This document shows, one piece after another, positions 1 through 38,249 of a stretch of 38,249 nt of DNA. The notes under the pieces are model-generated. The model was given only the letters and a program-made list of their open reading frames with translations. It did not search any database and had not been told where the DNA came from. Each line of letters starts with the position of its first letter. Within the stretch, counting starts at the first letter, position 1. Source of the DNA: a virus. Both the position numbers and the translations under genes were made by a program. The stretch lies in the IMG/VR virus record IMGVR_UViG_3300037485_001599, positions 1 through 38,249 of that record; one strand, given 5' to 3'.

Positions 1-207
1 CAGTTCCGACGAGAAACTGTTGTTGTCGAGGTAGTAGTTCAGACTCTTCGGGTATTGGCCGGCGAAAACGCGCAGTTCTCCGCCTGCAACGGTGTCGGGG
101 CTGGCGAGGGGATTGGGCGCATCCTTCCAGTCCGGCTTGGGAAAGATCTCTTCCGCGGCGGTGATCAGGGTCGTGCAGCACAGGGCGATTGAGATAAACC
201 ATTTCAT
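1..207 (-). CDS. Peptide-type ABC transporter substrate-binding protein, N-terminal part (host gene)
   Basis: Reading leftward from an ATG at 205-207 gives 69 open codons running off the window edge. The first ~18 residues (MKWFISIALCCTTLITA) form a typical Sec signal peptide. The mature start contains a GELRVFAGQYPKSLNYYLDNN-like segment, the first strand of family-5 (SBP_bac_5) oligopeptide or microcin-C type binding proteins. The product would capture peptides in the periplasm for an ABC importer. It lies outside the prophage and is transcribed away from it. The gene is cut by the window edge, not visibly by the phage; its promoter should lie in 208-330. Family assignment rests on a short segment. 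Confidence 0.75.
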   Translation of the reverse strand, partial: MKWFISIALCCTTLITAAEEIFPKPDWKDAPNPLASPDTVAGGELRVFAGQYPKSLNYYLDNNSFSSEL

Positions 208-329
208 GAGCAGGACTCCCGCCGACAGATTCAAGGACGTCGATTTGTACCGTGTCCGCTGCGACCGCGCGAAATGTTTGAAACGGTCCGATTTGGTTGG
301 AGATGGTTGGATTTGTTAGACTTCGGGCC

Positions 330-405
330 TGTTTTTGAGTGGACAACTCTCACGGGCTCATAATTCATGAAAAGGGTTTGACGGTCAACCTTCGAAAAGG
401 GTCAG
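330..405. promoter_or_regulatory. Left prophage end with transposase-binding-type repeats
   Basis: Two direct copies of an AAAAGGG core occur here: ATGAAAAGGGTTTGA at 367-381 and TTCGAAAAGGGTCAG at 391-405. Inverted copies occur near the right end at 38012-38027 and 38046-38061. This mirrors Mu, where MuA sites ending in CGAAAA sit just inside each terminus. The exact terminal TG is unclear: candidates begin at 330, 336 or 340, but none lies about 20 nt from the first core as at the right end. The second site overlaps the stop codon of the methyltransferase gene. From 208 to 330 I see no gene other than upstream DNA of the host binding-protein gene. Confidence 0.6.
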
Positions 406-1178
406 AAGTTGCGGATAATCACCTCGTGCTGGTCCTTGGCTCGATTCTCTGGCGCGCTCGCCGCGGTCCCAGTTGAGTATTTCGTTGTGACCCGCTGAAT
501 CGTGAATTTCTTGAATAACGCTCTCACCTCCGGGACATCATTCAGGGACAGAAGGAACCGGCCTTTGATCTTGGAAAGCGTGTCCATCAGACGCGTGTAA
601 TCTTCGTGTTTGAATGGCACGGCATACCCGGCAGTTTCCCAATACGGCGGGTCCAAATAAAAGACGGTCGTCGGACGATCGTACCGCTCGATGCACCTGC
701 AGGCATCTAAGTGTTCTATGACAACCCGAGATAGCCGCCAGTGAACCTCAAGGAGTCTTTCCTCGATGTTTGACAGATTCAGGCCAGCCGGCCTGGTGGC
801 CCCTGTGCCAAACGTTCTCCCTGTCACCTTCCATCCGAAGCCGCACTTCTGAAGGTAATAATAACGAACAGCCTTCTGGATATCGGTCAGCGTTTCCGGG
901 TTCTTCATGTTCTCCAATTCGAAGATCCTGCGGGATGTTACTGCAAAGCGGAAATAACGAAGAAACTCCTCGAGGTGGTTCTGGACTACCCTCCAGAATG
1001 TAACCAACTCTCCGTCGAGATCGTTGATTACTTCCGCCTTCGATGGGTCCTTCGCAAAGAGGACCCATGATGCCCCACAGAACGCCTCACAATAACAGAG
1101 ATGATCGGGCGGGATGATCTTGCAGACTGTTTCGGCAAGGCGGCTCTTCCCGCCAAGGTAGTTCAATGGGCTTTTCAC
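402..1178 (-). CDS. D12-class N6-adenine DNA methyltransferase
   Basis: A 258-residue protein with the hallmarks of the Dam/D12 (MethyltransfD12) family. The AdoMet-binding NYLGGKSRL motif is at residues 6-14, an ExFCG-type segment (EAFCGASWVLF) follows near 31-41, IND at 51-53, and the catalytic DPPY is at 176-179. It should transfer a methyl group from AdoMet to N6 of adenine, probably protecting phage DNA from host restriction or marking it. The start is GTG at 1178 with a strong AGGAGGAGAG ribosome site 5-8 nt upstream. It is the last gene of the leftward operon, next to the left end. The preceding 147 nt fold into several hairpins that may control it. A second, unrelated-type adenine methyltransferase lies at 10365-10844. 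Confidence 0.92.
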   Translation of the reverse strand: MKSPLNYLGGKSRLAETVCKIIPPDHLCYCEAFCGASWVLFAKDPSKAEVINDLDGELVTFWRVVQNHLEEFLRYFRFAVTSRRIFELENMKNPETLTDIQKAVRYYYLQKCGFGWKVTGRTFGTGATRPAGLNLSNIEERLLEVHWRLSRVVIEHLDACRCIERYDRPTTVFYLDPPYWETAGYAVPFKHEDYTRLMDTLSKIKGRFLLSLNDVPEVRALFKKFTIQRVTTKYSTGTAASAPENRAKDQHEVIIRNF

Positions 1179-1189
1179 GGTTCTCTCCT

Positions 1190-1320
1190 CCTGCTATCGT
1201 GCATGGGTCTCTGGAGCCACGTTGGTGGACAGCCCTGGCACGGTGTTTGACGCTTCGTGGCGCCTTTCAGTCGGAGGGAGGTGAGAGTCCCTCTACTTGT
1301 TCACCAGCACTTACGCTGGA
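1190..1320 (-). ncRNA. Candidate structured leader RNA upstream of the D12 methyltransferase
   Basis: The 147-nt gap between portal and methyltransferase holds no ORF but, read on the minus strand, contains consecutive helices. CCAGC/GCTGG lies at about 1319-1304. GAGGGA/TCCCTC, with an 8-nt loop, lies at about 1294-1275. CGC/GCG lies near 1262-1251. The largest is a nested hairpin from 1241 to 1199: GTGC/GCAC, GGG/CCC, CT/AG and CCAC/GTGG with loop CAAC. The ribosome site follows within 10 nt. This fits a cis-regulatory RNA. Comparative genomics has reported a D12-methyl RNA motif upstream of this gene class, but I recall the name, not the consensus, so identity is unproven. Confidence 0.5.
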
Positions 1321-1326
1321 TCACAT

Positions 1327-2772
1327 TCATCCCGGAAGCAATTCAGTCATAAGGGTAACAATCTGGACCTCCGATAATTCCGGGAACAACGGCGATAGAC
1401 GCGTAATGGCCTCTTGTTTCGATCGGCTTGTCATTACGATCTTCGAAGCATCCGCGCGGCGACCGCATCCAAGCTGCGAACCATCCGCCAACCCTCTGCG
1501 GATTGCGGAAAAACCGACAGGACTTTGAGACGATGACCGGCGCTGGAGGGCAACCCCCAGGGAGTCTCCGATAGACGTGATTCCGTCATCAGTCAGTTCA
1601 AGGTTGGCCGCTGCCAGAGATTGAAGCAGAGCCGTGGTGTTTTTCGTGTCGTTTTGCGACTGTGAACCCCAGATCAACTTTGGAGGTTTACCAGGAAGAT
1701 TGTTAATCACGCAGAACTGAGTGATCAGTTGATGCAGCATGGTATCTGCCAAAACGGTGGCATCGAATCTCCGGATATCTTCTCGAACATCCGACTGAAG
1801 ATCGGCGGCACCACCGCCGAGGCCGCCTGGCTGAGCCTCGCTGGAAAGCGTCTGCCCGAGGATGAGCTTGGATTTCTCCCGCTGACAGATGGTCAGAAAC
1901 TTATCGTAGGCATCCCCCGAGTCTGAGGCGGACGCCTTTTGGATTTCAACAGACGTATCGCGGGAAATGACCAAGCCTCCCAGGCGAGTCGCCAGCGAAA
2001 ACGCGCTTATCAGCACATTCTGGCCTTCCTCATCGGCAAACTTGCCAACCAGGAACGGCGATCCATAACGTTCCAGGAACCGGGCCCACCACTCACGATC
2101 CATGGCCGACAGCAGCCACCAAAACAAAAGCGATCGCATTGGGCCGCCCCAATTATCAGGCGAGGAGAGCAGGTGCCCACGATGGACGATATAGCGGTTG
2201 GGATCGGGATCATGCGTGGTCGATAGAACGGCCCCGCTTTGTTGGTCCACATCAAATATCCTCATGCGACCCGTGGAGTAATCCAGCAGATGGTATGGCA
2301 CGGGCGTCAGCTTCTCAATGGCATAGCCAGAACCCGTAGGTCGGAATGTCTTTTCGATCACGCTGACTGGGTAAAGCGTCGCGTCCAGCAGGCTTGATGT
2401 GGCTGATCGCCATGTTTTGCATTCCGCGATCGCATGTTTTACCACGTCGGCCGTGACTACATCCTTCGGATCCTCCTTGTTGAACGGAAGAATTGTCAGG
2501 CTATCTCCCAGAACGGACAGTTTCCGCTTGGTCCATTCCCCCTGCAGGTGGGAGTCGGCAATGATCACATCCCGATACAGCGCGAACAGGTCGCGAGTAT
2601 ACCCTCCCTCGGCTGCCGCAATCACCGCCATAACGCGGCCAGCATCCATATTCAATGCCATCGACGGTGGTTCCTGGCGTGAGTCAACGACAGCGGCGCG
2701 CGGCTTTGTCGGGATGACTCCCGCCAACATCGTGCCTATCTTTTCTCGGATCAGTGTTTTCAGGGTCTTCAT
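1327..2772 (-). CDS. Portal protein, Mu gp29 / DUF935 family
   Basis: A 481-residue protein matching the DUF935 family to which Mu gp29 belongs. It would form the dodecameric ring through which DNA enters the head and to which terminase and tail attach. Diagnostic segments are DREWWARFLERYGSPF around residues 225-240, followed by LVGKF, and the Gly-rich GGLGGGAADLQSDVR stretch in the C-terminal half, typical of this family. Length is close to Mu gp29 (about 510). The ATG is preceded by AGGAGATGCC. It directly follows the terminase genes (8-bp gap) on the minus strand, as expected for a packaging module, though in Mu this module reads rightward and precedes gene F. Confidence 0.9.
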   Translation of the reverse strand: MKTLKTLIREKIGTMLAGVIPTKPRAAVVDSRQEPPSMALNMDAGRVMAVIAAAEGGYTRDLFALYRDVIIADSHLQGEWTKRKLSVLGDSLTILPFNKEDPKDVVTADVVKHAIAECKTWRSATSSLLDATLYPVSVIEKTFRPTGSGYAIEKLTPVPYHLLDYSTGRMRIFDVDQQSGAVLSTTHDPDPNRYIVHRGHLLSSPDNWGGPMRSLLFWWLLSAMDREWWARFLERYGSPFLVGKFADEEGQNVLISAFSLATRLGGLVISRDTSVEIQKASASDSGDAYDKFLTICQREKSKLILGQTLSSEAQPGGLGGGAADLQSDVREDIRRFDATVLADTMLHQLITQFCVINNLPGKPPKLIWGSQSQNDTKNTTALLQSLAAANLELTDDGITSIGDSLGVALQRRSSSQSPVGFSAIRRGLADGSQLGCGRRADASKIVMTSRSKQEAITRLSPLFPELSEVQIVTLMTELLPG

Positions 2773-2780
2773 GGCATCTC

Positions 2781-3494
2781 CTATGGCATTGCAAGGCTAT
2801 TCGTGCCGGCATGGTCAGCCCGATGATTGGGCCTTTTTCTATTCACATTAGACGCGCCCGCTGATTGGTATATTCCAACCTGTGTCGCGGATGCCTGTAT
2901 CGGGCCTCCCGGCGCGATTAAAGCGTGCAAGCCCAGCTTCACGGCGTCGAAACAATCCCCGTGGCGGCCATCCTCGTCGACCTCTGCCTCAAACGTGCCC
3001 CGGTCACGGACAACCGATCTGAAATCCTTCTGAACCCATGGTTCCCGCGGCAGCGCCAGGTATCCATCCTCGATCGTATTGACCAGGAGATTCCCCAGGT
3101 AGACCTTGTAAATCATTCTTTCGCCGAGATATTCCGTGGCCTCGGACGACACAATCAGGTCCACCGGGATCCGGCTGGAGAAGAAACTGCGCAGATCCAC
3201 GGCAAAGTACTTCTCTGACGTCGCATCAACGCACAGACGGCGCGCGCGCAAGCCATGCGGAATGCCGTCCAGCACGGTCGTCAGAATCGCCCTGGCAATG
3301 GCCGGGTCTTTCGCCTTCCAGGACACCAGCAGCCTGGCGTAATAGGTCATCCCAACTTCCTGAACCAGCGCCAGAACGGAGGGGTTGCTTTTCTGCTTCG
3401 TGGTTGTGCCAATATCCAGCCCCAACCCGAGCCGCGCATGATCCGGCGAGATCGCCGCCGCCCATCCTTTTGGTAGAATGTCACAGACTTTCAC
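2781..3494 (-). CDS. Terminase large subunit, C-terminal nuclease part (Mu gp28-like)
   Basis: A 237-residue protein that carries only the RNase H-like nuclease half of a large terminase. Acidic landmarks are GLDIGTT near residue 24-30, CVDAT in the middle and a terminal GRHGDCFDAVKLGL, consistent with the metal-binding acids of TerL nucleases. It would cut DNA to start and end packaging. It starts with GTG at 3494, overlapping the stop of the ATPase gene as GTGA, which suggests re-initiation by translational coupling. The two halves together have about 541-552 residues, nearly the length of single-chain Mu gp28. A sequencing or assembly frameshift is the main alternative to a natural split. 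Confidence 0.85.
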   Translation of the reverse strand: MKVCDILPKGWAAAISPDHARLGLGLDIGTTTKQKSNPSVLALVQEVGMTYYARLLVSWKAKDPAIARAILTTVLDGIPHGLRARRLCVDATSEKYFAVDLRSFFSSRIPVDLIVSSEATEYLGERMIYKVYLGNLLVNTIEDGYLALPREPWVQKDFRSVVRDRGTFEAEVDEDGRHGDCFDAVKLGLHALIAPGGPIQASATQVGIYQSAGASNVNRKRPNHRADHAGTNSLAMP

Positions 3495-4405
3495 AATTCC
3501 AGTCCTTCCGTGACATCAACGCCCACGCAAACTCCGGCTCCGAGCTCCATCGCCCTGGCGATCGCCGACGGGCTGACGGCCGCCGTCCCCCCGATCAGGA
3601 ACATCAAGGCGAAATTTCGGTCCCACGCCTGTTTATCTGCCGCCTTTTTGCGGCTTTCCTCCGGGCTTACCGGTTTTCCTGTGTCGTCGTCATACAGCGA
3701 GACTCCGGCCGCATGGCCATCCCACACGTCTACCCGATGGCAAAGCATCCCGGACGCTGCCCGGTAGAAATTCCCACGCGGATTAACCTCGAACTCGGTC
3801 CCTGCAGGCGGAATGAACTGCTCATAGGTATAGTGTTTGTCGTCTGGTGGCGGCGTTGTCGCATACCGCAAGCTGAACGCCGGGTTGCTGGACATGAATG
3901 GCGTAACCGCCTCCATCACATCCCTGGCATTTGGCCAACGCCCAACCTCGTCTCCAATGATGTGACCGGTCCAGCCGACGGCCGTGTCGGGATTGGGGGC
4001 AATCACCCGCGACCTGGAGCAAATCGTGTTCGTGTACCAGATTTTGGTCTCCAGTTTGCTGTGTTCGAACACGTCGCACACATCGTCGAACGAAAGGCCG
4101 TCAACGCTCGTCGTCAACTTCAGACCCGCCTGATCCGCCGCCGCTCGCATCATGTCGAGCAGTTTCGACCAGATCATGGCCTCCTTCAGGAGGACTTCCG
4201 TTCCCAGCACGATGGAGGCCGAGATGAACGTCACCAATACCCCGCGCTCCGCCATCATCCAGTCCAGCGCCTGGCATGCCAGCATGTGGGACTTGCCACG
4301 CTGCCTGCTCCACAGCAGGAACAGCCTGCGAATGTCCTTGCGGAAGACCTCCAACTGGTAAGGCCGCAGCTTGATGATCGGGTCTATGGTTGGTTTACGC
4401 GCCAT
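3491..4405 (-). CDS. Terminase large subunit, N-terminal ATPase part (Mu gp28-like)
   Basis: This protein has the packaging-motor ATPase domain: a Walker A variant WSRQRGKS at residues 32-39 (counting from the ATG at 4405), Walker B HIIGDE with D152/E153, and a TTPP coupling motif near 204. It ends right after the nuclease-linker sequence GVCVGVDVTEGLEL, where TerL proteins normally continue into the nuclease. I chose the ATG at 4405 because it lies 1 nt after the TAA of the upstream gene. An in-frame ATG at 4438 would add 11 unconserved residues and overlap that gene. The protein couples ATP hydrolysis to DNA translocation through the portal ring. Confidence 0.88.
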   Translation of the reverse strand: MARKPTIDPIIKLRPYQLEVFRKDIRRLFLLWSRQRGKSHMLACQALDWMMAERGVLVTFISASIVLGTEVLLKEAMIWSKLLDMMRAAADQAGLKLTTSVDGLSFDDVCDVFEHSKLETKIWYTNTICSRSRVIAPNPDTAVGWTGHIIGDEVGRWPNARDVMEAVTPFMSSNPAFSLRYATTPPPDDKHYTYEQFIPPAGTEFEVNPRGNFYRAASGMLCHRVDVWDGHAAGVSLYDDDTGKPVSPEESRKKAADKQAWDRNFALMFLIGGTAAVSPSAIARAMELGAGVCVGVDVTEGLEL

Positions 4406-4406
4406 T

Positions 4407-5012
4407 TTATTTGAACCACCCAGCGGAATGATCGACAATCACGACTGCCGGCCCTGACGACTCGGTGCGAATCAGCGACAGCATGTACCGGTATGTGTCG
4501 CTCGGGCTCCCGTATTCCAATCCACTTTCCTCTGGGATCAGACCGCTATTGATCAGCGCCCGGTTGCTGGTCTTTGAGCAGATCACTCCGTTGTTCCAGA
4601 TGTCGCCCATTTTTCTGAAGACCTTGGCGTCATACCCTTGCGCTTTCCTCCGCAATATGACCTTGTTCCAAAGCACATCAAGTGCCTGCAACGGAAGTTC
4701 GATGGACGAATATCTCTCGAACTCGGTCGCCTCCAACATGTCGCACTGAAGTTTCGCCCTCAGATACGGACTGATCCACGGATCGATCCAATGGAACACG
4801 ATCCACTCTGACCGTTCCCGTTCCAGGTCAGCCATCACCGTCGCGAGTTTGCGCTTCACCACGCGCCCGGCCTGCTTGCTGGCCTCCACAACATGCCCTG
4901 CATCGTAGAATGTCGCCTGGTGAGCGGCCGGCCCGGTCAGTGAAACCGACAAACGGTTGAACAGACTGTGCCCCCTGGTAAACAAGACATCCCCCGTGTC
5001 AGGCGTTTTCAT
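4407..5012 (-). CDS. YiiX-like permuted NlpC/P60 (papain-like) protein
   Basis: A 201-residue protein with the order of motifs seen in circularly permuted NlpC/P60 proteins such as YiiX. GDVLFTRG is at residues 7-14, His31 lies in AAHQATFYDAGHVVEAS with Glu43, and a late Cys145 lies in NGVICSKTSN. Members act as amide hydrolases on peptidoglycan peptides or lipids, so here it might assist lysis or cell-wall passage. No signal peptide is visible. It overlaps the end of the small terminase gene by 14 bp and abuts the large terminase, an unusual place for such an enzyme. The fold assignment is by motif pattern and the substrate is unknown. Confidence 0.62.
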   Translation of the reverse strand: MKTPDTGDVLFTRGHSLFNRLSVSLTGPAAHQATFYDAGHVVEASKQAGRVVKRKLATVMADLERERSEWIVFHWIDPWISPYLRAKLQCDMLEATEFERYSSIELPLQALDVLWNKVILRRKAQGYDAKVFRKMGDIWNNGVICSKTSNRALINSGLIPEESGLEYGSPSDTYRYMLSLIRTESSGPAVVIVDHSAGWFK

Positions 5013-5649
5013 CCACGATCTCCCCGAACATCAGTTGCCGAATCTTTTCGATCTTGGCGTCCTTGTCGCCCTTCGAACTCATGATCTCCTCGGCCTTCTT
5101 GTCACCGTAGAATTTCATGAACAGTTCGGATGTCTGCCGCTGGAACTTCGCCTCCTCCAGGGCCAGCGTCTTCTGCTGGATCCCGAGGCGCTTGTGATCC
5201 GTGGACGCCCGGACCGCCGCCGTCTCTGCAGCCGACAGGCCCGTCAGCGTCTGGGCCAGCTTCAGCATGTCATCCCCGGATGCCAACTCCAACGCCTCAT
5301 AGAGTTTCCCCGCCGTCACGCGCACGATCCCCTCGCTGACGTTCCCGCCGCTGGCCGCCGCCAACTGATAGGATAACTCCGCCAGTTTCTGGGCCCGGTC
5401 GACCTTGTCCTGATCCGCCAACCAGTCCCGGTACCGCCCCGCCCGGTATTCGCTGATATTCTGCGCCGTGATCTGGCCGCGGGACTTCTTGGCGCCTCCG
5501 AACGAGACCCCGCTCAGGACCGCCTTGACCTCCGGAAGCGCATTCAGCCACTCGACCAGGTCAACGTCCGGATCCCCATCACGCATACGCTGATTCAATT
5601 TCTGCCGCAGTTCAAACGGCAACCTGGCTATTTTTCCTTTGGCGCTCAT
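4999..5649 (-). CDS. Small terminase-like protein, DUF3486 (Mu gp27)
   Basis: The N-terminus (MSAKGKIARLPFELRQKLNQRM) and helical body match DUF3486, the family of Mu gp27, thought to be the DNA-recognising small terminase partner. The first 60 residues form a helix-turn-helix-like unit with VDLVEWLNALPEV. The middle is an alanine-rich helical oligomerisation region, and the last 30 residues are charged. I chose the ATG at 5649 because AAGGGA lies 6 nt upstream and the family starts at this point. An in-frame ATG at 5682 would overlap the upstream gene. It lies directly before the other packaging genes. Confidence 0.82.
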   Translation of the reverse strand: MSAKGKIARLPFELRQKLNQRMRDGDPDVDLVEWLNALPEVKAVLSGVSFGGAKKSRGQITAQNISEYRAGRYRDWLADQDKVDRAQKLAELSYQLAAASGGNVSEGIVRVTAGKLYEALELASGDDMLKLAQTLTGLSAAETAAVRASTDHKRLGIQQKTLALEEAKFQRQTSELFMKFYGDKKAEEIMSSKGDKDAKIEKIRQLMFGEIVDENA

Positions 5650-5668
5650 AAGTCCCTTCAGCCGCCTG

Positions 5669-6346
5669 TCACGGCCATTCAATCCGCATTCCGAACCCGT
5701 AGATGAACTGCTCGGCGCACTGGTCCCATGTCAATCCGAACCGCCCTCTCAAGCCGTAAGACAGCCCCCATGAATTGGTTCCCCAATTCATGCGCACGTC
5801 TGGCCGGAACGAATCCAACACCACCGCATGGCCGCCCAGGACATTGGTCCCATCTGGAATCAGGCCGTCCGAACTCCGGGCCTTTGGCCAGCCATCATCG
5901 ATGGTAAAACCACACAGCAGGATCCCGTATTTATGAATCATGAACGGGATATCCTCGGGTTCCGTCAGGCACTCCTCACTTATCTTCGGAATGCCGGCCT
6001 TCCCGCCTACGCTCATGTCAATGACCTTGGCAGCATCGATCACCGACTCAAGCTGGGTCCCTGGATTGTTGTTACCATCAATCTTTTTCGCGGCTCGGTA
6101 GAGCCTCCCCTTATCGAAATCCACCCGGAAGTTGCGCTGCCGCCAGTGCGATGCGGAAAGCACCATGCACATAGCGTAGGCCGCGCACCAGGGATTCTGG
6201 CCCTGATTTTCAGGCGGAGTCAGATACTCCCAGTTCCCAATCCCATTGGGCGGCATTTCGAAGTTCAGGGGGGCCCGCAACAGACGCGGCGGCCGTCGTT
6301 TCACGATCAGTCCGCCCCCCAATGGACCTGTCGGAGAAAACGTCAT
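5669..6346 (-). CDS. Papain-like (C1A) cysteine peptidase, possible endolysin
   Basis: A 225-residue protein with the complete papain active site. Oxyanion Gln48 and nucleophile Cys54 have the classical spacing of six (NQGQNPWCAAYA). His173 lies in GGHAVVLDSF and Asn191 in the signature TNSWG. There is no signal peptide. Its ATG overlaps the stop of the holin-like gene (ATGA), so the two are translationally coupled, the usual arrangement of a holin and its lytic enzyme. No lysozyme-type endolysin appears in the window. I infer that this enzyme may cleave peptidoglycan cross-bridges or another envelope protein. A role in head maturation is less likely because gene I supplies that protease. Confidence 0.8.
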   Translation of the reverse strand: MTFSPTGPLGGGLIVKRRPPRLLRAPLNFEMPPNGIGNWEYLTPPENQGQNPWCAAYAMCMVLSASHWRQRNFRVDFDKGRLYRAAKKIDGNNNPGTQLESVIDAAKVIDMSVGGKAGIPKISEECLTEPEDIPFMIHKYGILLCGFTIDDGWPKARSSDGLIPDGTNVLGGHAVVLDSFRPDVRMNWGTNSWGLSYGLRGRFGLTWDQCAEQFIYGFGMRIEWP

Positions 6347-6939
6347 TTCTCCTCCGACGTATTGGACTCGTTGTGACTGGTGCTGGACCCGTCTCCACTG
6401 GTCACAACAGTTGTGTTGCCGTCTCCGTTGACGGTGACGTCTCCGCCGCCTTTCCCACTGCCGCCGCCATCATCCTTTTTCAGCAACAGGTAGGCCGCTG
6501 CGCCAGAGGTCAGGAGATCTCCGATCGTCGCCGCCGCCATCGTCCCAGGTGCTTCGCTCCAGGCCCCGAAATACCCCTTCGTGAGTTCAAGGACATTCAC
6601 GGCCAGATAGACGCCCTTACCGTCCGGCATTGCCTGCGCCTGGAGAATCTTCTGCTCCACCCGTCCGTTGTGCGCCTGCGTCCCCATGTAGGATAGGCAC
6701 CCCGTTGTCATCATCAGCCCCGCCAATCCGAGCACCAGCAACCCGACCGGCGCCACCGGCGCCGATCCCTTGCGCGCCTGGTACTTCTCGACAGCACTCC
6801 AAACGCCCGCGATGATGATCAGCAGCGCCCCCGCCATTTCCTTGGCCGAGGCCTCATCCACCCAACCGCTCGACGCCAGCGCTCCACCAACCGATGCCAA
6901 CACCGCCCGAATGATTCCCATCACAATACTCTGCTTCAT
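6343..6939 (-). CDS. Holin-like membrane protein with internal lipobox
   Basis: A 198-residue protein. Residues 1-56 resemble phage holins of the Pam3-gp28 type: two hydrophobic helices around a GWVDEASAKEM turn, then GVWSAVEKYQARK. Residues 66-81 (GLLVLGLAGLMMTTGC) form a third hydrophobic segment ending in a lipoprotein-type lipobox with Cys81. The C-terminal 50 residues are low-complexity Gly/Ser/Thr/Asp/Asn. It should form membrane lesions that trigger lysis, while the lipobox segment recalls spanin-type outer-membrane lipoproteins. It is coupled to the papain-like peptidase downstream. The ATG has GGAGAGACC upstream. Whether Cys81 is ever lipidated is uncertain since it is not N-terminal. 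Confidence 0.68.
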   Translation of the reverse strand: MKQSIVMGIIRAVLASVGGALASSGWVDEASAKEMAGALLIIIAGVWSAVEKYQARKGSAPVAPVGLLVLGLAGLMMTTGCLSYMGTQAHNGRVEQKILQAQAMPDGKGVYLAVNVLELTKGYFGAWSEAPGTMAAATIGDLLTSGAAAYLLLKKDDGGGSGKGGGDVTVNGDGNTTVVTSGDGSSTSHNESNTSEEK

Positions 6940-6991
6940 GGTCTCTCCTCCTTTTTAACGGGCGACCCCATGCCGCCCAAAATTCACACGC

Positions 6992-7273
6992 CTACGCGTT
7001 GATCCGTTCGTTCGCGATGATCCCCTTGCCCGTCGCCTGGTAATACACGCTCGCGCCCAGGGGTTCATCCACCACCTGAATCAGTCCCTGGTCCTGGAGA
7101 ATCTTCAGAGCCTGCTCCAGATCCTCCGTGTCGAAGTCGGCATCCGTGTAATGCTTGGCTGCCATCAGCCTGCAGATCGCTTCGGCGTCCAGCGCCAGAC
7201 GAAATCGTTCCGCAAGAAAACGGAGCGCCGCCTTCCGCAGCAATTCCCGGTCAACCTGTTTTTCAACCTTCAT
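6992..7273 (-). CDS. Small winged-helix-like phage protein (VpaChn25_0724-like)
   Basis: Starting at ATG 7273 (MKVEKQVDRELL) this is a 93-residue protein. The pattern is helix-rich, with LRKAALRFLAERFRLALDAEAICRLM, then DLEQALKILQDQGLIQVV and a final beta hairpin (SVYYQATGKGIIANE). This resembles the small winged-helix proteins found next to gp25/gp27 in Mu-like phages (VpaChn25_0724 family). Its role is unknown; a DNA-binding or assembly function is possible. The start overlaps the end of the upstream gp25-like gene by 11 bp. A longer reading frame to 7339 exists but lies inside that gene. Confidence 0.6.
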   Translation of the reverse strand: MKVEKQVDRELLRKAALRFLAERFRLALDAEAICRLMAAKHYTDADFDTEDLEQALKILQDQGLIQVVDEPLGASVYYQATGKGIIANERINA

Positions 7274-7610
7274 GGGATGGACCTTTCTGATGAGGCACAC
7301 GACCGCACAAGTACGGACAGAACTGCATGGCGCCTTCAAGTTTCCCGATAACCCGCTCCAGATCCTTAAAGCACTTGTCGCCAGATCGAAGCTGTTTGTT
7401 CATATCCTCCTGGATTTTCTGAAGCTCCTGCCGCAATTCGTGCAGATCGCTTTTCGTCGCGAACTCCCGGATCACCGTCTCCGACAGTGGCGGTTCTCTC
7501 CGAAACGATCTGTATACGGCTGCCAGCGAGGCGGCAAAGGCGGCGAGAGAGACCCCGCTGTTAAACAGATTCTGCGTAAACACGGCTTGCTCGACGTTCT
7601 GAGGATCCAC
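7263..7610 (-). CDS. Mu gp25-like membrane protein (DUF2730 type)
   Basis: The GTG at 7610 is preceded by AAGGAGATAAC, the best ribosome site of this frame, and gives a 115-residue protein. It has one N-terminal hydrophobic helix (NSGVSLAAFAASLAAVYRSF), then charged coiled-coil residues (SDLHELRQELQKIQEDMNKQL), ending near ERVIGKLEGAMQFCP. This single-helix plus coiled-coil design matches DUF2730, the Mu gp25 family found between lysis and packaging genes. Its function is not established. It appears to be the first substantial gene of the leftward operon. The longer frame to 7799 is judged untranslated because of the weaker start. Confidence 0.6.
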   Translation of the reverse strand: MDPQNVEQAVFTQNLFNSGVSLAAFAASLAAVYRSFRREPPLSETVIREFATKSDLHELRQELQKIQEDMNKQLRSGDKCFKDLERVIGKLEGAMQFCPYLCGRVPHQKGPSHEG

Positions 7611-7828
7611 GTTATCTCCTTGATGGCGTGTGTTGCGATTGCATAACCGTGACCATAATCCCAGCCGTCCCCCGCCGCCATGCGACGTGGAAGAACTGGA
7701 AGAAAAAGGGTCCTCACAAGGGTTTTGTTTCAGTTCTTCCATGCGGCCATGCGTGGAGTTTCTGGGCCATGTATAACCCTCCTCAATCCTGTGCGGCATA
7801 AGGCCGCCGGGTTAAGCTCAGGAGGCTT
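7611..7828. promoter_or_regulatory. Divergent intergenic region between leftward packaging operon and rightward accessory operon
   Basis: This 218-bp stretch separates two oppositely read operons and should carry both promoters, although I cannot pick a convincing -35/-10 pair for either. It contains a TTCTTCCAG-type repeat on the minus strand (7686-7706), a second TTCTTCCA copy on the plus strand near 7734, and a small GCGGC/GCCGC hairpin at 7793-7807. It also holds an 18-codon ORF on the minus strand (7714-7770) with a strong GGAGGG ribosome site, which could be a leader peptide. Confidence 0.45.
7686..7706 (-). repeat. 21-bp repeat TTTTCTTCCAGTTCTTCCACG, minus-strand copy
   Basis: Exact copy of 31897-31917 in the divergent region upstream of the packaging operon, reading in the direction of that operon. 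Each copy is itself a direct repeat of TTCTTCCA. Partial copies occur near 7734 and 21421. Confidence 0.75.
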
Positions 7829-8671
7829 ATGAAATTCTCCAAGATCAGTTGGACGGACCATACTCATAACCATTGGATCGGGTGCACCAAGATTCGGCCC
7901 GGCTGTGATAACTGCTACGCCTGCTCCGACTTTCAGGACCGCAAACACCTTGTCACCTGGGGCAAGGGCCAGCCCCGGAAACTCACGTCCAAGTCCAACC
8001 GGCTCCGGCCGCTGCGATGGAACGAAGAGGCCAAACGTCTGGGCATCCGCTACCGCGTGTTCTGCTCCAGTCTCTCCGACATCTTCGACCCGGAAGTCCC
8101 TGACGAATGGCGCATGGATCTGTTTGTGCTCATCCGGCGAACGCCCAATCTCGACTGGATGCTCCTCACCAAGCGCGTAGGCGGCATGCTGCACTGGTTC
8201 AACAAGTTCCCGGATCTCGACTGGCCCTGGCCTCATGTTGCCCTGGGCGCCTCCATTGAGGCCAACGCGGCAACCTATGACGGCCGCGTTCTCAATGATA
8301 TCGCCGCCGCCCGCCGCTTCGTATCGATCGAGCCGCTCATCGATCGCGTCGATTGTTCCCGGTGGATACAGGGAGTCGACGAGGTGATTGTCGGTGGCGA
8401 GACGGGGCCTAAAGCGCGCGGGCTTTCTCCTCAGTGGATCCGCGACATCCGCGATGAATGCAGGGCGCACCGTAAGACATTCGTCTTCAAAGCCTGGGGC
8501 GACTACAAACCCGGCGACATGATGCGCGATCAGTACCTCGCCGCCGGCTGGGATCCACGCGAGCGCCGCGGCGGCCGCGTCCTGGATAACACGCTATGGC
8601 TGGGCAGAGAGCGGGGAGCGCCGAGCTGGGAGTGCCGAGGGTTGAAGGGGGCAAAGCATGCCTACGCTTAA
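7829..8671 (+). CDS. DUF5131 (phage Gp37/Gp68) radical-SAM-like protein
   Basis: A 280-residue protein starting MKFSKISWTDHTHNHWIGC, the signature of the DUF5131 or Gp37/Gp68 family. Cys19, Cys26 and Cys29 form a C-x6-C-x2-C cluster motif that could bind a [4Fe-4S] centre, as in radical SAM enzymes. Later family motifs are WMLLTKR, SIEPL and VIVGGETGPKARG, then a C-terminal WGDYKPGD. Relatives occur in many phages and often sit beside three-Cys-motif partner proteins, but the reaction is unknown. The ATG has AGGAGG 6 nt upstream. The last ~20 residues are encoded by a 14-nt repeat (8614-8641), so the C-terminus looks extended through spacer DNA. It overlaps the next gene by 14 bp. Confidence 0.85.
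   Translation: MKFSKISWTDHTHNHWIGCTKIRPGCDNCYACSDFQDRKHLVTWGKGQPRKLTSKSNRLRPLRWNEEAKRLGIRYRVFCSSLSDIFDPEVPDEWRMDLFVLIRRTPNLDWMLLTKRVGGMLHWFNKFPDLDWPWPHVALGASIEANAATYDGRVLNDIAAARRFVSIEPLIDRVDCSRWIQGVDEVIVGGETGPKARGLSPQWIRDIRDECRAHRKTFVFKAWGDYKPGDMMRDQYLAAGWDPRERRGGRVLDNTLWLGRERGAPSWECRGLKGAKHAYA
8614..8641 (+). repeat. 14-nt spacer repeat (two copies)
   Basis: GGGAGCGCCGAGCT followed by GGGAGTGCCGAGGG. It is one of a set of 7- or 14-nt tandem repeats at gene junctions, and here it is translated as the C-terminus of the DUF5131 protein. The core GGAGCGCCGAGC recurs at 16773-16784. Confidence 0.7.
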
Positions 8672-9023
8672 CTTTCAACGGCGCTTTGTCTCCCGCATCC
8701 TGGAGGGGAGCAAGGTCCATACTATTCGGCTCCTGGGGAAACGACCGCACGTTGCCGGCGAAACGCTCTTCATGCAGACCGGCCCCCGGTTCAAACCCGA
8801 GCGATTTCTGGAGCGCCAGTGCATCCGCGTCCGGGAGATTGTCCTTCATGAGGAAACCCTCACGATCTGGAATGAGGATCGTTCCGGATTCATTGTGCCC
8901 CCGCTCGACACGTTTGCCAGGGCGGACGGGTTTGATAGCTGGCAAGAGCTCAGCCGGTTTTTTATCCACCCGGTTCCACCAGCCCAGTTGATTCAATGGG
9001 CGCCGGCGGAGTGGGAGTTATGA
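8658..9023 (+). CDS. ASCH/PUA-like domain protein
   Basis: A 121-residue protein with the outline of ASCH domains. It has an N-terminal strand and FVSRILEGSKVHTIR (the G-K-x-x-T-I-R pattern), then GETLFMQTG, a central CIRVREIVL strand, and a C-terminal DGFDSWQELSRFF helix. ASCH proteins have a PUA-like RNA- or nucleoside-binding fold, and some hydrolyse modified nucleosides such as N4-acetylcytidine. In phages they sit in accessory early regions and may act on host RNA or nucleotides. It overlaps the end of the DUF5131 gene and is followed by an ATGA-coupled gene, so it belongs to the accessory operon. Confidence 0.7.
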   Translation: MPTLNFQRRFVSRILEGSKVHTIRLLGKRPHVAGETLFMQTGPRFKPERFLERQCIRVREIVLHEETLTIWNEDRSGFIVPPLDTFARADGFDSWQELSRFFIHPVPPAQLIQWAPAEWEL

Positions 9024-9529
9024 AGACGCTGTTGGCCTTCATAGGACCGGCAATGACTGTTCGGCCTGGAGTTGTTGGCTGGCTCAAGTTTGCCAGTGCG
9101 GAAACTAGAACTGCATTCGCGCAGGTACTGAGAGATCGGAGACGCGCAGGCATGAAGACCATACTACCCGACGCCCGCCATCCAATGTCTTCTGAGGAAT
9201 GGGAGACTGTTTGCCGGCCAAAGCCCAAGTCGGCCTTCGATGCGATGGTTACTCCCGACTGGCCGACAATATGGGCAAAGATCGGGACGCAGGTCGGTCA
9301 CAAGGTAGAGTGCGACGACGCCGAAAGCTTTATGCGAGTGATCGCCTCAAGGGACGGAGACATGCACCTGGTGCTTGACCACGGGCGCAACCAATTAGGA
9401 ATGACGCCGACGTTTCGCGCCCGCACGTTCCAGGGCGGCGGGCGGAATGACCGCGTGCGCCTGGCGCTGGCTATGCTGGCACTGGCCATTGTGGAGGATT
9501 GTGAGCCGAACAACAGCATCACCGGATAG
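9020..9529 (+). CDS. Hypothetical phage protein
   Basis: A 169-residue protein whose ATG at 9020 overlaps the upstream stop as ATGA. An earlier in-frame ATG at 8996 would overlap further and is less likely. The N-terminal MKTLLAFIGPAMTVRPGVVGWLKFA is moderately hydrophobic but lacks a clear signal-peptide cleavage site. The C-terminal half has short charged strands and an Ala/Leu-rich helix (RVRLALAMLALAIVEDCE). I recognise no family. It is likely one of several small accessory functions carried in this rightward cassette. Confidence 0.6.
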   Translation: MKTLLAFIGPAMTVRPGVVGWLKFASAETRTAFAQVLRDRRRAGMKTILPDARHPMSSEEWETVCRPKPKSAFDAMVTPDWPTIWAKIGTQVGHKVECDDAESFMRVIASRDGDMHLVLDHGRNQLGMTPTFRARTFQGGGRNDRVRLALAMLALAIVEDCEPNNSITG

Positions 9530-9540
9530 GAGATCAAGCC

Positions 9541-9741
9541 ATGAAGCAGAGCCAATGCGAAGACATTATCGCCAACATCATGCTGGTCGGCATGTGCCTA
9601 GCGCAGCAGACATGGGCGCGCGTATTGCTCGCCGTGCTGTGCCTCGTGCAGATCGGCTTGGCGATCCACTACAAGCACCTCGAGAAGCTCGAAGCGCAGT
9701 TGGCCAATACTGGCGTTACGGGCCCGGAAAGGAAATCATGA
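9541..9741 (+). CDS. Small membrane protein
   Basis: A 66-residue protein with AGGAG upstream of its ATG. Residues 10-47 are hydrophobic and could form one or two membrane helices (NIMLVGMCLAQQ and ARVLLAVLCLVQIGLAIHY), followed by a charged tail. It overlaps the next gene by 4 bp. No family is recognised. Small membrane proteins in phage accessory cassettes often act in superinfection exclusion or host control, but nothing here shows that. Confidence 0.6.
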   Translation: MKQSQCEDIIANIMLVGMCLAQQTWARVLLAVLCLVQIGLAIHYKHLEKLEAQLANTGVTGPERKS

Positions 9742-10121
9742 AACCGACGGACGAAGACAAGCGAGACGGACTAAAACCGAAATATCAGATTTCACGCGCA
9801 GACGGAACGCCTTGCGACCCGACCGCGCAGTATTTCGTGCTGCGCCTAGACTACCATGACGGGTGCGATGAGAAACACATTGACGCTTGCCGTGTGGCGG
9901 CCATGCACTACGCCGTCTGGGTCCGGAATCATCTACCGCAACTGAGCGCCGATCTTTTATCAATTGTGGGTTCAGTTCCCGACGCCTGGGTTTTGGAGCG
10001 AGCACGGGACAACGATAACTTAAAGGCTATGGCGCATGCTGTGTTGCCAATTTCCAGCGACGGAAAACAGGCGACATTCTTGGACGAAATGGGCAGGCAG
10101 CGCCACTATGAGGAACCATGA
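9738..10121 (+). CDS. Hypothetical phage protein
   Basis: A 127-residue protein starting at ATG 9738, which overlaps the previous stop as ATGA and has GGAAAGGA upstream. The N-terminal half has a SRADGTPCDPTAQYFVLRLDYH segment followed by HIDACRVAAMHYAVWVRNH. I have the impression of similar short domains in other phage accessory proteins, but I know no function for them. The C-terminal part is charged and ends GRQRHYEEP. It is coupled on both sides, so its operon membership is clear. The longer frame from 9447 is an out-of-place extension through upstream genes. Confidence 0.6.
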   Translation: MKPTDEDKRDGLKPKYQISRADGTPCDPTAQYFVLRLDYHDGCDEKHIDACRVAAMHYAVWVRNHLPQLSADLLSIVGSVPDAWVLERARDNDNLKAMAHAVLPISSDGKQATFLDEMGRQRHYEEP

Positions 10122-10324
10122 AAAAGATGAAACTCAAGAGCATCAAAATTGCAGTGAACACGACCGAGGCGGTGGTGCGAAAACTGAAGACGGCCATCCC
10201 GCTGCGCCAGGATACCGAACTGCACGAGATCATCCGAAAGCACGTGGATGCGCTCATGCTCGAGCTTATCGAGCAGCACGCCGATCTTCCCACGCCGCCG
10301 GTGAGGTTCGGCGGAACGCCGTAA
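10118..10324 (+). CDS. Small hypothetical protein
   Basis: A 68-residue, Lys/Arg-rich N-terminus (MKKMKLKSIKIAVNTTEAVVRKLKTA) followed by an amphipathic helix (LHEIIRKHVDALMLELIEQHADL). The ATG at 10118 overlaps the upstream stop (ATGA). The composition suggests a small helical protein that might bind nucleic acid or a partner, but no family is recognised. Confidence 0.55.
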   Translation: MKKMKLKSIKIAVNTTEAVVRKLKTAIPLRQDTELHEIIRKHVDALMLELIEQHADLPTPPVRFGGTP

Positions 10325-10364
10325 CCTCCACCGGATTGTTGGGGCTTCCGGGATCGGGGGACAA

Positions 10365-10844
10365 ATGAACCACACCATGACGGTGATGACGCGAAGCGAG
10401 AAGATGACGTGGGCCACGCCGCAGGCGTGGTTCGACTACCTAGACCTGGAGTTCGACTTCACGCTCGACCCGTGTTGCCACCACGAAACAGCCAAGTGCG
10501 CCAAGCACTACACGCCAGCGGAAGACGGCCTCGCGCAAGCGTGGACGGATGAGCGGGTGTTTATGAACCCGCCCTATGGCCGCGAGCTTGGCGTGTGGAT
10601 GGCGAAAGCCTACCGCGAGTGCCGCGACAACGGGGCTCTGGTGGTGGCGTTCGTGCCCGCACGGGTTGACACCGAGTGGGGGCACCAGTACGCGGCGAAG
10701 GCGACCGAGGTGCGCTTCCCCAAGGGGCGGGTAAAGTTTGCCGGGGCCGACAACTCCGCTCCGTTCCCGGTGGCGGTGGTCGTGTTCAGGCCGCGAGTGA
10801 GTAGCCCCAACAAAGCATTATCTCATTCTGGGTCAAATCCATGA
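10365..10844 (+). CDS. Phage-type DNA N-6-adenine methyltransferase (Dam, PF05869-like)
   Basis: A 159-residue compact methyltransferase. The W-x-T-P opening (TWATPQAWFDYL) is at residues 15-26, FTLDPCC at 32-38, a catalytic NPPYG at 68-72, and the C-terminal part has GRVKFAGADNSAPFP. These are the marks of the phage N-6-adenine-methyltransferase (Dam) family, which typically methylates GATC-like sites. It is distinct from the larger D12 enzyme at 402-1178, so the phage encodes two adenine methyltransferases in separate operons. It overlaps the following small gene by 4 bp. Confidence 0.9.
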   Translation: MNHTMTVMTRSEKMTWATPQAWFDYLDLEFDFTLDPCCHHETAKCAKHYTPAEDGLAQAWTDERVFMNPPYGRELGVWMAKAYRECRDNGALVVAFVPARVDTEWGHQYAAKATEVRFPKGRVKFAGADNSAPFPVAVVVFRPRVSSPNKALSHSGSNP

Positions 10845-11086
10845 CTAAGATCGCAGACAAACCTGGGCGCAAGATCAGTCTCAATGTGATCGTGGATCGG
10901 CCTCGCTCCCTGGTCCAGGTCATCAGGAAGCTTCACAACACAAAAGGATTCCTGGTCGATAGCGGACACATGGGCTGGATCCCGCTCGATGAGTGGACCA
11001 CGTTCCTGGAAAAGGAACTCCGCCGCGCCAGGGGAGAAGAGACGTTGATGGAACAGTTCGGATTATTAAAGGAGGAGAGACAATGA
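10841..11086 (+). CDS. Small hypothetical protein
   Basis: An 81-residue protein coupled to the methyltransferase (ATGA overlap at 10841). It has an N-terminal beta-rich segment (GRKISLNVIVDRPRSLVQVIRKL), a GFLVDSGHMGWIPLDEW middle and a charged helical end. No family is recognised. It ends where the next gene's strong ribosome site (GGAGGAGAG) lies, so the two are tightly linked. Confidence 0.55.
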   Translation: MTKIADKPGRKISLNVIVDRPRSLVQVIRKLHNTKGFLVDSGHMGWIPLDEWTTFLEKELRRARGEETLMEQFGLLKEERQ

Positions 11087-11529
11087 AAATATTCGATGAT
11101 CGCGGATTGGAAATCTCGGATGCTGCTATTCGTCAACTTGCCCTGGACCTTGGGCCCGATCCTGATCGGCGCCGGAAGGATGCCGCATTTGCCCGGCTTA
11201 TTGTAGGCGTAATCGGCGGCGGAGGACTGGTTTTCATGACAGTCGGATTACTGCTCCTCTACAAAGTGTTCCTCTACGATGCGCTTGATGTTCGCTTCGG
11301 TACACTCTATTACGCGGCGCTTTATGGTTATCTTTTTGGGCTTTTCGTCCTGGGATCCCAAATACCCACGTTTCTTAAATGCCTCCATCAGCCACGCCGT
11401 GACGACGGGCTTGAAAACGTCCGCTACAAATTTACCCGTACAACTACAACCTATCGCGATCAGAGCCATACACGTTTCGGTTCCGACGCCAAGCGGAGTG
11501 ATCAGAATGGGATCGATGGTAATCCCTGA
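11083..11529 (+). CDS. Putative two-helix membrane protein, 3' part overlapped by an opposing gene
   Basis: The ATG at 11083 has AAGGAGGAGAGACA upstream, one of the best ribosome sites in the window. Residues 1-40 are soluble. Residues ~45-65 (IVGVIGGGGLVFMTVGLLLLY) and ~78-97 (YYAALYGYLFGLFVLGS) are candidate membrane helices. The remaining ~50 residues are polar and poor in recognisable structure. From 11248 on, the opposite strand encodes another convincing ORF, so the true C-terminus may be unconstrained or the frame may be a remnant. No family is recognised. Confidence 0.5.
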   Translation: MKIFDDRGLEISDAAIRQLALDLGPDPDRRRKDAAFARLIVGVIGGGGLVFMTVGLLLLYKVFLYDALDVRFGTLYYAALYGYLFGLFVLGSQIPTFLKCLHQPRRDDGLENVRYKFTRTTTTYRDQSHTRFGSDAKRSDQNGIDGNP

Positions 11530-11595
11530 CGGGGCCGTCGATTTCAACTCTTCAAACAGTGCGCGATCACTCGTCTCTATCGTTAGCGTTGCCAT
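11248..11595 (-). CDS. Hypothetical protein encoded downstream of the repressor
   Basis: A 115-residue ORF with GGGGAG 7 nt before its ATG. Sequence composition looks protein-like: MATLTIETSDRALFEELKS, a hydrophobic middle (TCMALIAIGCSCTGKFVADVF) and a Lys/Glu-rich C-terminus. It follows the repressor gene by 34 nt on the same strand and would be co-transcribed in the lysogen, so it could be a lysogeny-stage function. It overlaps the plus-strand gene ending at 11529 by 282 bp in a convergent arrangement. No family is recognised. Confidence 0.55.
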   Translation of the reverse strand: MATLTIETSDRALFEELKSTAPSGITIDPILITPLGVGTETCMALIAIGCSCTGKFVADVFKPVVTAWLMEAFKKRGYLGSQDEKPKKITIKRRVIECTEANIKRIVEEHFVEEQ

Positions 11596-11610
11596 CCAAT
11601 TCTCCCCTCT

Positions 11611-11631
11611 GACTCAGGTCTCAGGTCTCTC
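11611..11631 (+). repeat. 7-nt spacer repeat between repressor and next gene
   Basis: GACTCAG-GTCTCAG-GTCTCTC, three degenerate heptamers filling the gap between two minus-strand genes and reaching the stop codon of the repressor at 11630. Confidence 0.6.
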
Positions 11632-12109
11632 ACTCCGGTTTCTCTGGCGGCTTCCCGCTGTCCACCGGTTCGCCACGCGCGTGCTTGAACAGTTTCGCCA
11701 AATGCCCGTTGACGATCTTCTCTGCCGTCGGATCGCCGCCGTCCTCCAACCCGCTCCCCAGCATCATCAACATCGTCCACAGCCACCCCAGCGCCCGATC
11801 CCGCTCCGGTAACTTCCCCACCGCCCGGATCGCCGCCTCCGCATTGTAGCGCGCCGCTTCGTCTGCTGTTGGCATAGCATGATCCTTTCTGTCTGGTCTC
11901 GGTTCTTGGTTAGATTTTGGAGATATGTCTGCAACGTCAACACGCAGAATATCTGCAATTCTTTTCAGAGCGCTTGGCCCCATGCCGCGAGTTCCCGTCT
12001 CGTAATTTCCTATTGAACCAATGGAAACATTAGCCTTTTTGGCTAACTCTCGCAGCGTCATCCCGCATCGTTTTCTGACCGTCCTGAGGTTGTTTGAAGA
12101 AATCTGCAT
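11630..12109 (-). CDS. Cro/C1-type (XRE) phage repressor
   Basis: A 159-residue protein. Residues 5-60 form a classical XRE helix-turn-helix (LRTVRKRCGMTLRELAKKANVS, then IGNYETGTRGMGPSALKRIADIL). The C-terminal region (residues 80-150) is helical and may dimerise; it lacks LexA-type self-cleavage motifs. It is transcribed divergently from the Ner-like gene, as the Mu repressor c is, and should keep early transposition genes off. GCAGA-N3-TCTGC palindromes lie in the divergent promoter (12126-12138) and inside this gene (11944-11956), which are the obvious operators. The start has no Shine-Dalgarno sequence. Confidence 0.85.
   Translation of the reverse strand: MQISSNNLRTVRKRCGMTLRELAKKANVSIGSIGNYETGTRGMGPSALKRIADILRVDVADISPKSNQEPRPDRKDHAMPTADEAARYNAEAAIRAVGKLPERDRALGWLWTMLMMLGSGLEDGGDPTAEKIVNGHLAKLFKHARGEPVDSGKPPEKPE
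11944..11956. promoter_or_regulatory. Intragenic operator-like palindrome
   Basis: GCAGA-ATA-TCTGC, a perfect 5-bp inverted repeat with a 3-nt spacer, inside the repressor coding region about 160 bp downstream of its start. The arms match the palindrome at 12126-12138. A degenerate half-site (TGTCTGC) is nearby at 11926-11932. It may be a secondary operator for looping or for autoregulation, or part of a transpositional enhancer as in Mu. Confidence 0.55.
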
Positions 12110-12116
12110 TTTTCTG

Positions 12117-12144
12117 TTGCACTATGCAGAATGTCTGCTATCGT
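12117..12144 (+). promoter_or_regulatory. Predicted early promoter with central operator
   Basis: TTGCAC at 12117-12122 and an extended -10, TG-C-TATCGT ending at 12144, are 16 bp apart. The palindrome GCAGA-ATG-TCTGC (12126-12138) lies exactly between them, so bound repressor would block RNA polymerase. The expected start of transcription, about 7 nt past the -10, falls at the ATG of the Ner-like gene (12151), which has no Shine-Dalgarno sequence. Half-site TCTGCA at 12104-12109 may add a second contact. On the minus strand CATAGT (12126-12121) could serve the repressor. Confidence 0.6.
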
Positions 12145-12150
12145 GCCCTC

Positions 12151-12375
12151 ATGAATACAACCAAGTTGAAACACAAACCCCGAAAAAAGGACGTTAAGGA
12201 TCTTGATCCTTTATCCGTCCGGGCCGCGTTGATGATGCGCGGCGAATCAATCGCCTCGTGGGCGCGAACCCACGAGGTAGACCGCACCATGGCGTGGAGA
12301 GCGATCAACCATCCTCACCGTGGCCGCGTCTCAAACTACGTTAGGGAAACACTACGCCGGGAGCTTGGCCTGTAA
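12151..12375 (+). CDS. Ner-like early DNA-binding regulator
   Basis: A 74-residue basic protein, matching the size of Mu Ner (75), immediately divergent from the repressor. A helix-turn-helix is apparent in residues 22-50: VRAALMMRGESIASWARTHEV, then DRTMAWRAI. Ner proteins repress the early and repressor promoters during lytic growth. I chose the ATG at 12151 (MNTTKLKHK) because it fits the predicted transcription start. An upstream in-frame ATG at 12094 would lie inside the repressor gene and before the promoter. A leaderless mRNA is likely. Confidence 0.75.
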   Translation: MNTTKLKHKPRKKDVKDLDPLSVRAALMMRGESIASWARTHEVDRTMAWRAINHPHRGRVSNYVRETLRRELGL

Positions 12376-12387
12376 CAAGGAAAACTT

Positions 12388-12426
12388 ATGACCCTTAAAG
12401 CAAAATCAGATTCAAAGGAGAAATAA
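12388..12426 (+). other. Short ORF upstream of the ParB-like gene
   Basis: A 12-codon ORF (MTLKAKSDSKEK) with AAGGA 7 nt upstream; its last codons contain the AAAGGAG ribosome site of the following gene. It may be a leader peptide that keeps ribosomes close to the ParB-like start, or chance. Confidence 0.25.
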
Positions 12427-12429
12427 ACC

Positions 12430-13449
12430 ATGACACAAAAGAAGCCAACGTACTCAATCGTTTCCTATCAGCAGATTCCAACTGACAAACTGGACCCGCA
12501 TCCCGAAGCATTGATTCCAATCGATTCCGGTGATTCCGCTTCGATTGATGACAGCGTTGCCGAGAATGGCTACGTCATTCAGCCCCTGCTTGTCACTGAG
12601 CGCACGTACGATGGCCATCACCTGATCGTTGACGGTGTCAACCGATGGAAGGCCGCCAAGGCCAGCACCTTGATTGATGTGCCATGCCTCCTGATCCGAT
12701 GTTCCGATCCCAGAGCCGTAGTCGCTGAATGCCTTGCGACGGGCCGCAAACGAACCACCGGACAACGGATTATGGTTTACCTGGAAGCCAACAAGGATGC
12801 TGTGCTGTCTGCCTATGCAATAAATTTAGGAAAGGGCGAAATATATAGGAAATCATCCAACGCCTCACGTGAGGCGTTGGCTTCTCATAAGGGTGCAAAT
12901 CAGTACTCAATCGAGTCAATTTCCGAGCATTTGCATTGCTCAAGGGAGGATGTCCGGGCAGGCGTCGAACTCCTGATAGCCCAGACCGCCACAGAGGTTC
13001 CCAGTACTCTCTCCGATCACCACAAGGATCTGGACATGGCGAAGTACCGGAAGTCCGCCGCCGACAAGCGCCTTGAGGTTCTGTCAGGGTCTATCGGTAT
13101 TCGCCGCTGGGCTCCGGCCGTGGCCGGTAAGGCGACGAACGGAGGCAAGGGGAAGGCCGATGCCCGCTACGACCAGTTGAGTCGCTCCGCAGCAGTAACG
13201 CTCAAGAACGTCTTTGACCAGTGGGGTGAAATAAAATGGAAGCCGCCCTATAAAATATCCGAACAGGACCCTGAGTTCATCGATGAAAAGCGGATGGCGG
13301 AAGAAGCCATCGAAGCGATGATCAAGCATATCCCCGGCGTATTTGATCACATGATTCATGCGCACATCGTTCAAGCCTGGTCTTCTTCGAAACGGGCAAA
13401 ACTGATTCGTGAACTGGAATCTAAGGCACGGCAGGAAAAAGCTCAATGA
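12430..13449 (+). CDS. ParB N-terminal-domain protein
   Basis: A 339-residue protein. Residues 10-110 match the ParB/Srx nuclease-like domain: IPTDKLDPHPEA, SVAENGYVIQPLLV and DGVNRWKAAKA, the last corresponding to the G-x-x-R motif that binds CTP in ParB. A linker with a 24-bp DNA palindrome (residues about 143-151) follows, then IESISEHLHCSREDVRAGVELL, a likely helix-turn-helix, and a helical C-terminus. In transposable phages such proteins sit next to the transposase and may help in DNA binding or partition of transposition complexes. The ATG has AAAGGAGAAATAAACC upstream. The stop overlaps the next gene start. Confidence 0.8.
   Translation: MTQKKPTYSIVSYQQIPTDKLDPHPEALIPIDSGDSASIDDSVAENGYVIQPLLVTERTYDGHHLIVDGVNRWKAAKASTLIDVPCLLIRCSDPRAVVAECLATGRKRTTGQRIMVYLEANKDAVLSAYAINLGKGEIYRKSSNASREALASHKGANQYSIESISEHLHCSREDVRAGVELLIAQTATEVPSTLSDHHKDLDMAKYRKSAADKRLEVLSGSIGIRRWAPAVAGKATNGGKGKADARYDQLSRSAAVTLKNVFDQWGEIKWKPPYKISEQDPEFIDEKRMAEEAIEAMIKHIPGVFDHMIHAHIVQAWSSSKRAKLIRELESKARQEKAQ
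12857..12880. repeat. Perfect 24-bp palindrome inside the ParB-like gene
   Basis: CCAACGCCTCAC is followed at once by its exact reverse complement. It encodes part of a Ser/Ala-rich linker. It could be a DNA-binding site, a cruciform or mRNA hairpin, or a mobile palindrome that landed in a tolerant linker. Confidence 0.8.
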
Positions 13450-13907
13450 GCAAGCTTTCAAAAGTCATGATGCATCTTGCCATGCTTAACCAGATTGGCC
13501 CTTTCAGCTTTGTTGATTCAGGCTGTTGTGTTTCTCGAAGCGAAGCGTTCTTCGATACGCAGTTGGAAAAGTTCATCAGGAACATTCCTGGAAAAGCACG
13601 GGCGCGGCTTCTTACTCGCCTGCAGTCTCCCAATCATGACCCTCGTCATGGATATCGAGAAGAGGCTGCAACTGATGTGCTTCGGGCCTGTGCGGAAATG
13701 AAACTGTCTGCAGTTGACTTTGAAAAGACTGTTGAACGCCTGGCGACAATCAGAACCTTTGATACATGGCGCAAAAGCGATGGTTACGTCGATCGGGCAA
13801 CTTACGAACGGTGGTCTTCTCGATATCGACAACACGGAATTGCAGGGCTCGTTCCCCGAAAGAGCTCCGGGCGTCCAAGAAAGAGTGTTGATTCAACTGG
13901 AGAATGA
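13446..13907 (+). CDS. Transposase N-terminal DNA-binding part
   Basis: A 153-residue protein. Its last 45 residues (VDRATYERWSSRYRQHGIAGLVPRKSSGRPRK) are a winged or homeodomain-like helix-turn-helix seen at the N-terminus of MuA/IS481-type transposases, including the GLxPRxxSGRPRK signature. The first 100 residues are helical and unassigned. It overlaps the catalytic ORF by ATGA (13904-13907). I read the pair as a two-piece transposase: this subunit would recognise phage ends or the enhancer and the next would cut and join. Mu encodes all this in one chain. A frameshift error is possible. Confidence 0.7.
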   Translation: MSKLSKVMMHLAMLNQIGPFSFVDSGCCVSRSEAFFDTQLEKFIRNIPGKARARLLTRLQSPNHDPRHGYREEAATDVLRACAEMKLSAVDFEKTVERLATIRTFDTWRKSDGYVDRATYERWSSRYRQHGIAGLVPRKSSGRPRKSVDSTGE

Positions 13908-15658
13908 TCATGTTTTCAGGTTGGTCGCAACGTGAAATTGCCGAGTACCGCAGGAATATGGAAATGACCGATCGAATGCGATCCGGCGACAACTGCGGGT
14001 ATAGCGATTCAACGGTGAAGCGGTGGCTGACGTTTCGTTTGCGTGCTGATGAGGGCGATCGTTATGCCCTGTTGCGCGGAAAGTCTACCGGACGTGGGAC
14101 GATCACCGTGAATGAGGATGAAGCCATTGCGTTGCGATCAGCCTATGTCACATCCAACCGGTGTCACGGTAAGGGATCGATGACGTATGCGGCCAGGTCA
14201 GTAGCGCGTGATAATGACAGTCCGCTACGTCAGGAAGTTCGTGATGCAATCCTGAAAGATCGTTGTTCAAAGCACATTTTACCAGTGAATGTTCGCCGCG
14301 CTATGCGTGGAACCGATGCCGTTGTCGCCAATTATCGAGACCCACGGACGGTGGCATTAGGAGGAATGTTTGCCTCGGGGACGCTCCGAATGACGACTGG
14401 CCTGGATGGCGTACAGCGTCGGCTTTATGGCGGCGAGCGGTGGTGTGTGGATGATGCCTCGATCAACTTCGGAGTGTGCGTGCCTTGGGAACGACAGGGA
14501 GATCCGTGCAGTGAGAAGTATGGCGTGCGGGTTGGGCGCTACCAACTGCTCGCCGCAATCGATTGCGCAAGTGATTATTGTGTCGGGTTTACCTATGCGA
14601 TCCGCGAGCACGATGCTTATCGTGGCGATGACGTTGTCGCCATGTTGAACAACGTTATGACCCTGAATGGATACAAACCTGATGAGTTAGTTGTCGAAGG
14701 TGGTTCCTGGCAGTCACGGCGCGTAATTGAGTTTCTGAGAATGACTGGCATCAAGATGATCGACGCCAAAGGTCGGCCCCATCAGAAACTGATAGAGAAC
14801 TGGCTGAATAGGTTATGGACGCCGCTTTCAGACCGGACCGGAGGTCAGGTTGGCCGAAAGCGCGGAGAGATGGCGAAAGAAAGCAAGTTGTTTCAGGCTT
14901 GCCGAAGCGGTGCTGAGGATCCTCGCAAACACTTCCCTCTGCTGACGACCGCGCTGAATGCCATCAAGTGGTCGATAGATTACATCAACGAGGAAATTGC
15001 GCATTCGCGGGAATACGGGAACTGGGTTCCATCGAAAGTATATGCGTCTGGTTTGAAAGACCATGTTCGTCCTGGTTATCAGGACGATGTGAGCTATCTG
15101 GCCTCACGAGTGCGTGAGCGTCGCCAGATTCGACGTTTTGGGATGGTCAAGATCACGGCTACCTCCCCGTTAGGATTTCCCGAGGTCTACCATTTCGGTG
15201 GCGCTGAACTCAGCGCCTACAATGGTGCTGATGTATGGATCCACTTCGATCCATTTGCGCATCCGGTATTGGCGACGGTAACGCTCGCGGATGATTTTCA
15301 GGATACGCGTGCAGGAACGGTGATTGCGAAACGCCTGGAACCGATGAACTCAGCGCCGGAACTAATGCAGACATCTGATGGTTTGTTCTATTTCGCAAAT
15401 CACAATGGAATCGAAACAACACGTAAGGCCAAGGTCGCAATCCAGCAGATGGTTCGCCGCGAGACGCAGGTGTTAGGTCTCGGAAAGGCGCGCATTGCTG
15501 GGATTACGGAGATCAGTGCTCCGGTTAAACCATCAGATCTGGAAGAGGCTGCTTGTTTTGTGGACCCCTCTGACCCTTGGACGCCAGGGGATGCCATTAA
15601 GCAACTTATCAATCCAACTCCGAAACTCATGTCACGCCTGGAGATGGTGGCTGGTTGA
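13904..15658 (+). CDS. Mu-like DDE transposase, catalytic subunit
   Basis: A 584-residue protein in the MuA position. Residues 1-140 contain helix-turn-helix elements (SQREIAEYRRN and STVKRWLTFR). The RNase H-like core starts at WCVDDASINFG with D183/D184 and continues through LLAAIDCASDYCVGF to LVVEGGSWQS with E265 and LIENWLNRLW with E298. The second acidic position is thus Glu rather than the usual Asp. The region after 400 is the beta-barrel (Mu-type C-terminal) domain. It catalyses strand transfer at the AAAAGGG-bearing ends with help from the ATPase downstream. The ATG overlaps the upstream stop by 4 bp. Confidence 0.88.
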   Translation: MIMFSGWSQREIAEYRRNMEMTDRMRSGDNCGYSDSTVKRWLTFRLRADEGDRYALLRGKSTGRGTITVNEDEAIALRSAYVTSNRCHGKGSMTYAARSVARDNDSPLRQEVRDAILKDRCSKHILPVNVRRAMRGTDAVVANYRDPRTVALGGMFASGTLRMTTGLDGVQRRLYGGERWCVDDASINFGVCVPWERQGDPCSEKYGVRVGRYQLLAAIDCASDYCVGFTYAIREHDAYRGDDVVAMLNNVMTLNGYKPDELVVEGGSWQSRRVIEFLRMTGIKMIDAKGRPHQKLIENWLNRLWTPLSDRTGGQVGRKRGEMAKESKLFQACRSGAEDPRKHFPLLTTALNAIKWSIDYINEEIAHSREYGNWVPSKVYASGLKDHVRPGYQDDVSYLASRVRERRQIRRFGMVKITATSPLGFPEVYHFGGAELSAYNGADVWIHFDPFAHPVLATVTLADDFQDTRAGTVIAKRLEPMNSAPELMQTSDGLFYFANHNGIETTRKAKVAIQQMVRRETQVLGLGKARIAGITEISAPVKPSDLEEAACFVDPSDPWTPGDAIKQLINPTPKLMSRLEMVAG

Positions 15659-15756
15659 TTTCTGCCCGCAAGGGCAAGCAGGGCTGCGGCTGATCCGCAG
15701 GTGAATAAAGTGGGCCGGCTCGGCTGGAACCGGGCCGGCCCGGAGGAAACACAGAG

Positions 15757-16755
15757 ATGGTTAACATGTCAGAACAACAGGTCAGAGTCAACAAACTCAT
15801 TGAGCGCATCGAGACGCACCAGAAAACGCTCGGGCTGCCCGACGTCCGGTTCGTCTCTCGGTACCAGGAATATCTGCGCTCAACCAAGTCGTGGCGGGAA
15901 CGCCTGGTCAAACGGGACTGGGATGAGATCGGGCGGGCGATCAGCAAGTGGGAGGCGAAACTGAATCAGTTGGTCGCCCTGCTGGATGGCGGCCAGGAGA
16001 TCGGCGACTACTACGAGGACCTCCCCATCGCGAAATATGCCCAGGGCATGTATGACATTCTGCAAGGGCAACGCACGGACCGCCGTGTGGTCTTCCTGAT
16101 CGGACCGACCGGAGTGGGGAAATCGTGGGTGATGAAGTGGCTGGCCACGGCCAATACCCGCGAGGCGTGCTACGTCTACGCGAACGAAGGCTGGGACGAG
16201 TCCATGCCCCAGATCGCGCGGGGTCTGGCGGAGCGGATCGGAGCCAGCATCGATCGCACCTCGGGACGCAATACGTTCAGCAACGTCACCAAACTTCTGC
16301 GGGCGGTTCCGTGCACCATCCTCCTGGATGACGTCCAGAAGGCGGGCGTACTGGGCCTGAAGCTGATCAAGTCCCTGGTGGATGATACCAAGTGCCGTTT
16401 CATCCTGGGCGTCTATCCCACTTCCTGGAACCGCCTGATCCACGGCAGCACGGACGCCTACGCGGAAGCCCAGCAGATCCTTGGCAGAACCATTAAGCCC
16501 ATCGCCATGGACTGGCGCGAGGGCCTGCGCGGGGCCGATATCAGCGCGTACATGAAGGCCGCCGGCGTCACGGGCGACGTGGCCGCGGTGGCAAAGGACA
16601 TCACGGCCGACGTGCGGGCGAACGGGAACCTGCGCCTGGTGGCGGATGCCGTCTCCCTGGCTCAGATGAATGCCGACGAACAGGGCGGAGATCTGACGGC
16701 GAACCTGGTGGCGGCCGCCGTGCGGGAGTTCTGCCCGAGGAAGGAGCAGCGATGA
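15757..16755 (+). CDS. MuB-like AAA+ transposition ATPase
   Basis: A 332-residue ATPase directly after the transposase. Walker A GPTGVGKS is at residues 116-123 and Walker B TILLDDVQ has D191/D192. A sensor-like region (FILGVYPTSWNRL) and an AAA+ lid follow. The N-terminal 70 residues are helical. MuB relatives bind target DNA as ATP-dependent filaments, deliver it to the transposase and give target immunity. The ATG at 15757 follows GGAGGAAACACAGAG; an ATG three codons later is possible. The 98 bp before it hold a GGCCGGC-rich stretch but no gene. Confidence 0.88.
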   Translation: MVNMSEQQVRVNKLIERIETHQKTLGLPDVRFVSRYQEYLRSTKSWRERLVKRDWDEIGRAISKWEAKLNQLVALLDGGQEIGDYYEDLPIAKYAQGMYDILQGQRTDRRVVFLIGPTGVGKSWVMKWLATANTREACYVYANEGWDESMPQIARGLAERIGASIDRTSGRNTFSNVTKLLRAVPCTILLDDVQKAGVLGLKLIKSLVDDTKCRFILGVYPTSWNRLIHGSTDAYAEAQQILGRTIKPIAMDWREGLRGADISAYMKAAGVTGDVAAVAKDITADVRANGNLRLVADAVSLAQMNADEQGGDLTANLVAAAVREFCPRKEQR

Positions 16756-16961
16756 TGCCGGGCGTGGAACAAGGAGCGCCGAGCGCCGAGTGGCATGATG
16801 CGCGGCTGGACCTGCCTGATGACGAAACAACGGTCCTGTGCTGCGACGCTGGCACTGGCACCTACTGGATTGGATTCCATGAAGAAGGATTTTGGTTCCA
16901 CGAGGGAACCGATGACGAAATCGAGATAACCCATTGGATGCATTTGCCGGAGACCCCGTAA
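16752..16961 (+). CDS. DUF551-type protein
   Basis: A 69-residue protein with the DUF551 pattern: W at residue 14, RLDLPDDETTVLCCDAGTGTYWIGF, and the closing ITHWMHLPETP. The family is common in phages and its role is unknown. The ATG overlaps the MuB stop. The first ~12 residues are encoded by a GAGCGCC heptamer repeat (16774-16787), so the N-terminus may be spacer-derived. Confidence 0.75.
   Translation: MMPGVEQGAPSAEWHDARLDLPDDETTVLCCDAGTGTYWIGFHEEGFWFHEGTDDEIEITHWMHLPETP
16774..16790 (+). repeat. 7-nt spacer repeat at start of DUF551 gene
   Basis: GAGCGCC-GAGCGCC-GAG. It shares the core GGAGCGCCGAGC with the 14-nt repeat at 8614-8641 and is translated in the same frame (GAPS) in both genes. 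Confidence 0.65.
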
Positions 16962-16963
16962 TC

Positions 16964-17683
16964 ATGACTAAAAAACTCAAAGCACCGCAGAACGTGATTG
17001 AAACACGCGAGGACCTGGAGGCCGCCGTCGGGCGGATCGCCGCGAACCAGAGCGCCCGCAATGGACTGCTGGCCAACCTGGAAGAGGAAATCAACAATGT
17101 CCGCACTGTTTATGAACCGCGCATCACAGCGTATGGGCAGAAAATAGCGGAGGACTTTGATGCCGCCCAGGTTTGGGCAGAAGAGAATCCGGAGGTTTTC
17201 GCCGCCAAGAAGAGCCTCGATCTCATGCACGGGACGCTAGGGTTCCGTACCGGTCAGCCGCGCCTGAAGCTGCTGGCTGGCCGGACGTGGACGCGCGTCC
17301 TGGAGTTGCTGGCGCTGAACCGCCTCACCGATTACATCCGCGAGAAACAGGAGCCTGACAAGGAACGGCTGCTCGCCGATCGCCAGACGCTCACCGATGA
17401 ACGCCTGAAGTTGGTGGGCCTTAAAGTCGTCCAGGACGAAACGTTCTTTATCGATCCTAAGCGCGAAGAGGTCGGCGAGACGATCGGCAAGGTGGCCGGG
17501 CTGTTGATCATGCTGGCGCTTCCGTTCCTTGGAGGGTGCTACACGCCGACGGTCGAGGAGCGTATGGCGTATTGGGCCAAGCAGTCCTGCGTCCAGCAGA
17601 TGCGCATGGCGGCGGCGCTGGAGCGGATGGCGGAGGCGGGAGAAAAGCAGAAGTCAGGAGTCAGAAGTCAGGAGTCAGAATGA
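16964..17683 (+). CDS. Gam-like host-nuclease inhibitor with extra C-terminal lipobox tail
   Basis: A 239-residue protein. Residues 1-165 match Mu Gam: LEAAVGRIAANQSARNGL, long antiparallel helices, LLAGRTWTRVL and the closing VVQDETFFIDP. Gam dimers bind DNA ends and block RecBCD-type nucleases. Unlike Mu Gam (174 residues), this one continues for about 75 residues that include GLLIMLALPFLGGC, a lipoprotein-type lipobox with Cys192, then a soluble helix. The final residues (KSGVRSQESE) come from a 7-nt repeat. I start at the ATG 16964 (MTKKLKAP), 2 nt after the preceding stop. The tail may be a fused small lipoprotein gene. Confidence 0.82.
   Translation: MTKKLKAPQNVIETREDLEAAVGRIAANQSARNGLLANLEEEINNVRTVYEPRITAYGQKIAEDFDAAQVWAEENPEVFAAKKSLDLMHGTLGFRTGQPRLKLLAGRTWTRVLELLALNRLTDYIREKQEPDKERLLADRQTLTDERLKLVGLKVVQDETFFIDPKREEVGETIGKVAGLLIMLALPFLGGCYTPTVEERMAYWAKQSCVQQMRMAAALERMAEAGEKQKSGVRSQESE
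17651..17678 (+). repeat. Four tandem heptamers, RAGTCAG
   Basis: AAGTCAG-GAGTCAG-AAGTCAG-GAGTCAG. It encodes the C-terminus of the Gam-like protein and ends at the ATG of the next gene. The same unit occurs four times at 19484-19511 and 22520-22547. Confidence 0.9.
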
Positions 17684-17853
17684 AAACCAATACACTCCGT
17701 TTGAAGATTCTCGGGAAGTATACGGCCACGGATCTGCAGCTCGCCATGCGAGTGGTCCTGGCCAGGGCGCATTTGCGCTCCCTTCGCTCAGCGAAGGCAA
17801 ACAATCCGCTCGGGTGCGATGTTCGGGCGGATGGGCGTTTGATCCAACTGTGA
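17680..17853 (+). CDS. Small basic hypothetical protein
   Basis: A 57-residue protein starting MKTNTLRLKILGKYTATDLQLAM, coupled to the Gam-like gene by ATGA overlap. It is Arg/Leu-rich and probably helical. The reading frame extends further upstream only through the spacer repeat and the Gam gene, so I use the ATG at 17680. No family is recognised; its place between Gam and the next regulator is typical of small Mu-like early genes. Confidence 0.5.
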   Translation: MKTNTLRLKILGKYTATDLQLAMRVVLARAHLRSLRSAKANNPLGCDVRADGRLIQL

Positions 17854-17861
17854 GGTGACTC

Positions 17862-18377
17862 ATGAGCGATTCAGCCGTCATAGATCGGTGCATCGAGGGG
17901 GCGGCGCTCGCCCCCATCAACTCCGAACAGAAGCGCGAGTTGGCGATCCTGGCGCGCCGGGCGTTCGAACGGCTCTATGACTCCGGAGCGATATCGGAGA
18001 CAACGGACTTCGACTCCTGGCGCCACCAGCAGGCCATCCAGGCCGTCGAACGGACCGGCCTGCGGGAATGCCGGCAGGAGGACTTTGCGCAGCTCAAGGG
18101 GCACTTCCTTCGCCTTCTGGGTCAGCCGGCCATGGCAAACCGCATGCAGGCCCGTGCTGAACTCGAACCGCGCCGGGTGGCCTTGTGGAAACTGCGCCAT
18201 GAATGCGAGGCGGTTGCCGACGTGATCGGGAATGCCGAGGCGTATGTGTGCGGCATTGCCCGTGCCCGGTTCAAGGTCGGCACACTGGCCGAGTTGGGCG
18301 AGAAGCAGCTTTGGATCCTGCTGTTCGATCTGCGCCGCAATGCACAGCGCCGGCGGGCCAAAGGGAGGGCCGCATGA
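17862..18377 (+). CDS. Early-region helical protein, possibly GemA/gp16-like
   Basis: A 171-residue, helix-rich protein lying after Gam, where Mu-like phages often encode the GemA/DUF1018 regulator. The first half (ELAILARRAFERLYDSGAISETTDFDSWRHQQAIQAVERTGLRECRQEDF) and the second half (AEAYVCGIARARFKVGTLAELGEKQLWILLFDLRR) have the short-helix pattern of that family, but the match is by outline only. GemA affects host gyrase and gene expression in Mu. GTGAGG precedes the ATG by 4 nt. The stop overlaps the next small gene. Confidence 0.5.
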   Translation: MSDSAVIDRCIEGAALAPINSEQKRELAILARRAFERLYDSGAISETTDFDSWRHQQAIQAVERTGLRECRQEDFAQLKGHFLRLLGQPAMANRMQARAELEPRRVALWKLRHECEAVADVIGNAEAYVCGIARARFKVGTLAELGEKQLWILLFDLRRNAQRRRAKGRAA

Positions 18378-18496
18378 AATACCGTCGTCGTGTCCACATT
18401 CGTCGGATTCGTCCCGACCACGAGCATTACATTCTGTTCGCCTACTTTGATGACCTGGCTCAGTACCTATGCGTCGTCTCAGTGGGCCTCAACTGA
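18374..18496 (+). CDS. Small 40-residue protein
   Basis: MKYRRRVHIRRIRPDHEHY opens a 40-residue, Arg/His-rich protein whose ATG overlaps the previous stop (ATGA). The second half is aromatic (ILFAYFDDLAQYLCVV). The stop codon lies in the loop of a hairpin GGGCCTC/GAGGCCC (18484-18501). No family is recognised. Confidence 0.45.
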   Translation: MKYRRRVHIRRIRPDHEHYILFAYFDDLAQYLCVVSVGLN

Positions 18497-18520
18497 GGCC
18501 CTGAACCCTGACCCCTCTTT
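18484..18520 (+). repeat. Hairpin over stop codon plus 7-nt repeat
   Basis: GGGCCTC-AACT-GAGGCCC is a perfect 7-bp stem (8 with a 2-nt loop), followed by CTGAACC-CTGACCC heptamers and CTCTTT. It may act as a weak terminator or attenuator between small early genes. Confidence 0.5.
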
Positions 18521-18841
18521 ATGAAACCTATCGATTACCGAAACGAAACCTGGGAGTCCCTGCAGGAGCGTCTGTCCGGACTCCGTCAATCCGTCTACCA
18601 GGCATGGCAGGCCTACGGCCCCGGAACAACCAGAGAGGTGGCGCAGAAGGCCGGGATAGATATCCTGACCTTCAGGCCCCGCACAACGGAACTGTTCCAG
18701 ATGGGCTTCGTTGAAGTCGTGGACGACGCCGAGTCGGTAGGCGAAGCCGTCTATCAGGCCGTCTGGGTGATGACGGTCAGAGATCGATTCCACGCCTCCC
18801 AGCAGTCAGCTTCTTGCCAAAAGGAACTCCAACTCACATGA
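18521..18841 (+). CDS. Winged-helix DNA-binding protein
   Basis: A 106-residue protein. After an N-terminal YRNETWESLQERLSGLRQSVYQAWQAY helix comes GPGTTREVAQKAGIDILTFRPRTTELFQMGFVEVV, a winged-helix pattern (helix-turn-helix plus wing). Similar proteins are common in phage and plasmid regulatory regions. Given its place just before the head operon, it is a candidate activator or repressor of the middle/late switch, analogous in position to Mu Mor. This role is inferred. It overlaps the next small gene by 4 bp. Confidence 0.6.
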   Translation: MKPIDYRNETWESLQERLSGLRQSVYQAWQAYGPGTTREVAQKAGIDILTFRPRTTELFQMGFVEVVDDAESVGEAVYQAVWVMTVRDRFHASQQSASCQKELQLT

Positions 18842-18984
18842 CGACACCACTCGGATCGCCAGGATGCCCTACAAAGCCCGATCGGTTTTGCCCACGTCTT
18901 GATACGGATTCCCGCCGATCGGGATTTCGCCGCGGTTTGCCGATACCTGGCGGGCACGCTGTTGCCCAGGAGGGAATGCCATGA
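18838..18984 (+). CDS. Putative 48-residue protein locked between coupled genes
   Basis: ATG at 18838 overlaps the stop of the winged-helix gene as ATGA, and its own stop at 18982-18984 overlaps the next gene's ATG in the same way. The product (MTTPLGSPGCPTKPDRF...) is Pro/Gly/Arg-rich with three Cys/Pro-type residues and no recognisable fold. The perfect double overlap is the only evidence that it is translated; otherwise this 140-bp stretch has no gene. Confidence 0.4.
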   Translation: MTTPLGSPGCPTKPDRFCPRLDTDSRRSGFRRGLPIPGGHAVAQEGMP

Positions 18985-19472
18985 AGAAGTCCAAAACATC
19001 CAGACCGGTTCGGACCATGAAATTCGAGCGGTACGTCACCGGAGTGCTCCCTGGGTTCGAATCGTATTCCGAACGCCCGATCATTGACCGGTTGCGGGAA
19101 GCCACCCGGCCGGTTATGGCCCAGGTGGCGCCGGGTCTCTATGCCCCCTTCCGGAGCGGATCCACCAAGGTCGCCGAGAATTGCCTATGCTTCTGGGCGG
19201 ACAAGGGGGATGGCACGTATTTCCTGATTCCGCAGAATCAGCGCCTGGTTCGGTTGGATGCCGATCTGGCGGAGCTCCTCGGGTTCCGCGGCCAGTATCA
19301 GACCATCCGCCGTCTGGGCGAGGCGGGATTCATCGAAGTGATCCAGGTGGCCCCCCACACGTTCTTCATCAACTTGGATTCCTGGTTCAACCATTTGCGC
19401 CGCTGCGCCGAGGAACCGGAGTTCTGGGCGAAGGAGCGGAAGAACCTCAAAGCGTATCGGAGCGTAATATGA
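18981..19472 (+). CDS. Hypothetical protein with winged-helix-like C-terminus
   Basis: A 163-residue protein with AGGAGGGAATGCC before its ATG. The N-terminus is basic (MKKSKTSRPVRTMKFERY). The C-terminal half (LVRLDADLAELLGFRGQYQTIRRLGEAGFIEVI, then HTFFINLDSWFNHLRRC) has the helix-turn-helix plus wing order of MerR/excisionase-like DNA readers. It ends at the start of the head operon with an ATGA overlap, so it might regulate or simply precede it. No named family is recognised. Confidence 0.55.
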   Translation: MKKSKTSRPVRTMKFERYVTGVLPGFESYSERPIIDRLREATRPVMAQVAPGLYAPFRSGSTKVAENCLCFWADKGDGTYFLIPQNQRLVRLDADLAELLGFRGQYQTIRRLGEAGFIEVIQVAPHTFFINLDSWFNHLRRCAEEPEFWAKERKNLKAYRSVI

Positions 19473-20746
19473 CGGGAGAACAGAAGTCAGAAGTCAGAAG
19501 TCAGGAGTCAGAATGGGATAAGCCGGACTGGGTCTTGTTGGATACCGCGCGGGCGCATTACATGTCGCGGGTGTTTGTTCTGTCCGCCGAGGATCCCCGC
19601 GCCAAATCCATTCCGGTGCCGTCGGCCTGGGCGCGTCCGGTTGTGGAGTGGATTCGGGATATCGACGCCCTTGCCAATGCCGCGCAGACAGATCGCGAAT
19701 TTCTTGATGCGGTTGAAAGACACGCCGACCGGCTGCCGCTGCAGTTGGAGCACATGGACCATGACGCCCTGGCTGCCGTCCTGGAGCAAGGCATGGCCAC
19801 GGCCGTCGTCGAGGGCGCCGCCAATTCCCTGGCGAAGACGTCACGCCGGGCGTCCCGCCTCACGCTCTCCGTCTCCGTTCCCTCCATCACCTTCGGACCG
19901 ATCGCCGAGGCCGTTGCCAAGTTGGATATCCGTTCTCCCGTAGCCGTCAAACTCTCCTCGTCCCAATGGTCCCTGGTGCCCGTGCAACTCCGCGAGCGCG
20001 CCCAGTTCTCCGCCCAGGTCGAGAGCGCCCGGTTCCTTCAGGCCGTCCAGGACAAAGTCCGGGGCCGTCTCGCCTGGGCCACGGATAAGATCGCCAAGAG
20101 CGACACGGCCGCCGGCGGCAACGCGCTCTTCGATCGTTCGTCCTTCATTGCCGACATGCGCGCGATCGCCGTCGAGGAGGGGATCGATACGACCACGCCG
20201 AACAATTACGGAACGGTGCGCGATATCAGATCATCCAAGCGGCTCGGCCTGATTTGGGACATGCAGACCAACCAGGCCACGGAGTTCTCCAGGTGGAAGA
20301 TGGATAACGATCCAGACGTGCTCGATGCCTGGCCGGCGCAGCGCCTGGTGCGTATCGAGGCGCGCGACAATCCCCGGCCTGCATCATACTGGAGGAACCG
20401 CTGGGCGGATGCGTTTTCGGCCGTTGGCGGCCGTGGCGCTCTGGCGGATCATATGGTTGCCCTGAAGACCTCTCCGATCTGGCCCAAGGTCTCCATCTTC
20501 GGCACGCCGTGGCCGCCGTTCGCCTGGGGTTCAGGAATGGGCCTGGAGGACGTCGACCGGGACGAAGCGGAATCACTCGGCCTGATTTCACCACGGCAGC
20601 AGGTCCCACCAGGAGAGGATCCCGGTTTCAATTCCGGCTTCGAACTCGGCGCACGGGATCTGAGTCCGCGTCTCACCGATTGGTTGCTGCGCAAACTTGG
20701 CGACTCCGTTCAGTTGATCGATGGAGCACTGAAATGGCTGAAATAA
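19469..20746 (+). CDS. Minor head protein, Mu gpF (gp30)-like
   Basis: A 425-residue protein. The first ~15 residues (TGEQKSEVRSQESE) come from the 7-nt repeat. The core has the LEHMDHDALAAVLEQGMATAVVEGA helix and a C-terminal domain with NNYGTVRDIRSSKRLGLIWDMQTNQATEFSRW and WPAQRLVRIEARDNPR. I recognise this as the phage head morphogenesis (gpF) pattern of Mu-like phages. It is a minor capsid component attached to the portal. In Mu the portal gene lies directly upstream of F; here it is 17 kb away on the other strand. ATGA coupling to the upstream gene and a 13-bp overlap with gpG make the operon continuous. Confidence 0.78.
   Translation: MTGEQKSEVRSQESEWDKPDWVLLDTARAHYMSRVFVLSAEDPRAKSIPVPSAWARPVVEWIRDIDALANAAQTDREFLDAVERHADRLPLQLEHMDHDALAAVLEQGMATAVVEGAANSLAKTSRRASRLTLSVSVPSITFGPIAEAVAKLDIRSPVAVKLSSSQWSLVPVQLRERAQFSAQVESARFLQAVQDKVRGRLAWATDKIAKSDTAAGGNALFDRSSFIADMRAIAVEEGIDTTTPNNYGTVRDIRSSKRLGLIWDMQTNQATEFSRWKMDNDPDVLDAWPAQRLVRIEARDNPRPASYWRNRWADAFSAVGGRGALADHMVALKTSPIWPKVSIFGTPWPPFAWGSGMGLEDVDRDEAESLGLISPRQQVPPGEDPGFNSGFELGARDLSPRLTDWLLRKLGDSVQLIDGALKWLK
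19484..19511 (+). repeat. Four tandem heptamers, RAGTCAG, in gpF start
   Basis: AAGTCAG three times then GAGTCAG, translated as KSEVRSQESE near the N-terminus of the gpF-like protein. It has the same unit and copy number as 17651-17678. Confidence 0.9.
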
Positions 20747-21351
20747 TCGACACGATCACGCCCGAGTTGAACCGCATCGCCCGCGAGATGGCCAACACGC
20801 GCCCACTCATGGCGGCCTGCGGCAAGCGGCTGGAGATCGAGCTCCGCAAGCACTTCGCGGAGCTGGATAGGAAACCAAACTCCATGGGCTGGCCGAAGCG
20901 CCACTTCTGGAATCGCCAGGTTCGATCGAAGGTTGCGCTAACCGAAGTGACGGCCGACCGCGCCATGGTGACCATTGATTCTCCCGAGTTGGTCCACCGC
21001 ATCCAGGGCGGCACGATCCGCCCCAAGCGCGCCAAGACACTGGCGATCCCTGCGAATGCCGAAGCATACCGCGCCGGGAGTCCCCGCGAGGCGAATGTCG
21101 ATCAACTCGATTATCTCCCGCTTCACCAGGGCAACCTGGTCGGCGCGCTCATCCGGAGATTCCAGACCATCATCAAGAAAACGAAGAAGGGCTACTCAGG
21201 CAAGGAAGTCGGTGGCGAGGTCTGGTATTGGCTTGTCCGCTCCGTGACCACAAAGCCCCATCCGGAAGAACTCCCCGACCGCGCCATTCTCGGCGCCCAC
21301 ATTCTGTCCGAAGCCCGGAATGTACTCGCGCGCATTCTGCGCACCCGGTAA
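20734..21351 (+). CDS. Virion morphogenesis protein, Mu gpG-like
   Basis: A 205-residue protein starting MAEIIDTITPELNRIAREMAN, with LEIELRKHFAELDRKPNSMGWPKRHFW, then VELVHRIQGG-type and IPANAEAYRAGSPRE segments. It fits the phage virion morphogenesis/tail-completion family that includes Mu gpG. These proteins work at the head-tail joining step. The ATG at 20734 overlaps the end of gpF by 13 bp, as neighbouring morphogenesis genes often do. Confidence 0.75.
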   Translation: MAEIIDTITPELNRIAREMANTRPLMAACGKRLEIELRKHFAELDRKPNSMGWPKRHFWNRQVRSKVALTEVTADRAMVTIDSPELVHRIQGGTIRPKRAKTLAIPANAEAYRAGSPREANVDQLDYLPLHQGNLVGALIRRFQTIIKKTKKGYSGKEVGGEVWYWLVRSVTTKPHPEELPDRAILGAHILSEARNVLARILRTR

Positions 21352-21367
21352 TTCCCGTCCCGGATCT

Positions 21368-21418
21368 CCACGCTCGGCGCTATATTCTTGGCGCTCCACG
21401 CTCCTAGCTTGGCGCTAT
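21368..21418 (+). repeat. Spacer repeat CCACGCTC...GGCGCTAT
   Basis: CCACGCTCGGCGCTAT at 21368-21383 is repeated as CCACGCTCctagcttGGCGCTAT at 21396-21418. The complementary strand reads like the GGAGCGCCGAGC family. A CAGTTCTTCCA motif follows at 21421. The 21352-21465 gap holds no gene. Confidence 0.6.
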
Positions 21419-21465
21419 TTCAGTTCTTCCACACTCCCTACACCCTTTTCGCGCATCGCGCTTTA

Positions 21466-22509
21466 ATGCGCCTCGTGAAAAGGACAGTTCAAATCACTCC
21501 CTTCCGGATCAGTAACGGCGCTCGGATGGCTAAAGACCTTCCGCGTCGGCTCAAGCTGTTGGACTGGGGTCGTAACGAAACCGTCAAGGGTCCCGTAATT
21601 GTCAGCGATCTGACCGCCCGCCAGTTGCCTGCCATGCAGGCCGCCCGCGGGTTCGACCGGATCGCCCTGGATTACGAGCACAATACGGTTGAAGGGACGC
21701 CCGAGTTCAAGCGCACCAAAGAGCCTCGCGAAGTCGCGGCCTATGGCACGCCGCTGTTGATCCCAGGCGAGGGGCTGTTCCTCGACCAGATCGAGTATAC
21801 GCCGAGCGGCGAAAGCAATGCCCGGAATTACATCGATCTCTCCCCGGCCCCAGAACGCTCCGCTGATGGAACCGTCGTGTTCCTGCATTCGGTGGCGTTG
21901 GTCAGGCAGGGGGCGGTTGAGGGCCTCAGCTTCTTTTCCGTGGATGTGAGTGAAACGGATGGTCCGGAAGTAAACACGATAAACCAACAGGAGGCGGAGA
22001 TCATGGATAAGGTAATGGCGTTGTTGAGGAAGGCGCTCGGGCTGAAGGACGATGCCGGCGAGCAGGATATTTGTGCGGCAATGCAGGCGCTGTCCGCGCT
22101 CCAGCCCAAGATCGTGGCGCTGGAAGGCGCGCTGGCCCCCCTGGTTGCCCTCACCGCCGCCGACGGCACGCTGACCTTGCTCAGCGCCGGGCTGGATGGA
22201 GTCAGGGGCAAGATCGGCGACCTGGACGTCCAGGCGAAGATCACCACGCTCTCGGCTGAGTTGGAGGCGATCCGCAAGGATGTCGTCTGCTACCAGGCCA
22301 GGATCGAAGGCAAGGTCGTCCCTCTGTCGGCCGAGCAGCTCGCGGCCACGCCGCTGGCCACGCTCCAGGAGATGGTCTCCAAGCTCGCCGTTACCGTCCC
22401 GGTTGGACAGGTGACCCCGTTGTCGATCGCGGAGCACAAGATTGATGGAAGCCAGCATACCGAGGCCGATCTGCGCGTGGCCAAGGCGTGCGGGGTGGTG
22501 TTGAAGTAG
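21466..22509 (+). CDS. Mu gpI-like prohead protease/scaffold
   Basis: The N-terminal half matches phage Mu I-like proteins: LPRRLKLLDWGRNETVKGPVIV, the LDYEHN catalytic-type segment, YGTPLLIPGEGLFL, IDLSPAPERSADGTVVFLHSVALVRQGAVEGL. The C-terminal ~165 residues are helical scaffold sequence. The start is uncertain: ATG 21466 (used here), GTG 21475 and ATG 21526 are all in frame. ATG 21466 lies in the arm of a GCGCAT/ATGCGC hairpin, which might limit initiation. The protease should cleave scaffold and head proteins during capsid maturation. Confidence 0.78.
   Translation: MRLVKRTVQITPFRISNGARMAKDLPRRLKLLDWGRNETVKGPVIVSDLTARQLPAMQAARGFDRIALDYEHNTVEGTPEFKRTKEPREVAAYGTPLLIPGEGLFLDQIEYTPSGESNARNYIDLSPAPERSADGTVVFLHSVALVRQGAVEGLSFFSVDVSETDGPEVNTINQQEAEIMDKVMALLRKALGLKDDAGEQDICAAMQALSALQPKIVALEGALAPLVALTAADGTLTLLSAGLDGVRGKIGDLDVQAKITTLSAELEAIRKDVVCYQARIEGKVVPLSAEQLAATPLATLQEMVSKLAVTVPVGQVTPLSIAEHKIDGSQHTEADLRVAKACGVVLK
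22003..22509 (+). CDS. Internal in-frame scaffold protein (Mu gpZ-like)
   Basis: Inside the protease gene an ATG at 22003 (MDKVMALLRKALGL) is preceded by CAGGAGGCGGAGATC, a far stronger ribosome site than that of the full-length protein. It is in frame and would make a separate 168-residue helical protein (ALEGALAPLVALTAAD, LDVQAKITTLSAELEAI). Mu makes its scaffold Z in just this way within gene I, so I expect an independent scaffold product. Confidence 0.7.
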   Translation: MDKVMALLRKALGLKDDAGEQDICAAMQALSALQPKIVALEGALAPLVALTAADGTLTLLSAGLDGVRGKIGDLDVQAKITTLSAELEAIRKDVVCYQARIEGKVVPLSAEQLAATPLATLQEMVSKLAVTVPVGQVTPLSIAEHKIDGSQHTEADLRVAKACGVVLK

Positions 22510-22519
22510 TTGGGGAAAG

Positions 22520-22547
22520 AAGTCAGTAGTCAGAAGTCAGTAGTCAG
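22520..22547 (+). repeat. Four tandem heptamers, WAGTCAG
   Basis: AAGTCAG-TAGTCAG-AAGTCAG-TAGTCAG in the 72-bp gap between protease and decoration genes. Confidence 0.9.
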
Positions 22548-22581
22548 AAGATAGGAATCAATCAAATCAAGGAGGCATGAA

Positions 22582-23439
22582 GTGAAGTCGAGAATGAAAA
22601 TGGTTGGAATGGTGGCGGGTCTGTTGGCGGCGGGTTGCTGTCTCTCCGAGGCGGCGGCACTCAGTGCTGAGCGGGATACCGCGCAGCGGGCGAATGCGTA
22701 TGTGTCGCTCACGGTGAAGAGCAATGTTCTCATCTATGCGGGCTCGCTGGTCTGCGTGGATTCGAGCGGCCTGGCAAACCCGGCGGCGGATACCTCGGGC
22801 TTTGCGGTGGTGGGCCGGGCGGAGGCCACGGTCGATAACCGCGGCACGCTCTACTCGGCAACCAAGACAATCAAGGTGGCGCGCGGCACGTTTCGCTGGG
22901 CGAACGCCGATGTGATTGCGGCGGCCGACATCGGGAAGATCGTCTATGTGACCGACGATCAGACCGTAAACAAGACGGGCGGCGGGCAGAACATCATTGC
23001 CGGCGCGGTAGTGGATGTGGACTCCAGCGGTGTGTGGGTTGATACCGCAAAGATCGGCCCTGTCGGCGCGGCCACTCCCTCCAGCCTGGCAGTGAGCGGC
23101 GCTGCTACGGTCGGCACCACGCTGGCTGTCACCGGGGCGTCTACCTTGACCGGGGCGGCAACTCTCACGGGCAACGCGATCGTTAATGAAGTCGACGCCA
23201 GGACGGCCACGGCCTTGCTTCTGGGCAAAGCGACGGCCACCTCGGTCACTCTCGGGGCCAGTGACGCGAATACCACCGTGGCGGGCGACCTGACGGTCAG
23301 CGGCGGCGATGTCACGCTGACAGGGGATGCCGCGACGATCAACATGGGGACCAACGGGTACTTCAAGATCATCGCCCCTGACCTGGTGTTTATCCACGGC
23401 GCGTTCACCAACACGATCATCAGCGACATCACCCAGTAA
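22582..23439 (+). CDS. Head decoration protein (DUF2190-like) with signal-like N-terminus and adhesin-like repeats
   Basis: A 285-residue protein starting GTG after GGAGG. Residues 27-157 have the capsid-decoration pattern: LSAERDTAQRANAYVSL, IYAGSLVCVDSSGLANPAADTSGF, VARGTFRW, IGKIVYVTDDQTV and VDVDSSGVWVDT. Relatives start at the (M)ALSAERDT point. This one adds MKSRMKMVGMVAGLLAAGCCLSEA, which looks like a lipoprotein signal. Residues ~160-250 are Ala/Thr/Gly repeats (SLAVSGAATVGTTLAVTGASTLTGAATLTG) typical of fibres. It should cement the capsid made by the next gene. The added ends are unusual. Confidence 0.75.
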   Translation: MKSRMKMVGMVAGLLAAGCCLSEAAALSAERDTAQRANAYVSLTVKSNVLIYAGSLVCVDSSGLANPAADTSGFAVVGRAEATVDNRGTLYSATKTIKVARGTFRWANADVIAAADIGKIVYVTDDQTVNKTGGGQNIIAGAVVDVDSSGVWVDTAKIGPVGAATPSSLAVSGAATVGTTLAVTGASTLTGAATLTGNAIVNEVDARTATALLLGKATATSVTLGASDANTTVAGDLTVSGGDVTLTGDAATINMGTNGYFKIIAPDLVFIHGAFTNTIISDITQ

Positions 23440-23457
23440 GGATATCGGAAACCCCAG

Positions 23458-23473
23458 TCTCGTAGTTTCGTAG
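23458..23473 (+). repeat. 8-nt spacer repeat
   Basis: TCTCGTAG-TTTCGTAG in the gap before the major head gene; same positional class as the heptamer repeats. Confidence 0.45.
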
Positions 23474-23508
23474 TAAGAACCAAAAATCAACAAGAAGGAG
23501 CAGAAAAG

Positions 23509-24393
23509 ATGGATATCAATAGTGCAAATCTGACGGCGATGCAGAAGTCTTACACCACGGCCTTTCAGCAGGGGTTGACCTTTACCCCTCCGGTGTCGAT
23601 CGACTTCCTGTTCCGGGACTTCCCGAGCACAACGGCGGCGAACTTCTACGCGTGGATGGAGCAGATCCCCGGCTTCCGCGAGTGGGTGGGCGATCGCGTG
23701 TTCAAGAACGTCCGCGGCCAGAAGTTCGAGATCCTCAACCGCGACTGGGAAGATTCGGTTTCCATGGGCAAGAAGGAAATCGAGGACGATCAGTACGGCA
23801 TCTACACGCCCCTGGTGCAGATGATGGCCGAAGCCTGGCAGCTCAAGAAGTACCAGCTCGTGATCGATGTGCTGACCGCGAATCCCTTGTGCTTCACGGG
23901 CAAGGCGATCTTCGCCGACGATCACCCGTATGGCGATAACACCGTCGACAACGTCGTGACCGCCGCCCTGGCTGAGGCGACGTTCAACGCCGCGTTCGTG
24001 GCGGCCGCTGGCTGGCAGTTCAGCAATGGCGAGCTCTGCCGCACCCGGTTCACGCACCTGATCCACGGCCCCAAACTGCACGCGGATGCCTTCCACATCG
24101 TGGATGCGCAGTTCCATGTCAGCGGTGGCGCCCAGGTGGATAACCCCAACTACAAGCGCGTCCAGCGCGTCGAGTTGGAGGATCTGTCCGGCGCGTATGA
24201 CGACTACTGGTTCCTGGTGGATGCCAGCAAGCCGATCAAGCCGGTGGCCCGCCAGATCCGGCGCGAGGCGTCGGCCCTGATGGATACGCGGGTCGAGGAA
24301 GTCATGCGGACCGGCCGGTTCGACATCATGTCGGACGGACGCGCCGCCGCGGGGCCCACGTTCCCGCACCTGGCCTACGCCGGGATCCTGTAA
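23509..24393 (+). CDS. Major head subunit, Mu gpT-like
   Basis: A 294-residue protein with the Mu gpT family pattern: MDINSANLTAMQKSYTTAFQQGL at the start, WVGDRVFKNVRGQKFEILNRDWEDSVSMGKKEIEDD in the middle (the N-R-x-[WF]-E-x-x-V motif), YTPLVQMMAEAW, and a FTGKAIFADDHPYG segment. It forms the HK97-fold shell. The ATG follows AAGGAGCAGAAAAG. A terminator-like structure follows its stop, which would raise its expression relative to tail genes. Confidence 0.9.
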   Translation: MDINSANLTAMQKSYTTAFQQGLTFTPPVSIDFLFRDFPSTTAANFYAWMEQIPGFREWVGDRVFKNVRGQKFEILNRDWEDSVSMGKKEIEDDQYGIYTPLVQMMAEAWQLKKYQLVIDVLTANPLCFTGKAIFADDHPYGDNTVDNVVTAALAEATFNAAFVAAAGWQFSNGELCRTRFTHLIHGPKLHADAFHIVDAQFHVSGGAQVDNPNYKRVQRVELEDLSGAYDDYWFLVDASKPIKPVARQIRREASALMDTRVEEVMRTGRFDIMSDGRAAAGPTFPHLAYAGIL

Positions 24394-24415
24394 CCGAGTA
24401 ACCGAACCGCAACTG

Positions 24416-24471
24416 GGACGCCGGGGGCGCGAGTCCACCCCCCGGATAAGCGCAACCGGCGTCCGTCTTTT
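24416..24471 (+). terminator. Terminator or attenuator after the major capsid gene
   Basis: GGACGCCGG at 24416-24424 pairs perfectly with CCGGCGTCC at 24456-24464, followed by GTCTTTT. The enclosed segment forms an inner GGGGG/CCCCC stem. This gives a long GC-rich hairpin with a short T-run 23 nt after the capsid stop codon. Partial termination here would set capsid-to-tail ratios. Confidence 0.65.
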
Positions 24472-24487
24472 CTGAAGGAGAGAAGTT

Positions 24488-24784
24488 ATGCCGATCGAAA
24501 CGAAAGAACTGAAGTCCGGACTGGCATTCATCCAGGACGGCAAGCGCGTGGCCACTCCGAAGTCGGACAACTACGCCGTGCGCCCGGTGGCGGGCGGCCC
24601 GTTCGTGAAGGCGAACGGACAGGAAGTCATCAAGGATCTGCGCGAGCAGTTCCCCGGCTGCCGCTTCCTCTGGCTGGCAAAGCCGTTCGAGCAGGAAGCC
24701 GAGAAATCCGGGAAGAAAGCCGACAAGCCCTCCGCATCGAAGGCCGATAAACCGGAAGCGACGGAACCCAATCCCGAAACCTAA
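24488..24784 (+). CDS. Small head-region hypothetical protein
   Basis: A 98-residue protein with AAGGAGAGAAGTT upstream. The first 70 residues are globular (LAFIQDGKRVATPKSDNYAVRP, then LREQFPGCRFLWLAK). The last 30 are Lys/Ser/Pro/Glu-rich and disordered. The LR-x5-P-x3-F segment recurs in the gene at 25256-25492. It lies between capsid and gp36-like genes, so a head-completion or tail-joining role is possible. No family is recognised. Confidence 0.6.
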   Translation: MPIETKELKSGLAFIQDGKRVATPKSDNYAVRPVAGGPFVKANGQEVIKDLREQFPGCRFLWLAKPFEQEAEKSGKKADKPSASKADKPEATEPNPET

Positions 24785-24808
24785 CCCCTAACACCTAACC
24801 CCTAACAC
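24781..24808 (+). repeat. 14-nt spacer repeat, two perfect copies
   Basis: CTAACCCCTAACAC twice in tandem, starting in the stop codon of the preceding gene and filling the gap to the gp36-like gene. Confidence 0.85.
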
Positions 24809-24816
24809 CTTCTGCC

Positions 24817-25242
24817 ATGCCCTACGTCCTCCAAAGCGCGCTGAAAGGCAAAGTTCCCGACGATCTGCTCCTGCAGGCGTTGGATGACAATGCCGACGGC
24901 GTGGCGGATGAGGGCATCTGGGATGCCATTTCCGCCGATGTGGACCGGGCTATAGACGGGCGGCTGGAGGGGCGGTACACCGTCCCCCTGGCCGCGCCGC
25001 TTCCGGCCGTGGTGGCCGAGGCCGCCATCGTATTCGCCGCCGAGGCCGTCTACATGCGCCGGGGATTGGCGGGCGACCAGAACCCATGGACCAAACAGGC
25101 CGATGGCTTTCGGAAGCGCTTGGAGGCGATTGGAACCGGGGAACAACCCCTGAAGAACGATGTGGTCCCGGTAAAGTCCGGCGGCGCCGTAATCAGCGAA
25201 CCATCGAGAACCTACGACGAAGCCGGCCGACTGATGTTTTGA
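24817..25242 (+). CDS. Mu gp36-like (DUF1320) head-tail protein
   Basis: A 141-residue protein matching DUF1320: MPYVLQSALKGKVPDDLLLQALDDNADGVADEGIWDAISADVDRAIDGRLEGRYTVPL, a helical family signature. Mu gp36 and relatives are small proteins next to the head genes and act in head-tail joining. The C-terminus is extended and ends DEAGRLMF. The ATG follows the 14-nt repeat with no strong ribosome site. Confidence 0.85.
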   Translation: MPYVLQSALKGKVPDDLLLQALDDNADGVADEGIWDAISADVDRAIDGRLEGRYTVPLAAPLPAVVAEAAIVFAAEAVYMRRGLAGDQNPWTKQADGFRKRLEAIGTGEQPLKNDVVPVKSGGAVISEPSRTYDEAGRLMF

Positions 25243-25255
25243 AAAGGAGAACCCC

Positions 25256-25492
25256 ATGCCAGAGAAAAAAGAACCGACCGACGCCCAAGTCCTTTCCGCC
25301 GTCAACCTCAGCGCCGAGCCGGCGCCCGGAGCCGACATCCGCGTGACGCGAGCCGGGAAGATCAAAACCCTCCCGATCCAGTATCTGCTCAACCGCCTGC
25401 GGGCCGCCTATCCGAACGCGAAGTTCACCTTTGGCGATCTCCGCCAGGGGCCAGCGTCCCCTGACAACCAGGAACCGACAACCAAGAACTGA
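25256..25492 (+). CDS. Small hypothetical protein
   Basis: A 78-residue protein with AAAAGGAGAACCCC upstream. Its IQYLLNRLRAAYPNAKFTFGDLR segment resembles the LR-x5-P-x3-F segment of the protein at 24488-24784, suggesting a diverged duplicate on the other side of the gp36-like gene. The last nine residues are encoded by a 14-nt repeat (25463-25490). Confidence 0.55.
   Translation: MPEKKEPTDAQVLSAVNLSAEPAPGADIRVTRAGKIKTLPIQYLLNRLRAAYPNAKFTFGDLRQGPASPDNQEPTTKN
25463..25490 (+). repeat. 14-nt spacer repeat read as a C-terminus
   Basis: GACAACCAGGAACC followed by GACAACCAAGAACT, translated as DNQEPTTKN at the end of the preceding protein. Confidence 0.75.
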
Positions 25493-25496
25493 TTTC

Positions 25497-26000
25497 ATGC
25501 CTTCTCCCCTCACCATCACCCAGATCGTTAAGATCTACGCCGAAGACGTCGCCTCGTGGGCTCGCGAACGCGGCGGGAAAGCGTTTCTTGCCCGTGACCC
25601 GGCCGAGCCCTATGAGCTGATCGCCGGCATGGGGCCGAACGATTTCCGCGTGGTCGTGAGTTGGGCGGGGGATAAGGGGTTTGGCGGGAACATCAAGCAG
25701 CATCTCGATAAACACACCATCGAGATCTGGATCGGGCGATCGCGCGGGCTCGCTGCCGATCCCAATGGCCAACTGGTTTACCCGGCTGGCGATAAGCCGG
25801 CCTTGCTCGACCTGGTGGAGAGCGCCAAGCAACGCGTCCTGGAACTGCTCTTCCCGGAAGAGATCACCAGACGGCATTCGGAATACATCGGCGCGGAACC
25901 CGTGACCACGCCAAACGGGATCCCGATGGCCGCTTACAAAATCACCGTCACTCTCGATGCGGCCGGCCGTCCGCTGGTTTATCGCACGGTCAAAACGTAA
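25497..26000 (+). CDS. Mu gp37-like (DUF1834) tail-joining protein
   Basis: A 167-residue protein starting at ATG 25497 (MPSPLTITQIVKIYAEDVASWARERGGKAF). It fits DUF1834, the Mu gp37 family: an N-terminal helix, a central FRVVVSWAGDKGF and HTIEIWIGRSRGL strand pair, a LLDLVESAKQRVLELLF helix and a strand-rich C-terminus. It probably sits at the tail terminator position. The longer frame from 25431 runs through the previous gene. Confidence 0.7.
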   Translation: MPSPLTITQIVKIYAEDVASWARERGGKAFLARDPAEPYELIAGMGPNDFRVVVSWAGDKGFGGNIKQHLDKHTIEIWIGRSRGLAADPNGQLVYPAGDKPALLDLVESAKQRVLELLFPEEITRRHSEYIGAEPVTTPNGIPMAAYKITVTLDAAGRPLVYRTVKT

Positions 26001-26013
26001 AAGGAGAAGCACC

Positions 26014-26673
26014 ATGGCACACACATTCGTTGTTGGAGCAGACCTGTTCGAGTTCGCGGATACGAACTGGGGACTCATCAAACGCAAGACAGCCAACCAG
26101 ATCAGCAACGGGGTGGCGTCGGATGGCGGCGGCGAGTACTGGCCGGATACCGAGCAATCTTATGACGAGAAGCAGGAGATCACGCTGCTTTATCGCGCCA
26201 AGGTAAAGGATGACGCGCTCCCCGTGGCCCTCTCGCTCGGTCTGGCCTGCACGTCCGGATACATCCCCCTCAGCATCAAGATCAATACCAAGGGCGGCAA
26301 CTCCCCCGGACATGCCGAGATCGAGATCACCGGGCACAAGCACGGGGCATCCACTCACGAGGTCAACTCGATCGATGTCTCGGTCGACGTGGACGGGTGG
26401 GGCGCCACCGACTTCTGTTCGCTTGCCCCTGACGACGGATGCCAGAGCGGATCCTGGTCGGCGAGCATCAATCACAAGGATGCCAACACCAAGAAGGGCG
26501 ATTTCCTATGTGGCCGCAGCCAGGGCTGCAAGATTGAGGTCTCGGGCCAGTATATCAGCGACACAGCGCCGGCGCTGGCCGCCGATCTGACCGACGATGG
26601 TTCCGACCTGGAAGATGGCGACGATTTCTGGACCGCTGCGCTCAAGGGCCACAAATACCTGCGGCCGGCATAA
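26014..26673 (+). CDS. Putative major tail (tube) protein
   Basis: A 219-residue beta-rich protein starting MAHTFVVGADLFEFADTNWGLIKRK after AAAGGAGAAGCACC. Its place right after the tail-terminator-like gene and before the chaperone-like and tape-measure genes is that of a siphovirus tail tube protein. It has several Cys residues (LACTSG, DFCSLAPDDGCQSG, FLCGRSQGCK), unusual for a tube protein and perhaps disulfide- or metal-forming. No sequence family is recognised. Confidence 0.55.
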   Translation: MAHTFVVGADLFEFADTNWGLIKRKTANQISNGVASDGGGEYWPDTEQSYDEKQEITLLYRAKVKDDALPVALSLGLACTSGYIPLSIKINTKGGNSPGHAEIEITGHKHGASTHEVNSIDVSVDVDGWGATDFCSLAPDDGCQSGSWSASINHKDANTKKGDFLCGRSQGCKIEVSGQYISDTAPALAADLTDDGSDLEDGDDFWTAALKGHKYLRPA

Positions 26674-26686
26674 GGAGGGTCGGGCC

Positions 26687-27415
26687 ATGACCGCCCTCCA
26701 CGATCTCACCATCAAAGCCATTCGCCGCGCCCAGTCACAGGGCGGCGTGATCGACCCGGTCGACGACTGGGCCGCGATCTCCGAACTCGACCGCCTGGCC
26801 AGAGCCGCCACGGAGCCGCCCCAGGAGGACAAGCTTGTCTTCCTTGATCTCCCCCTGATCGTGGGCAACGTCAGCCTCTATCGTCTATCCTGGGGCGCAC
26901 TGGACTGGGTGGCGGACTGCGCCGGCGTCTGGTATGCCGAAGACGGCCGCATGTATGACCGGGCGCTCGCCTGGGCGCACGTCAATGCCCGGAGTCCCAG
27001 GGCGTTTAGGCGTTGCGCCGAGAAACGCATAGCCTCCGCGGAGATCTCGCGGTGGGCCCGCGAACAGACCACGCCCTGGCAGGTTATCACGGCGGGAGTT
27101 GATCAGTTGATGTCTGATCTCAGCAAGAACAGGGATAAAAAATACGAGGATAGTCAGGCCAGGCGTGGGAACGGTCCGGTTTTTGATTTTCTGATTGAAG
27201 CCTACCATCAACCGATCGAGTACTGGATCTGGGGCATCTCGATCAATGAACTGCATGCGATTATCAAGGCGCATTCGATGAAGACTGAAGAAGCTCACGC
27301 TTCCCTCGATGCGCAGACCGGTCGCGCACCTAATCCTGACTCTGCCCTGACGCGCAATACGATTATGTTCCAACGGGCCGCAAAACAATTCATCACCAGG
27401 TGCTGTCATGAATAA
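26687..27415 (+). CDS. Tail-region protein, possible tail assembly chaperone
   Basis: A 242-residue mostly helical protein, ATG at 26687 after AAGGAGGGTCGGGCC. The N-terminal half is soluble (IKAIRRAQSQGGVIDPVDDW). The C-terminal half contains VFDFLIEAYHQPIEYWIWGISINELHAIIKAH and TRNTIMFQRAAKQFI. Its position between tube and tape measure is where siphoviruses encode assembly chaperones, usually with a programmed frameshift. I see no clear slippery site. It overlaps the tape measure gene by 8 bp. Confidence 0.5.
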   Translation: MTALHDLTIKAIRRAQSQGGVIDPVDDWAAISELDRLARAATEPPQEDKLVFLDLPLIVGNVSLYRLSWGALDWVADCAGVWYAEDGRMYDRALAWAHVNARSPRAFRRCAEKRIASAEISRWAREQTTPWQVITAGVDQLMSDLSKNRDKKYEDSQARRGNGPVFDFLIEAYHQPIEYWIWGISINELHAIIKAHSMKTEEAHASLDAQTGRAPNPDSALTRNTIMFQRAAKQFITRCCHE

Positions 27416-28955
27416 CATGCTGCAGTTCATCGTCAGCATCAAGGATATGGCGACCGGCACAATCAACCGCATTCGCCAATCCCTCAACTCCTTCCGCGAT
27501 CATGCCAATCAGGCCACATCCCAGATCGGGGGATATTTCGCAGGCATGCTGAGCGTAGGCGCGCTGGTCGCCTTCTCCCGGTCCGTGGTGAACTACATCG
27601 GCGCTATCAAGGATGCTTCCGAGGCGACCGGATTCTCGGGGGAGAGTTTCCAGGCGCTATCCATGGCGGCGAACGAAAGCGGCGTCCGGATGGAGAAATT
27701 GACGATGTTTCTGATCCGTCTCCGAGACGTTCAGGCCAACATCGGTTCCGACGAAAAGATGCAGAAAGCCTTCGCAAGTCTCGGAATAAGCTTCGATGAG
27801 ATTCAGAAAAGCTCACCCGAGCAACTTCTGCAACGCATTGCCGCCGGAATCAAGGCCACCGGGAACGCCTCCGCGGCGTTCGACATTTTCGGGGCCAGAG
27901 GCGCTAAAATGCTGGCCGTACTCAAGGATCTGGAGGGCGGATGGGATAATTTGAAGCAACGGATGTCTTCCGGGATCATCTCGGCTTCAGACATGCAGGC
28001 GATCGATGAGTTTGGGGATAAGTTCGAGACGACCATGACGAAGCTGAAGGTAGCGTCCGCTCGAACAACCCTTGCGCTCGTGGCTGGGTGGAAAAGCTTC
28101 TGGGCGGCCATGGGGGCGATGTCTGCCGGATCGTCATGGAATGACGCCTGGGCCATTGCCGCCGATCAGGAAATGCCGAATAAGTCCACCGGCCCGAGCG
28201 GCCCCGTTTCTGGCACTCCAGGAGTGAATGTAGGGGATCAGAAGAAAGAGGATGCGCTCAGGAAATTGGCCGCTCAACGCGCACAGATCGAGCGTCAGGG
28301 CAAATACGAACTGGCGGACGATCAGACCAAGCTTGAAATGCTTTCGAACATGATTGCGTCCTATGAGCAGATTAAAAAGCACCACTCCGATTCCGTCAAG
28401 CGTGGCGAGGCTGAAGTCGAACTGGCCAAGCTCAGAGTGGCCGTTTTGAGGCAGGAACTCGACATGCGTGAGAAAGCCTCAGCGGAGACGGAAAAGCGCA
28501 ATCAGATCGAGGCCGAAACTCAGGACATCATTCAGAAGAACGCTTACGATAAGAAAACACCAAAAGAACAATTGGCCGAGACCGAGACGAACATCAAGAC
28601 ACTCCAGCGCCAACGCAACGCCGGTCCTATGACTCCTGAAATGCGGCTGGATAACACCAAGAAGCTCGATGAACTGGATCGTGAGCGGACCCGATTGCGA
28701 GCGGAAATAGACGCGGCACAAAAGAAGGAGCCTGACGACCGCGCCACCAAGATCCAGGCCGCCCGTGACAATATCGCCGGCGCCAGTCGCCGACAGGTGG
28801 GCGGAGAAGACCTGGCCGGATATTTCCAGCGCATCTCCGATATCCGACGCGGACGGGCGCCACAAGACGATGCCGCTGCGCAGACGGCCGAGAATACGCG
28901 CATCATCGCCGAAAACACTAAAGCATTGGCCGATCTGGGAGTTGTAAAACCATGA
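27408..28955 (+). CDS. Tail tape measure protein
   Basis: A 515-residue protein with tape-measure features. The N-terminal region (MLQFIVSIKDMATGTINRIRQSLNSFRDHANQA) is typical of Mu-like tape measures and is followed by hydrophobic glycine-rich segments (IGGYFAGMLSVGALVAFSRSVV, LALVAGWKSFWAAMGAMSAG). From residue 280 to the end it is charged coiled coil (AQIERQGKYELADDQTKLEML, EAETQDIIQKN). At the usual ~0.15 nm per residue it would set a short tail of roughly 75-80 nm. No peptidase or lysozyme domain is visible. It overlaps the next gene by 4 bp. Confidence 0.82.
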   Translation: MNNMLQFIVSIKDMATGTINRIRQSLNSFRDHANQATSQIGGYFAGMLSVGALVAFSRSVVNYIGAIKDASEATGFSGESFQALSMAANESGVRMEKLTMFLIRLRDVQANIGSDEKMQKAFASLGISFDEIQKSSPEQLLQRIAAGIKATGNASAAFDIFGARGAKMLAVLKDLEGGWDNLKQRMSSGIISASDMQAIDEFGDKFETTMTKLKVASARTTLALVAGWKSFWAAMGAMSAGSSWNDAWAIAADQEMPNKSTGPSGPVSGTPGVNVGDQKKEDALRKLAAQRAQIERQGKYELADDQTKLEMLSNMIASYEQIKKHHSDSVKRGEAEVELAKLRVAVLRQELDMREKASAETEKRNQIEAETQDIIQKNAYDKKTPKEQLAETETNIKTLQRQRNAGPMTPEMRLDNTKKLDELDRERTRLRAEIDAAQKKEPDDRATKIQAARDNIAGASRRQVGGEDLAGYFQRISDIRRGRAPQDDAAAQTAENTRIIAENTKALADLGVVKP

Positions 28956-29317
28956 GCCTTCTCGCCGCTAAGATCGACGTCTGGTATCTCGATGATCTTG
29001 ATACTGCAGTCAACGTGTTTCCCGTTAGATCGGGGGGGACTTCGGTCTATAAGAAGCGGGAGCACTATATCCTCACGTTGTCCCGGAAATTCGCCGGCAT
29101 GTTGGCCTTCTTTGAGGAAGTTGGAACCACGCGATCATCGTTTACGGCACGTACATCCGCTGGATCAACCTGGAACTACAGTTCAACAGGCCGGCGCTGG
29201 ATGTGCACGAAAGACAACCCGAAAATTATCGATTCGATAACCGGGGAAGGGGTCCAGACGCAGGTGTGGGAACATTGGACAGATGAAGAGGACCTTCCTG
29301 AATCGCAGTACCCTTAG
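28952..29317 (+). CDS. Distal tail-region hypothetical protein
   Basis: A 121-residue protein starting at the ATGA overlap with the tape measure gene. It is beta-rich with aromatic residues (DVWYLDDLDTAVNVFPVRSGGTSVYKKREHYILTLSR) and ends in an acidic patch (WTDEEDLPESQYP). In this position a distal-tail or hub component is expected. No family is recognised. Its stop codon overlaps the stop of the opposing gene. Confidence 0.55.
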   Translation: MSLLAAKIDVWYLDDLDTAVNVFPVRSGGTSVYKKREHYILTLSRKFAGMLAFFEEVGTTRSSFTARTSAGSTWNYSSTGRRWMCTKDNPKIIDSITGEGVQTQVWEHWTDEEDLPESQYP

Positions 29318-29580
29318 CGGTCAGAACTGACGCGGAATCCGTAACTGGCCCGATTCAGGAATACAGTCCCGCGATCGGTGCTGATGCGGTAACCATAGGA
29401 TGTCCGATTCGCAAAACGTGTTCCGGACGAGGTGTTGAGCCGGTAACCATAAGGGGTCTTGACGATGCTGGTGATGCGAGGAATGGCTAAGGCAATGGCG
29501 GCGGAATCGGAGTCGCCCGATTCCGCAGCGCCCACAGAAAGACCGGCGCAAATCGTCAGCAGCATCAAGGTCCTTTTCAT
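29314..29580 (-). CDS. Secreted repeat protein, moron on the opposite strand
   Basis: An 88-residue protein starting MKRTLMLLTICAGLSVGAA, a Sec signal peptide cleaved near residue 19. The mature part carries an 18-residue repeat with aromatic pairs: YGYRLNTSSGTRF (44-56), YGYRISTDRGTVF (62-74) and YGFRVSSDR (80-88). It is the only minus-strand gene within the rightward structural operon, the classic position of a moron expressed in the lysogen. A weak TTGTGA/TATGCG pair upstream could drive it from inside the next gene. Function unknown; the repeats suggest a small beta structure at the surface or in the periplasm. A frame to 29616 is rejected because it adds residues before the signal peptide. 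Confidence 0.65.
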   Translation of the reverse strand: MKRTLMLLTICAGLSVGAAESGDSDSAAIALAIPRITSIVKTPYGYRLNTSSGTRFANRTSYGYRISTDRGTVFLNRASYGFRVSSDR

Positions 29581-29608
29581 ACTCAATAGGGTCGCATAGA
29601 GAGGCAGC

Positions 29609-30124
29609 ATGGGCAATCACAAAGTCATTTCCGAGACATGGAAGGGGAAGGGCACAGCCGCCCCTCTGGCTCAGGCTCTTAACGCGATCGGCGGGGTTCT
29701 GAACAATGTCGAGAGCGGCGATGGGATCAATGCCTACGTCCGCAATGGCCGGCTGGTCATTGAATTAACGGGGGGCGGATCGGATGTTGATTTCTCGCTA
29801 TTCTGCTTCGGCTTCACCATCGCCGGCGCCACCGTCACGATCAAGGGTGGTGAAATGCAGTGGGGTGTGAATGATCCGAGCATAATGGAGGATGCCGGGC
29901 CAATTCCATTGACGGCTGACTACCAATACATCGGCATCGAGTTTGATCGAGACTCCCGTTCAATCGTAACGATCGGACCGGACGCGAACGCGTCACTCTT
30001 TCGGTCAGACTCCCAGAAGTTTAGGACATGGCTGCATCAATTCCGCCTGGTATCAGGGAAAGCATCGCTTCACCGCATCGGCCATCTAGGGAACTTTGAC
30101 ATCACAGGATGGTTCGGAGCATGA
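29609..30124 (+). CDS. Tail-region structural protein
   Basis: A 171-residue protein, ATG at 29609 after GAGAGGCAGC. It has an N-terminal helix (AAPLAQALNAIGGVLNNVESGDGINAYV) and then beta-rich sequence (RLVIELTGGG, ATVTIKGGEMQWG). The pattern resembles a small tail or fibre-attachment protein with a short coiled region. It starts 28 bp from the divergent moron gene and overlaps the next by 4 bp. No named family is recognised. Confidence 0.55.
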   Translation: MGNHKVISETWKGKGTAAPLAQALNAIGGVLNNVESGDGINAYVRNGRLVIELTGGGSDVDFSLFCFGFTIAGATVTIKGGEMQWGVNDPSIMEDAGPIPLTADYQYIGIEFDRDSRSIVTIGPDANASLFRSDSQKFRTWLHQFRLVSGKASLHRIGHLGNFDITGWFGA

Positions 30125-31893
30125 CCTGGTCCCGTACAGCCGCAGGAACCGCCATCCTGGCCGGGCTCGTCATCACCGGCGCCACGATCTGGCAAGGCGC
30201 CACGCGGCAGCAGGTGGCCACCGTCGACTGGCTGGAGATCGTTGAGGCATACCAGGAGCGCGCGGCGGCCGTCTACGTGCCCGCCAAGATCCGGACCAAC
30301 AGCGTCCCATGCTATGCCCCCGAGGCCCGGACCTATATCCATCATTGGGAGGGGACCAATGCGGTTTACACCAATTATCTGTCCTGGGTAAGCAACGCCG
30401 TGACCATCACCACCAACTGGTGGGTCAATCGGGAGAATTGGTGGGTGGATGATACTATGTGGCCGGAGCCTAGTCGGACGAATGAAAAAGTCGCCGTGGT
30501 CATTGGCCGCGTGTACGGCGACACCAACGTCTATGACCGGCCCGTCGCCAATTTCGTCATTGGCCGCCAATTCAGCCGAGAGGACGTCCAGGACGTGGTC
30601 ACCAACACCCTCGCCCTGATCCCGAAATTCATCGACCACACCAAGAACTCCAACGATAACTACCAAGCCTATTTCTCAAGCCCAAGCAACCCGACCTCCG
30701 TCCCGGCGCTGACGGTCACGGGCGTGTTTGCCAGACTGCAGGTGGGCAATCTGACGAACCTTCTCACGACAGTCCCCGGCCGCACAGACGCCGCCAGGAC
30801 CAATTGGGTCTATGCCTACACCAACTGGTGGCCATCCAATGGCGCGCCGCATGCCGTCTGCTACACCGGCAGCGAGTGGCACGCGGTCAGCCTGGCAACC
30901 AACTGGACGGCCACGAACGGCTACGCCTGGGCTTGGTACAGCAACGCCGCCCCACTCGCCGTGGCTGCCACGAACATCAAGGCAATCTACTCCACCACGC
31001 TCCCGGCGCAGGTGTACACGAACACGCTCATCGAGCTTGCCAAAATTCTCGCCTACCTGAAGGACACGGCAACGACGAATTACAACTGGACCAACACGAT
31101 CCAGACGGCGGAGGCGACGAACATCTACACATCCGGCGGACCTTTCGGATACACCTGGAACGGGTATTTCTATACCGACGGTTATGGCTGGCCAGCATGG
31201 GGCCCCGTCTATGATGCCGCCACGAATGGCGCGTTCCTGTCCTGGGAAGATCCGGGCGGCCGATTCTGGACGACAAACCCCGCGACGTTCGACGATGCGT
31301 TCATCACGCCCGCCATCACGACGAATAGCCTGGCGCCGATCCGGGCCTACACCTGGTGGTGGGACATGCGGCACATCGAGATCCTGTCTTTGCGGCAGGA
31401 CACCCCATCCCAGTACTCGAGCTGGTACAACACGTCGACCTGGTATGACGACGCCCGGTTCACCCTCACCAACAGGGCGTCCACGCTGGCGATCCGGCTC
31501 CCGCAGCCTGGCATTACAAACGTGACGGGATCTGCATTGCTCTATCTCAACACCTACCGATACGCGTATGATCAGGACAGCGGGCAGACGACAGCCGGCT
31601 ACGAAACCCCGCCAACAATGAGATCAACGAACTGGATATCCGGCCAGGCGACCACGCCGATGATTACCGGGATCGCTACCACCAATGACCTGCAGGCTCC
31701 AACGAATTACGGGACAACCCGATCGGTGACCTACAATGACGGATACGGGGTGAATCCTAGAACAGCGACCGCACAAGAGGATTCGAGGAGGAGCTATTAC
31801 CCTGACAGGTCCGGGAACATTTCAAAAACCATGAGCGTCCGGCAGTGCATTCTGTCCTGGCAATTCCGGCACTGCACGAACTCTATTCCATAG
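30121..31893 (+). CDS. Large Thr/Asn/Trp-rich surface or receptor-binding protein
   Basis: A 590-residue protein starting MTWSRTAAGTAILAGLVITGATIW, an N-terminal membrane or signal segment. The rest is rich in TN pairs and aromatics (TNWWVNRENWW, TNWVYAYTNWW, AWAWYSN, YTWWWDMR), with almost no Lys. This composition fits an extracellular beta-structured binding protein. Between tape measure and fibre genes it may be the receptor-binding or baseplate spike protein, or an exported surface protein. The C-terminal part (MSVRQCILSWQFRHCTNSIP) has paired Cys. No family is recognised. Confidence 0.6.
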   Translation: MTWSRTAAGTAILAGLVITGATIWQGATRQQVATVDWLEIVEAYQERAAAVYVPAKIRTNSVPCYAPEARTYIHHWEGTNAVYTNYLSWVSNAVTITTNWWVNRENWWVDDTMWPEPSRTNEKVAVVIGRVYGDTNVYDRPVANFVIGRQFSREDVQDVVTNTLALIPKFIDHTKNSNDNYQAYFSSPSNPTSVPALTVTGVFARLQVGNLTNLLTTVPGRTDAARTNWVYAYTNWWPSNGAPHAVCYTGSEWHAVSLATNWTATNGYAWAWYSNAAPLAVAATNIKAIYSTTLPAQVYTNTLIELAKILAYLKDTATTNYNWTNTIQTAEATNIYTSGGPFGYTWNGYFYTDGYGWPAWGPVYDAATNGAFLSWEDPGGRFWTTNPATFDDAFITPAITTNSLAPIRAYTWWWDMRHIEILSLRQDTPSQYSSWYNTSTWYDDARFTLTNRASTLAIRLPQPGITNVTGSALLYLNTYRYAYDQDSGQTTAGYETPPTMRSTNWISGQATTPMITGIATTNDLQAPTNYGTTRSVTYNDGYGVNPRTATAQEDSRRSYYPDRSGNISKTMSVRQCILSWQFRHCTNSIP

Positions 31894-31896
31894 TCG

Positions 31897-31917
31897 TTTT
31901 CTTCCAGTTCTTCCACG
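31897..31917 (+). repeat. 21-bp repeat TTTTCTTCCAGTTCTTCCACG
   Basis: It is identical to the minus-strand copy at 7686-7706. Here it is followed by an ACGGGCC/GGCCCGT hairpin (31915-31936) in the 64-bp gap between tail genes. It may be a dispersed host or phage element or part of a terminator. Confidence 0.75.
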
Positions 31918-31957
31918 GGCCGTGGCGCGGGCCCGTCGCTTATGGGAGGCTCGACAC

Positions 31958-32548
31958 ATGACAACCCTCAACCGGGCCATCAAGTGGTACATCAACGGCG
32001 ATCTTCCTGGCGGCCGCAATGCGCTGCTCGATGGCGTCACCCCCAATCCCCCCAACATCAAGCCGACGTTAATGCAGGGCGATCAAACAGCCATCCAGCT
32101 TTACTTCCGCAAGATGGGCGCCGTGGGCGTTGACACCACCGCCTATACCCTCGACGCCGGCTATACCCTCTATCTCGTCGGTAAACTCGCCTCCGCCCTT
32201 GACGACGGAGCCGTCCTCTTCTCCGTCTCTTCATGGACCAGTCCCGGAGAAGGCGAGGAGCACTATTCCGGAACACTCAACCTCAACACCGCCGAGATTG
32301 ATGCAGCCTTCGCCGCCACAACCGAGTCCGATACCATCGATGTGTCCGTGGACATCGAATACCGAGACGCCGGCAACACCGAGCGCGTAACCTACCGGGC
32401 CGACATACAGATTTGCCGCCAGGTCTATCAGGGCTCTGAGGCCGTGCCCACGCCAAACCTGCTCAACACATTCGAGAGCCCCGGCGGCTACATTTTCCAA
32501 CTCTCCATCACCGATGACGGACAAATCCAGATCGTGAGGGCGCAATGA
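31958..32548 (+). CDS. Tail/baseplate-type structural protein (BppU-like)
   Basis: A 196-residue protein starting at ATG 31958 (MTTLNRAIKWYINGDLPGGRNAL) after GGGAGGCTCGACAC. It has alternating strands with LYFRKMGAVGVDTTAYTLDAGYTLYLV and a VSVDIEYRDAGNTERVTYRADIQI finish, an Ig-like beta sandwich like those in upper-baseplate (BppU/DUF2479) proteins. It probably anchors fibres. It overlaps the next gene by 4 bp. Confidence 0.55.
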   Translation: MTTLNRAIKWYINGDLPGGRNALLDGVTPNPPNIKPTLMQGDQTAIQLYFRKMGAVGVDTTAYTLDAGYTLYLVGKLASALDDGAVLFSVSSWTSPGEGEEHYSGTLNLNTAEIDAAFAATTESDTIDVSVDIEYRDAGNTERVTYRADIQICRQVYQGSEAVPTPNLLNTFESPGGYIFQLSITDDGQIQIVRAQ

Positions 32549-33861
32549 TGTCTACGACACTCAGTACATCCAGACCTTTGTTCTTCAGCCTAATGTCTGT
32601 AGTCTGTAGTCTATGGTCTCTCACTTCCCCCGCCCAGGCCCCCAGCGGCGCCGTCTACCGCGCCGTCATGGTCTCCACCAATACCGGTCGCCTGGTCGGC
32701 GCGGACACAAGCTTTGCCGCCGCTAACGGCCTCTCGACCACGACCGACGTGGGCATTGTCTCCACAGCGGCCGCCGCCGCCATGTCTACCGGAACGGCCG
32801 CCCAGGTGTCAGCCAATTTCGCAATGGCCACCGGCACGGCAGCCCAGGCATCAGCCAGCGCCGCCATGAGCACTGGAACGGCAGCCCAGGCATCAGCAGA
32901 CGCGGCGATGGCAACGGGCATGGCGGCTCAGGCGAGCGCGGACGCCGCCGTACAAACAAACAACGTAACCTACACTCAAACCGTGGCCTTGGCCGCGGGC
33001 GCATTGCAGGCTGAGGCGGATACGCCGTCCTCGGTTTTCGAGCGGTCACTTATCCGCACAAACGCTACGCCGCTTTCTCTACCGGGGGGGGACGGCTTTT
33101 ATATTTCAGAGATATTCCCATCAGTTACATGGGGACCGGCGTGGATATACAACGGAATAACGAATCTGCTTAGTCTCGGCGGCGGGGGCAATAATAGAGC
33201 GCTGTTTATCTTCTACGACACCGGAGGCGGTGCGCAAGTGTTCGACACAGAGAACCCGCCAACCGCCGAGCAGTCGGGGGCCGTGTCCATCACCGACGCG
33301 ACGTACACGCAGACAGTGGCACTGGCGGGGAGCGCATTGCAGGCGGAGGCGGATACGCTGGCAACGGTTACGGCGCGGGGGAATCGCACGGCAGCTGATC
33401 TGATTGTCGGCATTACGTCGGCGAATCGGGCTCGGATCGGTATTGACGGTGAGATCGGAAACGCGACTAATTCGCTTTCGCTAGGGCCTTATGCAGCTTC
33501 GGGGGGATATTCTGCGTCCGGTGGCGCATACATTCAAATTTTTGGTAATGAGGCAGGCGGCGCGGCGGTAAAGGGAACGCTGCTTCTTTCATCTGGTACC
33601 GGAACCAACGACGGCGCCACGATAGACTTCCGAGCAGCAGGCACAACGGCAGGACTTCTCCGATATAGCGGCACATGGGATTTCAAAGGTAACACGCTAT
33701 CCAACATCGTATTCGGCGCGGGGGTAAACGGTAGCACCCTAACCGGCATCACCGCTTCGCAGGTGGGAGCAATCGACACCACCAGCGTCACTTGGCGCAC
33801 CAACCAGGTGCTGGGAATCGACGGCACCACCAACACCCTCATTTATCTGGGGGCGCCGTGA
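32545..33861 (+). CDS. Tail fibre-like protein with signal peptide and Ala-rich repeats
   Basis: A 438-residue protein. Residues 1-31 form a Sec-type signal peptide (SLMSVVCSLWSLTSPAQA), partly encoded by a 7-nt repeat. Residues ~76-135 are a 14-residue repeat of the type AAMSTGTAAQASAD, likely trimeric coiled coil. A second, longer duplication is VTYTQTVALAAGALQAEADT and TYTQTVALAGSALQAEADT. The C-terminus is Gly/Ser/Thr beta structure (SLSLGPYAASGGYSASGGAYIQI). It is probably a fibre shaft plus receptor-binding tip. The stop overlaps the next GTG start. Confidence 0.65.
   Translation: MMSTTLSTSRPLFFSLMSVVCSLWSLTSPAQAPSGAVYRAVMVSTNTGRLVGADTSFAAANGLSTTTDVGIVSTAAAAAMSTGTAAQVSANFAMATGTAAQASASAAMSTGTAAQASADAAMATGMAAQASADAAVQTNNVTYTQTVALAAGALQAEADTPSSVFERSLIRTNATPLSLPGGDGFYISEIFPSVTWGPAWIYNGITNLLSLGGGGNNRALFIFYDTGGGAQVFDTENPPTAEQSGAVSITDATYTQTVALAGSALQAEADTLATVTARGNRTAADLIVGITSANRARIGIDGEIGNATNSLSLGPYAASGGYSASGGAYIQIFGNEAGGAAVKGTLLLSSGTGTNDGATIDFRAAGTTAGLLRYSGTWDFKGNTLSNIVFGAGVNGSTLTGITASQVGAIDTTSVTWRTNQVLGIDGTTNTLIYLGAP
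32594..32621 (+). repeat. Four tandem heptamers inside the fibre signal peptide
   Basis: TGTCTGT-AGTCTGT-AGTCTAT-GGTCTCT. It is read as part of the hydrophobic core (MSVVCSLWSL). Loss or gain of one unit would shift the frame of the whole fibre gene. Confidence 0.75.
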
Positions 33862-36326
33862 GGCATTTGGTATCCATTCTCATTGCGGCCGCGATCCCAA
33901 CCCTGGCTGATATCGCGCCGGTGATCTCCTGGCAGGTGGACACTGCCAAACAGAAGGCATTCCCCCTGGCCATTCGCCGGGGAGAAACGGTCATCCTGGA
34001 GGCACGGCATGATCTGGACTTCACCGGGGCAACCAACGCCATGCTGGAGTATCGCCCCATCGGCTCGACAGCGCGTCCCTACGTGGCCACAGGTACCCTC
34101 TACAATGCCACGTCAGGCGTCGTCCGGGTCCGCTGGGATTCGACCACGGAGGGCACGAACAGCGCCTATCAATACGAGATCGTTGTGCGCTCATCAAACG
34201 CCGACGTGCGCCGGGCCTTCGGGACCATCACCATTCTCGATTCCATGGCCGGAGACGGCATTCTGCCGACTCCACCAAGCGGTACCGGCGACACCCTGGC
34301 CCCGTCATCCCCCGAGGGCGTCTATCCCAATGACATCGCCCCGATCAAAGCGTGGACCGTCAGCACTGACGAACCGACAACCTATAACCTGCCCCTCATC
34401 CAGGGGGAAACGATTATCCTACAGCCGACGTTCGACGGGCTCGATTTATCGGGAGCGGCGGCCGTCGCCTTGCGCTACAGGCCCATCGGCGCGTCTGGAT
34501 GGCACTACGTAGCCCCCGGCACCATTCACAACGCCACGGGCGGCGTGGTCCGGGTCCGCTGGAACTCAGCCATCGAAGGGACCAACTCCACCTACCAATA
34601 CGAGATCGCCGTCCAGAGCGCCTCGGCCATGCTCCTGCGGTCGTTTGGCACAATCTCCATCCGTCCATCCCTGTCCGGATCCTCAACCTCAATGCCCACA
34701 CGTGTGACCACGTTCGACTGGGCCACGGTCGACCACGTCAACATCGGCAGCGCCCCATTCCTCTCTCAGGTTGCCCTGGCCCCGTTTGCATCATTCTGGG
34801 CCAGCCTGACCAACGGAACAGCCAATCTTAACGTCGGCAGTATCCTGGTAGACGGGCAACCGATCGGCTCCGGAGGCGGCGGGATCGGGAGCTACACCAA
34901 CACGGAGATCGACGGCGTCTCCCACACCAACAGCGTCCGGATCGGGAATGGGTCAAACCTCACATGGCGGCTGCGCGGAGGCGTCTGGTGCCCCGACGTC
35001 CCGATTGTAGTGGGACCTCAGGGGATTCAAGGGATACAGGGATTGCCAGGTCAGGCAGTCACCAACGTGACGATTACAGTCACCACCAACCTCAACATCA
35101 TGACGATGACGATTACCAACATCACCATCGGCGGCGGCGGGGGTGTGGGCAGTTTCACGAATTTCTCGATCAATGGCGTGCCGAATAGCAGCGGCGTGAT
35201 GATCGGCGACTCCGTGAACTCACAATGGACCCAGGGGACGGATGGCGTCTGGCGCGTGGATATGTCAACGAACCAGACTCAATGGGTCATCAATGGGGAG
35301 CACATCGGCGGCGTGGACAGCAATGGGATCACGCTCCTCAAAGGCTCGCTCAGGCTCTTTGAGGAGGACCTTGACTGCAACGTGCGCCTGTACGACGGCT
35401 CGCGTCTGGTGCCCAGCCTCACATTCTGGGGGCATACCAATGAGTGGGGCCTCTACGCCAGGGGCTACAATGGCACCACCGTGGCCGGCTGGTCCCAGGC
35501 CGGTACCGAGATCGGTCTGCTTCATGGCGGCGGCATCAAACTGATGACGACCAATGCGGCATTCGAGGGGCGGCTGATCGGCGATCTCTCCGGGGCCACC
35601 GGCTACCCTGAGCCGGTATTTGCAGCCTGGCGGACGAACATGTCGTTCACCGCGCTGACGCTGTCCAACATGGTCGTGACGCCTGGCTCGTTGGTCGTCA
35701 AAGACCCCTACATGGTCAGTCGGTCAATCCTCAATCAGTCCGGATTTTCCTACTATGACGCCGGCGGCGTATCGCGGGTTACCATTGGGAACGATATCCT
35801 GGTGAAAAACGCATTAGGATTGACCGCCACGAAGATCGAACCCTCGGCCCTGACGTTTTACGACCCTGCCAGCAGTATGCCATTGAACCTCATCGATTCA
35901 TCGTCCCTCACGATCAAGGCGTCAAATGGCAATACGATGTTGGACGTCAACGCCGTCTCGGGGTTCAGATGCTTCGATAATGGGACGTATCTCCTGAGAT
36001 CGCAACTGAACTACTTCGGGCTGACCCTGGCCGACACGGCGGGGACGAGCGTCTTTACTGTGGACGCATCGACTGGCTATGCAACCATGCGCGGCGGTTC
36101 CATCACCAACAGCGGAGACCTATCATTCTACGGCGGTGGCGGGAGCAATACCTGCAAGATCACCGGATCAACGGGCGCGGTCACAATCCGAGGCCAAGAT
36201 AGCGACGCGCGGTACGTGCGCGTCTACACCAACTGGTTCTCGGGCGTGCTGACCAACCTTTTCGGCGGCAAAACAAACATCTGCCGCTATCAATACGGAT
36301 CACTCACCAACATGACTACCCTATAA
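33858..36326 (+). CDS. Large tail fibre with duplicated beta domains and collagen-like stretch
   Basis: An 822-residue protein from GTG 33858, which overlaps the upstream stop (GTGA). Residues 1-17 resemble a signal peptide (RHLVSILIAAAIPTLA). Two tandem ~150-residue beta domains follow, each with LEYRPIG/LRYRPIG, TLYNATSGVVRVRW/TIHNATGGVVRVRW and YQYEI. Around residue 395 comes a collagen-like GPQGIQGIQGLPGQ. The rest is glycine- and asparagine-rich beta sequence with WVINGEH, ITLLKGSL and STGYATMRGG segments typical of phage fibres and needles. It is likely the main fibre. Confidence 0.72.
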   Translation: MRHLVSILIAAAIPTLADIAPVISWQVDTAKQKAFPLAIRRGETVILEARHDLDFTGATNAMLEYRPIGSTARPYVATGTLYNATSGVVRVRWDSTTEGTNSAYQYEIVVRSSNADVRRAFGTITILDSMAGDGILPTPPSGTGDTLAPSSPEGVYPNDIAPIKAWTVSTDEPTTYNLPLIQGETIILQPTFDGLDLSGAAAVALRYRPIGASGWHYVAPGTIHNATGGVVRVRWNSAIEGTNSTYQYEIAVQSASAMLLRSFGTISIRPSLSGSSTSMPTRVTTFDWATVDHVNIGSAPFLSQVALAPFASFWASLTNGTANLNVGSILVDGQPIGSGGGGIGSYTNTEIDGVSHTNSVRIGNGSNLTWRLRGGVWCPDVPIVVGPQGIQGIQGLPGQAVTNVTITVTTNLNIMTMTITNITIGGGGGVGSFTNFSINGVPNSSGVMIGDSVNSQWTQGTDGVWRVDMSTNQTQWVINGEHIGGVDSNGITLLKGSLRLFEEDLDCNVRLYDGSRLVPSLTFWGHTNEWGLYARGYNGTTVAGWSQAGTEIGLLHGGGIKLMTTNAAFEGRLIGDLSGATGYPEPVFAAWRTNMSFTALTLSNMVVTPGSLVVKDPYMVSRSILNQSGFSYYDAGGVSRVTIGNDILVKNALGLTATKIEPSALTFYDPASSMPLNLIDSSSLTIKASNGNTMLDVNAVSGFRCFDNGTYLLRSQLNYFGLTLADTAGTSVFTVDASTGYATMRGGSITNSGDLSFYGGGGSNTCKITGSTGAVTIRGQDSDARYVRVYTNWFSGVLTNLFGGKTNICRYQYGSLTNMTTL

Positions 36327-36336
36327 GGAGACCGCG

Positions 36337-36630
36337 ATGCTGCATCAATTGCCCACCCCTATTCCCGCGAATTACAGCTATGACGCGGTCCGGATCGAGA
36401 ACATGCGCTACGACGGCAGCCAGTACACGGCCGACGTGTTCGGAGTTTCAGGTGGTCAGCCGCTCCCGTTGATCATCGGGACTCCCTCGGGCCTGCAACG
36501 GATAACTCAATGCGTGATCACCGATGCCGAGATCGATGAGGTGTTGTTGGCCCATCCCGAGATAACCGTGCGCATGGATGCCGGTCTCTTCCGAGCGATG
36601 GAACGCCTGTATGCGCTGGTTCAATCATGA
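36337..36630 (+). CDS. Small tail-region protein
   Basis: A 97-residue protein with ATAAGGAGACCGCG before the ATG. The first half is beta-like with aromatics (YSYDAVRIENMRYDGSQYTADVF), the second helical (VITDAEIDEVLLAHPEITVRMDAGLFRAMERLYALV). It follows the fibre gene and overlaps the lipoprotein gene by 4 bp, so it might be a fibre chaperone or accessory. No family is recognised. Confidence 0.5.
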   Translation: MLHQLPTPIPANYSYDAVRIENMRYDGSQYTADVFGVSGGQPLPLIIGTPSGLQRITQCVITDAEIDEVLLAHPEITVRMDAGLFRAMERLYALVQS

Positions 36631-37448
36631 GATTCGCCCGCATAGGTCTGCTGGGAGTACTGCTGCTGGGAGGCTGCGTTTCGACGCCGCCAGTTTTCCC
36701 GCCACGCTGGCAGATCGGCGTACCCATCGCCGATGCCGCCCCCGCGCGCGGAACAGTCTGGCTCCGGCATGACGGCAAAGCGGCCGAGGATGGCAACTCA
36801 TACGTCATCGAGTTCGGTGCGGTGACCAACACCTATTCAGGGCTTCCCGAAAATGCCGCCTATGACGCTGACCTGGCGACCAACCGCTGGCCGGCGCGTC
36901 GGTGCCATATCGACCTGTCGATCGATGGTGGATCGAACTGGATCCGGAGGATCGCCTACGGGGCGCAGGTGGATGAGTCCAGGGTGGGCGGTCAGTTCAC
37001 ATGGAGCCCGCCCGAGGATTACTCGCTACTGACCAGCAATGCCATCCTGCGGGCCGTTCTGCTGGATGCTGGCCCCTGGCCTACTCGGACGCCCGCCATG
37101 CCCTACGATCTCCAGCCTGGGGCCGTTCCCAAATCCCCGCCATTTTCAATTGTGGGCTGCACCATCGATTACCCAGCGGGCGGCATCCTCTGGCAAGGCA
37201 GCCAGGTGCAAATGACCTGGCGTCAATTGGGCGGCGGATCGGTCTGGAACCTGTATTGGCTGACTCCGGACAGCGCCGGGATCGATGTCGGCCACTGGAT
37301 GACGACGATCAGCAATGTCGTGACGGGGTCCAACTCCAAATACATCTCGCTCAGCGCGCCCGAGGCGGCGCAGGTCAAACTGGCGCTGGTGTCCGTGTCC
37401 GAACCCTCGATCATTGGCTATTCCCAACCCTTTACGGTGGACCCATGA
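36627..37448 (+). CDS. Predicted outer-membrane lipoprotein
   Basis: A 273-residue protein with a clear lipoprotein signal: MRFARIGLLGVLLLGGC with Cys17 in an LLGGC lipobox. The mature part is beta-rich with repeated aromatics (GTVWLRHDG, QFTWSPPED, MTWRQLGG) and ends in a SVSEPSIIGYSQPFTV strand. In the lysogen it would be exported and lipidated; candidate roles are superinfection exclusion by masking the receptor or altering the cell surface. It overlaps the regulator gene by 4 bp. Confidence 0.65.
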   Translation: MRFARIGLLGVLLLGGCVSTPPVFPPRWQIGVPIADAAPARGTVWLRHDGKAAEDGNSYVIEFGAVTNTYSGLPENAAYDADLATNRWPARRCHIDLSIDGGSNWIRRIAYGAQVDESRVGGQFTWSPPEDYSLLTSNAILRAVLLDAGPWPTRTPAMPYDLQPGAVPKSPPFSIVGCTIDYPAGGILWQGSQVQMTWRQLGGGSVWNLYWLTPDSAGIDVGHWMTTISNVVTGSNSKYISLSAPEAAQVKLALVSVSEPSIIGYSQPFTVDP

Positions 37449-37987
37449 ACGCGCTGACGCATGTTGTTGAGGGCGGATCGGGATCCACGCTGTCACCCAA
37501 GGCGGAAGCGGTTCTCAGGTACCTGATGGATCACCCGAACCGCACTCATGCGAGAGATGAGATCGCAAAGGTAATCGGGTCTACTATTGGCGGCCGGTCA
37601 ATCGACACCTATGTGGCGATGGTCAGGAAGGCCCTGGGACCGATCCTGCGAGACAACATCGTGGTCGAACACGGAGAAGGCGCCTATGGCTGGTACGGGG
37701 AGCCGGTGGACCTCACCCCGGCGGTTTCGTCGTCGTCCAGGGCGAAAAGCAACGATCCGATCTCCCGTTACGCGGTTGTGACCGTTCCAGAGGTGGCAAA
37801 GCGCCTGGGCATTTCAGAGGCGGCCGTCAAGTATTCCGAACGCCGCGCCCTGGCAAAACTCCGGGCCAGACCCGAACTCAAGCAAGCCTGGTCCGAACTG
37901 TTGAGTTGTCATCAAAGGTTCACCTACGACCCATTCCAGGAAGTCTGGTTGTTTTCGGTATCCTCTTCCCATCAGTCTGCCGTATAA
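37445..37987 (+). CDS. Two-domain DNA-binding regulator (OmpR-like wing plus sigma region 4-like)
   Basis: A 180-residue protein. Residues ~14-82 resemble the OmpR/PhoB C-terminal winged helix: LSPKAEAVLRYLMDHPN, GRSIDTYVAMVRKALG and VVEHGEGAYGWYG. Residues ~105-140 resemble a sigma-70 region 4 helix-turn-helix (VTVPEVAKRLGISEAAVKYSERRALAKLRA). It lacks a receiver domain and core sigma regions. At the far right end, last in the rightward operon, it may activate late genes or an end-proximal promoter. Starts ATG 37445, coupled to the lipoprotein gene. Confidence 0.6.
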   Translation: MNALTHVVEGGSGSTLSPKAEAVLRYLMDHPNRTHARDEIAKVIGSTIGGRSIDTYVAMVRKALGPILRDNIVVEHGEGAYGWYGEPVDLTPAVSSSSRAKSNDPISRYAVVTVPEVAKRLGISEAAVKYSERRALAKLRARPELKQAWSELLSCHQRFTYDPFQEVWLFSVSSSHQSAV

Positions 37988-37995
37988 CTGCACAA

Positions 37996-38025
37996 GGTTC
38001 GCGGAATATTCGCAAACCCTTTTTG
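37996..38025 (+). terminator. Rho-independent terminator at the end of the late operon
   Basis: GGTTCGCG (37996-38003) pairs with CGCAAACC (38011-38018) with one mismatch around loop GAATATT, followed by CTTTTTG. The T-run is shared with the inner AAAAAGGG transposase-type site read on the other strand. Confidence 0.6.
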
Positions 38026-38078
38026 ATTCCCAGTTACAGCAGAGAATCAACCCTTTTCATTCATTTCGCTCGGTTACA
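38012..38078. promoter_or_regulatory. Right prophage end with transposase-binding-type repeats
   Basis: Read inward from 38078 the end is TGTAACCGAGCGAAATGAAT followed by GAAAAGGGTTGA, then a second site ATCAAAAAGGGTTTGCG. The terminal TGTA and ~20-nt distance to the GAAAA core closely parallel the Mu left end (TGTA..., 22 nt, GAAAAA). The sites are inverted relative to the left-end copies, as needed for a synaptic complex. Both are preceded by TGTAAC. Host DNA starts at 38079. Confidence 0.7.
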
Positions 38079-38249
38079 GCCGTGATTTTGGCCGACGAGC
38101 CCACCGGCAATCTGGACAAGTCGACGGGCGCCGAGATCATCGCCCTGCTCAAGCGCCTGCAAGTCGAAAACAACACGACGATCATCACCGCCACCCACGA
38201 CGCCAAGATGCTCGATATCTCCGACCGCATCGCCTGGATCCGCGACGGC
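38079..38249 (+). pseudogene. Truncated LolD/FtsE-type ABC transporter ATPase (host)
   Basis: Fifty-seven codons are open to the window edge: the Walker B AVILADEPTGNLD, then the D-loop, and ITATHD with the switch His, ending ISDRIAWIRDG. This is the C-terminal half of an ABC ATPase of the LolD/MacB/FtsE type. The Walker A and signature regions are missing because the sequence to the left is the prophage end, so the insertion point lies inside this gene. The N-terminal half is not present at the other prophage end. Confidence 0.8.

Follow-up and report, generated by a model that had tools for sequence, protein, structure and literature searches.

A conserved structured leader RNA upstream of phage D12-class DNA-adenine methyltransferase genes, proposed as a translational switch

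The modification gene mom, at the right end of phage Mu, has a GUG start codon that lies inside an inhibitory structure and is opened by the Com protein (PMC6483171). Another system that invites comparison is the D12-methyl RNA (RF02950 in Rfam 15; 64 positions, cut-off 57 bits), which a preliminary description of the present locus likened to the leader analysed here, both being structured leaders upstream of D12 methyltransferase genes. To our knowledge, the timing with which temperate phages express their own DNA methyltransferases is known in detail for Mu mom and for little else.

The window studied in this work is a stretch of 38,249 nucleotides of viral DNA (IMG/VR record IMGVR_UViG_3300037485_001599). 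Transposase, MuB, Gam, an I-like protease and a Mu portal are all present, in agreement with the earlier view that the phage is Mu-like. The leader sits upstream of a D12 methyltransferase gene (PF02086), the location expected of a D12-methyl RNA.

The leader and its surroundings

On the minus strand 148 nt (1179-1326) separate the stop codon of the portal gene from the GTG of the methyltransferase gene (Table 1). This is the unused gap that had previously been counted as 147 nt; it does end at the AGGAGGA ribosome site, and it contains no minus-strand ORF, and no leader peptide among such ORFs, of at least 25 aa. An ORF of 9 codons which overlaps the stop codon of the portal gene (ATGAATGTG...) was considered as a leader peptide and rejected; it has no Shine-Dalgarno sequence and by eye is absent from relatives. 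The hairpins reported in the gap are real, namely P1, P2, P3 and the nested hairpin P4, the last of which extends one nucleotide further on each side than the 1199-1241 given originally. Because the Shine-Dalgarno sequence and the start codon belong to the functional unit, this unit (about 1176-1326) is larger than the interval 1190-1320 that had been singled out. No transcription terminator was found in the leader.

Table 1. Features of the leader and of the genes flanking it in the window
Feature	Position	Strand	Basis and remarks
D12 class N6-adenine DNA methyltransferase gene	402-1178	-	GTG start at 1178; PF02086 E=5.7e-21, phrog_56 E=1.4e-77; regulated gene (proposed)
Structured leader RNA, whole element including Shine-Dalgarno sequence and start codon	1176-1326	-	comparison, folding
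Shine-Dalgarno sequence AGGAGGA	1186-1192	-	sequence; sequestered in predicted fold
Nested hairpin P4	1198-1242	-	folding
P0 3' strand TGTCCACC	1224-1231	-	also part of P4, a competing pairing
Hairpin P3 (GGCGC/GCGTC)	1249-1264	-	covariation, folding
Anti-RBS strand TCACCTCCCTCC (P2 loop and 3' strand)	1273-1284	-	pairs with Shine-Dalgarno sequence and GUG in predicted full-length RNA
Hairpin P2 (GAGGGA/TCCCTC, loop CTCTCACC)	1274-1293	-	covariation; predicted probability 1.0 in nascent RNA
P0 5' strand GGTGAACA	1298-1305	-	pairs with 1224-1231; family-level support
Hairpin P1 (CCAGC/GCTGG)	1304-1319	-	folding; 3' strand overlaps P0 5' strand
Mu-type portal protein gene, upstream of the leader	1327-2772	-	PF06074 E=2.5e-59; stop at 1327-1329

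The folding energy of the leader is by itself mildly unusual (z -1.8 to -2.1; 5-9 of 200 shuffles were equally stable) and the case for it is therefore built on comparison. The overlap between the 3' strand of P1 and the 5' strand of P0 is present in most relatives' sequences. In the window itself P0 is a weak helix that thermodynamics disfavours, its predicted energy being about 14 kcal/mol above the ensemble, so that the three-way junction state there rests on relatives.

Some further features of the same phage are recorded here. The large terminase is apparently split over 2781-4438 (minus strand) into two ORFs with a 4-nt overlap, 3491-4438 (minus strand) being a phrog_2 terminase and 2781-3494 (minus strand) appearing nuclease-like by eye (...GRHGDCFDAVKLGLHA...). 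The early region encodes another DNA methyltransferase, distinct from the first (10365-10844, plus strand; phrog_111, E=4e-51), and a DUF5131 gene (PF07505, E=7.6e-62) at 7829-8671 (plus strand) lies at the boundary of the leftward and rightward operons. At the left edge (1-230) a protein begins on the minus strand that is probably a secreted or transport protein of the host (MKWFISIALCCTTLITAAEEIFPKPDW...), which places the phage end probably between about 230 and 400.

Two classes of related leaders

Searching with the window's methyltransferase identified homologues in viral contigs and, further, in genome records titled Kiritimatiellales, Kiritimatiellaeota, Verrucomicrobia, Lentisphaerae, Planctomycetota and Nitrospirae. 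About 26 distinct homologues, the window counted, carry a similar leader directly 5' of the methyltransferase gene with a varying gene upstream (group A); similar leaders with differing upstream genes were seen in Kiritimatiellota, Verrucomicrobia and Nitrospirae. In a hand alignment, in which each segment was checked against its sequence and which was guided by complementarity, pairing reaches 93-95% of cells for P2 and P3 (with 33 and 59 double-change cells, respectively) and 76% for P0 (53 double-change cells), a helix that joins the P1-P2 linker to the strand following P3; whole-strand shuffles, a type of control which in both groups does not model phylogeny, give 47-70%. An unguided automatic alignment showed changes on both sides in eight of the nine P0 pairs (0 of 500 shuffles) and still supported P2 as well as P0, with 0 of 500 shuffles and above the slid controls. 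An alignment-free comparison of P0 strands with their partners from one RNA and with permuted partners gave z of -5.5 to -6.2 for complementarity. A helix between the mid strand and GGUAGC beside the Shine-Dalgarno sequence, suggested by eye in group A, was dropped after a permutation test (z +0.5). The preliminary description had named a lack of covariation across homologues as grounds for abandoning the idea of a regulatory RNA; covariation in homologous leaders was found, and judged by these comparisons the gap encodes a genuine conserved structured RNA, with compensatory changes as are expected of a riboswitch.

In many group A leaders the loop and 3' strand of P2 (P2') are complementary to the ribosome binding site (RBS) of their own gene, as in GCACCCCUCUC/GAGAGGGGUGC (L003), CUCACUCCC/GGGAGUGAG (L008) and CACUACUCC/GGAGUAGUG (L046). 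Duplexes of P2' with its own RBS have a mean energy of -15.7 kcal/mol versus -12.1 kcal/mol for permuted partners, with 0 of 20,000 permutations as good, and z is -5.7 once near-identical leaders are removed. The complementarity of P3 or of the mid strand to the RBS was not significant in the group A permutation test; the control with the 5' strand of P2 was weakly so (z -2.3 to -2.8), which counts against complete specificity. About 10 of 25 group A leaders (L005, L012, L025, L027, L045 and others) are without strong P2':RBS pairing. For the window, the probability of P2 is predicted to drop from 1.0 in the nascent RNA to 0.0 in the full-length RNA, where about 13 expected P2':RBS pairs cover the Shine-Dalgarno sequence and the GUG; opening of the RBS would cost 10.4 kcal/mol versus 6.4 kcal/mol with the upstream sequence shuffled. 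The mean accessibility of the RBS is only moderately below that of shuffles (mean z 0.92 and 0.61). Comparison and thermodynamics both indicate mutually exclusive pairings, one of them over the RBS, such as an expression platform would have and, as in the Mu com/mom system, RBS and start codon are predicted to lie within the leader structure.

A second class of leaders, more regular and of similar architecture (group B, covariance model R1), came to light through the methyltransferases of known phages. Across 35 diverse leaders of this group, in which P2 and P3 form a junction closed by P0, pairing holds in 84.6% of cells versus 65.6% when shuffled and less than 45% in the slid controls, and there are 200 double-change cells versus 68 in the shuffles. 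Alignment-free tests gave z of -7.9 for P0, -7.8 for P3' with the RBS, and -5.2 for an alternative helix in which the same mid strand pairs with a 3' strand, the three control segment pairs being not significant. Compensated anti-RBS pairs include GUGAGCC/GGCUCAC, GUAAGCC/GGCUUAU, GUGAACC/GGUUCAC, GUAAACC/GGUUUAC and UGCAAGCC/GGCUUGCA. The predicted order of folding runs from the nascent junction to the mid:3' helix and then to the sequestered RBS, and at the level of sequence the alternative pairings of group B covary as in an expression platform. The apex of P2 is conserved in this group (e.g., UGCGGUAACA or UGUUGGAGCA). Within it (columns 22-32 of alignment A3) the third pair tends to alternate between C-A and U-G (UGC....ACA or UGU....GCA), which are isosteric wobble pairs; this suggests a loop recognised by its shape.

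R1 made no detection of the window leader at E<=10; since the model is blind to this leader, it is unproven that the two classes share an origin, and their likeness is architectural. The group A comparison points to a junction and an anti-RBS architecture like those of R1, but the anti-RBS strand is P2' in group A versus P3' in group B, and P0 is weak in the window. The corresponding group A model (R2) includes the window leader in its training set, so that the R2 score of the window is not independent; E-values of the covariance models are rough. With a second pattern scan, built from group A, R2 recovered already known contigs alone, and in 388 genomes of the host phylum it found one place, which was also known.

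At 75 of 100 methyltransferase loci, which were chosen by gene, an R1 element lies directly 5' of the methyltransferase gene or, in com-methyltransferase operons, of com; no comparable R1 score was found elsewhere in the 100 loci. A DNA pattern scan independent of the gene returned 43 contigs, 40 with R1 and three with coincidental matches, and all 39 copies that are testable, having enough downstream sequence, precede either a methyltransferase gene (38) or com (1). Each of the ten named phages examined carries R1 (KS9, BgVeeders33, MuM16-1, KP12, VP882, TJ1, PhiKM, AM106, Mae-JY22, and Lsp-JY19), the weakest score being the 28.9 bits of Lsp-JY19; KS9, MuM16-1, and TJ1 are among the R1 training sequences. 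In TJ1 the element is 5' of com, in BgVeeders33 the gene after it is unannotated and its start resembles that of the KS9 methyltransferase, and in VP882 the gene is away from the genome end and the element still accompanies it. Of 5,426 complete E. coli genomes, 549 carry the PhiKM version, one member of the class; among the matches listed, its places fall under an annotated DNA adenine methylase. For these leaders conservation and compensatory changes are shown, as are gene specificity and covarying complementarity to the RBS, and the candidate cis-regulatory RNA of the preliminary description holds up on the grounds of covariation, a dedicated association with one gene family and covarying anti-RBS pairing.

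Individual loci provided additional observations. In L054, L135, L141, L145, L153, L169, and L252 com stands before a D12 methyltransferase gene, not before mom, and R1 stands before com; these phages apparently have layered translational control. In Acinetobacter phage AM106 (L286) a hairpin resembling a terminator, with a T run, precedes the R1 element (about 770-971), in which both strands of the anti-RBS pair have changed (CAAAAGC/GCUUUUG). Three methyltransferase genes without R1 (L177, L181, and L185) have another conserved short hairpin (AAAAAGCGCCUGGC...CCAGGCGCACAUCGCUCG) about 130 nt upstream.

No family of Rfam 15 matched the window leader when its covariance models, the check proposed at the outset, were searched. 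The idea that the leader is a member of D12-methyl has the identical class of downstream gene in its favour; RF02950 is present in Rfam 15 and gave no match in the leader even at E=10, none across the window, and in 38 related records background scores of 22 bits at most, with none above the cut-off. At the level of the model the D12-methyl identity is refuted and we give it practically no credence. The SAM and SAH families had no match in the leader, the window or the loci of groups A and B, and over these loci the remaining families produced chance matches and one tRNA. BLAST of the window leader against phages returned one chance match of 30 bases and nothing more, BLAST of an R1 leader against plasmids returned no match, and no description of this RNA was found in the open-access literature searched.

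A proposed switch and its rivals

We propose, with a probability of about 0.7, that the leader is a translational RNA switch for the methyltransferase gene which is off by default and turned on by a trans-acting factor. During transcription the 5' part would fold into P2 and P3, with P0 closing a three-way junction in relatives. Once the RBS has been transcribed, P2' (in group B a strand of P3) could exchange its hairpin for pairing with the Shine-Dalgarno sequence and GUG, the 3' strand of P0 meanwhile being drawn into the competing helix P4; with the RBS covered, translation of the methyltransferase would be blocked. A trans-acting factor holding the 5' domain would leave the RBS free and turn the gene on. 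Both the direction of switching and the existence of a factor are inferred. For the factor we favour a protein borne on the cassette, most simply the methyltransferase itself, because no other gene family lies downstream of the leader in every case, however distant the hosts; AdoMet or another ligand might play this part but is less favoured.

Close rivals of a switch held by a factor are a kinetic timer and a metabolite riboswitch. A timer without ligand, of the kind proposed for the maturation gene of MS2, would make new RNA translatable for as long as P2 and P3 hold and then sequester the RBS, yielding few methyltransferase molecules per transcript. The predicted refolding from nascent to full-length RNA, a sequestered state in the window predicted to be several kcal/mol more stable than that with P1, P2 and P3, and the fact that no regulator has been identified all agree with it; however, the energies are predictions, and in group B the conservation of the P2 apex and of the AAGGC and AG..UA positions suggests recognition by something, which leaves the timer somewhat unlikely in our estimate. 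A riboswitch responding to AdoMet, AdoHcy or another metabolite to turn the gene on would account for a junction with an expression platform of mutually exclusive, covarying helices before a gene whose product uses AdoMet. Metabolite riboswitches usually control host genes too, whereas every testable copy in the R1 scan precedes one phage gene family and R2 has its single place in the host-phylum genomes; this, and the missing match to SAM or SAH families in Rfam, makes such a riboswitch an unlikely explanation.

Readings in which the RNA does not switch, or is opened as in Mu, fare worse than the factor-held switch that we prefer. That about ten group A leaders are without strong anti-RBS pairing would suit a static structured spacer, a DNA site or a terminator, but the compensatory changes act on the RNA strand, the anti-RBS covariation comes with its negative controls, the leader has no terminator, and the element goes with its gene even away from the genome end (VP882), so we regard a static role as quite improbable. 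Activation by a zinc-ribbon Com, which would open the start site on binding the leader, has the precedent of Mu mom (PMC6483171), and some R1 leaders do precede com-methyltransferase operons (L054, L135, L141, and L252). Against it, Com (PF10122) is absent from the window and present in 1 of 36 related records, the leader sits before com itself where com exists, and Mu is without this RNA; we consider this reading very improbable.

Comparison with known systems

Taken together, the two classes occur in phages of Proteobacteria, Cyanobacteria, Nitrospirae and the Kiritimatiellota-Verrucomicrobia group. They may, and we say so tentatively and with more doubt than belief, form one new riboswitch-like superfamily for phage DNA-adenine methyltransferases that senses a common signal, either AdoMet/AdoHcy or the methyltransferase. 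If this were true, phage DNA modification would be coupled to the supply of methyl donor or to the completion of methylation. A metabolite as trigger would mean a new class of riboswitch in phages, and the methyltransferase as trigger a DNA-modifying enzyme which doubles as an RNA-binding regulator. The predicted switch is compact and testable and has no match in Rfam 15; it recurs before a single gene family in phages that differ widely, and one member is found in about 10% of complete E. coli genomes.

Autoregulatory leaders that bind a protein, such as those of ribosomal proteins, resemble this RNA in being tied to one gene or operon across a wide phylogenetic distance; no such control of a D12 methyltransferase was found in the literature searched. 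With translational riboswitches of the SAM and SAH classes it shares a conserved 5' domain followed by mutually exclusive pairing that sequesters the RBS, and it differs from them in being unmatched in Rfam, linked to phages and tied to a single gene family. The likeness to Mu com/mom lies in a modification gene at the end of a Mu-like genome, a start codon hidden in the leader and, as proposed here, opening in trans. The phage of the window, in contrast, is without Com, and its RNA is a different and larger one, with a three-way junction and competing helices; Mu does not carry this RNA, and the Mu mom leader is in our reading an analogue in logic only.
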